From positions 310,001-374,000 of the forward strand of contig NZ_JACNMM010000003.1 of assembly GCF_020529025.1 (NCBI RefSeq): a DNA stretch of 64,000 nt, written 5' to 3'. The notes under the pieces are model-generated. The model saw nothing but the letters and a program-made list of their open reading frames with translations. It did no database searches and was not told where the DNA came from. This document shows positions 1 to 64,000 of this stretch, one piece after another. The stretch's first letter is position 1; each line of letters opens with the position of its first letter. A program made the translations under genes and the position numbers. Source of the stretch: Oceaniglobus trochenteri (GTDB lineage Bacteria; Pseudomonadota; Alphaproteobacteria; Rhodobacterales; Rhodobacteraceae).

Positions 1-897
1 GACGAATTTCGTCGCGCCCTCGCCATCGCGGACCACCTGGTGGGCCAGGTCCAGCATCACCTTTTCAAGGGCGGCGCCAAAGGCCAGCGCTTCGGGCGAA
101 CCGGCGTCGGTGATCGGCGCATTGCCGGCGGCGCCCGTGGCGGCCATCAGAAGGGTGTCGGATGTCGAGGTGTCGCTGTCGACGGTGATGGCGTTGAACG
201 AGGTTTCATTCAATCGGCTGACCAACTGTTGCAGCACCGGCTGCGCGATGGCGGCATCGGTGAAGATATAGACCAGCATCGTCGCCATATCGGGCGCGAT
301 CATGCCCGAGCCCTTGGCGATTCCGGCGATGTTGACGGCCACATCACCGATATCGGCGCTGGCCGCTGCCCCCTTCGGGAAGGTGTCGGTGGTCATGATT
401 GCCTTCGCCGCGGCCTCGATGTCATCGCTTGAAAGACTGCCGCGCAATTCGGCCAGCTTGGCGGTGATCCGGTCATCGGGCAGGGGCTGACCGATGACGC
501 CGGTGGACGAGGAAAAGACCCGGTCTTCGGGAATGCCCAGGGTTTCGGCGACGCCACGGGTGACGCGCGAAACCGATTCCATCCCGGCCTTGCCGGTGAA
601 GGCATTGGAATTGCCCGAGTTCACGATGATCGCCGCGCCCTCGTTCGAGTCACGCCCGATCTTGGCCTGGCAGTCCAGCACCGGGGCCGAGCGTGTGGCC
701 GAGCGGGTGAAAACCCCCGCCATGGCCGTTCCGGGCGCAAGGCGGGCCAGCATCACGTCGGTGCGGTTGCGGTATTTCACGCCCGCCGCCACCGAGGCGA
801 ATTCCACGCCGCCGATCACCGGCAGGGCGGGGAATCCCCCGGCCGGAGCCAGGGGGGAAACAGGATTGGCGGCTTTGGTTTTCGTCTGGTCGGTCAT
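1..897 (-). CDS. argJ: Glutamate N-acetyltransferase / amino-acid acetyltransferase ArgJ (3' end off window)
   Basis: ArgJ transfers acetyl from N-acetylornithine to glutamate in cyclic arginine synthesis; bifunctional forms also use acetyl-CoA. Reading leftward from ATG at 897 gives 299 codons that run off the window, so the C-terminal part is missing. The signature KGSGMIAPDMATML is present. The Thr of MATML, near residue 206, is the position where the precursor cleaves itself and which becomes the nucleophile of the beta chain. Family-typical segments such as IIVNSGNSNAFTG and ITVDSDTSTSDT also read cleanly. The gene lies just downstream of the parvulin gene on the same strand (31-base gap), so the two are probably co-transcribed. 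Whether this copy is bifunctional cannot be decided from sequence alone. Confidence 0.95.
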   Translation of the reverse strand, partial: MTDQTKTKAANPVSPLAPAGGFPALPVIGGVEFASVAAGVKYRNRTDVMLARLAPGTAMAGVFTRSATRSAPVLDCQAKIGRDSNEGAAIIVNSGNSNAFTGKAGMESVSRVTRGVAETLGIPEDRVFSSSTGVIGQPLPDDRITAKLAELRGSLSSDDIEAAAKAIMTTDTFPKGAAASADIGDVAVNIAGIAKGSGMIAPDMATMLVYIFTDAAIAQPVLQQLVSRLNETSFNAITVDSDTSTSDTLLMAATGAAGNAPITDAGSPEALAFGAALEKVMLDLAHQVVRDGEGATKFV

Positions 898-928
898 TCT
901 GCCGCCACTCCCTTTGTCTTTGTATCGT

Positions 929-1768
929 TTATTTGCCCAGAAGTTCACCGTTGCGCAGCAGCGCGGGGTCGATCTCGCCGGTGTCGGGGCGGTTGATCTC
1001 GGCCGATTCGGTCACTTCGGCGATCATGTCCTGAACCGCTTTCTGCCGCACGCCGTCGGACAGTTCCTCGCGCACGTCGTCAAGCGAGGGGGCCTCTTTC
1101 TGGCGGGTGTCGGTCAGGATCAGGACGTGCCAGCCGAATTGCGTCTGCACCGGCTCGGAGATTTCGCCGACCTTCAGTTCCATCACAGCCTGTTCGAACT
1201 CGGGCACCATCATGCCCTGGCCGAACCACCCCAGCTCACCGCCGTTGGGGCCCGAGGGGCCGGTGGATTTTTCCTTGGCCAGTTCGGCAAAGTCGGCACC
1301 GCCGTTCAGCTCTTCGATCAGGGCCTTGGCCTCGTCCTCGGTCTCGACCAGGATGTGGCTGGCTTGGTATTCCATCTCGGGCTCGGCATTGCCGTAGGCT
1401 TCGTCATAGGCGGCCTGAAGGTCTTCGTCCGAAACCTCGGCGCGGGCCTTCTCGTCGATCACCTCACCGGCCAGAAGGGCGCGGCGTTCGTTTTCGAGGA
1501 TCAGCTGCGCGCGCTTGTCCAGCTCGCCCACCTGCTGGCCCAGGGCCGTCTGCTGGATCAGCTGTTCCAGGATGCCGTCAAACAGAACCTGGTCGGGAAG
1601 CTGCTTGTACTGGTCGGGCAGGCGTTGTTCGAGAACGATCATGTGACCCAGCGTAATGTCGGTGCCGTTCACCGTCGCGACGACCGTATCGGCGTCCTGG
1701 GCGAAACCGGGAGTGGCGAGGGCCAGCATCATTGCTCCGACGGCGGGGATTACGTTTCGTTTCGACAT
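929..1768 (-). CDS. Periplasmic parvulin-type peptidyl-prolyl cis-trans isomerase (PpiC/SurA-like)
   Basis: A 279-residue exported folding factor. Residues 1-23 form a Sec signal peptide (basic MSKR, hydrophobic core, cleavage after GFA). A helical, SurA/PrsA-like N-terminal region follows. A single rotamase domain spans about residues 135-222, with the family's SHILVETEDEA opening, the GGELGWFGQGMMVPEF centre and the FGWHVLIL end. It isomerises Xaa-Pro bonds of secreted or outer-membrane proteins. It sits between argJ (downstream, same strand) and secA (divergent), an arrangement common in Rhodobacterales and fitting an export role. One parvulin domain rather than SurA's two makes it closer to the PrsA/PpiC class. 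Confidence 0.9.
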   Translation of the reverse strand: MSKRNVIPAVGAMMLALATPGFAQDADTVVATVNGTDITLGHMIVLEQRLPDQYKQLPDQVLFDGILEQLIQQTALGQQVGELDKRAQLILENERRALLAGEVIDEKARAEVSDEDLQAAYDEAYGNAEPEMEYQASHILVETEDEAKALIEELNGGADFAELAKEKSTGPSGPNGGELGWFGQGMMVPEFEQAVMELKVGEISEPVQTQFGWHVLILTDTRQKEAPSLDDVREELSDGVRQKAVQDMIAEVTESAEINRPDTGEIDPALLRNGELLGK

Positions 1769-1806
1769 TCAATTGTCCTTCCTGTCGGCCCTTGCGGGCC
1801 TTGACG

Positions 1807-1835
1807 TTGACACTATGTGGGCCGCCCCTTACATC
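1807..1835 (+). promoter_or_regulatory. Possible sigma-70 promoter for secA
   Basis: A perfect TTGACA stands at 1807-1812, followed by a 17-base spacer and the weak -10 TACATC at 1830-1835. This leaves a leader of about 90 bases before secA. It lies in the 165-base divergent gap between the parvulin gene and secA. The -10 matches only half the consensus, so this is a candidate only. Confidence 0.3.
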
Positions 1836-1933
1836 GCTTCATGGCCATGAGGGGGCCCGTATTCTTGCCGTATCTATTGTGGCCTGCGGGCATGGGCAAG
1901 CAATCCCCTTTCAAGAAGCCGTCAGGAGAGAAC

Positions 1934-4627
1934 ATGCTGGGTATCGGAACTGTCGCGAAAAAGATCTTTGGCACGCCCAATGATCGCAAGGTCAAGTCGG
2001 TCAAACCGCTGATCGACAAGATCAACGCGCTGGAGCCGGAGTTCGAGAAACTCTCCGATGCCGAGATAAAAGAGCGCACCGAAGGCCTGGCCAAGCGGGC
2101 CATGGGCGGTGAAAGCCTGGATGCGCTCCTGCCCGAGGCCTTTGCTAACTGCCGCGAGGCGGCGCGCCGCGCCCTTGGCCTGCGGGCTTTCGATGTTCAG
2201 CTGATGGGCGGCATCTTCCTGCACCAGGGCAATATCGCCGAGATGAAGACAGGCGAGGGCAAGACCCTTGTCGCCACCTTCCCGGCCTATCTGAACGCGC
2301 TGACCGGCAAGGGCGTGCATATCGTTACCGTGAACGATTACCTGGTGCGCCGGGATGCCGAATGGATGGGCAAGGTCTTTGCCACGCTGGGCCTGACCTG
2401 CGGCGCCGTCTATCCCCAGCAGCCCGAGGAAGAGAAGAAGGCGGCCTATGCCGCCGACGTGACCTATGCCACCAACAACGAGCTGGGCTTCGACTATCTG
2501 CGCGACAACATGAAATCCGAACTGTCGGACATGTACCAGCGCCATCACAATTTCGCGATTGTCGACGAGGTGGACAGTATCCTGATCGACGAGGCGCGCA
2601 CGCCGCTGATCATTTCCGGCCCCTCGCAGGACCGCAGCGATCTTTACCGCACCATCGACGCGGTGATTCCGCTGATCAACGACAGCCACTTCAAACTGGA
2701 CGAAAAGACCCGCAACGTCACCTATACCGACGAGGGCAACGAATTCCTGGAACAACACCTGGCCGGTGCGGGCATCCTGCCCGAGGGCCAGACGCTGTAC
2801 GATCCGGAATCCACCACCATCGTTCACCACGTCAACCAGGGCCTGCGGGCGCACAAGCTGTTCACCCGCGACAAGGATTACATCGTCCGCGACGGCGAGG
2901 TCGTGCTGATCGACGAATTCACCGGCCGCATGATGGCCGGCCGGCGTCTGTCGGATGGTCTGCACCAGGCCATCGAGGCCAAGGAAGACGTGAACATCCA
3001 GCCCGAGAACGTCACCCTGGCCAGCGTGACCTTCCAGAACTATTTCCGCCTCTATGACAAGCTGTCGGGCATGACCGGCACCGCCGCCACCGAGGCCGAG
3101 GAATTTGCCGAGATCTACAAGCTGGGCGTTGTCGAGATGCCCACCAACCGGCCCATCGCCCGGGTCGACGATCACGATGCCGTCTATCGCACTGCCCGCG
3201 AGAAATACGAGGCCATCGTCGAGAACATCAAGAAATCGAAGGAAAAGGGGCAGCCGGTCCTGGTTGGCACCACCTCGATCGAGAAGTCGGAATTCCTGTC
3301 GAACCTGCTGACCGAGGCGGAGATCGAACACAACGTGCTGAACGCGCGCCAGCACGAGAAAGAGGCGCAGATCGTCGCCGACGCGGGCAAGTTCGGCGCC
3401 GTCACCATCGCCACCAACATGGCCGGACGCGGCACCGACATTCAGCTTGGCGGCAATGTCGACATGAAGGTGATGCAGGCGCTCGAGGCCGATCCCGAAG
3501 CTGACCCCGAGGAGGTGCGCAAGCGCATCGAGGCCGAGGTGGCCGACGACAAGGCGAGGGTGAAAGAGGCCGGCGGCTTGTTCGTCCTGGCCACCGAGCG
3601 CCACGAATCCCGCCGGATCGACAACCAGTTGCGCGGCCGCTCGGGCCGTCAGGGCGATCCGGGGCGGTCCAGTTTCTTCCTGTCGCTGGAAGACGACCTG
3701 ATGCGCATTTTCGGCTCGGAACGTCTGGAAAACGTGCTCAGCAAGCTGGGGATGAAGGAAGGCGAGGCCATCGTTCACCCCTGGGTCAACAAATCGCTGG
3801 AAAAGGCCCAGGCCAAGGTCGAAGGGCGCAACTTCGACATCCGCAAGCAGTTGCTGAAGTTCGATGACGTGATGAACGACCAGCGCAAGGTGATCTTCGG
3901 CCAGCGCCGCGAGATCATGGAAGCCAAGGACCTGCACGAGATCACCGAGGACATGCGCCACCAGGTGATCGAAGACCTGGTCGATGCCTATATCCCCCCC
4001 AAAAGCTATGCCGACCAGTGGAACGGTGAAGGGCTTTATGTCGCCGTGATGGAGCAGCTTGGCCTCGATCTGCCGATCATCGCCTGGGTGGATGAGGACG
4101 GCGTGGACAACGAGGTGTTCCGCGAACGCATCATCAAGGCCAGCGACGAATTCATGGCGGGCAAGGCGGCCCAGTTCGGCCCCGACAACATGCGCCAGAT
4201 CGAAAAGCAGCTGTTGCTGCAAACCATCGACGGCAAGTGGCGCGAACACCTGCTGACGCTGGAACACCTGCGCTCGGTCGTCGGCTTCCGTGGCTATGCG
4301 CAGCGCGATCCGCTGAACGAATACAAGACCGAGGCCTTCCAGCTGTTCGAAAGCATGCTCGATTCCCTGCGCGAGGACGTGACCAAGAAGCTGTCGCAGA
4401 TCCGCCCGCTGTCGGAAGAGGAACAGCAGGCGATGCTGGCCCAGATGCGCGCCCAGCAGCAGGCGCTGGCCGGTGAGACCAACCCCGAGGTGGAAGCCCC
4501 GAAAGAGAACGCGGGAACCGGCTTCGTCGAGGAAGATCCCTCAACCTGGGGCAACCCGGGCCGCAACGATCCCTGCCCCTGCGGATCGGGCAAGAAGTTC
4601 AAGCATTGCCACGGCGAAATCCGCTAG
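1934..4627 (+). CDS. secA: Preprotein translocase ATPase SecA
   Basis: SecA is the ATP-driven motor that pushes unfolded preproteins through SecYEG. The protein is 897 residues from ATG 1934, which has AGGAGAG at 1924-1930; an upstream in-frame extension has no such site and lacks family similarity. Walker [10 protein letters not shown] lies near residue 103 and the [18 protein letters not shown] motif near residue 212. The [29 protein letters not shown] and [11 protein letters not shown] motifs follow. The protein ends with the zinc-binding [16 protein letters not shown] tail that contacts SecB and lipids. Length and motif order are normal. It is divergent from the parvulin gene and followed by a hairpin and an envelope gene. 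Confidence 0.98.
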
Positions 4628-4645
4628 ACGGCACGCAATAACCTT

Positions 4646-4668
4646 CGGGCCGCCCCAGAAGCGGCCCG
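4646..4668 (+). terminator. Hairpin after secA
   Basis: CGGGCCGC at 4646-4653 pairs perfectly with GCGGCCCG at 4661-4668 across a 7-base loop, starting 18 bases after the secA stop. There is no long T run, only ATTG, so it may attenuate rather than end transcription into the next gene. Confidence 0.5.
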
Positions 4669-4714
4669 ATTGAAGGGCACGCCTGCTTTCGTCACCGCAA
4701 GCAGGAGAAGCACC

Positions 4715-5665
4715 ATGGCGAAAGCGTTGAAAACCATCGTGACCAAGGGCGTTACCGGCCTGTTTGCGGCTGCGGCGGTTGTCATTGGCGCCACCCATCT
4801 TCTGGGCAACGACAGGGCCGGCGCCTTTCAGGCGACCGAGCCGGGGACGATCGACCTCGCCAGCGCCCGGATCGAAGACCTGCCGCGCCCCGCCGAAACG
4901 GCCCCGATCCCGGCCGAGGCCCTATTGCCCGGCAAACCGGCACCGTCGATGCCCAAGAGGCCGGTTGCCGTTGCGCCCCCCGCCGCCGATTGCACCCCGG
5001 CCCTGTCCGCCACGCTGCTGGGCGGCGCAACCGTGCGCCTGACCCTCGCGGCACCCTGTGATGCAGGGGCGCGGGTCGAGATGCGGCACGAGGGGCTGAT
5101 CTTCGATGTGGTGACGGATGTGAACGGGGGCGTCAGCGTCGATGTGCCCGCCCTGGCCCGGATTGCCGGTTTCGAGGCCACCGTGGCGGGCGAAACGCTC
5201 AAGACCATCGCGGCGCTGCCGGATTTCGACAGCTACGCCCGCGTCGCGCTCCAGTGGGCCGGGGAAAGCGGGCTTCAGATCCACGCGCTGGAATTCGGGG
5301 CCGGTCACGGGGATGAGGGCCACGTCTGGCAAGACGCGCCCGGTTCGTCCCTGCGGGCGGTGCGTGCGCGCGGCGGGTTCCTGGCCCGGCTGGGCGATGA
5401 CAGCCTGCGTGATGGCCGGATGGCTGAAATCTATGTCTTTCCCGCCGCGCTGATGCAACGTGACGGCACGGTGCGGCTGAGCGTCGAGGCGCGCGTCAAC
5501 GCCTTCAGTTGCGGCAAATCGGTCGAGGGGCAGGTGATGCAACCGGGTGACGATGGCCGGTTGCAAACCACGCTGCTGACACTGGAAATCCCCGATTGCG
5601 ACGCGGTGGGCGATATTCTGGTGTTGAAAAACCTGCTGCGAGACATGAAGATCGCCAGCAACTGA
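4715..5665 (+). CDS. Conserved membrane-anchored/secreted protein downstream of secA, function unknown
   Basis: A 316-residue protein started at ATG 4715, preceded by AGGAGA at 4703-4708. One hydrophobic stretch, GVTGLFAAAAVVIGATHLLG near residues 12-31, serves as signal anchor. A Pro/Ala-rich linker reaches about residue 95, after which a mainly beta-type domain contains four spaced Cys (TPALSATL region, AAPCDAG, FSCGKS, IPDCDA), suggesting disulfides in the periplasm. I do not recognise a catalytic family. The gene follows secA by 87 bases and precedes a substrate-binding/OmpA fusion by 22 bases, so the three may share transcripts. Relatives in this order are sometimes labelled translocase from position alone; nothing in the sequence supports that. 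Confidence 0.75.
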   Translation: MAKALKTIVTKGVTGLFAAAAVVIGATHLLGNDRAGAFQATEPGTIDLASARIEDLPRPAETAPIPAEALLPGKPAPSMPKRPVAVAPPAADCTPALSATLLGGATVRLTLAAPCDAGARVEMRHEGLIFDVVTDVNGGVSVDVPALARIAGFEATVAGETLKTIAALPDFDSYARVALQWAGESGLQIHALEFGAGHGDEGHVWQDAPGSSLRAVRARGGFLARLGDDSLRDGRMAEIYVFPAALMQRDGTVRLSVEARVNAFSCGKSVEGQVMQPGDDGRLQTTLLTLEIPDCDAVGDILVLKNLLRDMKIASN

Positions 5666-5687
5666 CGCCAAGGATTGCAGGCCCCTG

Positions 5688-7244
5688 ATGATGATGCGCT
5701 GCGCGGCGGGAATCGCCGCGCTTCTTCTTTGCTCGGCCAGCCTCGCCAGGGCCGACGACGTGACGCTGACCGCGCGCGACGGCTCGGTTGAGGTTTCGGG
5801 CAACCTCTTGGGGTATGATGGCGAATTCTACCGGGTCGATACCGACTACGGCACCCTGACCCTCGATGGTTCGGGGGTGATCTGTGCCGGGCCGGGCTGC
5901 CCCGACCTGACGGCCTATGTCGCGGAATTCACACTGTCGGGCGCGCCGGCCATGGGGGCCGTCCTTATCCCGTCGCTGCTGGAATCCTTCGCGGCGCGCA
6001 ACGGGTTCTCGGTGCGGCGGGTGATGAACAGCGACGACAGGTTCCTTTACGAGCTGAGCGAGCGCAGCACCGGCGCCCCCGCCGCGCGCATCACCTTCAA
6101 CCTGAACAGCTCGGACGAAGGCTTCGCCGATCTGATCGCGGACGAGGCCGATATCGCCCTGTCGCTGCGCGAAGTTTCGGCACAGGAAGCGGCCTTGGCC
6201 CGCACGGGCGATCTGGGCGACCTGACGGCGCCGGGCCGGTCGCGGATCGTGGCGCTTGACGCGCTTGTGCCGTTGGTGTCGGTCTCGAACCCGATTAGCC
6301 GCATCGACATGGCCGATCTGGCGGCCGTTTTCGCGGGTGAAATCACCACCTGGGCCGCGCTTGGCGGCGATGACGAGCCGATCGAGCTTCACCTGCGGGC
6401 CGAGGATGCCGGGGTGACCCAGGCCTTCGAATCCCGTGTGCTGGCGGAATACGGCAAGACGCTGATGGAGGGGATCACGCGCCATTCCACCAACGCCGAA
6501 CTGGCCGATGCCGTCGCCGCGAACCCCTTTGCTCTGGGCATGGGAAGCTTTTCCGAACCGGGCAATGCCGCGGCCCTGACCGTGACAGGGCCCTGCAGTT
6601 TCGCGACCGAGGCCAGCGTCACCTCGATCAAGACCGAGGATTACCCCCTGACGGCGCCGCTTTTCGCCTATCTTCCGGCCCGGCGCCTGCCCCGGGTCGC
6701 GCGGGAATTCCTGCGCTATGTCGCCTCTCCGGCGGCGCAGCCCGTGATCCGGCGTGCCGGCTTCGTCGACCAGTTCCCGGCGGCGATCCCGTTCCGCAAC
6801 CAGGGCGCGCGCTTTGCCAATGCCATCGACCGCGCCGGAAGCGAGATCGACCTTGAAGAGTTGCAGCGCCTGGTGCGCAGTCTGGCCGGCCACAGCCGCC
6901 TTACGGTGACGTTCCGGTTTGAACGTGGCTCGACCTCGCTGGATGCGCAATCGCGCTCCAACGTCGCCCTGCTGGCCGAGGCGCTGGAGCGTGGCGTCTT
7001 CGATGACAGAACGCTGGTCTTTGTCGGCTTTTCCGATGGCGATGGCCCGGCGTCGATCAACCGGCGGATTTCGCGCACCCGTGCGGGTGCGGTGCGCGAT
7101 GCCGTGCGGGCTGCGGCGCGCACGGTCGATCCCGGCCGCCTGACCCTGAACACCGAGGCCTTCGGCGAGGCGATGCCGATGGCCTGCGACGAGGTGCCCT
7201 GGGGCCGGCAGGTCAACCGGCGCGTCGAGGTCTGGCTGAAGTGA
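5688..7244 (+). CDS. Phosphate-type periplasmic binding domain fused to OmpA C-terminal domain
   Basis: A 518-residue exported protein. Residues 1-22 form a signal peptide ending ARA/DD. From about residue 85 to 370 it resembles PstS-like solute-binding proteins: repeated short beta-alpha units, LVPLVSVSNPISRIDMADLAAVFAGEI, and a C-lobe ending in the EFLRYVASPAAQPVIRRAGF pattern typical of the family. Residues about 395-518 form an OmpA/MotB peptidoglycan-binding domain (RFERGSTSLDAQSRSNVALLA, then SDGDG and RRISRTRAGAVRDAV, ending NRRVEVWL). Such fusions may tether a ligand sensor to the wall. Ligand identity is not deducible. It is convergent with radC, with only four bases between stops. 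Confidence 0.8.
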   Translation: MMMRCAAGIAALLLCSASLARADDVTLTARDGSVEVSGNLLGYDGEFYRVDTDYGTLTLDGSGVICAGPGCPDLTAYVAEFTLSGAPAMGAVLIPSLLESFAARNGFSVRRVMNSDDRFLYELSERSTGAPAARITFNLNSSDEGFADLIADEADIALSLREVSAQEAALARTGDLGDLTAPGRSRIVALDALVPLVSVSNPISRIDMADLAAVFAGEITTWAALGGDDEPIELHLRAEDAGVTQAFESRVLAEYGKTLMEGITRHSTNAELADAVAANPFALGMGSFSEPGNAAALTVTGPCSFATEASVTSIKTEDYPLTAPLFAYLPARRLPRVAREFLRYVASPAAQPVIRRAGFVDQFPAAIPFRNQGARFANAIDRAGSEIDLEELQRLVRSLAGHSRLTVTFRFERGSTSLDAQSRSNVALLAEALERGVFDDRTLVFVGFSDGDGPASINRRISRTRAGAVRDAVRAAARTVDPGRLTLNTEAFGEAMPMACDEVPWGRQVNRRVEVWLK

Positions 7245-7248
7245 CGGC

Positions 7249-8001
7249 CTAGAGATAACCGGCGCTGCGAAAGCTGAGCTCGGTCGATTTTCCGATGATC
7301 AGGTGGTCGTGCAGCACCAGACCAAGCGCCTGGCAGGCTTCGTTGATACGGGCGGTCATGGAAATGTCGCTGTCGCTGGGTGTCGGATCGCCAGAGGGGT
7401 GGTTGTGCACCAGGATCAGCGCCGAGGCGTTCAGCGCCAGGGCCCTCTTGACCACTTCGCGCGGATAGACCGGCACATGATCAACGGTGCCCTTGGCCTG
7501 TTCCTCATCTGCGATCACCACGTTCTTGCGGTCCAGGAACAGGATGCGGAACTGTTCCGTGTCGCGGTGCGCCATGGTGGTGTGGCAGTAATCGAGAACG
7601 GCATCCCAACTGCTGACCACATGGCGTTGCAGCACCCTTGCACGGGCGATGCGGTGCGCCGTGGCCTCGACGATCTTCAGGTCCTGCATCACGGCCTCGC
7701 CCACGCCCTCAACCTCCATCAGTTGCGCGGGGCTGGCCGCCATGACGCGCCCGAGATCGCCGAACCGGTCCATCAGGCGCCGGGCAAGCGGTTTGACATC
7801 CTGGCGCGGGATCGAACGGAACAGCAGCAGTTCCAGCATTTCGTAGTCGGGCACGGCATCGGCGCCCCCTTCCATGAAGCGCGAGCGCAGGCGCTTGCGA
7901 TGATCCTTGATGTAGGAGGGCAGCCGCGGCCCGCTCACCGGCGTGGCCCCGGTGAACAGGGGCAGGGGCGCTTCCGCGAAGGAGGAGGGACGACGTGTCA
8001 T
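7249..8001 (-). CDS. radC: RadC family JAB/MPN+ domain protein
   Basis: A 250-residue RadC-family protein from ATG 8001; an upstream extension of 27 codons is open but unlike the family. The N-terminal half contains a helix-hairpin-helix segment (LMEVEGVGEAVMQDLK, about residues 94-109). The C-terminal half is a JAMM metalloprotease-like domain with the zinc motif HNHPSGDPTPSDSD: H199, H201 and D212, plus the upstream Glu/Asp-rich region. The family was named for a DNA repair phenotype later shown to be due to another gene, so its real role is unclear; genome-defence and DNA-processing functions have been proposed. It reads leftward, downstream of dnaJ but separated by a long composite inverted repeat. 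Confidence 0.92.
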   Translation of the reverse strand: MTRRPSSFAEAPLPLFTGATPVSGPRLPSYIKDHRKRLRSRFMEGGADAVPDYEMLELLLFRSIPRQDVKPLARRLMDRFGDLGRVMAASPAQLMEVEGVGEAVMQDLKIVEATAHRIARARVLQRHVVSSWDAVLDYCHTTMAHRDTEQFRILFLDRKNVVIADEEQAKGTVDHVPVYPREVVKRALALNASALILVHNHPSGDPTPSDSDISMTARINEACQALGLVLHDHLIIGKSTELSFRSAGYL

Positions 8002-8084
8002 GCCGCCAGCATGGGCAAGAGAGGTAAACCGGTGGTTAACGCCATCGCTCCCAGGCCGATGCCCCGATGCCCGAAATGACAAAA

Positions 8085-8164
8085 GCCTCCGGCGGGGATA
8101 TTTACCCGACCAAAGATGAGGGCGACCCTTTCATCTTTGGTCTTCAAATATCCCCGCCGGAGGC
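8085..8164. repeat. Composite inverted repeat, two intergenic units head to head
   Basis: The outer arms GCCTCCGGCGGGGATATTT (8085-8103) and AAATATCCCCGCCGGAGGC (8146-8164) are a perfect 19-base inverted pair. Nested inside, GACCAAAGATGA (8108-8119) pairs perfectly with TCATCTTTGGTC (8131-8142) around an 11-base centre. The structure lies 26 bases past the dnaJ stop and 83 bases before the radC start, so it could terminate dnaJ transcription. The same unit recurs at 23267, 37697-37800, 56379 and, degenerate, at 62044. Function unknown. Confidence 0.9.
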
Positions 8165-8190
8165 TCCGGCCTTTCGGGTGGCGCCGCAGC

Positions 8191-9348
8191 TCAGTTCTTC
8201 ATGCCATCCCAGAAGGTCTTGACCTTCTTGAAGAATCCCGATGTCTCGGGATTGTTGTCTTCGGACAGCTTGTCAAACTCGCGCAGAAGTTCCTTCTGGC
8301 GCGACGTCAGGTTCACCGGCGTTTCGACGGCCAGTTCGATATACATGTCGCCATGTCCGCCACCCCGCAGCATGGGCATCCCCTTGCCGCGCAGGCGCAT
8401 CTGCTTGCCCGACTGGCTGCCGGCGGGCACCTTCACCCGGCTGCGGCCGCCGTCGATGTTGGGAACCTCGATATCGCCCCCAAGCGCGGCGGCGACGATC
8501 GACACCGGAACATGGCAGAACAGGTGCTGGTTCTCGCGCTGGAACAGCGGGTGATCGGCCACCTCGATGAAGATATAGAGATCGCCCGCAGGACCGCCGC
8601 GCAATCCGGCCTCGCCCTCACCGGACAGCCGGATGCGGGTGCCGGTTTCCACACCTGCCGGGATGTTCACCGACAGCGACCGGTCCTTCTGGACCCGGCC
8701 CTGGCCGCCGCAATCGTGGCAGGGGTTCTTGATGGTCTGGCCCGCGCCCGAACAGGTGGGGCAGGTGCGTTCGACCGTGAAGAAGCCCTGCTGGGCGCGC
8801 ACCTTGCCCATGCCCGCACAGGTCGGGCAGACGCTGGGTTCCGAGCCGCCTTCGGCACCGGTGCCGCTACAGGTCGAGCAGGCAAGGGCCGTCGGCACGT
8901 TGATCGTCTTTTGCAGGCCGTTGAAGGCGTCTTCCAGCGAGATGCGCAGGTTGTAGCGCAGGTCGGAGCCGCGGGTGGCCCTCTGGCCGCCACGGCCGCC
9001 GCCGCGCCCGCCCATCATGTCGCCGAACAGGTCGTCGAAGACATCGCTGAAGGCGCTGGCAAAATCGCCCTGACCGCCCGCACCGAAGCCGCCGCCCTGC
9101 CCGCCGCGCGGTGCATGGCCGCCTTCGAAGGCCGCGTGACCATAGCGGTCATAGGCGGCTTTCTTCTCGGGGTCCTTCAGAACGTCGTAGGCTTCGTTCG
9201 CTTCCTTGAACTGTGCTTCGGCGTTGGGGTTGTCGGAGTTGCGGTCGGGGTGCAGTTCCTTGGCCTTCTGGCGAAAGCCCTTCTTGATCTCGTCCGCCGT
9301 GGCGCCCTTCTTGACGCCCAGTGTTTCGTAATAATCGCGCTTTGCCAT
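8191..9348 (-). CDS. dnaJ: Chaperone DnaJ (type I Hsp40)
   Basis: A 385-residue co-chaperone that delivers unfolded clients to DnaK and stimulates its ATPase. The J domain covers residues 1-70 with the catalytic HPD at 33-35. A Gly/Phe-rich linker follows (about 76-115, including [19 protein letters not shown]). Four zinc-binding CxxCxGxG repeats come next: [24 protein letters not shown] and CHDCGGQG. The C-terminal client-binding domain ends near KTFWDGMKN. Length and domain order are those of a full type I protein. It lies 74 bases downstream of dnaK on the same strand, with a 10-bp hairpin between, so it is probably transcribed with dnaK at a lower level. Confidence 0.97.
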
Positions 9349-9373
9349 CAGGTCTCATCCTTTTGGAACGCAA

Positions 9374-9402
9374 GGACCGGCCCAGTGTTGCCGGGCCGGT
9401 CC
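9374..9402 (-). terminator. Hairpin between dnaK and dnaJ (probable attenuator)
   Basis: GGACCGGCCC at 9374-9383 pairs perfectly with GGGCCGGTCC at 9393-9402 over a 9-base loop. It sits in the 74-base dnaK-dnaJ gap, in the path of leftward transcription. No strong T run follows, which suits partial read-through or mRNA processing that sets the DnaK:DnaJ ratio. Confidence 0.6.
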
Positions 9403-9422
9403 AATGTCATTCCTAGCTGCAC

Positions 9423-11345
9423 TCAGGAGCTGCGCTTGTCGTCGCCCAGATCTTCGAAATCGGCATCGACAATGTCGTCATCCACGCTGCTGGGGCCATC
9501 CGAACCGTCGTCTTCGGTCTCCTGCCCGGCTTTCGCCTGCTCGGCCTTGTAGATGGCCTCGCCCAGCTTCATCGCAGCTTCGGTTACGTTCTGGATGCCG
9601 CCCTTGATCTTGCCGGCATCTTCGGTTTCCAGCTGTTCGTTCAGGTTGGCAATGGCCAGTTCGATCGCTTCGATCGTGGTCGGGTCAACCTTGTCCTTGT
9701 GCTCTTCCATCGCCTTCTCGGTCGAATGGATCAGCGACTCGGCCTGGTTTTTCGCCTCGACAAGTTCGCGGCGGCCCTTGTCGGCCTCGGCGTTGTCTTC
9801 GGCATCCTTGACCATTTTCTCGATGTCGTCGTCCGACAGACCGCCCGACGCCTGGATCGTGATCTTCTGTTCCTTGCCGGTGCCCTTGTCCTTGGCGCCC
9901 ACCGACACGATGCCGTTGGCGTCGATGTCGAAGGTCACTTCGATCTGGGGCATGCCGCGGGGTGCGGGCGGAATGTCCTCAAGGTTGAACTGGCCGAGGA
10001 TCTTGTTGTCGGCGGCCATTTCCCGTTCACCCTGGAACACCCGGATCGTCACGGCATTCTGGTTGTCTTCCGCGGTCGAGAAGATCTGCGACTTCTTGGT
10101 CGGGATCGTGGTGTTGCGGTCGATCAGGCGGGTGAACACGCCACCCAGCGTCTCGATGCCAAGGCTGAGCGGGGTCACGTCGAGAAGGACCACGTCCTTC
10201 ACGTCACCCTGAAGCACACCGGCCTGAATGGCGGCGCCCAGTGCCACGACCTCGTCGGGGTTCACGCCCTTGTGGGGCTCTTTCCCGAAGAACTTGGTCA
10301 CTTCCTCGAACACCTTGGGCATCCGGGTCATGCCGCCGACCATCACGACCTCGTCGATGTCGCCCACCGACAGGCCCGCATCCTTCAGCGCGGCCTGGCA
10401 CGGCTTGATCGACGACTTGATCAGGTCACCCACCAGCGATTCCAGCTTGGCACGGGTCAGCTTCATGACCATGTGCAGCGGCTGGCCGCCTTTCGGGTCC
10501 ATGCTGATGAAGGGCTGGTTGATTTCGGTCTGGCTCGAGCTCGAGAGTTCGATCTTGGCCTTTTCCGCAGCTTCCTTCAGGCGCTGAAGCGCCATCTTGT
10601 CCTGGGTCAGGTCGACGCCGTTGTCCTTCTTGAACTGCTCGGCAAGGTAGTTGACGATCCGCATGTCGAAGTCTTCACCACCCAGGAAGGTATCCCCGTT
10701 GGTGGATTTCACTTCGAACAGCCCGTCGTCGATTTCCAGGATGGTCACGTCGAACGTGCCGCCACCCAGGTCATAGACGGCGATGGTCTTCGTCTCTTTC
10801 TTGTCCAGGCCATAGGCCAGGGCGGCTGCCGTCGGCTCGTTGATGATGCGCAGCACTTCAAGGCCGGCAATCTTGCCTGCGTCCTTGGTGGCCTGACGCT
10901 GGGCGTCGTTGAAATAGGCCGGAACGGTGATGACGGCCTGGGTCACTTCCTCGCCCAGGTAGCTTTCGGCGGTTTCCTTCATCTTCTGCAGGATGAAAGC
11001 CGAGATCTGCGAGGGCGAATACTTCTCGCCGCGCACTTCGACCCATGCGTCGCCGTTGCCGCCGCTGATAAGCTTGTAGGGCAGGTTTTTCTTGTCCTTG
11101 GCAAGATCGGCGTCGTCGAAACGGCGGCCGATCAGGCGCTTGACCGCAAAGATGGTGTTTTCCGCGTTGGTCACGGCCTGGCGCTTGGCGGCCTGGCCTG
11201 CCAGGCGCTCGTCGTCCGTGAAGGCAACGATGGAGGGTGTGGTGCGTGCGCCCTCGGCGTTTTCGATGACGCGGGGTTGGCTGCCGTCCATGATGGCGAC
11301 ACAGCTGTTGGTGGTTCCAAGGTCGATTCCGATGACTTTGGCCAT
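9423..11345 (-). CDS. dnaK: Chaperone DnaK (Hsp70)
   Basis: A 640-residue Hsp70 that folds and protects proteins with DnaJ and GrpE. It starts at ATG 11345 ([17 protein letters not shown]) with AGAGAGG upstream on the minus strand; a longer open frame beyond that start is not family-like. The nucleotide-binding domain shows [45 protein letters not shown] and [12 protein letters not shown]. The linker region [17 protein letters not shown] leads into the substrate-binding domain. The acidic tail ends [14 protein letters not shown]. All motifs are intact. A heat-shock-type promoter is visible about 145 bases upstream. Confidence 0.98.
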
Positions 11346-11490
11346 GCTCAAGTCCTCTCTAAGGCGATGTTTTGCCGGGCAACCCGCGGTGCGGCATTCC
11401 CCGGCGATCCCAAGTATTCTGCCGGAGTTAGGCCCCGGCCAGCCTGTTGATTGATGCCGGGAACAAAGCCCCCAGCAGGGCGTCTGGGCG

Positions 11491-11520
11491 TATATAGGGG
11501 CCGTATTTGGGGGCTGCAAG
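11491..11520 (-). promoter_or_regulatory. RpoH (sigma-32) type promoter for dnaK
   Basis: On the minus strand CTTG (11520-11517) is followed, after 17-18 bases, by CCTATATA inside CCCCTATATA (11500-11491). This matches the alphaproteobacterial heat-shock pattern CTTG-n17-18-CYTAT. It would give a leader of roughly 140 bases before dnaK at 11345. It lies in the divergent gap shared with alkB. Confidence 0.65.
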
Positions 11521-11585
11521 CCGCGGAAGGTGTGGAATCTCGCGGAAAATGCGAGTCTTCTGATGTGGTTGGCGAAGGGGGTTCG

Positions 11586-12212
11586 ATGGCACAGGGCGGG
11601 GCGATGCGGGTGAAGGGCTTTGATATTCACCGACAGTGGCTGGACCGTCCGGCGCAAGAGGCGGTGCTGGCCGATCTGCGCGGCGTGATCCGGGCCGCGC
11701 CGCTGATGCACCCGGTCACGGCGGCGGGGCGCAGGATGTCGGTCAGGATGACATCGGCGGGGAGGGTCGGCTGGATCTCGGACAGGGCCGGCTATCGCTA
11801 TGCGGCGCGCCACCCCGCGGGGCAGGTCTGGCCCGCGATCCCCGACAGCATCCTGTCGATCTGGCGGGCGCTGGGGCCGGCGCGCCTGCCCGATTGCTGC
11901 CTGGTCAATTTCTATGGCGAGGGTGCGCGCATGGGCCTGCATCAGGATCGCGACGAGGGCACCTTCGATCATCCGGTGATCTCACTGTCACTGGGGGATG
12001 ACGGATTGTTCCGCATGGGCAACCCCACACGCGGCGGAAAGACCGAAAGCCTCTGGCTTAATTCGGGCGATGTGGTGGTGATGGGGGGCGATGCGCGGCT
12101 GGCCCATCATGGGGTCGACCGGATCAGGTTCGGATCATCCAGCCTTCTGCCCAGGGGCGGGCGGGTGAACGTGACCCTTCGGGTGGTCGATGACGTGCAG
12201 GAACGGCGATAG
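11586..12212 (+). CDS. alkB: AlkB-type Fe(II)/2-oxoglutarate-dependent nucleic acid demethylase
   Basis: A 208-residue dioxygenase that oxidatively removes alkyl lesions such as 1-methyladenine and 3-methylcytosine from DNA or RNA. ATG 11586 follows GAAGGGG at 11574-11580. Iron ligands are seen as H119 and D121 in LHQDRDE and H175 in AHHGVDR. The 2-oxoglutarate site is R193, N195 and R199 in RVNVTLR. The family segment [17 protein letters not shown] is present, and the length matches E. coli AlkB. It is divergent from dnaK and convergent with the acidic repeat protein, with a shared two-stem terminator between them. No Ada-box operator was recognised. Confidence 0.95.
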
Positions 12213-12254
12213 GAATTGCGGGATCACCCGATTGCCGGGTGGCCCCGCAATTCC
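12212..12254. terminator. Branched bidirectional terminator between convergent genes
   Basis: GGAATTGCGGG (12212-12222) pairs with CCCGCAATTCC (12244-12254), and inside it ACCCG (12226-12230) pairs with CGGGT (12236-12240). The structure starts at the last base of the alkB stop and lies 14 bases from the stop of the opposite gene, so it can serve both directions. Confidence 0.65.
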
Positions 12255-12267
12255 ATCGGCGGCGGGA

Positions 12268-12984
12268 TCAGAAAATCAGATCGAGCAGCCCGTGATCTTC
12301 GTCTTCATCGTCGCAGTCCTCGGGGCCGTCATCCTCGGACAGGACGTCCAGGGACAGGAAGGCGATAAGGTCATCCGCGCCGCCTCCGATATCGGCGGTG
12401 GCAATCACTTCGCTGACCAGACCGTCTTCGCCAAGGGTGGCATCGGCAATGGCATCGACATCGATTCCGTCCTCGCCCAGAACCTCGACCCCGGCCTGGG
12501 CGTCGATATCGATTCCGTTCTCACCGATGGTGACGGCGGGAAAGGCGTCGACATCCAGGATTTCCTGATCGCCCAGCCGCACATCGGCGAAGACATCGGC
12601 GTGCAATCCGTCTTCGTCGATATCGGCATCGGCGATGGCCTTGGCGTGAAGCCCGTCGTCGCCGCCCACATCGGCGTTGGTGATCGCGAAGGTGTCGAGG
12701 CCTTCGTCGTCAAGGTCGGCGCTGGCGAATGAAACTGAATCGACGCCTTCGTCTCCGCCCAGATGCGCCGTGCCATAGACATTCGTGTCGAGCGATTCAT
12801 CGTCCAGCGTTGCGTCGGTCACGGAATAGCTGTTGATGCCGCCATCGCTGTCGGAGCCGATATCCCCGATAAGCTTGGTATCCAGAGCGTCATTTGCGCC
12901 GTCGCTGATGGTTTGCAATTCGGCAATAGGATCGCTGGTGACCTTGCCGAAATCCAGCGCCTTCAATTTCAAGAACCTGAACAT
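12268..12984 (-). CDS. Acidic tandem-repeat protein with alternating 15/16-residue units, function unknown
   Basis: A 238-residue, strongly Asp/Gly-rich protein. ATG 12984 is preceded by GGGAG on the minus strand (a GTG one codon upstream is the alternative). After a short basic start (MFRFLKLKAL) residues 27 to about 212 form twelve units that alternate strictly between 15 and 16 residues, for example 89-103 ADLDDEGLDTFAITN and 104-119 ADVGGDDGLHAKAIAD, giving a 31-residue period. The consensus is A-D-[LIV]-x-x-D-[DE]-G-[LIV]-D-x-x-[AV]-[IF]-x-x, suggesting a beta-solenoid. There is one Cys and no signal peptide. The end, an acidic run followed by LLDLIF, resembles C-terminal type I secretion signals; that is inference. 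Not a family I recognise. The next gene upstream is an ABC-2 exporter permease. Confidence 0.8.
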   Translation of the reverse strand: MFRFLKLKALDFGKVTSDPIAELQTISDGANDALDTKLIGDIGSDSDGGINSYSVTDATLDDESLDTNVYGTAHLGGDEGVDSVSFASADLDDEGLDTFAITNADVGGDDGLHAKAIADADIDEDGLHADVFADVRLGDQEILDVDAFPAVTIGENGIDIDAQAGVEVLGEDGIDVDAIADATLGEDGLVSEVIATADIGGGADDLIAFLSLDVLSEDDGPEDCDDEDEDHGLLDLIF

Positions 12985-13224
12985 CACTCACTCCCATGTT
13001 GCTATTGAGTGATTGTAGTCACGAATTCTTGTAAAATTCAGTTGCAACCTGAGGGAGAACACTCTGTCCCCGTTTCGGGGAAAGTTAACCATTTCGTAAT
13101 GAATTGATAAAAATGGAAAAACCTGAATTTGATCGTTTTTTGCATATCGAGGCCAATCGCGGCCCGTACCGGAATTGAAAACAATTGATCCGGTCGAGGT
13201 TGAATTGTTCCCGAAACCGGAAAA
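12985..13224. other. AT-rich leader region of the acidic repeat gene
   Basis: This 240-base gap is visibly A+T-rich against strongly G+C-rich neighbours, with runs such as AATTGATAAAAATGGAAAAA and GATCGTTTTTTGCATA. A small hairpin CCCCG-ttt-CGGGG stands at 13068-13080. It must contain the promoter of the repeat-protein gene and the 3' end signal of the ABC permease. No coding frame of note is present. Low G+C suggests a regulated or nucleoid-protein-bound promoter. Confidence 0.6.
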
Positions 13225-14046
13225 TCAGCGCCTCGCGCTCCAGCTGATCGAGGCGTGTTTTCGGGTATAGAACTCGCCCATCAACCCCACCATCAGCAGG
13301 GCAATCGAAACATAGAGCGGATATTCCACCGACGAATTGTGGGGCGAATAATTGATGAAGGCATATCCGCGCGCCTGATCGATGGTGTGGAACAGCGGAT
13401 TCCAGTCGAAGAACGCCAGCATGGTCGAGGGCAGGTTATTGGCCACGAACATCTTGCCCGACGCGATCATGTTGGCCCGGGTATAGATCATCGACAGGAT
13501 GTTCACGAAACTGGGCGCCCAGGGCTTCATCGCCAGGAAGATCAGGCCGATCGCCACCCCCGAAAACCACGACAGGATGACCATGCCCAAGGCGCCGATC
13601 GGGTCCCAGATATGCACCGGCCCCCATATGACATGATAGAAATACATCACGATCCCCATCGACAGAAGCTGGATGTAAAGCGCCCCCAGCGCCGCCGAGG
13701 CAATCGAGATTGCCGTGGTCATGGGGGCGTGTTTCATCATCGCCGATGCCGGGCCTTCCGACCCCAGGATCGCCGTCACCGTGCGGGTATGCACCATGTA
13801 TAGAAAGATGCCCGACATGATGTAGACCAGGAAATCGCCCCGGATCGCACTGCCCCGCATTCCCAGAACCGAGAACAGCAGGAAGAACGCGGCGACGAAG
13901 ATCACCGTCTGCAGGATGTTCATCAGGATCGACATCAGCGCGTTCGAGTGGGTCTTGCGGATGCTGCGGACGGTGTTGTGGTAGATCAGTTCAAGGATGT
14001 TGGCGGCCGATCCAAGGCGCGTCTCGCGTGTCTGGCGCTGGAACAT
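13225..14046 (-). CDS. ABC-2 type exporter permease (polysaccharide-export like)
   Basis: A 273-residue inner-membrane permease with about six hydrophobic segments, started at ATG 14046 (MFQRQTRETRLGSAANILELIYHN). The layout, a cytoplasmic amphipathic start, then ILMNILQTVIFVAAFFLLFSV, then a long C-terminal membrane block, is that of KpsM/RfbA-class ABC-2 proteins that move capsular or O-antigen glycans, though teichoic acid or drug exporters share the fold. No ATPase gene is adjacent in the window, so the partner must lie elsewhere. It is divergent from cysQ and upstream of the acidic repeat gene on the same strand, separated from it by the AT-rich gap. Confidence 0.8.
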   Translation of the reverse strand: MFQRQTRETRLGSAANILELIYHNTVRSIRKTHSNALMSILMNILQTVIFVAAFFLLFSVLGMRGSAIRGDFLVYIMSGIFLYMVHTRTVTAILGSEGPASAMMKHAPMTTAISIASAALGALYIQLLSMGIVMYFYHVIWGPVHIWDPIGALGMVILSWFSGVAIGLIFLAMKPWAPSFVNILSMIYTRANMIASGKMFVANNLPSTMLAFFDWNPLFHTIDQARGYAFINYSPHNSSVEYPLYVSIALLMVGLMGEFYTRKHASISWSARR

Positions 14047-14203
14047 TCGATCACCTGTCTGCGTTGCCGATCGGTGCCGGGCATGGCACCTGTCGCATGA
14101 TATTCTTGTCGTTTGGTTGACGACCCACCATAAGGCCACAAGCCCATTCAAACAACTGCACCAGAAATCTGGCGACACTTTGACGAACCGAAGGATTGAA
14201 GCG

Positions 14204-15001
14204 ATGGATCACGATACCCTCACACGCGTGATGCGCCGACTGGCGCTTGAGGCCGGCGACAGGATCATGGAGATCTATGGTGCCGACGATTTCGAGGTGA
14301 AGTCGAAATCCGACAACAGCCCCGTCACCGAAGCCGACGAAGCCGCAGACGAAATCATCTCGGCCGGGCTGCGCGAGGCCTTCCCCGATGTCGCTCTGGT
14401 GACCGAGGAACAGGCCGCCTCCCATGATGTGCAGGCCAGCACCTTCCTGATCGTCGATCCGCTGGACGGCACCAAGGAATTCGTGCAGCGGCGCGGCGAT
14501 TTCACGGTCAACATCGCCTATGTGGTCGATGGTCTGCCGGTGCGCGGTGTCGTCTATGCGCCCGCCAAGGGGCGGTTGTTCTACACCACTGCAACCGGCA
14601 CCTCGGTTGAGGAAACCGGCAGTTTCGACAAGGAAACCCCTGGTGAAACCACGCCGATCAAGGTGTCCGAACCCGACAACAACGCTCTGCTTGTCGTCGC
14701 CTCGAAATCGCACCGCGACCAGGCGACCGACGATTACATCGGGAAATATTCGGTGCAGGACATGAAAAGTGCCGGATCGTCGCTGAAGTTCTGCCTGGTC
14801 GCCACGGGCGAGGCCGACATCTATCCGCGTCTTGGCCGCACGATGGAGTGGGACACCGCCGCCGGCCATGCGGTTCTGAACGGCGCAGGCGGGCGCGTTG
14901 TGCGCTTCGACGACCATTCACCGCTGATCTATGGCAAATCCGGCTATGCCAACCCCTTCTTCATCGCCTATTCGCCCGACGTGGCGTTGAAGCCCGCCTG
15001 A
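14204..15001 (+). CDS. cysQ: 3'(2'),5'-bisphosphate nucleotidase CysQ
   Basis: A 265-residue Mg-dependent, lithium-sensitive phosphatase that turns 3'-phosphoadenosine 5'-phosphate into AMP, recycling the by-product of sulfate assimilation and sulfotransfer. ATG 14204 follows AAGGA at 14191-14195. Metal-binding motifs of the inositol monophosphatase superfamily are intact: EEQ near residue 68, DPLDGTKEF near residues 85-93 and WDTAAGHAV near residues 216-224. PVTEADEAAD near the N-terminus is also family-typical. It is divergent from the ABC-2 permease, and such pairs occur beside glycan export genes in Rhodobacterales. The next gene starts 12 bases downstream, so they likely share a transcript. 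Confidence 0.95.
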   Translation: MDHDTLTRVMRRLALEAGDRIMEIYGADDFEVKSKSDNSPVTEADEAADEIISAGLREAFPDVALVTEEQAASHDVQASTFLIVDPLDGTKEFVQRRGDFTVNIAYVVDGLPVRGVVYAPAKGRLFYTTATGTSVEETGSFDKETPGETTPIKVSEPDNNALLVVASKSHRDQATDDYIGKYSVQDMKSAGSSLKFCLVATGEADIYPRLGRTMEWDTAAGHAVLNGAGGRVVRFDDHSPLIYGKSGYANPFFIAYSPDVALKPA

Positions 15002-15013
15002 GGCACAGGAGAC

Positions 15014-16039
15014 ATGGCCGGCTTTCAGGATGCCAAGGCCCTTGTTCGCGCCCACCACGCGGCGTTGGCAGGGGCCGCGCCCGACACGGTGGCCGACATC
15101 CTGGCCGAACGCACCGGTGCCGGTTGGCACTGGCGCGGGGTGCATCCGTTCAACGAACAGCATGGCGCCCAAGCCGTGGCCGAGAGTTTCTGGGCGCCCT
15201 TCCTGACCGCCATGTCGCGGGTGCAGCGGCGCGAGGATATCTTCTTTGCCGGTGACAATGAACAGGACGGCGGGCCGCGCGCCACCTGGGTCGTGTCGAT
15301 GGGCCATCTCATGGCGCTGTTCGACCGGCCCTTCGTGGGCATCCCGCCCACCCGCAAGATCGCGATGCTGCGCTACGCCGAATTCAACCGCGTCGAGGGC
15401 GGCAAGATCGTCGAAACCGCCTTTTTCTGCGATCTGATCCACCTGATGCACCAGGCGGGCCTGCGCCCCCTGCCACCCCAGACTGCCGCGCACCTGGTTC
15501 AGCCCGGCCCGCTGACCCACGACGGGCTTCTGCGCGATGATGCCGACCCGGCAGAGGGGGCCGAAACGCTGGCGCTGATCGAACGGATGATCCACCGGAT
15601 CGGGGCGGCGGGGCGTGTCGTCGATCCGCGTGGTGAACTGCCGCAGGATTGGCACGACGACATGATCTGGTGGGGCCCAGACGGGATCGGGGCGACCTAT
15701 ACCATCGACCGCTATGCCGAACAGCACCAGGCGCCGTTCCGCAATCACAACAAGGACCGCACCTTCAACGGGCATATCGCCCGCCTGGCCGAGGGGAGCT
15801 ATGGCGGATTTTTCGGCTGGCCCAACCTGTCGCTGACGCCGCTGGGGGGCTACATGGGCCTGCCTGCGGGGCCGCGGGCGGACATGCGGGTGGTCGATAT
15901 CTACCGGCGCGACGGCGACAAGCTGGCCGAGAACTGGGTCTTCATCGACATGCTGCACTTTCTCAGGATGCAGGGCCTTGATCTGCTGGAACGTCAGAAG
16001 GCGCTGGTTCCCCCCGCGCCCGGCGCGATGCTCGGATGA
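15014..16039 (+). CDS. Double NTF2/SnoaL-like fold protein
   Basis: A 341-residue protein started at ATG 15014, directly after AGGAG. Two consecutive SnoaL/NTF2-like halves can be seen: residues about 8-150 (ending GGKIVETAFFCDLIHLM) and about 190-330 (DMIWWGPDGIGATYTIDRYAEQHQAPFRNH, ending ENWVFIDMLHFLRMQGLDLL). The second half is the stereotyped C-terminus of so-called ester-cyclase-like proteins. These small conical folds bind hydrophobic or sugar ligands, and several are catabolic enzymes, but no reaction can be named. The gene follows cysQ by 12 bases. Its last 77 bases overlap the 3' end of sitD on the other strand, a long convergent overlap, so both reading frames are constrained there. 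Confidence 0.75.
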   Translation: MAGFQDAKALVRAHHAALAGAAPDTVADILAERTGAGWHWRGVHPFNEQHGAQAVAESFWAPFLTAMSRVQRREDIFFAGDNEQDGGPRATWVVSMGHLMALFDRPFVGIPPTRKIAMLRYAEFNRVEGGKIVETAFFCDLIHLMHQAGLRPLPPQTAAHLVQPGPLTHDGLLRDDADPAEGAETLALIERMIHRIGAAGRVVDPRGELPQDWHDDMIWWGPDGIGATYTIDRYAEQHQAPFRNHNKDRTFNGHIARLAEGSYGGFFGWPNLSLTPLGGYMGLPAGPRADMRVVDIYRRDGDKLAENWVFIDMLHFLRMQGLDLLERQKALVPPAPGAMLG

Positions 16040-16826
16040 AGGCCGCGATGAAGATCGCCGTCAGGATCAGGATCACCGTGGGTGCCGGCGCGCTGTCGAG
16101 GTAGAAGCTGAGATAGACGCCGCCCATTCCCGCCAGAAGCGTGACACCAAGGGCGATGGGCAGCATCCATTCGAACCGCCGCGTCAGCAGGAAGGCGATG
16201 GCCCCCGGCGCGATCAGCAGGCCGATCGACAGGATGATCCCGACCGCCGAAAGCGTGGCGACGATGGTAAGCGAGATCATCGCCAGCAAGCCATAGTGCA
16301 GCCACCGCGTGCGCAGCCCCACCGCCTGGGCCTGGATCGGATCGAAGGCGTGTAGCAGGAAATCGCGCCGCTTGGCGACGATCAGCCCGCCGACCAGCGC
16401 AGCGATCACACCCGCCGTCCACAGATCACCCGCCGAGACGCCCAGCATGTTGCCGAACAGGATGTGATCCAGGTGAACATCGGTCGAAATCTTGGTGTAA
16501 AGCACGATCCCGAAGCCGAACATCCCCGAAAAGACGATGCCCATCACGGTGTCCTGTTTCACCCGGCTGTTGTCGCTGAGGAACCCGGTGGAGAGCGCGC
16601 AGAACATCCCCGCACAGAAGGCCCCCACGATCAGCGGAATGCCTAGGATATAGGCGGCCACCACGCCGGGCAGCACCGCGTGGCTGATGGCGTCGCCCAT
16701 CAGCGACCAGCCCTTCAGCACCATGAAACAGGACAGAAGGCTGGTGGGTACCGCCAGGATGGCCATGATCAGGAAGGCCTTGTTCATAAAGGCAAACTGG
16801 AACGGCTGGATCAGGGTGTCGATCAT
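15963..16826 (-). CDS. sitD: Mn(II)/Fe(II) ABC transporter permease SitD
   Basis: A 287-residue integral membrane permease of the ABC-3 family (ZnuB/SitD), with about eight hydrophobic helices and the family signatures LKGWSLMGDAISHAVLPGV and LLIAPGAIAFLLT. Together with SitC it forms the heterodimeric channel of a manganese importer. The presence of two distinct permease genes favours Sit (Mn/Fe) over Znu (Zn). Its start overlaps the sitC stop by four bases. Its C-terminal tail is polar and overlaps the NTF2-like gene on the opposite strand by 77 bases. It is the last gene of sitABCD. Confidence 0.93.
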   Translation of the reverse strand: MIDTLIQPFQFAFMNKAFLIMAILAVPTSLLSCFMVLKGWSLMGDAISHAVLPGVVAAYILGIPLIVGAFCAGMFCALSTGFLSDNSRVKQDTVMGIVFSGMFGFGIVLYTKISTDVHLDHILFGNMLGVSAGDLWTAGVIAALVGGLIVAKRRDFLLHAFDPIQAQAVGLRTRWLHYGLLAMISLTIVATLSAVGIILSIGLLIAPGAIAFLLTRRFEWMLPIALGVTLLAGMGGVYLSFYLDSAPAPTVILILTAIFIAAFIRASRRARGEPAPSDVPADQGPAS

Positions 16827-17680
16827 TGCGGCTCCAGTGCTGCGGCGGCCTTGCGGCGGGCGGCAAGGTAGCCGTGTTTGGGCGCCAGGAAAAAGGCCAC
16901 CAGGAAGATCGCGGTCTGAAAGGTGACGATCAGCCCGCCGGTCGCACCGTCGAGGAAGAAGCTCAGGTAGGCGCCGACGAAACTGGTCACCGCGCCGATG
17001 GCGACGCTGAGCATCAGAAGCCGCGGAAACCGGTCGGTCAGCAGATAGGCGGTGGCGCCCGGCGTCACCACCATGGCGATGACCAGAAAGGCGCCCACGG
17101 TTTGCAACGCCGCAACGCAGGAGGCCGACAGCAGGGTGAAGAACACCACCTTCAGCACATCGGGCCGCAACCCGATGGAGCGGGCATGGCTTTCGTCAAA
17201 GAACGTCACCATCAGGTCTTTCCACTTGGCCAGAAGGATCGCCAGCGTGATGAAACCGATCAGCGCCAATTGCAGGGTGTCTTCGGGGGTAATGGCAAGG
17301 ATGTTGCCCATGGTGATGGTCTGGATGCTGACCGACACCGGCGAAAGCGACACCATGAACAGACCCAGCCCGAAAAACGAGGTGAAGATCAGCCCGATGA
17401 TCGTGTCTTCCTTCAGCCCCGACCGCTGGCTGAGGAACAGCATCGTTCCCGCCGCCAGCCCGCCGGCAAAGAAGGCCCCCAGGGCAAAGGGCAGGCCCAG
17501 CATATAGGCCCCCGCCACCCCCGGCACGATGGAATGGGAAAGCGCGTCACCGATCAGCGACCAGCCCTTCAGCATCAGATAGGCCGACAGGAAGGCGCAG
17601 ACCCCCCCGACAAGGGCGCTGACCCACATGGCATTGAACATGTAGCCATAGGAAAAGGGCAGAAGCAGCGTTTCGATCAT
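16823..17680 (-). CDS. sitC: Mn(II)/Fe(II) ABC transporter permease SitC
   Basis: A 285-residue ABC-3 family permease paralogous to SitD, with [21 protein letters not shown] near residues 37-57 and [15 protein letters not shown] near residue 210 as landmarks, and about eight membrane helices. It pairs with SitD to form the transmembrane path of the manganese importer. Four-base overlaps with sitB upstream and sitD downstream show tight translational coupling. No odd features. Confidence 0.93.
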
Positions 17681-18525
17681 TGCTCGGTTGCCTTTTCATC
17701 GCCGTAGACGACGAAGGGGCGCTCATCATCGCTGATGACCCGGACCGAGCGGGTATCGTCATCGTCGTGCAGATCGGCCCCGCCCAGGACGAAGTGGCGC
17801 AGGACGCCGCCGAAGGCTTCTTCCAGGTTGGCATGGGTAAAGGTGGTTTCGGTGGGGCCATGGGCCAGAACCGTCTGTTTCACCAGGATCGTGCGGTCAC
17901 AGAACTCGGGGACCGAGCCAAGGTTGTGGGTGCTGACCAGCATCACCCGCCCTTCGTCGCGCATGTCGCGCAGCAGTTGCACGATGGCCTCTTCGGTCTG
18001 CACATCGACACCGGTAAAGGGTTCATCCAGCAGGATCACCTTGCCATCCTGTGCCAGGGCGCGGGCCAGGAACACACGCTTGCGCTGCCCGCCCGAAAGC
18101 TCTCCGATCTGGCGGTGGCGGAATTCGCTCATGTTGACCCGGGCCAGGGCCGATGACACGGCGTCGCGGTCGGCCTGCGCGGGGCGGCGGAAAAAACCCA
18201 TGTGGCCATAGCGGCCCATCATCACCACGTCTTCCACCAGCACGGGAAACGACCAGTCCACTTCCTCGGCCTGGGGAACATAGGCCACGATGTTGCGGCG
18301 CAGGGCCTCTTTCACCGGCATGCCCAGAACCGTGATGTCGCCCTTGGCGACCGGCACGAACCCCATGATCGCCTTGAACAGGGTCGATTTGCCGGCCCCG
18401 TTCACCCCCACCAGCGCGGTGATCGTGCCGGTGGGTATCGCGAAACTCGCGTCGCGCAGGGCGGTGTGGCCATTGCGATAGGTGACTGTCACATCGCGCG
18501 CGGTGATGCCCTGGGCGTCGGTCAT
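17677..18525 (-). CDS. sitB: Mn(II)/Fe(II) ABC transporter ATP-binding protein SitB
   Basis: A 282-residue ABC ATPase that powers SitCD. Walker A is GVNGAGKST at residues 40-48. The Q-loop sits in [11 protein letters not shown] and the signature [15 protein letters not shown] near residues 141-155. Walker B is [12 protein letters not shown] and the H-loop lies in LVSTHNLGS. The last 45 residues are polar and acidic ([13 protein letters not shown]) beyond the usual core and carry no known domain. It overlaps sitA and sitC by four bases each. Confidence 0.94.
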
Positions 18526-19412
18526 TCGGTCAGACCCGTCACGATGGTTTCGGCGGTGACGCGCAGCATGTCGATATAGGTGGGCACCGGGCCGTCCGCC
18601 TCGGTCAGGCTGTCGACGTAGAGAACGCCGCCATAATTGGCCCCTGTTTCGCGGGCCACCTGTTTCGCCGGGGCCTGGGACACCGTGCTTTCGCAGAAGA
18701 CGGCGGGAATGTCGTTGTCGCGCACCGCGTCGATGACCTTGCGCACCTGCTGCGGCGTGCCCTGGCTGTCGGCGTTGATCGGCCAGAGGTACAGTTCCTT
18801 CAGCCCGAAATCGCGCGCCAGATAGCTGAAGGCGCCCTCGCAGGACACAAGCCAGCGCTGCTGTTCGGGCACGTTCTGCACCTCGGCCTTCAGGGGCGCG
18901 ATGGCGTCGGTGATCTGCTGTTTGTAGCGTTCGGCGTTGGCGCGATAGGTTTCGGCATTGTCCGGGTCATGCCGGGCAAAGGCATCGCGGATGTTGTCGA
19001 CATAGATCAGCGCACTGTCCAGGCTCATCCAGGCATGGGGGTTGGGTTTGCCGTCATATTCGCCTTCGGTGATGCTCATCGGGTCGATGCCGTCGCTCAG
19101 CGTGGCGCTGGGAATGTCCGAAAGGTTGGCGAAGAACTGTTCGAACCACAGCTCGAGGTTCAGCCCGTTCCACAGGATCAGATCGGCATCCTGGGCGCGG
19201 ATGATGTCGCGCGGGGTGGGTTGATAGCCGTGAATTTCGGCCCCCGGCTTGGTGATGCTTTCCACCGTTGCCGCGTCGCCCGCCACGTTGCGGGCCATGT
19301 CGGCGATCACGGTGAAGGTGGTCACGGCCTTGAAGGGCTCGGCATGGGCCGCCGGTGCGATGGCAAGCAGGCTGGCGGTCAGCAGCGCCGAAAGGGTCAC
19401 GCGCGGTCCCAT
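18522..19412 (-). CDS. sitA: Mn(II)/Fe(II) ABC transporter substrate-binding protein SitA
   Basis: A 296-residue cluster A-I periplasmic metal-binding protein. ATG 19412 follows AGGAGAATC on the minus strand. A signal peptide ends in APAAHA (about residue 24). Probable metal ligands are His in [11 protein letters not shown], His in NPHAWMSL, Glu in CEGAFSYLA and Asp/Glu in [15 protein letters not shown]. There is no His-rich loop of the kind seen in ZnuA, which favours Mn/Fe over Zn. It is the first gene of sitABCD, opposite a Fur-family gene, with a duplicated candidate operator between them. Confidence 0.93.
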
Positions 19413-19453
19413 GTGATTCTCCTGATGATGTGGTTCGGGTTGAGAGATGCTTA

Positions 19454-19498
19454 TGAGAACTATTCGCGATTGTAAATGGAATTGATAACCATTCGCAA
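19454..19498. promoter_or_regulatory. Direct-repeat operator between sitA and the Fur-family gene
   Basis: TGAGAACTATTCGCGA (19454-19469) and TGATAACCATTCGCAA (19483-19498) are two copies of TGAkAACyATTCGCrA, 29 bases apart start to start. They lie in the 118-base divergent gap, are A+T-richer than the surroundings, and are placed to cover both promoters. The second copy read on the minus strand is TTGCGAATGGTTATCA, reminiscent of Fur-superfamily boxes. Confidence 0.65.
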
Positions 19499-19530
19499 AG
19501 ATAGTAGGAAGATGCGAACCGGAGACTGCC

Positions 19531-19965
19531 ATGACCCTTGCCGCCGACAAGACCGCCAAGATGACAACCGCCCTGCGCAAGGCCGGGGTCCGCGTGACGC
19601 GCCAGCGAATCGCGCTTCTGTCGGTGCTGGTCGAAGCCGACGATCACCCCCATGCCGAAGAACTGCACAGCCGCGCCAAGCAGATCGAACCGGCGGTGTC
19701 ACTGGCCACGGTCTATCGCACGCTCTCGGTGCTCGAGGCCGAGGGGGTGGTGCATCGCCACAGTTTCGAAGGCGGCGGCGCCCGGTTCGAAACCGCGACC
19801 GAGGCGCATCACGATCACATCGTCGATCTGGACAGCGGCGAGGTGATCGAATTCAACTCGGACAAGATCGAGCGGCTTCAGGACGAGATCGCGGCCGAGC
19901 TTGGCTATGATGTCGTGCACCACCGAATGGAGCTTTACTGCCGAAAGCGCAAGGATCGGGCATGA
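19531..19965 (+). CDS. mur: Fur-family metal-responsive repressor (Mur-like)
   Basis: A 144-residue Fur-superfamily regulator. A winged helix occupies residues about 1-85 (RKAGVRVTRQRIALLSVL, then VSLATVYRTLSVLEAEGVVHR as the recognition region), followed by a dimer and metal domain. His ligands appear in EAHHDHIVD and in VVHHRMELYC. The usual CxxC structural zinc site after HHDH is replaced by DLDSG, as in Mur-type manganese regulators of alphaproteobacteria. In Rhodobacter a Fur-like protein next to sit genes is known to control Mn uptake. It is divergent from sitABCD, with two operator-like repeats between, so Mn-dependent repression of sit and possibly itself is the likely role. Iron or zinc sensing cannot be excluded. 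Confidence 0.85.
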   Translation: MTLAADKTAKMTTALRKAGVRVTRQRIALLSVLVEADDHPHAEELHSRAKQIEPAVSLATVYRTLSVLEAEGVVHRHSFEGGGARFETATEAHHDHIVDLDSGEVIEFNSDKIERLQDEIAAELGYDVVHHRMELYCRKRKDRA

Positions 19966-20053
19966 AATTGCCGTTATCCACAGGGAACGGCCATTGCATG
20001 TCGTTCCCGATTGCGATGTGAGTGCCGTTAAACCAACAAAGGTACCTATACCC

Positions 20054-22264
20054 GTGTTTGCCAAGTTTCTTGCCATTTGCCTTGTCGCCCTCGTTTCGCT
20101 GGCGGCGCCGATCCATGCCCAGTCGGGCGAAGAACCCGCCGGCCAGACGCCAAGCCAGACCCTGATCGACATTCTGCAGGACGACACCGCCCGTGCCGAA
20201 CTGATCGAACAGCTGAAAGCCGCCGCTCCCCAAGCCGAAGCCCCCCCCGCCGAAGAGACGAAAACCGTCGCCCAGCAGGTGGTGAGCGAGGTCAGCGCCG
20301 TGATCTCGGGGGCGCGCGACGTGGTGGAACGCACGCTGTCGGAAATCGCCCGCGTCGTGGAACTGGTCGGGCAGGTGCATGTCGCGGAATTCTCGCTGCA
20401 ACCCGAGGCGGTGACCCTGCTTCTGGTGATCGCGGCCGTTGTCGCCGTCAGCGTTCTTGGCAAGCTGGCGCTGGACCGAGTGATCCGCCGCAATCGTATC
20501 AACGCCCTGACGCCGCTGCGTCGCCGGGTGTTCCTTATCGTCCTTTACGCCGTCCTTCGGCTGCTGACCCTTGCCCTGTCCTGGGGCGCCGGTTACGCGA
20601 CCACGCTCTTGCGTCAGACGGGAGGAAGCGGGCCCTCGACGACCGAAGCGATCTTCCTGACGACCGTGCTTGTCTTCGGGCTGTGCCGGATCGCGCTGCG
20701 GGTCATCGTGACGCCGGATGCCGAACATGAACCTTCCCTGTCCAACCTGGCGCCCCGCGCGCAGGAATCGGTCTATCGCGGGCTGCGCGGTTTCATTGCC
20801 GCCCTGACCTTCAGCTTCATGTTCGCGCTGCCGCTGGTGCGCGAATGGATCGGCTTTGCCACGGTACGCCCGGTGCGCACGCTGCTGGCCACGATCCTGC
20901 TGGTGATGGCCATCCTGATGCTGCGCCGGATCGTCAAGGTGCTGGACATCGCCCATGCCGCGCAAGAGACCGATCAGGAAGGCACCGGCGCGATGCTGTC
21001 GCGCGGGGTTCAGGCCACCTGGCGGGCCATCTGGCCGCCGCTGGCCACGATCTATGTCATCTATTGCTGGCTGATCGCGGTGACGCGCCCGCGCGAAATG
21101 TCGGACCTGGTGCTGGGTGGCACGCTCTATTCCATCGGTGCGCTTGTGCTGGCGCTGATCGCGCTCTGGCTGATCCGCATCGCCTCGACCCTGCATATCG
21201 ACCTGCCGGGCGCCATCGACCGCGCCATGCCCGACCTTGCCGCGCGGGTCAGCAGCGTGGCGCGGATGCTTTGCGGAATCGTGGCCGCCATGGCGATCGT
21301 GGCTGCGCTGGTCGTGGGCATCGCGGCCTGGGGGCTGATCGACGCCGTCACATGGATGAACGATCCCGATGTCCAGCAGGTCTTCTGGCGGATCGTGTCG
21401 GCGGCGCTTCTGGCTGTCGTGCTGGCCCTGGTCTGGGCGCTCATCGCCTCATTCGTCGATCAACGCCTGCGCGGTGCCACCCTGATCGAGAACAACCGCG
21501 CCCGCACCCTGCTGGGGTTGTTCCGCAACGCCTTTACCATCCTGGTGCTGGTGCTTGGGTCCATGGTCGTGCTGTCGCAGCTGGGCATCGACATTGCGCC
21601 GCTTCTGGCCGGTGCCGGTGTCATCGGCCTGGCCATCGGTTTCGGCGCCCAGAAACTGGTGCAGGACATCATCACGGGCGTGTTCATCCAGCTTGAGAAC
21701 GCCATCAACGAAGGCGATGTCGTCAGTGTCGCGGGAATATCGGGTGGGGTCGAAAAGCTCTCGATCCGCTCGGTCCGGCTGCGTGCCATCGACGGATCGG
21801 TGCATATCGTGCCCTTCTCATCCGTCGATACGGTGACGAACCTGACCCGCGATTTCAGCTTCCACGTGGCCGAGGTGGGCGTCGCCTACAAGGAAAAGGT
21901 CCCCGAGGTCATCGCGGCGATGCAGGCGGCGTTCGACACCCTGCGCGAGGGCCCGGCGGGTGCCGACATCCTCGACGATTTCGAGATGCACGGCGTGACG
22001 GCTCTGGGCGACAGCAGCGTCGTCGTGCGGGCCCGGATCAAGACGAAACCGGGCAAGCAGTGGGGCCTGGGGCGCCAGTATACCGCCCTGGTCAAGGAAG
22101 AATTCGACGCCCGCGGCATCGAGATTCCCTTTCCCCATCGCCAGCTGATGCTGCCGCCCGAACTGATCAAGAGCCTGTCGCAAAAACCGGGCGACGATGC
22201 CAAGGTGATCGACAACGACAGCAGCAACGACAGCGATCGCGACGGCAACAGCGCTCAGGACTGA
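20054..22264 (+). CDS. Large mechanosensitive channel of the MscS family
   Basis: A 736-residue inner-membrane channel protein. I chose the GTG at 20054 because a signal peptide follows directly (FAKFLAICLVALVSLAAPIHAQ) with AAAGG upstream; open sequence before it is not protein-like. The order is: periplasmic Ala/Glu-rich region to about residue 110, about ten hydrophobic segments between residues 120 and 560, then the MscS pore and beta domain (LLAGAGVIGLAIGFGAQKLVQD near residue 516; FIQLENAINEGDVV; VPFSSVDTVTNLTRDF). It ends in an acidic, Asp/Ser-rich tail. Long MscS relatives release osmolytes on hypo-osmotic shock. It follows the Mur-like gene by 88 bases and overlaps the convergent peptidase gene by ten bases. 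Confidence 0.9.
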   Translation: MFAKFLAICLVALVSLAAPIHAQSGEEPAGQTPSQTLIDILQDDTARAELIEQLKAAAPQAEAPPAEETKTVAQQVVSEVSAVISGARDVVERTLSEIARVVELVGQVHVAEFSLQPEAVTLLLVIAAVVAVSVLGKLALDRVIRRNRINALTPLRRRVFLIVLYAVLRLLTLALSWGAGYATTLLRQTGGSGPSTTEAIFLTTVLVFGLCRIALRVIVTPDAEHEPSLSNLAPRAQESVYRGLRGFIAALTFSFMFALPLVREWIGFATVRPVRTLLATILLVMAILMLRRIVKVLDIAHAAQETDQEGTGAMLSRGVQATWRAIWPPLATIYVIYCWLIAVTRPREMSDLVLGGTLYSIGALVLALIALWLIRIASTLHIDLPGAIDRAMPDLAARVSSVARMLCGIVAAMAIVAALVVGIAAWGLIDAVTWMNDPDVQQVFWRIVSAALLAVVLALVWALIASFVDQRLRGATLIENNRARTLLGLFRNAFTILVLVLGSMVVLSQLGIDIAPLLAGAGVIGLAIGFGAQKLVQDIITGVFIQLENAINEGDVVSVAGISGGVEKLSIRSVRLRAIDGSVHIVPFSSVDTVTNLTRDFSFHVAEVGVAYKEKVPEVIAAMQAAFDTLREGPAGADILDDFEMHGVTALGDSSVVVRARIKTKPGKQWGLGRQYTALVKEEFDARGIEIPFPHRQLMLPPELIKSLSQKPGDDAKVIDNDSSNDSDRDGNSAQD

Positions 22265-23259
22265 TCCTGGCGCCAGGTGCGCAGAACATCGCCTGGCGCG
22301 GGGGTGGCCTCGTAAACCCCCCGCGCCAGGGCCCGCGCCACGCAATGGGCCGCGGCCGCGCCGATCTGGGCCAGCACGTCCTCGCCCACCGCCCGTTCTC
22401 CCGTGGACAGGGCAAAGACGATGTCGCCATCGTGGGGCGTGTGGGCCGGCACCACCGCGCGGGCAATTCCGTCATGGGCCGCAACCGCCAGCCGGTGACA
22501 CTGCGCCTTGTCCAGCGTGGCATCGGTGGCGACGATACAGGGGGTGGTGTTGGCCCCCGCCGCGATCCCGGCGGCCATGGCCTGCATCTTCAGGCTGACC
22601 GGCGCAAAGCACAGCCCGCCGCGCGGGTCCGGCCCCTTGCCACCGAATTCGCCCTCCATCTCGAAGGGGGCCGCCCAGAAGTGGCCCGCCGGCGTGGTGG
22701 CGCTGCCCACCGGGTTCGCCACCACCAGCGCCGCCACCGTCACCCCGCACTCCAGCACGAAAGAGGCCGACCCCAGCCCGCCCTTCTGCATCGCGCAGAC
22801 AGCCCCGGTGCCCGCGCCCACACTGCCCAGTGCGAAATCGTCCTGCGCCCCTTCCAGCGCCGCGCGGCCCAGGGCGCGATAGGGGTTCTCGCTCCAGGTC
22901 TTGTCGCCGCCGTTCAGCAGGTCGAACAGGATCGCCCCCGGCACGATCGGCACCAGCGCCGAGGCCAGCCGGAACCCCCGGCCCATCGCCGCCAACCCGT
23001 CGGCGACACCCGAACAGGCATCAAGGCCAAAGGCCGATCCGCCCGAAATCACCAGCGCATCCACCGCCTGCACGGTCTTGTCCGGTGCCAGAAGGTCGGT
23101 CTCGCGGGTTCCGGGTGCGCCGCCCATCACATGGCACGACGCCACGAAAGGGGCATCGCCGGTCACGACCGTGGCCCCCGATTTCAGCGCAGCGTCCTGG
23201 GCGTGCCCCACGCGAAGCCCCGCCACATCCGTCAGTGAATTCCGCTTTCCGGTTTTCAT
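22255..23259 (-). CDS. P1-family self-cleaving aminopeptidase/amide hydrolase (DmpA/NylC-like)
   Basis: A 334-residue N-terminal-nucleophile hydrolase of peptidase family P1. The start is ATG 23259; a longer TTG-started frame lies inside a dispersed repeat and is not preferred. Family blocks: LTDVAGLRVGHAQD (N-terminus), VISGGSAFGLDACSGVADGL, GSVGAGTGAVC and AGANTTPCIVATDATLD. Autocleavage in NylC-type members occurs between Asn and Thr, matched here by N237/T238; DmpA members cleave before Ser. Known substrates of the family include D-amino acid amides, beta-peptides and nylon oligomers. It is the distal gene of the leftward peptide-transport locus but is separated from the SDR gene by a G/C hairpin and a repeat, so it may have its own promoter. 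Confidence 0.88.
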   Translation of the reverse strand: MKTGKRNSLTDVAGLRVGHAQDAALKSGATVVTGDAPFVASCHVMGGAPGTRETDLLAPDKTVQAVDALVISGGSAFGLDACSGVADGLAAMGRGFRLASALVPIVPGAILFDLLNGGDKTWSENPYRALGRAALEGAQDDFALGSVGAGTGAVCAMQKGGLGSASFVLECGVTVAALVVANPVGSATTPAGHFWAAPFEMEGEFGGKGPDPRGGLCFAPVSLKMQAMAAGIAAGANTTPCIVATDATLDKAQCHRLAVAAHDGIARAVVPAHTPHDGDIVFALSTGERAVGEDVLAQIGAAAAHCVARALARGVYEATPAPGDVLRTWRQDQS

Positions 23260-23266
23260 CTCAGCC

Positions 23267-23290
23267 TCATCTTTGGTCCGCAAATATCCC
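23267..23290 (-). repeat. Single intergenic unit just before the P1 peptidase start
   Basis: On the minus strand this reads GGGATATTTGCGGACCAAAGATGA, the core shared with the composite repeats at 8085 and 37697. The unit ends eight bases before the start codon at 23259 and points toward the gene. The G/C-rich left block found elsewhere (GCCTCCGGCGG) is replaced here by CCCCCC. Confidence 0.85.
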
Positions 23291-23310
23291 GGGGGGAATC
23301 GCTGCAGGCG

Positions 23311-23330
23311 ATGGGGGGCTGGCCCCCCAT
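23311..23330 (-). terminator. Hairpin after the SDR gene
   Basis: ATGGGGGG (23311-23318) pairs with CCCCCCAT (23323-23330) around CTGG, eight bases past the SDR stop in the direction of leftward transcription. Together with the repeat core it forms the same hairpin-plus-unit pair seen upstream of queG at 56353-56400. Confidence 0.55.
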
Positions 23331-23337
23331 GCTCCGG

Positions 23338-24078
23338 TCAGATACAGCGCCCGCCATCCACTTCCATCGCCACCCCGGTGATCATCGATGCCTCCTCGCT
23401 GCACAGGAAACAGGCCGCGTTTCCCATGTCCTGGGGTGTCGAAAAGCGGCCCAGGGGGATCGTTGCCAGGAACTTCGCCCGGACCTCGGGCGTATCCTCG
23501 CCCATGAAGGATTTCAGCAGCGGCGTTTCGCCCGCCACCGGGTTCAGCGCGTTCACCCGTACACCGAAGGGGGCCAGTTCCACCGCCATCGCCTTGGTGG
23601 CGGTGATCATCCAGCCCTTGCTGGCATTGTACCAGTTCAATCTTGGCCGCGGCGAAACCCCGGCGGTCGAGGCGATGTTCAGGATCGCGCCGCTGCCCTG
23701 CGCCTTCATCCCGGGCACCAGGGCACGCGCGGTCAGATAGACGGATTTGGCGTTGACCCGCAGCACCCGGTCGAATTCCTCTTCGCTGATGTCCTCCATC
23801 AGGCCCGGCAGGTGGGTGATGCCCGCGTTGTTGACCAGGATATCGACCGCCCCAAGGGCCGAAAGCGCGGCACTTGCCATGGCGTTCACGCTTTCACCGT
23901 CGCCCACATCGACGGTGCAGGCAATGCCGCCGATCTCGTCGGCCATGGCACGGGCGGCTTCGGCGTTGATGTCGGCGCAGACCACCTGCGCGCCCTCGGC
24001 GGCGAACCTGCGCGCGATTCCGGCCCCGAACCCCGATCCGGCGCCGGTGACGATGGCGCCCTTTCCTTCCAGTTTCAT
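23338..24078 (-). CDS. Short-chain dehydrogenase/reductase
   Basis: A 246-residue classical SDR. The nucleotide-binding motif TGAGSGFG spans residues 11-18; CADIN near residue 36 suggests NAD(H). NNAG lies at 83-86. The catalytic triad is S137, Y150 and K154 (NIAST, WYNASKG). The C-terminus ends VAMEVDGGRCI as in FabG-like 3-ketoacyl reductases and glucose dehydrogenase relatives. The substrate is not predictable. Its start overlaps the stop of the fused ABC ATPase by four bases, so it belongs to the peptide/amide uptake operon and probably acts on a product of the imported compound. Confidence 0.88.
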   Translation of the reverse strand: MKLEGKGAIVTGAGSGFGAGIARRFAAEGAQVVCADINAEAARAMADEIGGIACTVDVGDGESVNAMASAALSALGAVDILVNNAGITHLPGLMEDISEEEFDRVLRVNAKSVYLTARALVPGMKAQGSGAILNIASTAGVSPRPRLNWYNASKGWMITATKAMAVELAPFGVRVNALNPVAGETPLLKSFMGEDTPEVRAKFLATIPLGRFSTPQDMGNAACFLCSEEASMITGVAMEVDGGRCI

Positions 24079-25670
24079 GCTGTTTTTCCCTGTTTCAGAT
24101 CCGGCAACACCGGCGCGGCGGCGATCAGTTTACGGGTATAGGCGTGGCGCGGCGCGGTGAAGACCGCTTCGGTTTCGCCCTCCTCGACGATCCGGCCCGC
24201 CTTCATCACCAGCACCCGGTCGGTGACGGAGCGCACCACCGACAGGTCGTGGCTGATGAACAGATAGGCCAGCCGGTGACTGCGGCAGAGATCGGCCAGA
24301 AGGTCCAGAACCTGCGCGCGCACGGAAACATCCAGCGCCGAGACCGCTTCGTCGAACACGATCAGATCGGGTTTCAGGATCAGCGCGCGGGCGATGGCGA
24401 TCCGCTGCCTTTGCCCACCCGAAAACTGGTGGATGTACTTGCCCGCGTCCTCGGGCGCCATGCCCACGGCGACAAGCGCTTCGGCAATGGCCTGGGTGCG
24501 GGCGGCGCCTTCGGGGGGGCGGGGCAGAAGGTGGAAGGGTTCGGTGATCAGGCGCGACACCCGGTGGCGGGGGTTGAAGCTGCTGTAGGGATCCTGGAAC
24601 ACCACCTGCAGGCCGCTGCGCAGGGCCGGGGGCAGGGTGGCGATGTCATGGCCGAAGGCGGCGATGCTGCCGCCCTGCAGGGGCTCCAGCCCCAGGATGG
24701 CTCGGGCCAGGGTGGATTTGCCGCAACCCGATTCACCCACCAGCCCGATCCGTTCACCTGCGTTGACGGTCAGGCTCACGCCATCGACGGCGCGGTGAAA
24801 TTCCCGCCGCGCGAAAAGCCCCCGGCGCGGGCCGGGATAGTCGCGCACCGCGTCTTTGACCGTCAGGATCGGATCGTCGGCGCGTTCGGGGGGCGGCATG
24901 TCGGGGCGGTGGGTAGAGGCGGCGAAAAGCGCCCGGGTGTAGGGGTGCTGCATCTGCGTCAGCAGGTCGGCGGTGGGCGCCTGTTCCATGACCGCGCCGT
25001 CCTGCATCACCACGATCCGGTCGGCCATGTCGGCCACCACGGCCAGGTCGTGGGTGATCATCATCAGGCCCATCCCGAAATCATCCACCAGCCCCCTCAG
25101 CAGGTCGAGGATCTGGGCCTGCGTCGTCACATCCAGCGCCGTCGTGGGTTCATCGGCGATCAGAAGCCGGGGGCGCAGGGCGATGGCCATGGCGATGACA
25201 ACCCGCTGGCGCTGTCCCCCCGAAAGTTCGTGCGGGTAGCGCGACAGCGGAAAGCGGTCTTCGGGCAGGCCGACCCGGTTCAGCATGTCGCGGGCGCGGC
25301 GTGTCGCCTCGCTGCGGCTGGCCTTGGTGTGGATGCGGATGGTTTCGGCCACTTGGGCGCCGATGGTCTGCACCGGGTTCAGGGCGGTCATCGGTTCCTG
25401 GAACACCATGCCCACGGTATCGCCGCGCAGGGCGCAGAGCCCGCTTTCGGGGGTTTGCAGGATGTCGGTGCCATCCAGCATCAATTGCCCGGTGGTGGTG
25501 GCGCCCTGGGGCAGAAGGCCCATGGTGGCCAGCGCGGTCATGGATTTTCCCGATCCGGATTCACCGGTCAGCGCCACGATCTGCCCCGCTTCCAGATCGA
25601 AGCTGATGTCGCGCAGGATGGGCTTGTCGTGGATGCGCACCCCAAGGTTTCGGACCGACAGCAGCGTCAT
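24075..25670 (-). CDS. Fused two-domain ABC ATPase for peptide/nickel-type importer (DppDF-like)
   Basis: A 531-residue protein joining two ABC ATPase domains that are separate in the classical Dpp/Opp systems (as in YejF and GsiA). Domain 1: Walker A GESGSGKSM at 37-45, signature LSGGQRQRVVIAMA at 149-162, Walker B RLLIADEPTTALD. Domain 2: Walker A GESGCGKST at 312-320, signature FSGGQRQRIAIARAL, Walker B LIVFDEAVSALDVS, where Ala replaces the usual Pro after the Glu. Each domain ends with the oligopeptide-transporter tail (HPYTRALFAAS; HAYTRKLIAAAP). It overlaps its neighbours by four bases each way, so it is the energy unit of the adjacent permeases. Confidence 0.93.
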   Translation of the reverse strand: MTLLSVRNLGVRIHDKPILRDISFDLEAGQIVALTGESGSGKSMTALATMGLLPQGATTTGQLMLDGTDILQTPESGLCALRGDTVGMVFQEPMTALNPVQTIGAQVAETIRIHTKASRSEATRRARDMLNRVGLPEDRFPLSRYPHELSGGQRQRVVIAMAIALRPRLLIADEPTTALDVTTQAQILDLLRGLVDDFGMGLMMITHDLAVVADMADRIVVMQDGAVMEQAPTADLLTQMQHPYTRALFAASTHRPDMPPPERADDPILTVKDAVRDYPGPRRGLFARREFHRAVDGVSLTVNAGERIGLVGESGCGKSTLARAILGLEPLQGGSIAAFGHDIATLPPALRSGLQVVFQDPYSSFNPRHRVSRLITEPFHLLPRPPEGAARTQAIAEALVAVGMAPEDAGKYIHQFSGGQRQRIAIARALILKPDLIVFDEAVSALDVSVRAQVLDLLADLCRSHRLAYLFISHDLSVVRSVTDRVLVMKAGRIVEEGETEAVFTAPRHAYTRKLIAAAPVLPDLKQGKTA

Positions 25671-26482
25671 GTGCGCAGGATCCGCAGGCGCGGGTCAAGC
25701 CAGTCGCGCAGCCCGTCGCCCATCAGGTTCAACCCCAGCACCGTGAGGATGATCGCCATGCCGGGAAACAGCGCAAGGTGGGGCGCGATGCTGACCAGGG
25801 TCTGCGCATCGGCCAGCATCCGGCCCCAGCTGGGGATCGGCGGCTGCGCCCCCAGCCCGACATAGGACAGCCCCGCCTCGGCCAGGATGCCCAGCGAAAA
25901 CTGGATGGTGCCCTGCACGATCATCAGGTTGGCGATGTTGGGCAGGATATGTTCAAGGGATATCCGCGCGCGCGACTTTCCGGCGACGCGGGCCGCAAGG
26001 ACGAAATCGCGGCTCCACAGCCCAAGGGCGGCGCCCCGGGTCAGGCGGGCAAAGACGGGGATGTTGAACACCCCGATGGCGATGATCGCGTTCACCGCCC
26101 CGGCCCCGAAGACGGCGGTGATCAGGATCGCGATGACAAGCGAGGGAAAGGCAAAGACCAGGTCGTTGCCGCGCATGATCACCTCGTCCAGCCAACCGCC
26201 CCGCAGCGCCGCCGCGCCCAGCCCCAGCGGAATGCCCAGCCCCATCCCGATGCCCACCGCCAGAAGCGCCACGGCAATCGAGGTGCGCGCGCCCACCATG
26301 ATCATCGACAGGATGTCGCGCCCGAAATGATCGGTCCCGAACCAGTGCTGCGCGCTGGGCGGTTGCAGCTTGGCGGGAATGTCCAGCTGTTCGATGTTGT
26401 AGGGCGTGAAGACGAAGGAAACGAAAGCGGCCAGGACAAAGACCGAGGTCAGCGCGATGCCAAGCGTCAGATTGCGGCTCAT
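25667..26482 (-). CDS. Peptide ABC transporter permease (DppC-like)
   Basis: A 271-residue inner-membrane permease of the oligopeptide class. The N-terminal helix (LGIALTSVFVLAAFVSFVF) is followed by the periplasmic segment PPSAQHWFGTDHFGRDILSMI, diagnostic of DppC/OppC. Further helices and the EAA loop around LAARVAGKSRARISLEHILPN follow, ending WLDPRLRI. It works with the DppB-like permease as a heterodimer. It overlaps dppB and the ATPase gene by four bases, a coupled operon. Confidence 0.92.
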   Translation of the reverse strand: MSRNLTLGIALTSVFVLAAFVSFVFTPYNIEQLDIPAKLQPPSAQHWFGTDHFGRDILSMIMVGARTSIAVALLAVGIGMGLGIPLGLGAAALRGGWLDEVIMRGNDLVFAFPSLVIAILITAVFGAGAVNAIIAIGVFNIPVFARLTRGAALGLWSRDFVLAARVAGKSRARISLEHILPNIANLMIVQGTIQFSLGILAEAGLSYVGLGAQPPIPSWGRMLADAQTLVSIAPHLALFPGMAIILTVLGLNLMGDGLRDWLDPRLRILRT

Positions 26483-27426
26483 GTCCGGGCCCTCAGCCGC
26501 GGATCGACGGCGGCATAGGCCAGGTCGACGATGAAGTTCACGGTGATCACGGCAAAGACCAGCAGCATGACCACGCTTTCCACCACGATCAGGTCACGCG
26601 CGCTGATGCTTTGAAAGACAAGCCGCCCCAGCCCGGGCAGGAAGAAGACCTGTTCGATGATGATCGCCCCGGCCAGCAGGAACGAGAATTGCAGGCCGAT
26701 GATCGTCAGCACCGGGATCAGGGCGTTGCGCAGGGCGTGGCGCCAGAGGGTCTGGCGCCGGGTCAGCCCCTTGGCCCGGGCGGTGCGGATGAAATCCTCG
26801 CCCAGCATGTCCAGCAGGGATGAGCGCATGACCCGCGCCAGGATGGCCGCCTGGGGCAGGGCCAGCGCCACGGCGGGCAGGGTCAGCGCCTTCATTCCGG
26901 TCCAAAGCCCCTTGTCCCAGCCGGGAAAGCCCCCGGCGGAAAACCAGCGCAGGTTGATGGCAAAGATCAGGACCGAGATCATGGCAAACCAGAAGTTAGG
27001 GATCGCCACCCCCAGCTGCGTGGCCGCCATCACCGCCGTATCCCCTGCCCCGCCCCTGCGCGAGGCGGCATAGATGCCGGCGGGAAAGGCGATCAGGGTC
27101 GAGAGGGTGAGGGCATAGAAGGCAAGGGGCAGCGACACCCACATCCGCTCGGCGATCATGTCGCGCACGGGGCTGCGATAGGCATATGAGGTTCCGAAAT
27201 CGCCCCGCGCCATGCCGGTTATCCAGTTGATATAGCGTTCGAATTTCGACACATCCAGCCCCAGTTCGCTGCGCAGGGCGGCCACGGTATCGGGGCGGGC
27301 ATTGACGCCCAGCATGAAGGACGCCGGATCGCCCGGGGCCACCTCGATCACCAGGAAGATCACCACGCTGGCCACGATCAGCGAGATCGCAAGCGACAGG
27401 GCGCGTTTCAGGGCATACCGCAACAT
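26479..27426 (-). CDS. Peptide ABC transporter permease (DppB-like)
   Basis: A 315-residue permease with six or so membrane helices. DppB/OppB landmarks: FLVIEVAPGDPASFML near residues 23-40, the EAA loop (FIRTARAKGLTRRQTLWRHALRNALIPVLT) and the end VDLAYAAVDPRLRART. It forms the channel with the DppC-like partner. It heads the leftward block permease-permease-ATPase-SDR; the binding-protein gene is separated from it by a DoxX-like gene and a terminator, so this block probably has its own promoter in 27427-27698. Confidence 0.92.
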   Translation of the reverse strand: MLRYALKRALSLAISLIVASVVIFLVIEVAPGDPASFMLGVNARPDTVAALRSELGLDVSKFERYINWITGMARGDFGTSYAYRSPVRDMIAERMWVSLPLAFYALTLSTLIAFPAGIYAASRRGGAGDTAVMAATQLGVAIPNFWFAMISVLIFAINLRWFSAGGFPGWDKGLWTGMKALTLPAVALALPQAAILARVMRSSLLDMLGEDFIRTARAKGLTRRQTLWRHALRNALIPVLTIIGLQFSFLLAGAIIIEQVFFLPGLGRLVFQSISARDLIVVESVVMLLVFAVITVNFIVDLAYAAVDPRLRART

Positions 27427-27537
27427 GGCCCGACGTTAGGGGCGGAATCCGGGGCGGTCCAGCGGGTTATGCGGATCGCTGTTGGTCACCCTGTCTTAAC
27501 CTTCTCGATCATAACCTGAGATCGAAAGGAGGCCGCC

Positions 27538-27726
27538 ATGGGCCGTGCGCGAACCCGTTCAGGCGAGATTCTTGTGGCCGGGTACCATCTGGCCCGCTGT
27601 TCGCTCATCTCTCCGGGACGCGAAAGCAGGCCGCCAGCGGCCCGGTGCGTGCAGTTGGGCCGAAGCAGCGGTGCTTTTGCCGGCTTCGCGTGGGGCGGTC
27701 ACTGCCACCAGGCGCGGCCCATGTGA
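27538..27726 (+). CDS. Possible small protein with strong ribosome binding site
   Basis: ATG 27538 is preceded at ideal spacing by AAAGGAGG (27525-27532), one of the best ribosome sites in the window. The frame encodes 62 residues, Arg/Gly/Ser-rich with two Cys-containing stretches, of no family I recognise. Its 3' end overlaps the end of the DoxX-like gene on the other strand by 28 bases. A small dyad CGATC/GATCG flanks the upstream region. The good start context is the only real support; the amino-acid composition does not exclude a chance frame. Confidence 0.3.
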   Translation: MGRARTRSGEILVAGYHLARCSLISPGRESRPPAARCVQLGRSSGAFAGFAWGGHCHQARPM

Positions 27727-28175
27727 CGGCGCAGCCAACCCCCCAGGCTGAAGTGATCGCGCGGGATCAGCAGGATCAGCGCGGCAAAGGCGGCCAGCAC
27801 GGCAAGGTCGATCACCTGGTTGCGGTTGATCGGAAACCCCTTGTCGTTCAACGCGAAAGGATCGAAAAACCCCTCCCACCGGCGGGTGACGGTGTAAAGA
27901 TGCATCAGTGCCAGCCCGAAATATGACAGAAGACGAAACAGCCCCAGCGCGGCAAGGACACAAAGCGCGATCTGCACGCCTCCGATGATCTGGACCTGAA
28001 GCGTCGACACGTCGACCTTGTCGAAATGGCTGGCCAGCTGTTGATACTGGCCCGGCGTGATGAACTTGTGCGCCGCCCAGAGAAAGATGAACCAGGCAAG
28101 GCCCAGCCGCAGGATCAGCAGGGCCAGCGCATCGCGCTTGTCGGCGGGTGTCAGGTGTTCGTTCCGGGCAATCAT
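27699..28175 (-). CDS. DoxX-like small integral membrane protein
   Basis: A 158-residue protein with four membrane helices (LALLILRLGLAWFIFLWAAHKF, IIGGVQIALCVLAALGLFRLL, a middle helix ending in HLYTVTRRWEGFFDPF, and VIDLAVLAAFAALILLI). The LRLGLAWFIFLWAAHKFITPGQ start matches DoxX/DoxD-like proteins, which include quinone-linked subunits and redox-stress proteins, though no activity can be assigned. It lies between the peptide-binding-protein gene and dppB on the same strand, but a terminator precedes it and a 272-base gap follows, so it may be a separate transcription unit. Confidence 0.75.
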   Translation of the reverse strand: MIARNEHLTPADKRDALALLILRLGLAWFIFLWAAHKFITPGQYQQLASHFDKVDVSTLQVQIIGGVQIALCVLAALGLFRLLSYFGLALMHLYTVTRRWEGFFDPFALNDKGFPINRNQVIDLAVLAAFAALILLIPRDHFSLGGWLRRHMGRAWWQ

Positions 28176-28277
28176 GACAGACTCTTGGCGTGATGAAAAA
28201 CAACTCGCGCTGTCCTAGCGGGCGGGACGGGGGAAGGAAAGGCCAGCGGCCGCCTTGCCCGCGGCGCGGCAGGTGAA

Positions 28278-28298
28278 AGGGGGCCATGACGGCCCCCT
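28278..28298 (-). terminator. Rho-independent terminator after the peptide-binding-protein gene
   Basis: AGGGGGCC (28278-28285) pairs with GGCCCCCT (28291-28298) over a 5-base loop, 23 bases past the stop at 28322. Read leftward it is followed by TTTCACC. It should limit read-through from the binding-protein gene into the DoxX-like gene. Confidence 0.65.
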
Positions 28299-28321
28299 CA
28301 AATCGTTTCAAAAGGCCGCGA

Positions 28322-29788
28322 TCACTGGCCCCAGCTGACCCCGGTCAGATCGACGGCCTGTGTCGGCTGATCCAGCCAAAGCCCTTTCAGATCGGTCTTG
28401 GCGATGGTCGGGATCGCCAGTTCGAAGAGATAGGCGTTCACGTAATCCTCGGCGATCATGCGCTGGGCGTCCTGCAGAAGGGCGGTGCGCGCCTCGGGGT
28501 CGGTGGTGGCGTTCAGCTTGTCCATCAGGGCCACGAATTCGGGCTTGCCATACTGGAAGTAGTAGTCGGGATTGGCATAGATGCCGATGTCCATGGGTTC
28601 GGTATGGGACACGATGGTCAGGCCGAAATCCTTGCCCTTGAAGGTGTTCTCAAGCCATTGTGCCCATTCCTGGTTCTCGATCTTCGCGTCGATGCCCACG
28701 GCACGCAGCTGGCTTGCGATGATCTCGCCTCCGCGGCGGGCATAGGAGGGGGGCGGCAGCTTCAGCGTCGTTTCGAACCCATCGGCAAACCCGGCCTCGG
28801 CCAGCAGCTTCTTGCTAAGCTCGGGGTCGAATTGCGACAGGTCGGTCAGATCGACATAGGCGGGGTTGTGCGGCGCGAAATGGGTGCCGATGGGCGTGCC
28901 GACGCCGAACATGGCGCCGTCGATGATGGCTTGCCGGTCGATGGCATGGGCCACGGCCTCGCGCACCTTGACGTTGTCGAAGGGTGGCAGCTTGTTGTTC
29001 ATCGCCAGGATCGTCTCGCCCTCGGTGTTGCCAACCAGCACCTGGAAGCGCGGATCGGCCTCGAACTGGGGCAGGTTCTCGGGGGCGGGAAAGCCGACGA
29101 AAGCGTCCACGTCCTCGGCCATGACGGCGGCAAAGGCGGCGGTGGGGTCGGCGATAAACTTGAAGGTCGCCCGGGCCAGTTTCGCCGGCTCGCCCCAGTA
29201 CTCGGGGTTGCGCGACAGTTCGATCCGGTCGCCCTGCACCCAGTTGTCGAATTTGAAGGCGCCGGTGCCCACGGGCATGTTGGCCAGGTTGTCGGCACTT
29301 TCGGGCGCGACGATCACGGCATCGCCCCAGGCCATGTTGAACAGGAAATTGCCGGTGGGGGCCGAAAGCGTCACCTTCACGGTCAGCGGATCGACAACCT
29401 CGACCGACTCGATGGGCGCGAACAGGCCCTTCTGCGCATTGGTGCTGTCCTCGGCGCGGGCGCGATCCAGGCTGAATTTCACGTCCTCGGCGTCCATCGC
29501 GCTGCCGTCGTGGAACGTGACCCCCTCGTGCAGGTGGAAGGTATAGGTCAGCCCGTCCTCGGAAATCTCCCACTCGCGCGCCAGGCCCGGGATGATCGAC
29601 CCGTCCGAGGCAAAGCGCGTCAGCCCCTCGTAGACGTTGGAATAGAGCACCGAATCGATGGCCCCGGCCGCCCCCGCGGTGGGGTCGAGGTTGGGCGGCT
29701 CAAGCTGGATCGCGACGGTGATGGCGTCCTGCGCGGCGGCGGCGCTGGCGCTCAGGGCAAGGGCGGCAAGGATGGGGGTGAAACGCAT
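28322..29788 (-). CDS. Peptide/nickel-type ABC transporter substrate-binding protein (DppA-like)
   Basis: A 488-residue periplasmic binding protein of family SBP_bac_5. The signal peptide covers residues 1-19 (MRFTPILAALALSASAAAAQ). The family core follows: DPTAGAAGAIDSVLYSNVYEGLTRFASDG, the LAREWEISEDGLTYTFHLHEGVTFHDG signature near residues 67-95, and GTGAFKFDNWVQGDRIELSRNPEYWG. Ligand specificity (di- or oligopeptides, glutathione, opines) cannot be read. It is 15 bases downstream of the M20 deacylase gene and should feed the DppB/DppC/ATPase transporter encoded 0.9 kb further on. Confidence 0.93.
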   Translation of the reverse strand: MRFTPILAALALSASAAAAQDAITVAIQLEPPNLDPTAGAAGAIDSVLYSNVYEGLTRFASDGSIIPGLAREWEISEDGLTYTFHLHEGVTFHDGSAMDAEDVKFSLDRARAEDSTNAQKGLFAPIESVEVVDPLTVKVTLSAPTGNFLFNMAWGDAVIVAPESADNLANMPVGTGAFKFDNWVQGDRIELSRNPEYWGEPAKLARATFKFIADPTAAFAAVMAEDVDAFVGFPAPENLPQFEADPRFQVLVGNTEGETILAMNNKLPPFDNVKVREAVAHAIDRQAIIDGAMFGVGTPIGTHFAPHNPAYVDLTDLSQFDPELSKKLLAEAGFADGFETTLKLPPPSYARRGGEIIASQLRAVGIDAKIENQEWAQWLENTFKGKDFGLTIVSHTEPMDIGIYANPDYYFQYGKPEFVALMDKLNATTDPEARTALLQDAQRMIAEDYVNAYLFELAIPTIAKTDLKGLWLDQPTQAVDLTGVSWGQ

Positions 29789-29803
29789 GAAGGCTCCCTT
29801 CGG

Positions 29804-31108
29804 TCAGGTTTGGGCGGGCGACAGAAGGTCGACCAGGGACAACGCCATGACCGTGACGCTGTCCATCATGTCATCGACCCCGATCCATTCGTCCGGCTTG
29901 TGGGCCAGCTCCAGGATGCCGGGGCCATAGGCGACACAGTTCTTCAACTTGCCGATCCTGTCGATATGCTTTTGATCGTAGGTGCCCGGCGAGGCGACGA
30001 ATTCCGCCGGCTGGCCCATCACGCGCTCGATGGCGCGGGCCACGGTGGCGGCGACGGGCGCGTTGCGGTCGGTCATCGAGGGCAGGACGTGGTTCAGCTC
30101 GCGCAGGGCATATTCGAAGTTCGGGCGGCTTTCGGCCAGTCCGTCGAGAATGCCGCGCACCTCGCCGCGCACCTGGTCCAGCGGCTCTTCGACCAGGAAC
30201 CGCCGGTCGATCACGATCCGGCAGGAATCGGGCACGCAATGCGAGGGCAGCGCGGTGCTGTCGGCCAGTTTTTCCGCCTGGCCGCCGTGGATGGAGTTGA
30301 TGTTCATGGTGGAACTGCGCGCCCCTTCCGGCACCACTGGCATGTCGGTGCGCCGCTGCGCCATGGCCGGAAAAAGATCGGCCTCGAAGGCGTTCAGGAC
30401 CGCCCCCATGTGGCGCACCGCGCAGTCGCCCAGGAAAGGCATTGACCCGTGGGCGATCTCGCCGAAGGTCTCGATCTCGGCCCACCAGCCGCCGCGATGG
30501 CCAAGGCAGACGCGATCCTTGTTCAGCGGCTCGGGGATGATGACGTGCTGCACCTTGCGGGGGCTGAAATAGCCCTGCTTGGCCAGGTAGGCGACGCCGC
30601 CGTATCCGCCGGATTCCTCGTCCGCCGTGCCGGAAATCTCGATGGCGCCGGAAAAGTCGGGGAAGGCGGCGATGAAACATTCCGCTGCGATGATCGACGC
30701 GGCCAGCCCGCCCTTCATGTCGCAGGCGCCCCGCCCGTAGATCCGCCCGTCAACCAGTTCGCCGCCGAAGGGGTCGCGCGTCCAGCCCAGCCCCACGTCC
30801 ACCACGTCGGTGTGCGAGTTGAAATGCACGCAATCCCCGGCCCGCCTGCCGTCGCGCCGGGCGACGATGTTCCAGCGCGGATAGCGATCGCAATCGCCGG
30901 GGGTGTCATGGGCGCGGATCAGATGCGTGTCGAACCCCGCCGCGCCAAGGCGCCTGTCAAGATATTCACAGATGGCGCCGTAATTCTCGCCGGGCGGGTT
31001 CAGGGTGGGAATGCGGATCAGGTCCTGGGTCAGCGCGATCAGGGCATCGCGGCTGTCGGCGATGCGGGCGTGCAGATCGGCAAGGCGTGGGTCGGCGGAA
31101 CTGTCCAT
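29804..31108 (-). CDS. M20-family metallo-deacylase (ArgE/DapE class)
   Basis: A 434-residue zinc hydrolase from ATG 31108 (ATG 31138 is an in-frame alternative; the longer frame runs into a repeat and is not coding-like). Metal ligands: H99 and D101 in SHTDVVD, D130 in GRGACDMKGG, E164/E165 in GTADEESGG, and a late His in KPDEW-preceding LELAHKP. A dimerisation domain intervenes (GEIAHGSMPFLG, about residues 240-350). ArgE/DapE relatives remove acyl groups from amino acids or split peptides. Its position before a peptide-binding-protein gene suggests it acts on an imported N-acyl amino acid or peptide rather than in arginine synthesis; ArgJ in this genome already recycles the acetyl group. 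Confidence 0.88.
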   Translation of the reverse strand: MDSSADPRLADLHARIADSRDALIALTQDLIRIPTLNPPGENYGAICEYLDRRLGAAGFDTHLIRAHDTPGDCDRYPRWNIVARRDGRRAGDCVHFNSHTDVVDVGLGWTRDPFGGELVDGRIYGRGACDMKGGLAASIIAAECFIAAFPDFSGAIEISGTADEESGGYGGVAYLAKQGYFSPRKVQHVIIPEPLNKDRVCLGHRGGWWAEIETFGEIAHGSMPFLGDCAVRHMGAVLNAFEADLFPAMAQRRTDMPVVPEGARSSTMNINSIHGGQAEKLADSTALPSHCVPDSCRIVIDRRFLVEEPLDQVRGEVRGILDGLAESRPNFEYALRELNHVLPSMTDRNAPVAATVARAIERVMGQPAEFVASPGTYDQKHIDRIGKLKNCVAYGPGILELAHKPDEWIGVDDMMDSVTVMALSLVDLLSPAQT

Positions 31109-31173
31109 GGCGCAACCTTGGCCGATGGCATGGCCCATGGCAACGTCGGACTGGGGTTTCACCCCAGACCCCA

Positions 31174-31235
31174 GAGTATTTCCGACAAAGAAGAAGCAGG
31201 GCGCGGCATCCTGTTTCTTCTTTGTCCAAATACTC
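31174..31235. repeat. Inverted repeat of the sister intergenic unit (GAGTATTT type)
   Basis: GAGTATTT (31174-31181) and AAATACTC (31228-31235) form the outer arms. ACAAAGAAGAAGCAGG (31185-31200) and CCTGTTTCTTCTTTGT (31210-31225) form the inner arms with one mismatch around GCGCGGCAT. It lies 17 bases past the dctD stop and upstream of the M20 gene, where it may terminate dctD. The unit resembles the GGATATTT-n3-GACCAAAGATGA unit found elsewhere in the window, with a variant half at 63254. Confidence 0.8.
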
Positions 31236-31252
31236 AAATTCCGACCCTGGCG

Positions 31253-32503
31253 TCACAGACCATCGCTGCGGAAGCTGCGGGGTTTCAGACCGTGCCGGGC
31301 GAGCTTGTCATAGAAGGTCTTGCGCGGCAGCCCCAGCACGGCGGCGGCGCGGGCGGCCTTTCCGCCCGAACGGCGCAGGGTTTCGGCCAGCACCGCCTTT
31401 TCGAAGGCGTCCATCTGTTCGGCCAGTGTCATCATCGAGGGGCCGGTGGTGGTGGCATTGATGCCCAGCACCACGGAATGGGCGAAGTTGCGCAACTCGG
31501 GCAGGTTGTCGGGCCAGTCACGGGCCATCACCTGGGCATAGACCGAATCGGGGATCGGCGGCATGTCCTGGTTGAGGTTGCGCACCGCCTGGCGCACCAG
31601 CGCCTCGAACAGCACGGCAAGGTCGCCCTTGCGCCGGTCAAGGCCGGGAAGTTCGATCTCCATCAGGTTGAGGGCGAAATAGAGGTCTTCCGACAGGCCG
31701 CGCGCGCGCAGGTCGGCCAGGGGGGCGGGGGCCGAGGTGATGAGCCGCAGGTCGGGGCGGCGTTCGATGAGGCGCAAGAGGTCGTCCTGCTGGCGCGGGG
31801 TGGCGCAATCGAGGTTCTTCAGCGACAGCGTGGCGCGAGGGGCGGGCGCCTCGAGCGTGGCGACGGCCTCGTCGGGGGCACCCTTGAGGGTGAGCGTGGC
31901 AAAGCTGGGTCGGTCGTCGCTGAGCGCGTGGATCGTATGGGCCGCCAGCCTCTTGCCCGCCCCGGCGGGGCCGAAGAGATGCAGGTGGATGGGCAGGCCT
32001 GCCGCCCGGCGCAGGTTGCGGCGCAGGGTTTCGGTGATCTCGGAGGGGCCGGGAAAATTGGTGGCGGCGGCGTCGGATTTCTGCAACTGGCGTTCGATCC
32101 GGCGCGTGCGCAGCACCAGCGCGCGGTGATCCTGGGCGCGGATCAGCACCTCGGCCAGGTGATCCGGGTCACAGGGTTTTTCCAGGTAGTCATATGCACC
32201 GTCGGACATGGCCCGCAGGGCGGTGGGCACATCGGATTCGCCGGTCAGCAGGATCACCGGAAGGTCCGGGTCCAGCCGCCGCGCATGGGACAGCACGTCG
32301 AAGCCGTCCTTTCCGGGCATCCGGATGTCGGACAGGATGACACCGGGGAAGGTGGCGCTCATGTGGTCCTTGGCCTCGATATAGCTGGCGGCCTGGATCA
32401 CGGCCATGTCGGCCAGTTCCAGCGTCTGGGCCAGGGCGGTGCGCAGGGCGCGGTCATCCTCGATCACCAGGACGTGGCGGGTGCCGGTTTCAGGGTGGTT
32501 CAT
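31253..32503 (-). CDS. dctD: C4-dicarboxylate response regulator DctD with degenerate AAA+ domain
   Basis: A 416-residue NtrC-class response regulator. The receiver (residues 8-125) has EDD, phospho-accepting D59 in VILSDIRMPGKDG, T in LLTGES and K in YLEKPCD. The central domain keeps a Walker A (GPAGAGKR), but the region that should carry ESELFGHEKGAFTGA is shortened to GAPDEAVATLEAPAPRA. The Walker B position reads LSLKNL instead of LFLDEI, and DLYFALN replaces DLYYRLN. A Fis-type helix-turn-helix ends the protein (RRSGGKAARAAAVLGLPRKTFYDKLA). It overlaps dctB by four bases. It therefore probably regulates dctPQM but should not open sigma-54 promoters in the usual ATP-driven way. Confidence 0.88.
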   Translation of the reverse strand: MNHPETGTRHVLVIEDDRALRTALAQTLELADMAVIQAASYIEAKDHMSATFPGVILSDIRMPGKDGFDVLSHARRLDPDLPVILLTGESDVPTALRAMSDGAYDYLEKPCDPDHLAEVLIRAQDHRALVLRTRRIERQLQKSDAAATNFPGPSEITETLRRNLRRAAGLPIHLHLFGPAGAGKRLAAHTIHALSDDRPSFATLTLKGAPDEAVATLEAPAPRATLSLKNLDCATPRQQDDLLRLIERRPDLRLITSAPAPLADLRARGLSEDLYFALNLMEIELPGLDRRKGDLAVLFEALVRQAVRNLNQDMPPIPDSVYAQVMARDWPDNLPELRNFAHSVVLGINATTTGPSMMTLAEQMDAFEKAVLAETLRRSGGKAARAAAVLGLPRKTFYDKLARHGLKPRSFRSDGL

Positions 32504-34224
32504 GGCGCGGCTTTCGGAAGGGTGAAGGTAAAGGCGGCTCCCTGGCCGGTATTTTCGGCGCGCAGGGTGCCGCCGAAGCTGCCGATGATGCCGAAGCTGA
32601 TGGACAGCCCCAGGCCCAGCCCCTTGGAGGCGCCGATTTCCTTGGTGGTGTAGAAGGGTTCGAACACGCGGGTCGGGTCCGGCAGGCCACAGCCAGTGTC
32701 GGTTATGGTGCAGCTAACCATGTCGCCGGGTTGCAGGGTGATGGTGATCCTTCGGGTTTCGCTTTCGGCCATGGCATCGACGGCGTTGGTCAGCAGATTG
32801 ACCAGAACCTGTTGCAGGCGCACCGTCCCGCCCAGCACCATCACCGCGCCTTCGGGCGCGTCGAGCGTGACCGTGGCGCCGCCCGCGCGCCAGTGCGGTT
32901 CGGTCAGGGCCACGGCATCGCGGGCGATGGCGGCCAGGTCGACGGGGCTGATCCGCACGGTTTCGTTGCGGGCGAAGGCGCGCAGGTTGCGGATGATGCG
33001 GTTCATGCGGTCGGTCTGGTTGGTGATCTCGGTCAGGTTTGCGCCGGCCTCGTCGGTGCGGTCGCGCGCGATCAGCTTGCGGGCGTTTCCCGCCAGGCTC
33101 TGGATCACCGCCAGTGGCTGGTTCAATTCGTGGCTGAGGCCGGCCGACATCTGCCCCAGCGCCGAAAGCTTGCCCGCCTGCACCAGGTCGTCCTGGGCAC
33201 GGCGCAGCTGGGCGGTGCGTTCCTCGACCCGTGCCTCGAGGGTGGCGTTCGCCTGTTCCTCGATCAGCAGGCGGTCGGCAAGGCGCTGGCGGCGTTGGGC
33301 CAGGGCCAGCAGGCCAAGCGCCAGAAGCCCGGCGAGGGCGGCGGCCAGGCTGGCCTGAAGCAGGGCCGTCGCGCGGGCGGGGCCGGTATCCTTGAACACC
33401 AGTTCCGTCATGTTCAACTGCGGCACGAAGCGGCGCAGCACCATGGCGGCGGCGGGCAGGGTGCCGGTGTTCTCGAACATCCATACCTCGTGCCCGAACC
33501 AGCGGACGGTCCGATGCGCGGGCAGGGGGGTGACGCTGTCGCTGGGGTAACGCGGCGTGGGCACGAACTCCATGGTGGGGGGCGCATCGCGTGACAGCAG
33601 AAGGCCCGGCCGGTTCGACGCGAAAACCACGTCGGCCCGGTCGACGAAGGCGATGGCATCCTCATCGACGCGCCAGTCGAACTCGATCTGCGCCACATCG
33701 ACCACCAGCACGACAACTCCCTGTTTCGTGGCGCCCCGGACCGACCGTGCATAGTAGAACCGCCGTTGCAGATCCTGCGGATCGACAGCATGATAGAACC
33801 CCAGCGCCCCCGACATCGCGGTCAGGACATCGGGGCGGAAGCCCTGGAACCGCTCGGGCGTGTCCGGATGGTTTTCAGTATCCGAGGCGGCAATCACCAT
33901 CCCCTCGCCATCCAGCACCACCAAACGGTCGATGCCCGTGGTCAGCGCCATGCGCAGCAGGAATTCGTTGGTCTGGCGGGCCGGTGCATCCCCGTCGACG
34001 GCGCGGGCCACCGCAGGATGGCTGGCGAAGACATTGACCAGTTCCCGGTGGCTTTCCAGCTTACCGAGGATGCGGTCGGCCCCCTGCGCCAGGCGGACGG
34101 TGCCGGCCTGCGCCAGCTGATCCAGCGCGCTGCGGTAGGACAGCAGGAACACCGCCACCGCCAGCGCAAGGGCGAAAAGCCCGTAGCCGGCGAAGAGGGC
34201 GATCTTTCGGGTCTGTCGTGTCAT
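32500..34224 (-). CDS. dctB: C4-dicarboxylate sensor histidine kinase DctB
   Basis: A 574-residue membrane sensor kinase from ATG 34224. The first membrane helix is at residues 8-28 (IALFAGYGLFALALAVAVFLL). A periplasmic double-PAS-like sensor (about 30-285) contains the DctB features YYARSVRGATKQGVVVLVVDV and RWFGHEVWMFENTG. The second helix is near 286-309, followed by a coiled coil (LLIEEQANATLEARVEERTAQLRRAQDDL). The phospho-accepting H365 lies in GLSHELNQPLAVIQ, and the ATPase domain has N, DTGCGLPDP and KGLGLGLSIS boxes. It senses succinate, malate or fumarate and phosphorylates DctD. It is transcribed away from dctP. Confidence 0.93.
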   Translation of the reverse strand: MTRQTRKIALFAGYGLFALALAVAVFLLSYRSALDQLAQAGTVRLAQGADRILGKLESHRELVNVFASHPAVARAVDGDAPARQTNEFLLRMALTTGIDRLVVLDGEGMVIAASDTENHPDTPERFQGFRPDVLTAMSGALGFYHAVDPQDLQRRFYYARSVRGATKQGVVVLVVDVAQIEFDWRVDEDAIAFVDRADVVFASNRPGLLLSRDAPPTMEFVPTPRYPSDSVTPLPAHRTVRWFGHEVWMFENTGTLPAAAMVLRRFVPQLNMTELVFKDTGPARATALLQASLAAALAGLLALGLLALAQRRQRLADRLLIEEQANATLEARVEERTAQLRRAQDDLVQAGKLSALGQMSAGLSHELNQPLAVIQSLAGNARKLIARDRTDEAGANLTEITNQTDRMNRIIRNLRAFARNETVRISPVDLAAIARDAVALTEPHWRAGGATVTLDAPEGAVMVLGGTVRLQQVLVNLLTNAVDAMAESETRRITITLQPGDMVSCTITDTGCGLPDPTRVFEPFYTTKEIGASKGLGLGLSISFGIIGSFGGTLRAENTGQGAAFTFTLPKAAP

Positions 34225-34255
34225 CCGGGCATGGCGCGAATCGGTCCGCTCAGGT

Positions 34256-34316
34256 TTGTGCGGAATATCGCACAATGCGGGACTGGCGGCACCTCTTTGT
34301 GTGAGAATCCGCGCGG
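34256..34316. promoter_or_regulatory. Palindromic operator pair upstream of dctP (candidate DctD sites)
   Basis: TTGTGCG-gaatat-CGCACAA at 34256-34275 is a perfect 7+7 dyad. A second, weaker copy TTGTGTG-agaatc-CGCGCGG stands at 34297-34316, 41 bases away, about four helical turns. Both lie in the dctB-dctP divergent gap, about 160-220 bases before the dctP start. No convincing -24/-12 (TGGCAC-n5-TTGC) element was found between them and dctP. Confidence 0.6.
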
Positions 34317-34473
34317 ATTGCCGGGGATTTCACGTGAAGCCGCCATAACATTCTGTTTTCGATGGAAAATCATGCGGCCTGCATTTTCTTTGATCCGCGC
34401 GCGGGAAAATTGGCATGGTCACGCCATGTGGCGGGCCGAACCTGCCCGCACAAGACAATTCCGGGAGGATCGA

Positions 34474-35475
34474 ATGAAGACCTTTATCAAAGCCGCTACC
34501 GTTGCCGCCGTGGCCCTGGTTCCGGGCGTTGCCGCCGCCGCCTGCGACGATGGCGAGATCGTCATCAAGTTCAGCCACGTCACGAACACCGACAAGCACC
34601 CCAAGGGGATCGCCGCCTCGCTGTTCCAGGAGCGTGTCAACGACGAGATGAACGGCATCGCCTGTGTCGAGGTGTTCCCCAACTCGACCCTCTACAACGA
34701 CGATCAGGTGCTGGAAGCCATGCTTCAGGGCGATGTGCAGATGGCCGCGCCCAGCCTGTCGAAGTTCGAGGCCTTCACCAAGCAATACCGCATCTTCGAC
34801 CTTCCCTTCATGTTCCGTGACATCGACGCCGTGGATGCCTTCCAGAAATCCGAGGCCGGCGAGGCGATGAAGCAGTCGATGACCCGCCGGGGCCTTCTGG
34901 GGCTTGAGTTCTGGCACAACGGCATGAAGCAGTTCTCGGCCAACAAGCCGCTGATCCTGCCCGAGGATGCGGCGGGCCTGAAGTTCCGCGTGCAGCCCAG
35001 CGACGTTCTGGTCGCGCAGATGGAGGCGCTGAAGGCATCGCCCCAGCCCATGGCCTTCTCCGAGGTTTACGGCGCGCTTCAGACCGGCGTTGTCGACGGT
35101 CAGGAAAACACCTGGTCGAACATCTATGGCCAGAAGTTCTTTGAAGTGCAGGACGGCACCACCGAAACCAACCACGGCGTTCTCGACTACCTTGTCGTGG
35201 TCGGCACCGACTGGTGGGATGGGCTGGATGCCCCCGTGCGCGAACAGCTGGCGACCATCCTGACCGAGGTCACGGACGAGCGGAACGCCGCCGTGGGCCA
35301 GGTGGACATGGAAGCACGCCAGGCGATCCTGGACACCGGCGCCGAGATCCGCGAACTGACCCCCGAGCAGCGCCAGGCCTGGGTCGATGCGATGAAGCCC
35401 GTCTGGGCCCAGTTCGAAGGCGACGTGGGCGCCGACAACATTGCCGCCGCACAGGCGATCAACGAATCGATGTAA
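34474..35475 (+). CDS. dctP: TRAP dicarboxylate transporter solute-binding protein DctP
   Basis: A 333-residue periplasmic binding protein. ATG 34474 follows GGGAGG (34463-34468). The signal peptide ends VAAAA/C near residue 23. DctP hallmarks: IVIKFSHVTNTDKHPKGIAA, EVFPNSTLYNDDQVLEAMLQGDVQMAAPS, the ligand-arginine region GLKFRVQPSDVLVAQMEALKASPQPMAFSEVYGALQTGVVDGQENTWSNI, and a helical C-terminus. It delivers succinate, malate or fumarate to DctQM. It is the first gene of dctPQM, divergent from dctBD, and followed by two strong hairpins that should leave it more abundant than the membrane subunits. Confidence 0.95.
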   Translation: MKTFIKAATVAAVALVPGVAAAACDDGEIVIKFSHVTNTDKHPKGIAASLFQERVNDEMNGIACVEVFPNSTLYNDDQVLEAMLQGDVQMAAPSLSKFEAFTKQYRIFDLPFMFRDIDAVDAFQKSEAGEAMKQSMTRRGLLGLEFWHNGMKQFSANKPLILPEDAAGLKFRVQPSDVLVAQMEALKASPQPMAFSEVYGALQTGVVDGQENTWSNIYGQKFFEVQDGTTETNHGVLDYLVVVGTDWWDGLDAPVREQLATILTEVTDERNAAVGQVDMEARQAILDTGAEIRELTPEQRQAWVDAMKPVWAQFEGDVGADNIAAAQAINESM

Positions 35476-35485
35476 GGCAGCCTTC

Positions 35486-35539
35486 GGGCGCGGGGCCGCA
35501 GGCTGGCCCCCGCCCTTCCCCCGGCCATCGCGCCGGGGG
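35486..35539 (+). terminator. Two tandem hairpins between dctP and dctQ
   Basis: Hairpin 1: GGGCG and GGGGCC (35486-35497, one bulged C) pair with GGCCCC and CGCCC (35505-35515). Hairpin 2: CCCCCGGC (35518-35525) pairs with GCCGGGGG (35532-35539) and is followed by TTTCGTTTTCC, the best intrinsic terminator shape in the window. Partial termination here would give excess DctP over DctQM. Confidence 0.8.
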
Positions 35540-35581
35540 TTTCGTTTTCCGGCCCCCTTTCCCCACGACAGGAGCGACAGC

Positions 35582-36289
35582 ATGAGCGCGCCCAGACCCT
35601 TTGAACGCACGGCCCTGGGCCGCGCCGTCAACAGCCTTGAAGAAACGGTCATCGCCTTTCTTCTGGGCGCCATGACGCTGGTGACCTTCGTCAACGTCGT
35701 GTTGCGCTATGGGTTCAACACCTCGCTGATCTGGGGGCTTGAGGTGGTGCTGATCCTCTTTGCCTGGCTGGTGCTTTTCGGCATCGCCTATGGCTTCAAG
35801 ATCACCTCGCACCTGGGAGTGGATGCCATCACCAACATGCTGCCGCCGGGGCCCAAGCGGGTGATGGCGATCATCACCGCGCTGCTGTGCCTTGTCTACG
35901 TGGCGCTTCTGGCGAAGGGGGCCTGGGATTACTGGGCGCCCTTCGCGGGATTGCAGCAGACCACCGGGCGCTGGTTCCCCACGGGGATCACCGAAGGCGT
36001 GCGCAGCCGGGCCTTTTACACCACCGACCAGGTGCCGATGCCCGCGTTCCTCAGCTTCATCGAGCCCTGGACCCTGAACCGCGGCTTTCCCGAGGCCGAA
36101 TGGGAGCATTACGAAAAGCTCCCCCGCGTTCTGCCCTATGCCATGTTGCCCTTCGCGGCGGCGCTGATGCTGCTGCGGGTATGCCAGGCGCTGTATCGCA
36201 TCCTGCGCGGCACGCAGGACAGCATGATCGTCAGCCATGAAGCCGAAGACGCGGTCGAAGAAGCCGCCGCCAAGATGAAAGACGCCTGA
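35582..36289 (+). CDS. dctQ: TRAP transporter small membrane subunit DctQ
   Basis: A 235-residue membrane protein from ATG 35582, after ACAGGAGCG. Four helices are visible: LEETVIAFLLGAMTLVTFVNVVLRYGF, LIWGLEVVLILFAWLVLFGIAYGF, VMAIITALLCLVYVALLAKGAWDYW, and VLPYAMLPFAAALMLLRVCQALY. The helix 1-2 region is typical of DctQ. Between helices 3 and 4 there is an inserted hydrophilic stretch of about 60 residues (residues about 120-180), making the protein longer than many DctQ. It scaffolds DctM. The gap to dctM is three bases, so the two are translated together. Confidence 0.92.
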   Translation: MSAPRPFERTALGRAVNSLEETVIAFLLGAMTLVTFVNVVLRYGFNTSLIWGLEVVLILFAWLVLFGIAYGFKITSHLGVDAITNMLPPGPKRVMAIITALLCLVYVALLAKGAWDYWAPFAGLQQTTGRWFPTGITEGVRSRAFYTTDQVPMPAFLSFIEPWTLNRGFPEAEWEHYEKLPRVLPYAMLPFAAALMLLRVCQALYRILRGTQDSMIVSHEAEDAVEEAAAKMKDA

Positions 36290-36292
36290 GCC

Positions 36293-37687
36293 ATGGAAGT
36301 TGTTCTGCTGTTCGTGCTGATCGTCGGCCTGCTGATGATCGGCGTTCCCATCGCGGTAAGCCTGGGCCTGTCGTCGATGATCTTCCTGCTGGCCTTCTCG
36401 GACACCTCGCTGGCCAGCATCGCGCAATCGCTGTATCAGGCGATGGCGGGGCATTATACCCTGCTGGCGATCCCCTTCTTCATCCTCGCCTCGTCCTTCA
36501 TGTCCACCGGCGGGGTGGCGAAACGGATCATCCGCTTTGCCATCGCCTGTGTCGGGCATCTGTCGGGCGGCCTGGCCATTGCCGGGGTTCTGGCCTGCAT
36601 GATGTTCGCGGCCCTGTCGGGGTCTTCGCCCGCCACGGTCGTCGCCATCGGTTCGATCGTGATCGCCGCCATGCGGCAGGTCGGATACACCAAGGAATTC
36701 GCCGCCGGCGTGATCTGCAACGCCGGCACCCTGGGCATCCTGATTCCGCCCTCCATCGTGATGGTGGTCTATGCCAGCGCGACCGACGTGTCGGTGGGCC
36801 GGATGTTCCTGGCGGGCGTTCTGCCGGGCCTTCTGGCGGGCACCATGCTGATGCTGACGATCTATGTCATCGCCAAGATCAAGAAGATGCCCAAGGGCGA
36901 ATGGCGCGGCTGGGGCGAAATCTTCGATTCCTTCCGCGACGCACTTTGGGGGCTGCTGTTGATCGTCATCATCATGGTGGGCATCTACGGCATTCCGGGC
37001 GTTACCGGCGCGATCTTCACACCCACCGAAGCGGCCGCCGTGGCCTCGGTCTATGCCTTCTTCGTGGCCTGTTTCATCTATCGCGACATGGGGCCGCTGT
37101 CGCGCGGCGAGGGCGAGGCACCGCTGTCGCTGTACCAAAACCCCAAGGCCATCGTGACGGCCTTCTTCCACCGCGACACCCGCAACACCCTGCTGGAGGC
37201 CGGCAAGCTGACGATCATGCTGATGTTCGTCATCGCCAATGCGCTGATCCTGAAACACGTGCTGACCGACGAGCAGATCCCCCAATCCATCGCCAATGCC
37301 ATGCTGTCCACCGGTTTTGGTCCGGTGACCTTCCTGATCATGGTCAACGTGATCCTTCTGATCGGCGGCCAGTTCATGGAGCCTTCGGGGCTTCTGGTCA
37401 TCGTCGCGCCGCTGGTCTTTCCGATCGCCATCGAACTGGGGATCGATCCGATCCACCTGGGCATCATCATGGTGGTGAACATGGAAATCGGGATGATCAC
37501 CCCGCCGGTGGGCCTGAACCTCTTCGTCACCTCGGGGGTGGCGGGAATGCCGATGATGGCGGTGGTGCGCGCTGCCCTGCCGTTCCTGGCCGTGCTTTTC
37601 GTGTTCCTGATCATCGTCACCTACGTGCCCTGGATCTCGACCGCGCTGCCCACAGCGGTCATGGGCCCCGAGATCGTGATAAAATAG
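36293..37687 (+). CDS. dctM: TRAP transporter large membrane subunit DctM
   Basis: A 464-residue ion-coupled membrane transporter with about 12 helices. DctM signatures: LLMIGVPIAVSLGLSSMIFLL near the start, LSGSSPATVVAIGSIVIAAM near residues 103-122, GTLGILIPPSIVMVVYASATDVSVGRMFLAGVLPG, and MEIGMITPPVGLNLFVTSGVAGMP near residues 400-425. An additional cytoplasmic stretch (RDMGPLSRGEGEAPLSLYQNPKAI) makes it longer than the common 425-430 residues. It moves C4-dicarboxylates with sodium. A composite repeat follows nine bases after its stop. Confidence 0.95.
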   Translation: MEVVLLFVLIVGLLMIGVPIAVSLGLSSMIFLLAFSDTSLASIAQSLYQAMAGHYTLLAIPFFILASSFMSTGGVAKRIIRFAIACVGHLSGGLAIAGVLACMMFAALSGSSPATVVAIGSIVIAAMRQVGYTKEFAAGVICNAGTLGILIPPSIVMVVYASATDVSVGRMFLAGVLPGLLAGTMLMLTIYVIAKIKKMPKGEWRGWGEIFDSFRDALWGLLLIVIIMVGIYGIPGVTGAIFTPTEAAAVASVYAFFVACFIYRDMGPLSRGEGEAPLSLYQNPKAIVTAFFHRDTRNTLLEAGKLTIMLMFVIANALILKHVLTDEQIPQSIANAMLSTGFGPVTFLIMVNVILLIGGQFMEPSGLLVIVAPLVFPIAIELGIDPIHLGIIMVVNMEIGMITPPVGLNLFVTSGVAGMPMMAVVRAALPFLAVLFVFLIIVTYVPWISTALPTAVMGPEIVIK

Positions 37688-37696
37688 CGCCGCGCG

Positions 37697-37800
37697 ATCA
37701 TCTTTGGTCGTGAAATACCCCCGCCGGAGGCCCTGACTCTCTTTCGGAGCGACAGGAACTTTCAATGCCTCCGGCGGGGATATTTGCAGGACCAAAGATG
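37697..37800. repeat. Composite inverted repeat, two intergenic units tail to tail
   Basis: Left unit (minus-oriented): ATCATCTTTGGTC at 37697-37709 then AAATACCCCCGCCGGAGGC at 37713-37731. Right unit (plus-oriented): GCCTCCGGCGGGGATATTT at 37767-37785 then GACCAAAGATG at 37790-37800. The 19-base arms match with one mismatch around a 35-base centre. The order of blocks is the reverse of the copy at 8085-8164. It lies between dctM and motB and could end dctPQM transcription. Confidence 0.9.
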
Positions 37801-37927
37801 CAGGCCCCGTTGCCGCCCCGGGCGGCGGGGCGGCCAGAGGGTCGGAAAAACCAATACTTTTAGAGGTTAAGCGCCCCTTCACCCGCCGCTGCTAGACCCG
37901 AGCGTGGTGGGAAGAGGGGTGAGACAA

Positions 37928-38770
37928 ATGACAGCGCATGCAAATGCGCCGGTGATCATCAAGCGCAAGAAGATCATTGCCGGCGGGCACCACGGCGGTG
38001 CCTGGAAGGTTGCCTATGCGGATTTTGTGACCGCCATGATGGCATTCTTCATGTTGATGTGGCTTTTGAATGCCACGACCGAAACCCAGCGCAAGGGTAT
38101 TGCCGATTACTTCAACCCGACGATCCCGATAAACCGGATTTCCGGGGGTGGCGGCGGGTCGTTCGGCGGCGAAAATGTCTTCTCGGAAGAGGAGCTGGCC
38201 AAGAACGGCTCGGGCGCCTCGGCGCGCTATCATGCCGACGACGACAAGGCGCGTGGCCCTTCGGGGGTGGATACCGAACGTGCCGGCGACGGTGAGGGCG
38301 ACATGTCGCGTGAGCTGGCGGAACTGGCCGACCGGCTGAGCGGACGATCGGGCGAAAGCATGGTGAGCGAGGAGCTGGCGCGCCACATCGTCACCCGTGT
38401 CACCGACCAGGGGCTGATCGTCGAACTGTTCGATCTTCCCGATGCCATGCTGTTCGAAGGTGATTCGGACCGGGCCAGGCCCCTGCTGCGCGAGTTGGTC
38501 GATGTCGTGTCCCAGGTCTTTGCACTGGCCGAGAACCGGATCGCCATCGGCGCCCATGTTCGCGCGCAGCCCATCGTGCGGCTGGACAATCCCGTGTGGG
38601 ACAATTCCGGCGCGCGGGCGCACAGGGTGCTGGGGATGCTGCAGGGATCTGACCTGGACAATCAACGCATTCAAAGGGTTACGGGATACGCTGATCGCAA
38701 GCCTGCGGTCGCAAACCCGATGGCGGTGCGCAACAACCGGATCGAGATGATCCTGCTGCGCCGGGATTAG
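37928..38770 (+). CDS. motB: Flagellar motor stator protein MotB
   Basis: A 280-residue stator protein from ATG 37928. A basic N-terminus (IIKRKKIIAGGHHGGAWK) precedes the single membrane helix with proton-carrying D32 (YADFVTAMMAFFMLMWLL). A plug-like segment and a linker rich in Gly and Asp follow. The OmpA-like peptidoglycan-binding domain covers about residues 150-280 (LIVELFDLPDAMLFEGDSD, RAHRVLGMLQGSDLDNQRIQRVTGYADRKP), with a degenerate wall-binding motif as common in this order. MotA is not adjacent. It heads the flagellar block and lies 128 bases after the composite repeat. Confidence 0.92.
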   Translation: MTAHANAPVIIKRKKIIAGGHHGGAWKVAYADFVTAMMAFFMLMWLLNATTETQRKGIADYFNPTIPINRISGGGGGSFGGENVFSEEELAKNGSGASARYHADDDKARGPSGVDTERAGDGEGDMSRELAELADRLSGRSGESMVSEELARHIVTRVTDQGLIVELFDLPDAMLFEGDSDRARPLLRELVDVVSQVFALAENRIAIGAHVRAQPIVRLDNPVWDNSGARAHRVLGMLQGSDLDNQRIQRVTGYADRKPAVANPMAVRNNRIEMILLRRD

Positions 38771-38795
38771 TGCCGGGTCGCGCGGATTTTAACGG

Positions 38796-38810
38796 TTAGC
38801 GGCCTGTTAA
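38796..38810 (+). promoter_or_regulatory. CtrA-like box upstream of flgE
   Basis: TTAG-CGGCCTG-TTAA at 38796-38810 matches TTAA-n7-TTAA with one change. A further half-site TTAAC lies just upstream at 38789-38793. It stands 54 bases before the flgE start. CtrA controls flagellar genes in Rhodobacterales, so this fits context; no experimental support. Confidence 0.5.
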
Positions 38811-38863
38811 GGCTGCTGGCCTATCAAGGGGCAGACCGGACAATCGCATCAGAAAGGCGCTCT

Positions 38864-40171
38864 ATGACCATCTATTCCTCGCTTTCGGCCAGTGTGGCCG
38901 GGCTGAATGCCAATGCCCAGCGGCTGGCCGGAATCTCGGACAACCTGGCGAATTCCTCGACCTATGGGTACAAGCGGATGGAAACCGATTTCCATGCGAT
39001 GGTGGTGAACGGTGGCGCGCTGTCCCAGGGCAAATACACCGCCGGTGGTGTTTCAACGACGACCCACCGGCTGATCAGCGAAAGCGGCCAGGTTGTCGGC
39101 ACGTCGAACGCCATGGACATCACGGTGCGGGGAAGGGGCATGTTGCCTGTGACCGAAGCCTCGGCCGTCGGGCGGGGCGGTGCGCTGCCGCTGTCGTTGA
39201 TGACGACCGGTTCGTTCGAGGCGGATGCCGACGGTATCCTGACCAACTCCTCGGGGCAGGTGCTGCTGGGCTGGGCGCTGAACCCCGATGGGTCGCTGCC
39301 CGGCGTGACCCGCGACACCAGCGCCGCCCTGGTGCCTGTCAACGTGGGCCACAACCAGTTCGTGCCCAACCGGACGACGGCGGTGAACATGGGCGTCAAC
39401 CTGCCAGCCGCCGACACCGCTGCCGGGGCCGCCGGCGCGCCGCGCGACCTTTCGGTCGAGTATTTCGGCAATATCGGCCAGGCCGAAAAGCTGACGGTTG
39501 CCTTCTCCCCGTCGGTTCCGGCCGCAGGCAGTTCGAATGAGTGGACGATGGTGATCACGGATTCCTCCTCGGGTGGTGCCGTCGTCGGGGAATATCAGCT
39601 TGCCTTCAACGACACGGCGGTGGATGGCGGTACGCTTCTTTCGGTCGTCGATGTGTCGGGTGGCCCCTATGATCCGACCACCGGATCGATGACCCTGCCG
39701 GTCGCCGGGGGCGATATCGAATTCAGCATCGGCCAGATCGGTGCCATCGACGGCATGACCCAGCTTGCCTCAAGCTTCGCGCCCACCAACCTGACCAAGA
39801 ACGGTTCGCCCGTCGGCAACCTCGTGGGGGTCGAGATTGATGCGCAGGGGGTCGTGAACGCCGTCTATGACACCGGGTTCAACCGCCCGATCTATCAGGT
39901 GCCGCTGGTGGATGTCCCCAACCCCGATGGCCTGCTGTCGATGAGCAACCAGACCTACAAGCTGTCGAAGGAAAGCGGGCCCATGTTCCTGTGGGATGCG
40001 GGCGACGGGCCCACGGGCGAAACCCGGGGCTATTCGCTTGAGGCATCCACGACCGATGTCGCCGTTGAACTGACCAATCTGATCCAGACCCAGCGGGCCT
40101 ATTCCTCGAACGCCAAGGTCATCCAGACGGTGGACGAGATGCTTCAGGAAACCACCAACATCAAACGGTAA
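38864..40171 (+). CDS. flgE: Flagellar hook protein FlgE
   Basis: A 435-residue axial protein forming the hook, exported by the flagellar type III system without a signal peptide. The N-terminal rod-family block YSSLSASVAGLNANAQRLAGISDNLANSSTYGYKRMETDF is complete. The C-terminal block NLIQTQRAYSSNAKVIQTVDEMLQETTNIKR is the standard coiled-coil end. Central residues 90-350 are the variable hook domains. ATG 38864 has GAAAGG upstream. flgK follows after 30 bases, so flgE-flgK-flgL-flgI read as an operon under the CtrA-like box. Confidence 0.95.
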   Translation: MTIYSSLSASVAGLNANAQRLAGISDNLANSSTYGYKRMETDFHAMVVNGGALSQGKYTAGGVSTTTHRLISESGQVVGTSNAMDITVRGRGMLPVTEASAVGRGGALPLSLMTTGSFEADADGILTNSSGQVLLGWALNPDGSLPGVTRDTSAALVPVNVGHNQFVPNRTTAVNMGVNLPAADTAAGAAGAPRDLSVEYFGNIGQAEKLTVAFSPSVPAAGSSNEWTMVITDSSSGGAVVGEYQLAFNDTAVDGGTLLSVVDVSGGPYDPTTGSMTLPVAGGDIEFSIGQIGAIDGMTQLASSFAPTNLTKNGSPVGNLVGVEIDAQGVVNAVYDTGFNRPIYQVPLVDVPNPDGLLSMSNQTYKLSKESGPMFLWDAGDGPTGETRGYSLEASTTDVAVELTNLIQTQRAYSSNAKVIQTVDEMLQETTNIKR

Positions 40172-40201
40172 ACGCGCCGTGCGACCGGAAAGGAACGACA
40201 G

Positions 40202-41632
40202 ATGAGCATGAGCGCGGCCCTGAACAACGCCCTGAGCGGGCTGGGCGCCGTCGGGCGTTCGGCGCAGACGGTTTCGTCGAACATCGCCAATGCGCTGACC
40301 CCGGGATACGGACGGCGCGAGGTCGCGCAATCCGCGGCCGCCTCCGGGGGGGTGCAGATCGACGGGATCAGCCGTTCGGTCAATGCGGCCGTCCTGTCGG
40401 ACCGACGGCTGGCCGACGCGGAAGCCGCGCGCAGTGCCGTGGGTGCCGGGTTCCTGGACCGGGTCCAGTCTCTTCTGGGCCTGCCGGGCGATCCGGGCGC
40501 GCTGAGCGATCAGGTGGCACAGCTGGAGGGGCGCCTTGTCGAAGCGGCAAGCCGCCCGGATTCCGAGGTGCGCCTGCAATCCGTCGTTGCCGCGGCCCGC
40601 GATCTGAGCTCGCGGATCAACGACATCGGCGATGGCCTCCAGGCCGAGCGTGGCGCCGCCGACAAGGCGATTGCCGATGACGTCAGGCTGCTCAACACCA
40701 CCCTGGCCGAGATCCGCGATCTGAATGCCGGTATTGCCCGGCATTCCGGCACTGGAGATGCCAACGCCCTGAAGGATCAGCGCCAGGTGCTGATCGACAG
40801 GATTTCCGAGGTTGTTCCGATCCGGTCGATTCCCCGGGATCGCGATGCCGTGGCCCTGATGACGGTGGGGGGGCAGATCATCCTCGATGGACAGGCGGCC
40901 GAATTCGGGTTCACCCGGGCCAATGCCGTGACGCCTGACATGACCCTGGGGGCCGGCCAGCTTTCGGGCCTGACCCTGGATGGCAAACCGATCGAGATGA
41001 ACACCCACGGTGGCCGTATGGACGGTGGGCGGCTTGCGGCAAGCTTCGCCCTGCGCGATCAGCTTGCCCCCGAAGCCCAGGGCTATCTCGACAATCTCGC
41101 CCGCGACCTGATCGAACGGTTCGAAAGTTCGGGCCTGGACCCCACGCGCGGGCCGGGCGATCCGGGGTTGTTCACCGAGAATGGCGCTGCCCTGTCGGCG
41201 ACCCCGGCGGTGGGGCTGGCACAAAGGTTGCGTCTGAACGCCTTGGTTGACCCTGACCAGGGCGGATCGGCCACACGCCTGCGCGATGGTCTTGGCGCAA
41301 TGGTGCCCGGGCCTGTCGGAGAATCCGGCCTGCTGCAATCTCTGGCGGATGCGCTGGGCGAAACACGCCCGACGGTCTTGGGGCTGTCCACCTCGGCGGC
41401 GGGGCTTGCATCGGAACTTGTGGCCCGAACCGGCGGCGCATTGTTCCAGGCTGAACAATCGCAGGTCTTTGCCCAAAGCCGGGCCGACGCCCTGCGCGAA
41501 CAGGAGCTGACCTCGGGCGTCGATAGCGATCAGGAAATGCAGAAACTGCTGATGATCGAGCAATCCTACGGCGCCAACGCCCGCGTCATTCAGGTGATCG
41601 ACAGCATGATGCGTCGACTTTTGGAGATTTGA
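40202..41632 (+). CDS. flgK: Flagellar hook-associated protein 1 FlgK
   Basis: A 476-residue hook-filament junction protein. The N-terminus carries the rod-family pattern ALNNALSGLGAVGRSAQTVSSNIANALTPGYGRREV; the C-terminus has GVDSDQEMQKLLMIEQSYGANARVIQVIDSMMRRLLEI, pairing with it as a coiled coil. The middle holds the HAP1 segment LKDQRQVLIDRISEVVPIRSIPRDRDAVALMTVGGQIILDG. Length is close to the family norm. AAAGGA precedes the start. Its stop lies two bases before the flgL ATG. Confidence 0.95.
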   Translation: MSMSAALNNALSGLGAVGRSAQTVSSNIANALTPGYGRREVAQSAAASGGVQIDGISRSVNAAVLSDRRLADAEAARSAVGAGFLDRVQSLLGLPGDPGALSDQVAQLEGRLVEAASRPDSEVRLQSVVAAARDLSSRINDIGDGLQAERGAADKAIADDVRLLNTTLAEIRDLNAGIARHSGTGDANALKDQRQVLIDRISEVVPIRSIPRDRDAVALMTVGGQIILDGQAAEFGFTRANAVTPDMTLGAGQLSGLTLDGKPIEMNTHGGRMDGGRLAASFALRDQLAPEAQGYLDNLARDLIERFESSGLDPTRGPGDPGLFTENGAALSATPAVGLAQRLRLNALVDPDQGGSATRLRDGLGAMVPGPVGESGLLQSLADALGETRPTVLGLSTSAAGLASELVARTGGALFQAEQSQVFAQSRADALREQELTSGVDSDQEMQKLLMIEQSYGANARVIQVIDSMMRRLLEI

Positions 41633-41634
41633 CC

Positions 41635-42639
41635 ATGCCGCATGCCATCGGTGATCTGGCCATGAGCCTTGCGAACCGCTCCTCGAACCTTCGCATCCGC
41701 AGCGAAATCAACACGCTTGCCCAGGAGCTTTCATCGGGGCGGAAGTCTGACCTGGGCAGCGCCCTGTCGGGAGATCTGGCGCCCATCGCCCTGATCGAAC
41801 GCTCGTTGTCCAACCTTTCCGCCTACCAGACGGTCACATCCGAAACGGCCCTGTTTCTGGGCGCGGCGCAAACGGCCCTTGGGCAGATTTCGGGTCATCT
41901 GGAGGGGTTGTCAGGCGCGGCCTTCGACATGGAGAACAATGCGAACCCCGCGCTGATCGACAATTTCGCCAAGGATGCGGAGGGCCGATTCTTCAGCATT
42001 GCCAGCGCCATGAATGCCGGAATTGCCGGGCGCAGTCTTTTCGCGGGCAATGCAACCGACTCCAAACCGCTTGATCGCCCCGAGCTTGTTCTCTCCGATC
42101 TCACCGCCGCGATTCCGCCCGGTGCCGATGCCAAGGCGGTGTCCGATATCGTCGATGCCTATTTCGCCCCTGGCGCGGGCTTTGAAAGCAACCGCTATTC
42201 CGGATCGAACGACGCCATGGCGCCCCTGCGCGTTTCGGCCGATGACAATGTGGCATTCGGAGCAACGGCGAAATCCGATGCGATGCGTGCCGCGCTGGCT
42301 GCAACCGCCAAGGCGGCCCTGCTTGACCGTGGCATTTTGGCCGGTGACATCGACGAACAGCGCAAGCTGATCCGCGCCAGCGGGCTTGATCTCATGGGGG
42401 CGGGGGCCGAAATTGCGGCCTTGCGGGCGGATATCGGGATAGCCGAAGCGAAGGTGGAGCGCGCGCAGGTCAGAAACGGCGCCGAACGATCCGCGCTGGA
42501 TCTGGCGCGCGCCGATATTGTCGCGGCCGATCCGTTTGAAACCGCCAGTCGGTTGACGGCGGTGCAGGCCCAACTTGAAACCTTCTACACGGTCACCGCG
42601 CGCCTGTCCCGACTCAGCCTGACGGAGTATCTGCGATGA
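41635..42639 (+). CDS. flgL: Flagellar hook-associated protein 3 FlgL
   Basis: A 334-residue junction protein of the flagellin superfamily. I set the start at ATG 41635, eight bases after GGAG (41623-41626); a TTG two codons upstream overlaps the flgK stop and is less likely. The N-terminus GDLAMSLANRSSNLRIRSEINTLAQELSSGRKSD and C-terminus ETASRLTAVQAQLETFYTVTARLSRLSLTEYLR are the paired helical ends of flagellin-like proteins. Its stop overlaps the flgI start by four bases. It joins FlgK to the filament. Confidence 0.93.
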   Translation: MPHAIGDLAMSLANRSSNLRIRSEINTLAQELSSGRKSDLGSALSGDLAPIALIERSLSNLSAYQTVTSETALFLGAAQTALGQISGHLEGLSGAAFDMENNANPALIDNFAKDAEGRFFSIASAMNAGIAGRSLFAGNATDSKPLDRPELVLSDLTAAIPPGADAKAVSDIVDAYFAPGAGFESNRYSGSNDAMAPLRVSADDNVAFGATAKSDAMRAALAATAKAALLDRGILAGDIDEQRKLIRASGLDLMGAGAEIAALRADIGIAEAKVERAQVRNGAERSALDLARADIVAADPFETASRLTAVQAQLETFYTVTARLSRLSLTEYLR

Positions 42640-43739
42640 CCCTGTGGCGCCTGCTGTTTTGCGTCCTGTTGGCCCTGACAACCCAGGCCGCGGCCGGATC
42701 GGTCAGGATCAAGGACCTTGTCGAATTCGACGGCGTCCGAGGCAACGATCTGGTCGGATACGGCCTTGTCGTCGGCCTGAATGGCACCGGTGACGGCATC
42801 AGGAACGCGCCCTTCACCGAAGACATCATGGCCAGCATCCTTGAACGCCTGGGCGTGAATGTCACCGGAGAGCAGTTTCGACCCAAGAACGTTGCGGCGG
42901 TTCTGGTGACGGCTGCCTTGCCGCCCTTCTCACGGGCCGGGGCCCAGATCGACGTCACGGTCTCAGCAATCGGCGATGCCGGCAGTCTCATGGGTGGAAC
43001 GTTGGTGATGACGCCGCTGAATGCCGCCGACGGTCAGATATACGCCGTGGCCCAGGGGACCGTTCTTGCCGGCGGAACCGTGGCCGAGGGTGACGCCGCA
43101 ACCGTGACCCAGGGCGTGCCCACCTCGGGGGTGATTCCGGCAGGCGGGCGGGTCGAGCGCGAGATCGAGTTCGATTTCACCCAGATGACATCCATCCGCC
43201 TGGCCCTGCGCACGCCCGATTTCACCACCGCGGGCCGTATCGAACAGGCCATAAACCGGGATCTTCGCCGCAATGTCGCGCTGATGCTGGACGCCGGCAC
43301 GGTCGTGATCGACATCGGCGCGACGCGGCTCCAGTCTCCGGCCCATGCCATCGGGCGGATCGAGAGTATCGCGATCGAGCCTCAGCGGCGCGCACGGGTG
43401 GTTGTCGACCCAAGTTCAGGCACGATCGTCATGGGCGAGGATGTGCGCATCAGCCGCGTGGCGGTGAGCCAGGGCAACGTCACGATCCGGATCGAAGAAG
43501 CCCCCCTAGTGGTTCAGCCGAACCCCTTCGCAGAGGGGGAAACCGTCGTCGTGCCACGCAGCAAGGTCGGAATTGACGAGGAGCCGGGAATCGGGCTGGC
43601 CGAAGTGCCGGAAGGGGCGTCTCTCTCCGAGGTGGTGCAGGGGCTGAACGCCCTTGGCGTATCGCCGCGCGACATGATCGACATCCTAAAGAGCATCAAG
43701 GCGGCTGGCGCCCTGCACGCGGAATTCATCGTCCGGTGA
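42636..43739 (+). CDS. flgI: Flagellar P-ring protein FlgI
   Basis: A 367-residue periplasmic ring protein around the rod, in the peptidoglycan layer. A signal peptide occupies residues 1-21 (LLFCVLLALTTQAAA). Family blocks: RIKDLVEFDGVRGNDLVGYGLVVGLNGTGD near residues 24-52, PKNVAAVLVTAALPPFSRAGAQIDVTVSAIGDA, VVVDPSSGTIVMGEDVRISRVAVSQGNVTI, and the C-terminal LNALGVSPRDMIDILKSIKAAGALHAEFIV. All are intact. It is the last flagellar gene here; a tRNA on the other strand follows, so the remaining flagellar genes must be elsewhere. Confidence 0.96.
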   Translation: MTLWRLLFCVLLALTTQAAAGSVRIKDLVEFDGVRGNDLVGYGLVVGLNGTGDGIRNAPFTEDIMASILERLGVNVTGEQFRPKNVAAVLVTAALPPFSRAGAQIDVTVSAIGDAGSLMGGTLVMTPLNAADGQIYAVAQGTVLAGGTVAEGDAATVTQGVPTSGVIPAGGRVEREIEFDFTQMTSIRLALRTPDFTTAGRIEQAINRDLRRNVALMLDAGTVVIDIGATRLQSPAHAIGRIESIAIEPQRRARVVVDPSSGTIVMGEDVRISRVAVSQGNVTIRIEEAPLVVQPNPFAEGETVVVPRSKVGIDEEPGIGLAEVPEGASLSEVVQGLNALGVSPRDMIDILKSIKAAGALHAEFIVR

Positions 43740-43968
43740 CATAGCAGTGTCCCCGAAACGGTCGGTCCCATAATCGGAGGGCCCTCTGCCTTTGCGGCAG
43801 TTTCGCTGGATAGGCGCTGCGGCGCTGCGATTAGAGGATGGTACGACGCAAGCGGTTTTGAAAGGGCCGTCATGCCGGAATGTTCGCGGAAGGGCATCGC
43901 GAAGGCAGCATGTGTCGCCATCAACCGAAGGTCCAACCCAATGCTATCACTGCAGTTTTCGAGAAATG
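43740..43968. other. Unassigned stretch between flgI and tRNA-Leu
   Basis: About 230 bases with no credible gene. It contains several short G/C palindromes (for example GGGCCC near 43780) and an open minus-strand frame that continues antisense into flgI, which I do not accept. No terminator for flgI and no attachment-site duplication of the tRNA end was recognised. It may be a decayed element, given its position beside a tRNA. Confidence 0.4.
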
Positions 43969-43986
43969 ACTTTCCTTCGGGAAAGT
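43969..43986 (-). terminator. Hairpin at the end of tRNA-Leu
   Basis: ACTTTCC (43969-43975) pairs perfectly with GGAAAGT (43980-43986) around TTCG. Read on the minus strand the stem begins at the last base of the encoded CCA end and is followed by CATTTCTCG. A compact 7-bp stem with a tetraloop directly after a tRNA is a likely terminator or processing signal. Confidence 0.65.
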
Positions 43987-44071
43987 GGTGCCCAGGAGAG
44001 GACTCGAACCTCCACACCGTTGCCAGTACTAGCACCTGAAGCTAGCGCGTCTACCATTCCGCCACCTGGGC
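43986..44071 (-). tRNA. tRNA-Leu (anticodon CAG), CCA encoded
   Basis: On the minus strand the acceptor GCCCAGG (44071-44065) pairs with CCTGGGC, followed by discriminator A and an encoded CCA. The anticodon arm is CTAGC-TTCAGGT-GCTAG, giving CAG, which reads the common codon CUG. A long variable arm (about 15 bases, TACTGGCAACGGTG region) and the T arm GGTTCGAGTCC confirm the class II leucine type. Total length is 86. Confidence 0.96.
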
Positions 44072-44256
44072 TACCGTGAGTGGCGATTTACGGGAGGGAT
44101 TCGGGGGTGTCAACGGGATTCGCGGCTGATTTGACGGAATATTTCCGGCGGTGCCCATTTCGCGCGGGGCGTGGTGCCACAGGGGGCGGATTGCGCCTTG
44201 TGCCATGGGGGGCGCGGGCTTAAACCTTGGTGCGGAAAAATCTTTGGGGCAACGAT

Positions 44257-45246
44257 ATGTCGAACCTTGTCACGATCTTTGGCGGCTCGGGCTTTGTCGG
44301 GCGGTATGTGGCGCGCCGGATGGCGAAGGCCGGATGGCGCGTGCGCGTCGCGGTGCGCAATCCCAATCTTGCCGGTTTCGTGCGGCCCTATGGCGTGGTC
44401 GGCCAGGTCGAACCCGTGTTCTGCAACATCCGCGATGACGAGTCCGTTCGCGCCGTGGTGAACGGCGCCGATGCCGTGGTGAACTGCGTGGGCATCCTGG
44501 CCGAAAGCGGCAAGCAGCGGTTCGATGCGGTTCAGGCCGAAGGCGCGGGGCGCGTGGCCCGGATCGCCGCCGAAAAGGGTGTAGCGCGGCTGGTGCATGT
44601 GTCGGCCCTTGGTGCCGATGCCGCAAGTGACAGCGATTATGCGCGCAGCAAGTCCGAAGGCGAAGCGGCGGTTCTGGAACATATGCCCGAAGCGATGATC
44701 CTGCGCCCCTCGATCATCTTCGGGGCCGAAGATGAATTCTTCAACCGCTTTGCCGGGATGACGCGCTTTGGCCCGGTCCTGCCGGTAATCGGCGCCGCGA
44801 CCCGGTTTCAGCCTGTCTATGTCGATGATGTGGCCAAGGCGGCGGTGCTGGGCGCCACCGGCAAGGCGCCGGGGGGCATCTATGAACTTGGCGGACCCGA
44901 TGTGCGCAGCTTCCGCGAGCTGATGGGTGAGATGCTGGCGACGATCCAGCGGCGGCGTCTGGTCGTGAATGTGCCGTTTCCCATCGCCCGGATCATGGGG
45001 TCGGCCTTCGACCTTCTGGGCAAGATCTCGGGCGGGTTGATCGCGGGGCCGGTGACGGCAGACCAGGTGCGCAACCTGCGCCATGACAACGTGGTGTCCG
45101 AAGGCGCGCAGGGTTTCGATGACCTGGGGATCCGCCCGACCGCGACCGAGGCCGTGCTGCCCGAATACCTGTGGCGGTTCCGCCCCTCGGGGCAGTATGC
45201 TGCGATCAAAGGTTCGGCCAAGAACCTGCGCCTGCGTCAGCCCTGA
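44257..45246 (+). CDS. NDUFA9-like NAD(P)-binding protein (atypical SDR)
   Basis: A 329-residue Rossmann-fold protein from ATG 44257. The nucleotide-binding motif [14 protein letters not shown] is at residues 8-21. [51 protein letters not shown] and [20 protein letters not shown] are the hallmark segments of the family that includes the 39-kDa accessory subunit of mitochondrial complex I. In alphaproteobacteria such proteins are linked to complex I or to quinone and lipid metabolism; the precise role is unknown. The catalytic Tyr of classical SDRs is kept only as YARSK. It is convergent with uppP (10-base overlap). Confidence 0.85.
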
Positions 45247-46052
45247 TCATAGCTGTAGGCGATTACCAGGAGGATCACGCCCAGGATCACGCGGTAGATC
45301 ACGTAGGGCGTGAAACTGACAGAGCGCAAGAGCCGCATCATCAGGGCCAGCGCCAGCAGTGCCGAACCGAAGGCGAAGATCGCGGCGATGGCCGCACCGC
45401 CCAGGATGGCATAGTTGGCGTCGGCCACCACTTCGGCCCCCAGCAGAAGGCCCGAGGCCAGGATCGTCGGAATCGACATCAGCATGGCCAGGCGCGCGGC
45501 ATCCTCGCGCCCATAGCCCAGCATCCGCGCCGCCGAAACGGTGATGCCTGAACGGGACGTACCGGGAATCAGTGCAACCGCCTGCCACAGACCCATGACG
45601 ATGGCATCGCGCATGGTCCAGGTCTCGGCGGTTTTCGCGGTCGTGCCCTTCTGATCGGTCCAGTACAGCACCAGCCCGAAGATCAGCATGGTCCAGCCGA
45701 TCACCGCGGTCGAACGAAGCATGTCGTCAACACCCGTCAGCTTGAGGATCAGGCCGGCGATCACCACCGGAATCGTCCCCAGGATCAGGCCTAACGCAAG
45801 GCGGGCGCCCGGCGTGTCGATGCGGCCCCGCAGGGCGCGGGGCAGGCCCAGAAGGCCAAGGCGCACATCCTGCCAGAAATAAAGGATCACGGCCCCGAGC
45901 GTGCCAAGATGAACGGCGACATCGATGGTCTGGCCCTGATCGGCCAGCCCCGTGAGATGGGGCAGAAGAATCAGGTGGCCGGAGGAGGAGACCGGCAAGA
46001 ACTCGGTCAGGCCCTGGATGATTGCGACCAGCAGAAGATGGAGAAGAGTCAT
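45237..46052 (-). CDS. uppP: Undecaprenyl-diphosphate phosphatase UppP (BacA)
   Basis: A 271-residue inner-membrane enzyme that dephosphorylates C55-isoprenyl pyrophosphate for recycling in wall and glycan synthesis; extra copies give bacitracin resistance. The active-site signature is [19 protein letters not shown] (residues 11-29), with the second conserved block [20 protein letters not shown] near residues 159-178 (catalytic Ser/Arg). About eight helices, normal length. Its 3' end overlaps the NDUFA9-like gene by ten bases on the opposite strand. Confidence 0.96.
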
Positions 46053-46270
46053 GTGCCTTGCCCGACTGAAAGGTGCCCAAGCTATAAGGCTTTGAATTTA
46101 TTTTGGGAAACGAAAAAAGAGACAGTAAGGATTACCTAAAATAGAGCGACCATGATGTGTATCAGGGACGGGAAGCGAAAAAAACAGCAAATAGGTCAGC
46201 ACAGGTGACTTTTATTTCCCTTCGGCCCCCTTTATGAAGGCGCACGAATGTATGGACCGGGATCTTTCTG
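46053..46270. promoter_or_regulatory. AT-rich divergent promoter region uppP/gltD
   Basis: This 218-base gap has A+T-rich tracts (TTTGAATTTATTTTGGGAAA, GCGAAAAAAACAGCAAATAG) between two divergent genes, unlike its G+C-rich flanks. It must carry both promoters. I found no clear NtrC dyad or -24/-12 element. A weak ribosome site (GGGAT) precedes gltD. Confidence 0.5.
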
Positions 46271-47704
46271 ATGGCGAAGAACGTGATGCTCAAGTTTGTG
46301 GATGTGGCGCGGGATATGCCCGAAAAGCGCGCGCCCGATCTGCGCCGTCAGGATTTCAACGAGATCTACGGCGAATATGCCCGTGAAAAGGCCGGCGAAC
46401 AGGCCGGGCGGTGCAGCCAGTGCGGCGTGCCCTATTGCCAGAGCCATTGCCCCCTGCACAACAACATCCCCGACTGGCTGCGCCTGACGGCCGAGGGGCG
46501 GTTGCAGGAAGCCTATGAGTTGAGCCAGGCCACCAACACCTTTCCCGAAATCTGTGGCCGGATCTGCCCGCAGGACCGGCTTTGCGAAGGCAACTGTGTC
46601 ATCGAACAGGCCGGGCATGGCACCGTCACCATCGGGTCGGTTGAAAAATACCTCACCGACACGGCGTTCGAACAGGGGTGGGTCAAGCCCATCACCAATG
46701 CGGGCGAGCGTGGCGAATCCGTGGGCATCATCGGCGCCGGGCCGGGCGGCCTGGCCGCCGCCGACATGCTGCGGCGCGCCGGGGTGCAGGTGACGGTCTA
46801 TGATCGCTATGACCGCGCGGGCGGCTTGATGACCTATGGCATTCCCGGCTTCAAGCTGGAGAAGGACATCGTCATGCAGCGGGTTGCGCAGCTTGAAGAA
46901 GGCGGCGTGACCTTCGTTCTGAACTGCGATGTGGGCGTCGACATCTCATTCGATGCGATCCGCGGCCGGCATGACGCGGTGCTGATCGCCACCGGTGTCT
47001 ACAAATCGCGCGAACTGACCGGCCCCGGTTCGGGCGCCAAGGGAATCGTGCGGGCCATCGATTATCTGACCGCCAGCAACCGCAAGAGCTTTGGCGACGA
47101 GGTGCCGGAATTCGACAATGGCGATCTGAATGCCACCGGCAAGAAGGTGGTTGTCATAGGCGGCGGCGACACGGCCATGGATTGCGTGCGCACCGCCATC
47201 CGCCAGGGGGCGGAATCGGTCAAATGTCTCTATCGCCGTGACAGGGCGAACATGCCGGGCAGCCAGCGCGAGGTTGCCAATGCCGAGGAAGAGGGCGTGG
47301 AATTCGTCTGGCTGAGCGCGCCGCACGGCTTTGCCGGCGATACCGTTTCCGGCGTGATGACCCAGCGGATGCGCCTCGGCGATCCCGATGCGACGGGACG
47401 CCAGATGCCCGAACTGATCGAAGGGTCGGACTATGTCGAAGAGGCCGACCTGGTGATCAAGGCGCTGGGGTTCGAGCCCGAGGATCTGCCCAAGCTCTGG
47501 GGTGTCGAGGGGCTGGAAGTCAGCCGCTGGGGCACCGTGATCGCCGATTTCAAGACGCACGAGACCAGCATCGAGGGCGTCTATGCCTGCGGCGATATCC
47601 AGCGTGGCGCGTCGCTGGTGGTCTGGGCCATCCGCGACGGGCGCGAGGCGGCCGAGGCGATGCTTGAATATGTGACCGGGGCGGCGCGGATCGCGGCAGA
47701 GTAG
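46271..47704 (+). CDS. gltD: Glutamate synthase small subunit GltD
   Basis: A 477-residue FAD- and iron-sulfur-containing subunit that passes electrons from NADPH to GltB. The N-terminal cysteine cluster region is CSQCGVPYCQSHCPLHNNIPDW followed by CGRICPQDRLCEGNCV. The FAD-binding motif GIIGAGPGGLAAADMLRRAGV lies near residues 151-171 and the NADPH motif KKVVVIGGGDTAMDCVRTAIRQG near residues 293-315. A second FAD segment, GVYACGDIQRGASLVVWAIRDGREAAE, ends the protein. It is the first gene of a gltD-gfa-gfa-gltB cluster, with the two subunits in the less common order. Confidence 0.97.
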   Translation: MAKNVMLKFVDVARDMPEKRAPDLRRQDFNEIYGEYAREKAGEQAGRCSQCGVPYCQSHCPLHNNIPDWLRLTAEGRLQEAYELSQATNTFPEICGRICPQDRLCEGNCVIEQAGHGTVTIGSVEKYLTDTAFEQGWVKPITNAGERGESVGIIGAGPGGLAAADMLRRAGVQVTVYDRYDRAGGLMTYGIPGFKLEKDIVMQRVAQLEEGGVTFVLNCDVGVDISFDAIRGRHDAVLIATGVYKSRELTGPGSGAKGIVRAIDYLTASNRKSFGDEVPEFDNGDLNATGKKVVVIGGGDTAMDCVRTAIRQGAESVKCLYRRDRANMPGSQREVANAEEEGVEFVWLSAPHGFAGDTVSGVMTQRMRLGDPDATGRQMPELIEGSDYVEEADLVIKALGFEPEDLPKLWGVEGLEVSRWGTVIADFKTHETSIEGVYACGDIQRGASLVVWAIRDGREAAEAMLEYVTGAARIAAE

Positions 47705-47741
47705 CCGGTTTCGACCGGCCCGACCGGAAAGGGGAAACAGG

Positions 47742-48182
47742 ATGACGCAGAAATCTACCGGCGGATGCCTGTGCGGCGCGGTGCGCTATACGCTTGCCGA
47801 ACGGCCCGAGGGGCTTCACGCCTGCCATTGTTCCATGTGCCGCCGCCATACCGGGGGCATCGCCCTGGCCGTGTCGGTTGCGCCCGGTGGAATCGTGTTT
47901 CAATCCGATGCCGCGCTCAGGGTTCACGCCACCTCGGACTGGGCCGAACGGGCGTTTTGCGGCACCTGCGGCTCATCCCTGTTCTGGCGGTTGACGGCCC
48001 CCGGCCCGGCGCAGGGCAACATGGCGCTTTATTCCGGCACGCTGGACGATCTGGAGGGGTTGGAACTGATCGAGGAAATCTATGTCGATCACAAGCCCGA
48101 AGGCTATGCCTTTGCCGGTGAGCGCAAGCGGATGACCGAGGCCGAGGTTCTGGCGCAGTTCGGGATCGGAGACGCGACATGA
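47742..48182 (+). CDS. GFA-fold (glutathione-dependent formaldehyde-activating enzyme-like) protein, copy 1
   Basis: A 146-residue zinc-binding protein of the CENP-V/GFA family. Cysteine ligands are arranged as GGCLCGAVRYTL near residue 8, ACHCSMCRRHTGG near residue 32, and CGTCGSSLFW near residue 73. Despite the family name, spontaneous glutathione-formaldehyde activation is disputed, and many members have unknown jobs. It begins 38 bases after gltD, with AAGGGG upstream, and its stop overlaps the next, paralogous gene by four bases. Confidence 0.88.
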   Translation: MTQKSTGGCLCGAVRYTLAERPEGLHACHCSMCRRHTGGIALAVSVAPGGIVFQSDAALRVHATSDWAERAFCGTCGSSLFWRLTAPGPAQGNMALYSGTLDDLEGLELIEEIYVDHKPEGYAFAGERKRMTEAEVLAQFGIGDAT

Positions 48183-48613
48183 AGACCGGCGCCTGCCTTT
48201 GCGGTGCCGTGCGGTTTCGGGCCGCCGATGTGCCGGATACCTTCGGCGTGTGCCATTGCAGGATGTGCCGCCGCTGGACCGGCTCGGCCCTGCTTGAGGT
48301 CAGTGTGCCCGAGGGCGGCGTGACCTGGGCGGGTGCGGAGAATATCGCCCGGCGGGCGACCTCGGCCTGGGCCGAACGGGCCTGGTGCCGCGAATGCGGA
48401 TCGGGGTTGTATTACAAGGTGACGATGCAGGGCGAATGGTCGGGCAAGCTCGACATTCCGCTGGGTCTGTTCGATGAGCCGGACGGCTTCAAGATGAGCC
48501 ACGAGATCTTCATCGATCACAAGCCCGACAGTTTTGAATACGGCGGCCCGGCACGCATCGTGCTGACCCGCCAGCAGTGCGTCGAGAAGTTCGGCGCGCT
48601 GGACAGTGAATGA
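48179..48613 (+). CDS. GFA-fold protein, copy 2
   Basis: A 144-residue paralogue of the preceding gene, with the same zinc cysteines: CLCGAVRFRA near residue 5, CHCRMCRRWTGS near residue 28, CRECGSGLYY near residue 68, and a shared HEIFIDHKPDSFEY end block matching EIYVDHKPEGYAF of copy 1. The two arose by tandem duplication and have diverged considerably. It ends 34 bases before gltB. Position inside the glutamate synthase cluster implies co-transcription, but no link to glutamate synthesis is known to me. Confidence 0.88.
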   Translation: MKTGACLCGAVRFRAADVPDTFGVCHCRMCRRWTGSALLEVSVPEGGVTWAGAENIARRATSAWAERAWCRECGSGLYYKVTMQGEWSGKLDIPLGLFDEPDGFKMSHEIFIDHKPDSFEYGGPARIVLTRQQCVEKFGALDSE

Positions 48614-48646
48614 TGGCTTCGGCCCGTTTCGGAGAGGATGAACGAC

Positions 48647-53173
<4,527 letters not shown>

Positions 53174-53190
53174 CGCCGGGAGCTTGCGAA

Positions 53191-53214
53191 ATCCTGCCCA
53201 CGCGTGGGCAGGAT
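53191..53214 (+). terminator. Perfect hairpin after gltB
   Basis: ATCCTGCCCA (53191-53200) pairs perfectly with TGGGCAGGAT (53205-53214) around CGCG, 17 bases past the gltB stop. There is no T run afterwards, but the 10-bp stem is strong. Confidence 0.6.
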
Positions 53215-53292
53215 ACACGCATCGGTAGAGTTAACGGTTTGTTTTTGACAGGTTGGTAAGAAAACCGACAGAAACCAGTCAGAGGCAGTACC

Positions 53293-54213
53293 ATGGCAAC
53301 CTTCAACGACCAGTTCTTCACCTTCGATCCGGCCAATCCGCCGACCGGATCGTCGGTTACCTTCAGTCGCCTTGATCTGACCGATGCCAACAACGACGGC
53401 GATGTCGATCGATTCAATAGCGATTCGGTGAACGGGTCGGATGTGGTGCGTTCCTACCCCGGTGATACGGTTACAATCGCCACTGGTTCCGGCAACGTTA
53501 CCTACACCGGCATCACGTTCTATACTGCGGACGGCGGCCGATATTTCACGCCCACCGACGGCCAGGTCTTGCAGAACGGCACCGTGGTCGGCGCGACGGC
53601 GGTGTCGGGGCAAGGCCCGCTTCAAATGTCAAACCTAGGGCCGTCCTGTTTTGTGGCGGGCACCCGGTTGCGCACACCGAACGGGATGCGCCCGGTGGAA
53701 GGAATCGCCGTCGGCGAACAGGTGAAAACCCGCGACAGCGGCATCCAGACGGTGCGCTGGGTCGGGCAAAGCACCACGCGCGGTATCGGGCCTGCCGCAC
53801 CTGTGCGGTTTGCGCCGGGCGCGATCGGCAACACCCGCGAACTGCGGGTCAGCCAGCAGCACAGGATGCTTGTGCGCGGGCCTTTGGCCGAGATCTATTT
53901 CGGCGCGGGCGAGGTTCTGACCGCCGCCAGACATCTGGTCAACGGGCGTGACATCACCTTCGCACCCTGCGCCGAAGTCACCTATCTGCACCTGCTGTTC
54001 GACCGGCACGAAATCCTCTTTGCCGAGAACGCCCCCTGCGAAAGCTTCCACCCCGGCGACACGGTTCTGGGCGAGGATGACGCGATGATGGATGAACTGC
54101 GCATGCTGTTTCCCGATTTCGACGGGCTTTGCGCGGAAGGCGCCTGGCGCATGGCCCGCCCTGTGGTGCGTGGCAGCGAGGCAGCCGTGCTGGTGAACCA
54201 AGGCGCGGCTTGA
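53293..54213 (+). CDS. Hint-domain protein with EF-hand-like calcium loop
   Basis: A 306-residue protein. Residues 1-118 form a beta-rich, Gly/Asp/Thr-rich region with an EF-hand-type loop DANNDGDVD at 31-39 (D31, N33, D35, G36, D39). From C119 a Hedgehog/intein-type Hint domain begins: SCFVAGTRLRTPNGMRPVEGIAVGEQV, then RELRVSQQHRMLVRG and AARHLVNG, through about residue 260. In Hint folds the first Cys drives autocleavage; here the downstream HN-type splicing end is absent, so release or attachment of the N-terminal part rather than splicing is expected. Such proteins are numerous in Rhodobacterales and often secreted by type I systems. No signal peptide is seen. Confidence 0.82.
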   Translation: MATFNDQFFTFDPANPPTGSSVTFSRLDLTDANNDGDVDRFNSDSVNGSDVVRSYPGDTVTIATGSGNVTYTGITFYTADGGRYFTPTDGQVLQNGTVVGATAVSGQGPLQMSNLGPSCFVAGTRLRTPNGMRPVEGIAVGEQVKTRDSGIQTVRWVGQSTTRGIGPAAPVRFAPGAIGNTRELRVSQQHRMLVRGPLAEIYFGAGEVLTAARHLVNGRDITFAPCAEVTYLHLLFDRHEILFAENAPCESFHPGDTVLGEDDAMMDELRMLFPDFDGLCAEGAWRMARPVVRGSEAAVLVNQGAA

Positions 54214-54245
54214 CCGCCTGACCCCTCTCGTGGCTATGGTGCGCC

Positions 54246-54980
54246 GTGGCACGCGCTAGGAAAACCCCAAAGGCCAAGGACGCCCCCAAGACACCCCGCC
54301 GCCGGTTTCGCCCCGGGCGGTGGCTGTTGCGCTGGGTGTTCCGCCTGACGGTTCTGGCGATTGCCCTGATGCTGATCTGGGTGTCCTTCCACGCGGTCTT
54401 CAACCCGAAAACCACGCCCTACATGCGGTCGGAAAAGGCGCGCCTTGGCGCCGTCGATTTCCAGTGGGTGTCGCTGAAGGATGTGGCGCCCGCCATGGCC
54501 CGGTCGGCCGTGGCGGCCGAGGATGCGAATTTCTGCACCCACTGGGGGTTCGACATGGCGGCGATCCGCCAGGCGTTGGAGCAGGGCGGGGCGCGGGGGG
54601 CCTCGACCATCTCTCAGCAGGTGGTGAAGAACGTCTTCCTGTGGCAGGGGCGCAGCTGGACCCGCAAGGCGCTTGAGGCGGCGATCACCCCGGTGATGGA
54701 AACGATCTGGACCAAGCGTCGCATCCTTGAGGTTTACCTGAACATCGCCGAGTTCGACGAGGGCGTCTTTGGCGTGGATGCCGCCGCCCACCATTACTTT
54801 CGCGTCGCCCCCGGCAAGCTGACCACCACTCAGGCGGCCCGGCTGGCCGCGATCCTGCCCAACCCCAAGGCCCGCTCGGCCAGCAAACCCAGCGATTTCG
54901 TGCGCCGCCGCGCCTCGTCGATCCGCGACGGCGCTGCGACCATCGCGCGCGACGGACGCGCTGCCTGTTTCGAGGGGTGA
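54246..54980 (+). CDS. mtgA: Monofunctional peptidoglycan glycosyltransferase MtgA
   Basis: A 244-residue GT51 enzyme that polymerises lipid II glycan strands. The start is GTG 54246. A basic, Pro-rich N-terminus is followed by one membrane anchor (LLRWVFRLTVLAIALMLIWVSF, about residues 27-48). Catalytic motifs: AVAAEDANFCTHWGFD (catalytic Glu in AAED), GASTISQQVVKNVFLW, KRRILEVYLNIAEFDEGVFGVDAAAHHYF and ARLAAILPNP. No transpeptidase domain is attached, which defines MtgA. It lies 32 bases after the Hint gene. Confidence 0.95.
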   Translation: MARARKTPKAKDAPKTPRRRFRPGRWLLRWVFRLTVLAIALMLIWVSFHAVFNPKTTPYMRSEKARLGAVDFQWVSLKDVAPAMARSAVAAEDANFCTHWGFDMAAIRQALEQGGARGASTISQQVVKNVFLWQGRSWTRKALEAAITPVMETIWTKRRILEVYLNIAEFDEGVFGVDAAAHHYFRVAPGKLTTTQAARLAAILPNPKARSASKPSDFVRRRASSIRDGAATIARDGRAACFEG

Positions 54981-55042
54981 CAGGGGCGCTGCGCCCTGTC
55001 ACACTGAAATCGGATTTGGTGACGAAAAACCGCCTTTGGCGG
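54978..55042 (+). terminator. Two hairpins after mtgA
   Basis: TGACAGGG (54978-54985, including the mtgA stop) pairs with CCCTGTCA (54994-55001). A second, smaller hairpin CCGCC-ttt-GGCGG (55030-55042) is followed by CACTTTTCACGTTT. Either could stop mtgA transcription before the GNAT gene. Confidence 0.6.
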
Positions 55043-55077
55043 CACTTTTCACGTTTCCAATCCAAAGGAGGGCCGTT

Positions 55078-55563
55078 GTGTCCTGCATCCCAAGCATTCG
55101 CTCCGCCACAGGTGCCGACAAACCCGGCCTGATGTTGCTTTTCAACGATTGCGGCCTGTTCGAACCCGGCGAAGTTCACCTGGTGGAAGAAATGTTCGAC
55201 GGATGGATCGCCGGCCGCCTTGCGAGGCCCGATCACCGCTGGTTCGTGGCCGGGGATGACGCCGGCATTGCCGGGGCCGGATACCTTGCCGCCGACATCA
55301 TGGCCGACCGGGTCTTCAACCTGCTGTTTCTCGCGGTGCACAGCCGGGCACGGCGCGGGGGGCTGGGCGATGCGCTGATCGCCCATGGCGAGGTGGCGGC
55401 GCGGGATGACGCGGGACGCCTGATGCTGATCGAAACGGCCTCGGGCCCCGAGACGGCGGCGGCACGGGCGCTTTATGCCCGGCGGGGATATGCCCTGGAC
55501 GGGCGGATCATCGGCTACTACGGCAAGGGCATCGACAAGCTGATCTTTCGCCGTACGCTTTGA
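55078..55563 (+). CDS. GNAT-family N-acetyltransferase
   Basis: A 161-residue acetyltransferase. The start is GTG 55078, preceded by AAGGAGGG (55065-55072). The acetyl-CoA-binding core appears as NLLFLAVHSRARRGGLGDALIAHGEVAARDDAGRLMLIETASG; the classical R/Q-x-x-G-x-G/A pattern is RRGGLG. The C-terminal ARALYARRGYALDGRIIGYYGKGIDKLIF is the typical last strand and helix. The acceptor substrate is not predictable. It stands alone between mtgA terminators and the GST gene. Confidence 0.82.
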   Translation: MSCIPSIRSATGADKPGLMLLFNDCGLFEPGEVHLVEEMFDGWIAGRLARPDHRWFVAGDDAGIAGAGYLAADIMADRVFNLLFLAVHSRARRGGLGDALIAHGEVAARDDAGRLMLIETASGPETAAARALYARRGYALDGRIIGYYGKGIDKLIFRRTL

Positions 55564-55674
55564 GCGTGGCGCGGCGGGCGGCGTGGCGCCGCGGAAGGGG
55601 TTGTCGGGTTTGAGCGGTTGAATTGCCGCCGCGTTCACGGCATTGAAGGGTGATCCATAACATTGGTTGTCCCC

Positions 55675-56340
55675 ATGAATCGCCTGTTCCACGTTCCCTT
55701 GTCACCGTTTTCCCGCAAGGTCCGCCTGAGCCTTGCGGAGAAGAAGATCGAGGTTGAACTGGTGGAAGAGCGTTACTGGGAGCAGGACCCGGATTTCCTG
55801 CGCCGCAATCCGGCGGGCAAGGTCCCGGTGCTGCGGATGGGCAGCCTGACCCTGAGCGACAGCGTGGCGATCTGCGAATACCTGGAAGAGGTGCACCCCG
55901 ACCCGGCCCTCATGCCGTCCGATTCCGAGGGCCGTTACGAGGTGCGCCGCCTGGTGGCCTGGTTCGACGACAAGTTTCACAAGGAAGTGACCAGCAAGCT
56001 TCTGTACGAACGGGTGAACAAGAAGGTGATGGGCCTGGGATACCCCGACAGCACCAACATCAAGGCCGGCGCCAAGGCGATCAAGTATCACCTCGATTAC
56101 ATGGCCTGGCTGTTGGAACAGCGCCGGTGGCTGGCGGGTGACACGATGACCCTGGCCGATTTCGCCGCCGCTGCGCATCTGTCCTGTCTCGACTATATCT
56201 CGGATGTCGACTGGAACCGCAGCGAGGCCGTGAAGGACTGGTACGCGAAGATCAAATCGCGCCCGGCCTTCCGTTCGATCCTGGCCGACCAGATTTCCGG
56301 CTTCCTGCCGCCACCCCATTATGCCGACCTGGATTTTTGA
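55675..56340 (+). CDS. Glutathione S-transferase family protein
   Basis: A 221-residue GST from ATG 55675 (an upstream TTG gives four more residues but no better ribosome site). The thioredoxin-like N-terminal domain has LFHVPLSPFSRKVRLSLAEK, where Ser of SPFS replaces the redox Cys, the cis-Pro segment AGKVPVLRMG, and the glutathione-binding SDSVAICEYLEE. The helical C-terminal domain contains MTLADFAAAAHLSCLDYI and an extended tail. The physiological substrate is unknown. A hairpin-plus-repeat element follows 12 bases after the stop and precedes queG. Confidence 0.88.
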   Translation: MNRLFHVPLSPFSRKVRLSLAEKKIEVELVEERYWEQDPDFLRRNPAGKVPVLRMGSLTLSDSVAICEYLEEVHPDPALMPSDSEGRYEVRRLVAWFDDKFHKEVTSKLLYERVNKKVMGLGYPDSTNIKAGAKAIKYHLDYMAWLLEQRRWLAGDTMTLADFAAAAHLSCLDYISDVDWNRSEAVKDWYAKIKSRPAFRSILADQISGFLPPPHYADLDF

Positions 56341-56352
56341 CGCCCGACCCCG

Positions 56353-56400
56353 GTGGGGGCCTTGCCCCCACACCCCCAGGATATTTGCGGACCAAAGATG
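56353..56400 (+). repeat. Hairpin plus intergenic unit ending in the queG start codon
   Basis: GTGGGGGC (56353-56360) pairs with GCCCCCAC (56364-56371), then the unit core GGATATTTGCGGACCAAAGATG runs from 56379 to 56400. The final ATG is the likely queG start. The same hairpin-plus-core pair occurs on the minus strand at 23267-23330. Confidence 0.8.
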
Positions 56401-57507
56401 GGGGCACCGGTGTCTGAGGCGGTGAAGCGCGCCCTCGTGGCCGAGGCGCTGGCCGATGGCTTCGTGTCGGTGGGGGTCTGCCGCCCCGATGCGCTGCCGG
56501 ATCTGGCGGCGCGGCTGGAGACCTTCGTGGCCGAAGGGCGGCACGGGCAGATGACCTGGATGGGCGAGCGGATGGGATGGCGCGGCGATGCCGCAGCGCT
56601 CTGGCCGGCGGCGCGGTCGGTGGTGATGCTGGCCGAAAGCTATGCCCCGCTGCACGATCCTCTGGCGGTGCTGAAGCAGCGCGACAGGGGCGCGGTGTCG
56701 GTCTATGCCCAGGGGCGCGATTACCATGACATCGTGAAGAAGCGGCTGAAGCGCGTGGCGCGATGGCTGATCGAGGCGGTGGAGAAGGGCGGCTATCGCA
56801 GCCGGCAGACGGGGAAATGGGTGGCGCTGGATGCCGGCCCGCGCCCCGAGGTGAAGGTTTTCGTCGATACCGCGCCGGTGATGGAAAAGCCCCTGGCGCA
56901 GGCCGCCGGCCTGGGTTGGCAGGGCAAGCACACCAACCTGCTGAGCCGGGATTTCGGCAACTGGGTGTTCCTGGGCGCGATCTTCACCACGCTGGACCTG
57001 CCTGTCGATCCGCCCGAGGCCGAGCATTGCGGCAGTTGCACCGCCTGCCTTGACATCTGCCCGACGGCCGCCTTTCCCGCGCCCTTCCAGCTGGATGCGC
57101 GGCGCTGCATTTCCTATCTCACGATCGAACATGCCGGGCCGGTGGACGAGGAGCTTCGGGCCCTGATGGGCAACCGGATCTATGGCTGCGACGATTGTCT
57201 TGCCGTCTGCCCGTGGAACAAGTTTGCGGTTGCGGCATCGGATATGCGATACCATGGCGACGGTGCGCTGGAGGCGCCGCGGCTGGCCGAACTGGCGGCC
57301 CTGGACGATGCGGCATTTCGCGCATTGTTTTCCGGCAGCCCGGTGAAAAGGATCGGGCGGGACAGGTTTGTGCGCAATGTCTGCTATGCGATCGGCAATT
57401 CCGGCGATCCGGCCCTTCTGCCGGCGGTGTCCGGTTTGGTCGGGGATGAGGATGATACGGTGGCGGATGCCGCGCGGTGGGCCGTGATGCGGCTGACAGG
57501 GGAATAG
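56398..57507 (+). CDS. queG: Epoxyqueuosine reductase QueG
   Basis: A 369-residue cobalamin- and iron-sulfur-dependent enzyme that makes queuosine from epoxyqueuosine in tRNA. Two ferredoxin-type [4Fe-4S] motifs are complete: C211, C214, C217, C221 ([11 protein letters not shown]) with C237, and C264, C267, C271 (CDDCLAVC). The catalytic Asp lies in [38 protein letters not shown] is the cobalamin-region signature. HEAT-like C-terminus. The ATG at 56398 is the last codon of a dispersed repeat; GTG 56410 is the alternative. Start usage from a repeat is unusual. Confidence 0.95.
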
Positions 57508-57517
57508 GACGGAAACG

Positions 57518-58525
57518 GTGCTGGGGCGCAGTTTACTTCACAAGGCGGCCGTTGGGCTTGAGCGGCTGGTCGACAGGGCCATGCGGCGCGAAGGCGCGCG
57601 CCCGTTGCTGGACGGCTATCACGGCTTTGCCACCCCCGACCGGTTGATCCTGCGCGGCCGTGTCCTGACCGCGCTGCGCCGGGATGCGCCGCTGCCCGAC
57701 CAGGGAAAATGGGCCAACCTGCGCCAGATGGTGTCGCTGTTCCTGACCGACGAGGTGGCGGGCGTGAACGTGCGCGCCGGCAGCGTCACGGGCCAGAGCG
57801 ACGGCGAGGGCTATGTCTGGCTCGAGATCCCGCGCGAGGGCCACACCCCCGGCTGGCACGAAGTGGAAGTGTGCATCGAGGGCGACCCCGAGTCTGCCAC
57901 GCCCTTCGACGTGATGGTGCCGTCGCGGGCTGCGCGCATCGGCGTGATCTCGGACATCGACGACACGATGCTGCGCACCGGTGCCCATACCCTGCGCCGC
58001 AATCTCTGGACCACCTTCACCGGCTCGGCCCGCACGCGGAAGGTGTTTCCCGATGCCGTGGTCCTGATGGATCACCTGCACGCCCATGGGCAGAACCCGG
58101 TCTTTTATGTCAGCTCCAGCCCCTGGAACCTGCATTATTTCCTGAACAAGGTGTTTTCGCGGGCGGGGCTGGTGCCGGGGCCGATGTTCCTGCGCGACAT
58201 GGGGGTGGGCGAGAACCACTTTTTGTCGCCAAGCCACGGCGCCCACAAGGGCGATGCCATCGACCGCATCCTTGCCGCCAACCCCGGCCTGCCCTTCATC
58301 CTGCTGGGGGATACCGGCCAGCACGACGCCGAGATCTATCACGCCGTCTGCGAAAGGGCCGGGGGGCAGATCGCGGCGGTGATCATGCGGGAAACGCGCG
58401 GCGCCCCCAACGACGAACAGCGCCGCCAGATCGCGGCCATCCGGGCGATGGGGGTGGTGGTGCACACGGCCCCGGATTTCACCGGGGCCGCCGACGCGCT
58501 GGAGCGGGGCGGCATCGGCCTTTGA
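57518..58525 (+). CDS. App1-type phosphatidate phosphatase domain protein (DUF2183)
   Basis: A 335-residue protein started at GTG 57518, 10 bases after queG. The N-terminal 140 residues form a beta-rich domain (DGYHGFATPDRLILRGRVL). The C-terminal part is a HAD-like domain with the catalytic SDIDDTML motif (D146, D148, D149), VFYVSSSPWNLHYFL as motif II and LPFILLGDTGQHDAEIY as motif III/IV. Yeast App1 and bacterial relatives dephosphorylate phosphatidic acid, which suggests a lipid phosphate substrate; the bacterial physiological role is not established. Confidence 0.88.
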   Translation: MLGRSLLHKAAVGLERLVDRAMRREGARPLLDGYHGFATPDRLILRGRVLTALRRDAPLPDQGKWANLRQMVSLFLTDEVAGVNVRAGSVTGQSDGEGYVWLEIPREGHTPGWHEVEVCIEGDPESATPFDVMVPSRAARIGVISDIDDTMLRTGAHTLRRNLWTTFTGSARTRKVFPDAVVLMDHLHAHGQNPVFYVSSSPWNLHYFLNKVFSRAGLVPGPMFLRDMGVGENHFLSPSHGAHKGDAIDRILAANPGLPFILLGDTGQHDAEIYHAVCERAGGQIAAVIMRETRGAPNDEQRRQIAAIRAMGVVVHTAPDFTGAADALERGGIGL

Positions 58526-58588
58526 TTTCGGGGTGTCCCCTCGGGGGTGGGTACGCTAACCATGGGGCATCTACAGCAGGAGAACCCC

Positions 58589-59515
58589 ATGCAATCGCCA
58601 TTTCGCGCCATCCTGTTCAAGGTGGGGTCGGTTTTCCTGTTCGTCTGCATGTCGGCGATGATCAAGAGCGTCAGCGACGAGGTGCCGCCGGGCCAGGCCG
58701 TGTTCTTCCGATCGCTTCTGGCGATTCCGGTGATCCTGGTCTGGCTGGCCATGCGGCACGAATTGCGCACCGGGTTGCGCACCGCCGTGCCCATGGGCCA
58801 CGTCTGGCGCGGGCTGGTGGGAACCATGGCCATGGGGCTGGGCTTTGCCGGGCTGGCCTATTTGCCGCTGGCCGAGGCGCAATCCATCCAGTATCTCGCG
58901 CCGTTGCTTGTGGTGATCTTTGCCGCGATGTTCCTGGGCGAACAGGTGCGCGCCTTTCGCCTGACGGCGGTGGCGCTGGGGATGACCGGCGTTCTGATTG
59001 TGCTTTCGCCGCGCCTGACGGCCATTCAGGATGGCACCCTGGGCGAGGGTGAGGCGCTGGGCGCGGTTCTGGTCCTCATGTCGGCGGTCTTTGCGGCCCT
59101 GGCGCAGGTCTTTGTGCGCAAGCTGGTGACGACGGAACAGACCAGCGCCATCGTGTTCTGGTTTTCGGTCACCGCGTCGGTTCTGGCACTTGCCACCCTG
59201 CCTTTCGGTTGGGTCATGCCGGATTTGCGGGTGTTGTCGATCCTCATTCTGGCCGGGCTTCTGGGGGGGCTGGGGCAGATCCTGCTTACCACCTCGTACC
59301 GGCTGGCCGACGTATCGGTGGTGGCGCCCTTCGAGTATTCCTCGATGCTGCTGTCGGTGATGTTCGGCTACTGGATCTTTTCCGAGGTGCCGACCCTGAC
59401 CATGCTGGCCGGCGTCGCCCTGATCATCTCGGCCGGGGTGCTGATCATCTGGCGCGAACGCAAACTGGGGCTGGAGCGGAACAAGGGCCGCAAGGTGATG
59501 ACGCCACAGGGGTGA
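58589..59515 (+). CDS. DMT/EamA-family membrane transporter
   Basis: A 308-residue integral membrane protein, ATG 58589 following AGCAGGAGAA. Ten helices in two EamA repeats are visible: the first about residues 10-140 (SMIKSVSDEVPPGQAVFFRSLL, LAEAQSIQYLAPLLVVIFAAMFLGEQV), the second about 155-290 (VLVLMSAVFAALAQVFVRKL, SVVAPFEYSSMLLSVMFGYWIFSEVPT). Members export amino acids, metabolites or drugs; the substrate here is unknown. It ends with a basic cytoplasmic tail. It stands 63 bases after the App1 gene. Confidence 0.9.
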   Translation: MQSPFRAILFKVGSVFLFVCMSAMIKSVSDEVPPGQAVFFRSLLAIPVILVWLAMRHELRTGLRTAVPMGHVWRGLVGTMAMGLGFAGLAYLPLAEAQSIQYLAPLLVVIFAAMFLGEQVRAFRLTAVALGMTGVLIVLSPRLTAIQDGTLGEGEALGAVLVLMSAVFAALAQVFVRKLVTTEQTSAIVFWFSVTASVLALATLPFGWVMPDLRVLSILILAGLLGGLGQILLTTSYRLADVSVVAPFEYSSMLLSVMFGYWIFSEVPTLTMLAGVALIISAGVLIIWRERKLGLERNKGRKVMTPQG

Positions 59516-59575
59516 AGTGACGCGCAATTCGTGATAGGGTTGGACAATCCTATGTTTCCAAGGAGGGAGGCCGCG

Positions 59576-59764
59576 ATGACCCGTCATGTCCTGGATTTTC
59601 CGAAGCCCCGGCGCAGCGCGTCGAAGTTGCGCCGGTTTCTCATGCTGGACCGGCAGAATGGCGCGCCCGTGCTGCATCGGGCGCTGGCCCGGCTTCCGCG
59701 CGAACGCAATGCCGCGCGCAGGTTTGCGGCCTTTGGCCGCGTCGCCCGCGCGCAGGCGCTTTAG
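59576..59764 (+). CDS. Small basic protein, unknown function
   Basis: A 62-residue protein from ATG 59576, preceded by AAGGAGGGAGG (59560-59570), the strongest Shine-Dalgarno in the right half. It is Arg-rich (PKPRRSASKLRRFLMLDRQNG; RALARLPRERNAARRFAAFGRVAR) with no membrane segment, so it is expected to be highly basic and could bind nucleic acid or ribosomes; that is inference from composition. It ends three bases before the stop of ilvE on the other strand. I do not recognise the family. Confidence 0.6.
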   Translation: MTRHVLDFPKPRRSASKLRRFLMLDRQNGAPVLHRALARLPRERNAARRFAAFGRVARAQAL

Positions 59765-59767
59765 GGT

Positions 59768-60637
59768 TCAGCTGCGCACCAACTTTTCATACCCTTCCGC
59801 GATGTCGCGGGTGATGGTGCCCACTTCGAAGTTGTAATCGCCGATCTTGCCCACGGGCGTCACTTCGGCGGCGGTGCCGGTCAGCCAGCATTGCTCGAAC
59901 CCTTCCAGTTCCTCGGGCATGATGTGGCGTTCGTGCACCTTGATCTGGCGGTCCTTCAGCATGCCGATCACGGTCTGCCGGGTGATCCCGTTCAGGAAGC
60001 AGTCGGGGTCGGGGGTGTGCACCTCGCCGTCCTTGACGAAGAAGATGTTGGCGCCCGTCGCTTCGGCCACATAGCCGCGGTAATCGAACATCATGGCGTC
60101 GCTGCATCCCTTCGCCTCGGCGGCGTGCTTGGCCATGGTGCAGATCATGTAAAGACCGGCGGCCTTGGCGTGGCTGGGGGCGGTTTCGGGGCTGGGGCGC
60201 TTCCACTTGGCAATGTCGAGCTTGGCGCCCTTCATCTTGGCGTCGCCGTAGTAGTTGCCCCATTCCCAGGCGGCGATGGCCAGGCGCACGGGGTTGCGCT
60301 TGGAGGCGACGCCCATATCCTCGCCCGCGCCGCGCCAGGCGACGGCGCGCACATAACCGTCGGTCAGCCCGTTGGCGGCCAGGACGGCCACCTTTGCTGC
60401 CTCGATCTCGTCCACGGTATAGGGGATTTCGAAATCGAGACAGCGGGCCGAGTAATGCAGCCTTTCGGAATGGCGGCGGCTTTCGAAGATCTTGCCGCCA
60501 TAGCAACGCTCACCCTCGAAGACCGAACTGGCATAATGCAGCCCATGGGTCAGAAGATGCACGTTGGCATCGCGCCAGGGCACCAGGGCGCCGTCCATCC
60601 AGATCTTTCCATCACGGTCATCATATGCGCCTGCCAT
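59768..60637 (-). CDS. ilvE: Branched-chain amino acid aminotransferase IlvE
   Basis: A 289-residue class IV PLP enzyme that makes Leu, Ile and Val from their 2-oxo acids. ATG 60637 follows AGGAG on the minus strand. Landmarks: HLLTHGLHYASSVFEGERCY near residues 28-47, the PLP lysine K158 in SHAKAAGLY, EATGANIFFVKDG and GTAAEVTPVGKIGD. Family length is normal. It is divergent from petP, with a 185-base gap carrying two small dyads. The 3' end is almost adjacent to the small basic gene on the opposite strand. Confidence 0.95.
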   Translation of the reverse strand: MAGAYDDRDGKIWMDGALVPWRDANVHLLTHGLHYASSVFEGERCYGGKIFESRRHSERLHYSARCLDFEIPYTVDEIEAAKVAVLAANGLTDGYVRAVAWRGAGEDMGVASKRNPVRLAIAAWEWGNYYGDAKMKGAKLDIAKWKRPSPETAPSHAKAAGLYMICTMAKHAAEAKGCSDAMMFDYRGYVAEATGANIFFVKDGEVHTPDPDCFLNGITRQTVIGMLKDRQIKVHERHIMPEELEGFEQCWLTGTAAEVTPVGKIGDYNFEVGTITRDIAEGYEKLVRS

Positions 60638-60761
60638 AATCGCGGCTCCTGTAGCTTGCGCCCGGATCATGGCGCGTTTTTCGATAGTTGCGCAAGAAAG
60701 GTCCGAAACGGATATAAAATTGCGCAGAATGCGCGGAATCGCTAACAGTTTGATCTTGGAA

Positions 60762-60778
60762 TGTCAACAAGGCTGACA
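60762..60778. promoter_or_regulatory. TGTCA-n7-TGACA dyad before petP
   Basis: TGTCA (60762-60766) and TGACA (60774-60778) form a 17-base dyad about 45 bases before the petP start, a size typical of MarR-family operators. A second dyad GCGCA-gaa-TGCGC lies at 60722-60734. Autoregulation by PetP is possible. Confidence 0.4.
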
Positions 60779-60822
60779 TAACCTGTGATGAAGAAACAGG
60801 CACAGCGAAAACGGAGGCGGCA

Positions 60823-61320
60823 ATGGGCGAACAACGGCCGGGCGGCGAGGGGCTGCTTTTCCTGACCGACGAACAGCTTCGCCTGGGGATCGAGGCGATG
60901 TTCTTTGCCTATCGCGGCTTCACCGCCGACCCCGACCGCATCCTGGCCGAACATGCCTATGGGCGCGCCCATCACCGGGCGGTGCATTTCATCAACCGCA
61001 GCCCCGGCACCACGGTGAACAACCTTCTGGGCATCCTGGGTGTTACAAAGCAGTCGCTGAACCGTGTGTTGCGCACCCTGGTCGAGGATGGTCTGGTGGA
61101 AAGCAGGGTCGGGCATCGTGACAAGAGGGAGCGGCACTTGTTTCTGACGGAAACCGGCAAGACACTGGAACATGCGCTGTCCGAGGCGCAACGCAGCCGG
61201 ATGCGCGCCGCCTATCGTGCCGCCGGCCCCGAGGCCGTGGCCGGGTTCCGCCAGGTGCTCGAGGCGATGATGGACCCCGAACAGCGGCGCCACTTCGCGA
61301 TCCGCAAGGGTGAGCGGTGA
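60823..61320 (+). CDS. petP: MarR-family regulator PetP
   Basis: A 165-residue winged-helix regulator; ATG 60823 follows GGAGG. The MarR DNA-binding core is HRAVHFINRSPGTTVNNLLGILGVTKQSLNRVLRTLVEDGLVESRVGHRDKRERHLFLTETG. Next to it, overlapping by one base, is an OmpR-type response regulator. This pair, petP-petR, is known in Rhodobacter capsulatus for control of the cytochrome bc1 operon. In the R. capsulatus model both proteins are required. Here no petABC genes follow; the target must be elsewhere. The gene name rests on the pairing and the Rhodobacterales context. Confidence 0.85.
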   Translation: MGEQRPGGEGLLFLTDEQLRLGIEAMFFAYRGFTADPDRILAEHAYGRAHHRAVHFINRSPGTTVNNLLGILGVTKQSLNRVLRTLVEDGLVESRVGHRDKRERHLFLTETGKTLEHALSEAQRSRMRAAYRAAGPEAVAGFRQVLEAMMDPEQRRHFAIRKGER

Positions 61321-62024
61321 TGAGCGGGGTCAGCGACATTCACCTGCTGATCGTGGACGACGACGAACGCATCCGCAGCCTTCTGCAGAAATTCCTGATC
61401 CGCAACGGGTTCTTCGTGTCGGCCGCCCGGGATGCCGCCCATGCCCGCCGCCTGCTGGCGGGGCTGGACTTCGATCTGATCGTGCTGGACGTGATGATGC
61501 CGGGCGAGGACGGGATCGCCTTTACCACCGCGCTGCGCGAAACCCTGACGGTGCCGATCCTGCTGCTGACCGCCAAGGGCGACACCGGCGACCGGATCAC
61601 CGGGCTGGAAGCGGGGGCTGACGATTACCTGGCCAAGCCCTTCGAGCCGAAAGAGCTTCTTCTGCGGATCAACGCCATCCTGCGGCGCATGCCATCCGAA
61701 CCCACGACCGGCGAGGTGCCCAAGGTGCTGCACCTCGGGCCGGTGCGCTATGACACCGAGCGCGGCGAGATGTGGCAGGGCGATACCCTTGTCCGGCTGA
61801 CGGCGACCGAGGCGCAGCTGATGAAGATATTCTCGGCCGCGCCGGGCGAGGTGATCAGCCGCACCCAGCTGGTGGATGACCTGGGGCGCGGCAATGGCGG
61901 CGCCCAGGACCGGGCGATCGACGTGCAGATCACCCGCCTGCGCCGCAAGATCGAAGCCGACCCGAAACAGCCGAGATACCTTCAGACCGTGCGCGGCGCG
62001 GGGTATCTTCTGGCCTCGGACTGA
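61320..62024 (+). CDS. petR: OmpR-family response regulator PetR
   Basis: A 234-residue response regulator. The start ATG 61320 overlaps the petP stop (TGATG). The receiver (residues 6-120) has DDDE, phospho-accepting D in LIVLDVMMPGEDG and K in DDYLAKPFEPKELL. The C-terminal winged helix (about 140-232) has VRLTATEAQLMKIFSAAPGEVISRTQLVDDLG and the wing RKIEADPKQPRYLQTVRGAGYLL. No histidine kinase gene is adjacent; PetR/PetP in Rhodobacter likewise lack a neighbouring kinase. Confidence 0.88.
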   Translation: MSGVSDIHLLIVDDDERIRSLLQKFLIRNGFFVSAARDAAHARRLLAGLDFDLIVLDVMMPGEDGIAFTTALRETLTVPILLLTAKGDTGDRITGLEAGADDYLAKPFEPKELLLRINAILRRMPSEPTTGEVPKVLHLGPVRYDTERGEMWQGDTLVRLTATEAQLMKIFSAAPGEVISRTQLVDDLGRGNGGAQDRAIDVQITRLRRKIEADPKQPRYLQTVRGAGYLLASD

Positions 62025-62043
62025 TCGGCGGGGCGCGTTTTCC

Positions 62044-62077
62044 GCCTCTGGCGGGGATGTTTGATGACCAAGGATGA
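62044..62077 (+). repeat. Degenerate intergenic unit before the deacetylase-like gene
   Basis: GCCTCTGGCGGGGATGTTT (62044-62062) then GACCAAGGATGA (62066-62077) matches the full unit of 8085-8119 with three changes. It ends eight bases before the start codon at 62085, the same spacing as at the P1 peptidase gene. Confidence 0.8.
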
Positions 62078-62084
62078 GGGCGCG

Positions 62085-63005
62085 ATGATCTATTTTTCGC
62101 ATGATGACGGCTTGGCCCATGTCAATCCGCCGGGCCACCCCGAACAGGTGGCGCGGCTTGAAGCCGTGGGCGCGGCACTGGCGGGCATGGACCTGGACAG
62201 GCGCGCCGCCCCCCTGTGCGACGATGCCGAGATCCTGCGCTGCCATCCCCGCGCCCACCTGGACCGCATCGCCGCCGCAGTGCCGGCCGAGGGTTGGCGG
62301 GCGCTGGATGCCGATACCTCGCTTTCGCCCGGCAGCCTGACCGCCGCGCGCCGGGCGGTCGGCGGTTGCGTGGCTGCGGTGGATGCCGTGCTGGCGGGCG
62401 AGGCGAAGACGGCCTTCGTGGGGTGCCGCCCGCCGGGCCACCATGCCGAACGTGAGACGCCCATGGGGTTCTGCCTGTTCGGCAATATCGCCATCGCGGC
62501 CATGCGGGCGCTGGACCATCACGGGCTGGATCGCGTCGCGGTGGTGGATTTCGATGTCCACCACGGCAACGGCACCCAGGATCTGCTGTGGGACGAGGGG
62601 CGCGCGCTGTTCGTGTCGTCCCACCAGATGCCGCTTTACCCCGGCACCGGCGCTGCCTCGGAGCGGGGGGCGCAGGACAACGTGCTGAACCTGCCCCTGG
62701 CGGCGGGCAGCGGCGGCGAGGCCATGCGCGCCCTCTACGAGGATCGCGTCTTTCCGGCGCTGCGCGATTTCGCCCCCGACCTTCTGCTGATTTCGGCCGG
62801 GTTCGATGCCCATGCCGCCGACCCGCTGGCCGGCCTGAACTGGTCAACCGCGGACTTCGGCTGGCTGACCGGGCGGCTGTGCGACCTTGCCGATGAGCTT
62901 TGCGGCGGGCGCATCGTCTCGACACTGGAGGGCGGGTATGATTTGCAGGCCCTGGGCGCCTCGGTGGCGGCCCATGTGGCGGTTTTGAAGGAGCGGAGCG
63001 CATGA
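62085..63005 (+). CDS. Histone-deacetylase-superfamily protein (AcuC/AphA-like)
   Basis: A 306-residue zinc amidohydrolase of the arginase/deacetylase fold. The start is ATG 62085 (MIYFSHDDGLAHVNPPGHPEQ); earlier ATGs lie in a degenerate repeat. Motifs: RPPGHHAERETPMGFCLFGN (catalytic His pair), VAVVDFDVHHGNGTQDLLW (zinc Asp and His), and LLLISAGFDAHAADPLAGLNW (second zinc Asp), ending LEGGYDLQALGASVAAHV. Members deacetylate acetylpolyamines, acetoin-related substrates or proteins; the substrate here is undetermined. It overlaps xseB by four bases. Confidence 0.92.
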   Translation: MIYFSHDDGLAHVNPPGHPEQVARLEAVGAALAGMDLDRRAAPLCDDAEILRCHPRAHLDRIAAAVPAEGWRALDADTSLSPGSLTAARRAVGGCVAAVDAVLAGEAKTAFVGCRPPGHHAERETPMGFCLFGNIAIAAMRALDHHGLDRVAVVDFDVHHGNGTQDLLWDEGRALFVSSHQMPLYPGTGAASERGAQDNVLNLPLAAGSGGEAMRALYEDRVFPALRDFAPDLLLISAGFDAHAADPLAGLNWSTADFGWLTGRLCDLADELCGGRIVSTLEGGYDLQALGASVAAHVAVLKERSA

Positions 63006-63244
63006 GCGAGCAGCCGGTAGCGGAAATGACATTCGAACAGGCCATGGCCGAGCTGGAGCGCGTTGTCGGCCAGCTGGAATCGGGCAACGTGCCGCTGGAG
63101 CAGTCGATCGCGCTCTATGAACGCGGCGCCGCCCTGAAGGCGCGCTGCGAGGCCAAGCTGAAAGAGGCCGAAGAGAAGGTGGCGGCGATCACCCTGGACC
63201 GGGACGGCGCGCCGACCGGAACGGCGGCCTTTGACGGCAAGTGA
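63002..63244 (+). CDS. xseB: Exodeoxyribonuclease VII small subunit XseB
   Basis: An 80-residue all-helical subunit that assembles with XseA to degrade single-stranded DNA. The family core MTFEQAMAELERVVGQLESGNVPLEQSIALYERGAALKARCEAKLKEAEEKV is complete. AAGGAG precedes the start. It overlaps the deacetylase-like gene by four bases and precedes ispA by 39 bases, the usual xseB-ispA order of alphaproteobacteria. Confidence 0.95.
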   Translation: MSEQPVAEMTFEQAMAELERVVGQLESGNVPLEQSIALYERGAALKARCEAKLKEAEEKVAAITLDRDGAPTGTAAFDGK

Positions 63245-63253
63245 CGGGCATTT

Positions 63254-63275
63254 GAGTATTTTCGGCAAGAAAGAG
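63254..63275 (+). repeat. Half copy of the GAGTATTT-type unit before ispA
   Basis: GAGTATTTTCGGCAAGAAAGAG at 63254-63275 resembles one arm of the inverted repeat at 31174-31200. It ends eight bases before the ispA GTG start, matching the spacing of the GGATATTT-type single copies. Confidence 0.65.
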
Positions 63276-63283
63276 AGCGCAGC

Positions 63284-64000
63284 GTGAGCCGGTTTCAGGC
63301 GCGGCTGGCCGAAAGCGCCGCGGCGGTTCAGCACTGCCTTGACGATGCCATGGCGCCCCTGGGCGACCTGCCGGTGGTGCAGGGCATGCGTTGGGCCTGC
63401 AACGGCGGCAAGCGGCTGCGCGGTTTCCTGGTGACCGAGGGGGCGGCGCTGCACGGTCTGCCGCTGGCCCGGTCGGTGCGCACCGCCGCCGCGATCGAGG
63501 CCCTGCATGCCTACTCGCTGGTGCATGACGATCTGCCCTGCATGGACGATGACGACCTGCGCCGGGGCCAGCCCACGGTGCATGTGAAATGGGACGAGAC
63601 GACGGCGGTGCTGGTGGGGGACGCCTTGCATTGCCTGGCCTTCGAGCTGCTGTCCGATCCGGCCTGCCATGACGACCCCGCCGTGCGGTCGGCGCTGGTC
63701 CTGTCTCTGGCGCGGGCGGCCGGGGCGCAGGGCATGGTCCTGGGGCAGGCGATGGACATTGCCGCCGAGACCGCGCCCGAACCCCTGGACCTGGCGCAGA
63801 TCACCGCATTGCAGGCGGGCAAGACGGGGGCGCTGATCCGTTGGTCGGGAGCTGCGGGCGCCCTGCTGGCGGGGGGCGATCCCGCGCCGCTGGAACGCTA
63901 TGCCACGGCGCTGGGGCTGGCGTTCCAGATCGCCGACGACCTTCTGGATGTGACCGGCGACGCCTTGATGGCGGGCAAGGCCCTGGGCAAGGACGCGGCG
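63284..64000 (+). CDS. ispA: Farnesyl (geranyl) diphosphate synthase IspA (3' end off window)
   Basis: A trans-prenyl synthase that joins isopentenyl and allylic diphosphates into farnesyl diphosphate for ubiquinone, undecaprenyl and carotenoid synthesis. GTG 63284 opens 239 codons that run off the window. The first aspartate-rich motif is LVHDDLPCMDDDDLRRG near residues 79-95. KTGALIRWS (about 177) and the second aspartate motif FQIADDLLDVTGD near residues 213-225 are present. GGKRLRGFLV near residue 42 binds diphosphate. The C-terminal quarter is missing. Dxs would be the expected next gene, but it is outside the window. Confidence 0.95.
   Translation, partial: MSRFQARLAESAAAVQHCLDDAMAPLGDLPVVQGMRWACNGGKRLRGFLVTEGAALHGLPLARSVRTAAAIEALHAYSLVHDDLPCMDDDDLRRGQPTVHVKWDETTAVLVGDALHCLAFELLSDPACHDDPAVRSALVLSLARAAGAQGMVLGQAMDIAAETAPEPLDLAQITALQAGKTGALIRWSGAAGALLAGGDPAPLERYATALGLAFQIADDLLDVTGDALMAGKALGKDAA

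Follow-up and report, generated by a model that had tools for sequence, protein, structure and literature searches.

A dispersed two-part gene-end repeat with a genome-specific tag in Oceaniglobus trochenteri and other Rhodobacteraceae

The DNA uptake sequences of the Neisseriaceae and Pasteurellaceae occur as species dialects on both strands and form inverted pairs at gene ends; the known examples are dense, at near one per kb, and common in genes. REP sequences and REPINs with their RAYT proteins are short, extragenic and repeated, form inverted doublets and occur as several types per genome, with a dominant sequence in each genome and an inferred co-evolution with the cognate protein (PMC3116915). 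GTAG- and CGTC-tagged palindromic repeats combine a hairpin with a terminal conserved tag (PMC3733652), in a text that contains none of the words Rhodobacter, Paracoccus, Roseobacter or alphaproteobacteria. The element described here was noticed in a 64,000-nucleotide stretch of the Oceaniglobus trochenteri genome (hereafter the window). Rfam returned no family at gathering score for positions 8085-8164 of the window, only two sub-threshold matches to miRNA families, and no published name was found in the open-access literature, so that the sequence-only reading, which knew of none, stands on this point. In passages located by word search, two papers on 3′ ends and RNase E in R. sphaeroides (PMC7866481, PMC6238624) likewise make no mention of such an element. 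Elsewhere in the window, Rfam matched the Ruegeria cis2 sRNA (RF02645, 80.1 bits) at 13331-13480 on the plus strand and a tRNA gene at 43989-44071 on the minus strand.

At 8085-8164, adjoining dnaJ and a radC-type gene, two copies of one unit lie head-on. The sequence-only reading had reported two nested perfect inverted pairs with arms of 19 and 12 bases, and both are perfect: the outer arms (8085-8103/8146-8164) span 19 bp, or 20 bp counting the A/T at 8084/8165, and the inner arms (8108-8119/8131-8142) span 12 bp. It had also taken the palindrome to be the unit and this copy to be the founder; most copies are single, and nothing gives 8085-8164 special standing. The unit does recur at the further places that had been pointed out (23268-23289 and 37699-37720 on the minus strand; 37767-37800, 56379-56400 and 62055-62076 on the plus strand), and the features concerned are as follows.

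7249-8001, minus strand: radC-type gene, its start facing the pair at 8085-8164
8085-8095, plus strand: type I left module GCCTCCGGCGG of copy 1, read from the sequence
8096-8118, plus strand: core of copy 1, comprising GGATATTT, the spacer ACCC and the tag GACCAAAGATG, read from the sequence
8119-8131, no strand: stretch separating the two tags of the inverted pair, read from the sequence
8132-8153, minus strand: core of copy 2, with the spacer GAA on the minus strand, from the genome-wide core search
8154-8164, minus strand: type I left module of copy 2, read from the sequence
8191-9348, minus strand: dnaJ, its 3′ end facing the pair at 8085-8164
23268-23328, minus strand: type II copy (core 23268-23289) with G-run hairpin module, core and tag, in the gap between a peptidase S58-type and a short-chain dehydrogenase-type gene
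37699-37731, minus strand: type I copy (core 37699-37720), left half GGGTATTT with one mismatch, back to back with 37767-37800
37767-37800, plus strand: type I copy with a 4-nt spacer (core at 37778), in the gap between a DctM-type gene and a MotB plug domain gene
56353-56400, plus strand: type II copy (core 56379-56400), in the gap between a GST-type and a queG-type gene
62044-62076, plus strand: diverged type I copy (core 62055-62076, two core mismatches), in the gap between a response-regulator and a histone-deacetylase-domain gene

The statement that the same unit stands at every place is correct for the core, but GCCTCCGGCGG is one of two left modules, with a hairpin at 23268 and 56379. 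Similarly, the copies in the window all lie between genes, as had been claimed, except that at 56379 and 62055 our home-made gene caller placed the start codon of the next gene at an ATG inside the unit, calls that may or may not be right. The window holds 11 sites for GACCAAAGATGA at up to two mismatches (shuffle mean 3.34, largest 7) and five for GCCTCCGGCGGGGATATTT at up to three mismatches (shuffle mean 0.04, largest 1; 100 shuffles in each case). Matches to the whole unit comprise five exact copies, one with one mismatch and one with two, against a single control match at four mismatches.

Genome-wide, the constant part of the unit consists of GGATATTT, a spacer and the 11-base tag GACCAAAGATG. 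Within one genome both halves of the site are nearly invariant and the spacer is free, being mostly three bases long, less often four and once two; the suggestion of a distinctive core made up of the AT-containing part alone thus falls short, as the tag is equally constant within the genome. In type I copies, which account for 27 of 81 copies in O. trochenteri and 19 of 53 in a congener (G005), GCCTCCGGCGG lies immediately 5′ of the core, mostly with an A or T in front, and is identical in all 27 of the former, a class picked by its last nine letters. Type II copies carry Gn-loop-Cn, often a second, variable stem, then Cn, one to three bases and the core. Their run lengths are correlated across 67 copies (Pearson coefficients of 0.87 for G1-C1, 0.86 for G1-C2 and 0.72 for C1-C2), and no correlation was found between C2 and the downstream G-run (-0.26). 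In both species the G-run and the two C-runs have matching lengths of 3 to 7, and the second C-run of some copies, L066 being one, is a mirror image of the G strand and not its complement. Triplex formation or strand exchange could produce such correlated lengths, as could several other mechanisms. The second stem of type II covaries, with both sides changed in 16, 13 and 16 of 55 sequences at three pairs, the same pairs being broken or gapped in 20, 10 and 7 of the 55. The RNAalifold consensus of type II is weak (-2.72 kcal/mol), and for two single type II copies the fold is no more stable than that of their shuffles (z -1.0 and -0.4). Compared with re-paired flanks, the actual flanks favoured a stem enclosing the core in G005 (p 0.001, 2000 shuffles) and in the two species combined (p 0.0035), with no excess in O. 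trochenteri copies alone (p 0.15) or in type I (p 0.44).

Across the O. trochenteri genome, the core with 3-nt spacing was matched 87 times at up to three mismatches, 77 of them exact, compared with none for the reversed control, and is therefore far commoner than expected; a pattern with a 5-nt spacer had no matches. The exact tag occurs 108 times in 4,588,933 bases, roughly one per 42 kb, and 100 of the 108 sit in the arrangement TTT-N3/4-tag. Conversely, the left-hand pattern CSGGRATATTT was found at 62 places and is followed by the tag at 57 (55 exact, one with one mismatch and one with three), leaving five without. Bare tags were considered as insertion targets and rejected: only three of 100 listed tags (of the 108) lacked both TTT-N3/4 and a left half within one mismatch, and these proved to be one copy with a 2-nt spacer and two that look like chance. 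One inverted pair (L267, near position 2007) has a second partner with the tag and without the GGATATTT half.

The left half of the site is common to the family Rhodobacteraceae, and the right-hand tag is specific to the genome. The complete O. trochenteri unit was exact in only four of 296 family genomes, with 77 copies in its own and 6, 6 and 1 in the three others, and matches by name, in at least 75 stretches, included Tranquillimonas alkanivorans, Pseudoponticoccus marisrubri, Maliponia aquimaris, Pararhodobacter marinus, Maritimibacter sp. and Paracoccus MAGs; the occasional single match in an unrelated bacterium appears to be due to chance. The left module CTCCGGCGGGGATATTT, in comparison, was exact in 99 of 199 family genomes, in up to 145 copies, and its presence in about half of the family genomes searched makes the element relevant to the annotation of transcript ends, the masking of repeats and the comparison of strains in this group. 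Outside the family, GCCTCCGGCGGGGATATTT was found in none of 381 sampled alphaproteobacterial genomes (387 were searched, six of them family members, of which two were positive). Among the matches listed, most relatives with several copies showed one clear tag after the shared module, including CCAAGAAGTG in G006, GCAAAATGAAG in G014, GTCCAGCCCGAG in G028, GGACAGAAGAA in G007, AGCAAAAGATG in G484, CCCAAAGAAG in G513, CGACAATGAAG in G555 and GAACAAAAGAAG in G552, along with others; the congener G005 has AAGCAAAGATG. G003 and G606 have a tag in common, and G003, G008, G028 and G458 each carry several, again among the matches listed. Many of the tags resemble variations on a single A/G-rich theme of the CAAAGAAG kind, from which the main tag of G028 departs. 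Plasmid records, which bore little annotation, held partial relatives in Rhodobacterales; plasmid matches in Moraxella, Bacillus, Pantoea and Pseudomonas were weak (E about 0.2-3) and judged to be chance, and a scanned 50-kb stretch of Paracoccus versutus gave no match.

Both Oceaniglobus species also carry a second half-site, GGAGTATTT, paired with another tag. This was GCAAGAAAG in four of five cases in O. trochenteri (L038, L047, L049 and L064) and CAAAGAAGAA in eight of nine places in the G005 tiles, with a further variant, TCAAAGAAGAAG, in L266. In the stretches searched for this second dialect, neither GGATATTT with the second tag nor the converse pairing was seen, and this pairing of half-site and tag points to one reader per pair. 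A tag that is uniform within a genome and usually varies between species suggests an undescribed recognition system in Rhodobacteraceae. What has to be accounted for is a bipartite constant site with a free spacer, uniform across a genome, differing as dialects between genomes, placed at gene ends and dispersed by copying. The reading that we favour, tentatively and at close to an even call, is that of a gene-end element, REP-like and specific to the family, with a bipartite site recognised by a putative co-evolving factor.

The two species were compared at orthologous gaps, using 91 O. trochenteri copies and 53 exact G005 units at 40 loci. Eight gaps, chosen for holding a unit in both species and by their tag patterns, have orthologous genes on both sides, with the units in the same orientation in seven and inverted in one, and in all eight O. 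trochenteri carries a GACC-type tag and G005 an AAGC-type tag. By eye, the left module is alike in five of these gaps (L026/L150, which is inverted, L055/L122, L059/L131, L067/L152 and window 56379/L149) and different in three, among them L027/L134, and the bases around the units look unrelated. The G005 gap orthologous to 56353-56400 holds the G005 tag in the same orientation. In a set drawn independently of the unit, covering 18% of G005 and nine orthologous loci (11 O. trochenteri copies), the exact G005 unit was present in the same orientation at three loci, a second-dialect unit, a decayed unit and, in the dnaJ gap, a GGAGTATCC form at one each, and no unit was found at the remaining three. 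Sites and some modules therefore persist while tags change, and loss, decay and switching occur too. Within 797,580 bases of G005, 18 places matched its unit at up to four mismatches (reversed control, none), 13 of them exact, two with one mismatch and one each with two, three and four, so that copies are mostly exact with a thin tail of decay. Known mechanisms do not readily explain how about a hundred dispersed sites, some in shared gaps, come to differ in concert between congeners.

Copies also resemble one another at unrelated loci. Type II modules are identical at 31-32 of 32 positions in 38 such pairs over three genomes (6 in O. trochenteri, 6 in G005 and 26 in the Paracoccus MAG S5R_Sa_12), pairs within one family not being independent; near-identity extends over 40-60 nt, tapering off upstream at the G-run and downstream where the tag ends. 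The spacers differ in 34 of the 38 pairs, the four identical ones all being from O. trochenteri (none from G005 or the MAG), where one three-copy family and one pair have kept the same spacer. Either each new copy usually receives a fresh spacer, or the spacer changes far more rapidly than the sequence around it; homogenisation by ordinary recombination over so short a tract seems, by argument, unlikely. Near-identical copies of 40-60 nt and inverted pairs would also be produced by a purely selfish miniature element of the REP or MITE kind, in which module and tag are transposase ends, the tag reflects the transposase of the species and gene ends are the least harmful places to land. The patchy occurrence of the O. 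trochenteri unit (four family genomes of 296 and several named genera), the several tags of some genomes among the matches listed, and the loss, decay and re-tagging at orthologous loci fit such an element as well. Nonetheless, we consider it somewhat unlikely, given that the spacer sequence does not recur in the flanks (best z 2.64 over many offsets), that units occupy eight orthologous gaps in both congeners, seven in the same orientation, and that the O. trochenteri genome had no match to the Y1_Tnp/RAYT family PF01797 at E <= 0.001 (a search covering the Y1 type only, with control matches in 5 of 14 genomes).

Placement was assessed for 134 exact units (81 from O. trochenteri and 53 from G005, a partial set for either genome), with genes called by the home-made caller, which assigned 90% of the stretches used as coding. 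All but four of the 134 are intergenic (130), so copies do not fall inside genes as often as between them, and 53 lie between convergent genes, 47 in tandem gaps along both genes, 27 in tandem gaps against both and three between divergent genes. In 15 O. trochenteri copies no more than 11 nt separate the end of the tag from an opposing gene's stop, and another exact copy occurs within 160 nt of 18 of 81 copies in O. trochenteri and 14 of 53 in G005, counting exact partners. These counts indicate that the element marks gene ends, with what may be a weak preference for orientation. The sequence-only reading is upheld in seeing a family dispersed outside genes, with a conserved core that would be superfluous to a plain terminator, and in its comparison with REP elements, given the gene-end position and some inverted pairs.

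Ordinary intrinsic termination, with a GC hairpin, a short U-rich stretch and an incidental tag, would explain the position at gene ends, the hairpin followed by AUAUUU and the long hairpins formed by convergent pairs, of which 8085-8164 has a predicted RNA fold of -60.3 kcal/mol (z -11.9); for the pair lying back to back at 37713, z is -5.4. Single copies in tandem gaps also show a sense bias, with 40 along and 20 against both genes in the two species together (binomial p 0.013; 20 versus 13 in O. trochenteri alone, p 0.30). Yet this still leaves a third of them backwards, and the constant, genome-specific 11-mer downstream of the U-stretch and the pairing of half-site with tag are not expected of a terminator.

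Further copies occur inside gene-transfer-agent-like clusters. A type I module was present in 42 stretches of a viral collection (L323-L364), 37 of which have a mutually alike terminase, with terminase and portal named by Pfam in one representative each; we take these clusters to be the gene transfer agents of Rhodobacterales. As the contigs were found via the module, their prevalence is biased, whereas the recurring position of the module is not. In 29 of 32 distinct regions the module lies within 250 nt after the terminase stop (22 sense, 5 antisense and 2 pairs), and one of the three remaining regions has it at about 284 nt; by eye, about twenty different tags occur across the terminase-adjacent copies. 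Terminase and portal presumably form one operon, in which a strong terminator between the two would be surprising. Unconditional termination is thus hard to square with the terminase-portal copies and with the 20 of 60 tandem singles that oppose both genes, and ordinary terminators are an improbable explanation overall. Least credible is a self-DNA label like the uptake sequences, whose dialects would accumulate as DNA exchange by transformation or gene transfer agents favours tagged fragments: the dialects of the species, the presence of mostly exact copies on either strand, the inverted pairs at gene ends, occurrence in one family only among the genomes sampled and the recurrent copy in gene-transfer-agent-like clusters agree with it, but about 108 tags in 4.59 Mb, almost none of them in genes, make it highly improbable.

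If the element is, as we favour, a gene-end site with a co-evolving reader, each dialect would have a single trans-acting factor that reads GGATATTT and the tag jointly. This factor would probably be a protein that binds DNA or RNA, and as its specificity drifted or was swapped between species it would drag the sites along. The bound, structured site might then act as a two-way transcript boundary, either as a roadblock or by protecting 3′ ends, and dispersal might proceed by a form of copying in which module and tag are retained and the spacer is usually renewed. A wider version is possible, if doubtful: a family-wide Rhodobacteraceae system with a horizontally exchangeable factor, sites at gene ends and in gene-transfer-agent clusters, at least one dialect per species and, at each change of dialect, the in situ rewriting of some hundred sites per genome, possibly through copying with a random 3-nt joint. 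The shared left half and variable tag offer a direct bait for the putative factor, and the element provides a clean test of how a factor and its sites co-evolve genome-wide.

Compared with known systems, the element shares with DNA uptake sequences its species dialects, its occurrence on both strands and its inverted pairs at gene ends, but is far sparser and nearly absent from coding sequence. Like intrinsic terminators, it sits after genes and has a hairpin that runs into a short U-rich stretch; unlike them, it has a conserved downstream tag and what may be only a weak orientation rule. A hairpin with a terminal tag is also found in GTAG and CGTC repeats, whereas the tag of the element is 11 nt long and genome-specific, and letter counts at the type I and type II borders showed neither a terminal GTAG nor a terminal CGTC. 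The closest resemblance is to REP sequences and REPINs, as the element is extragenic, repeated, located mostly at gene ends, partly arranged in inverted doublets and present as several types with a dominant sequence. It differs from the REP/REPIN-RAYT system in that its own genome has no RAYT match and in being bipartite, with a free spacer and a swappable 11-mer, and from REPINs in consisting mostly of single copies with a left module common to the whole family. By the features tested, the element is not a member of the REP/REPIN class, but it is REP-like in its behaviour.
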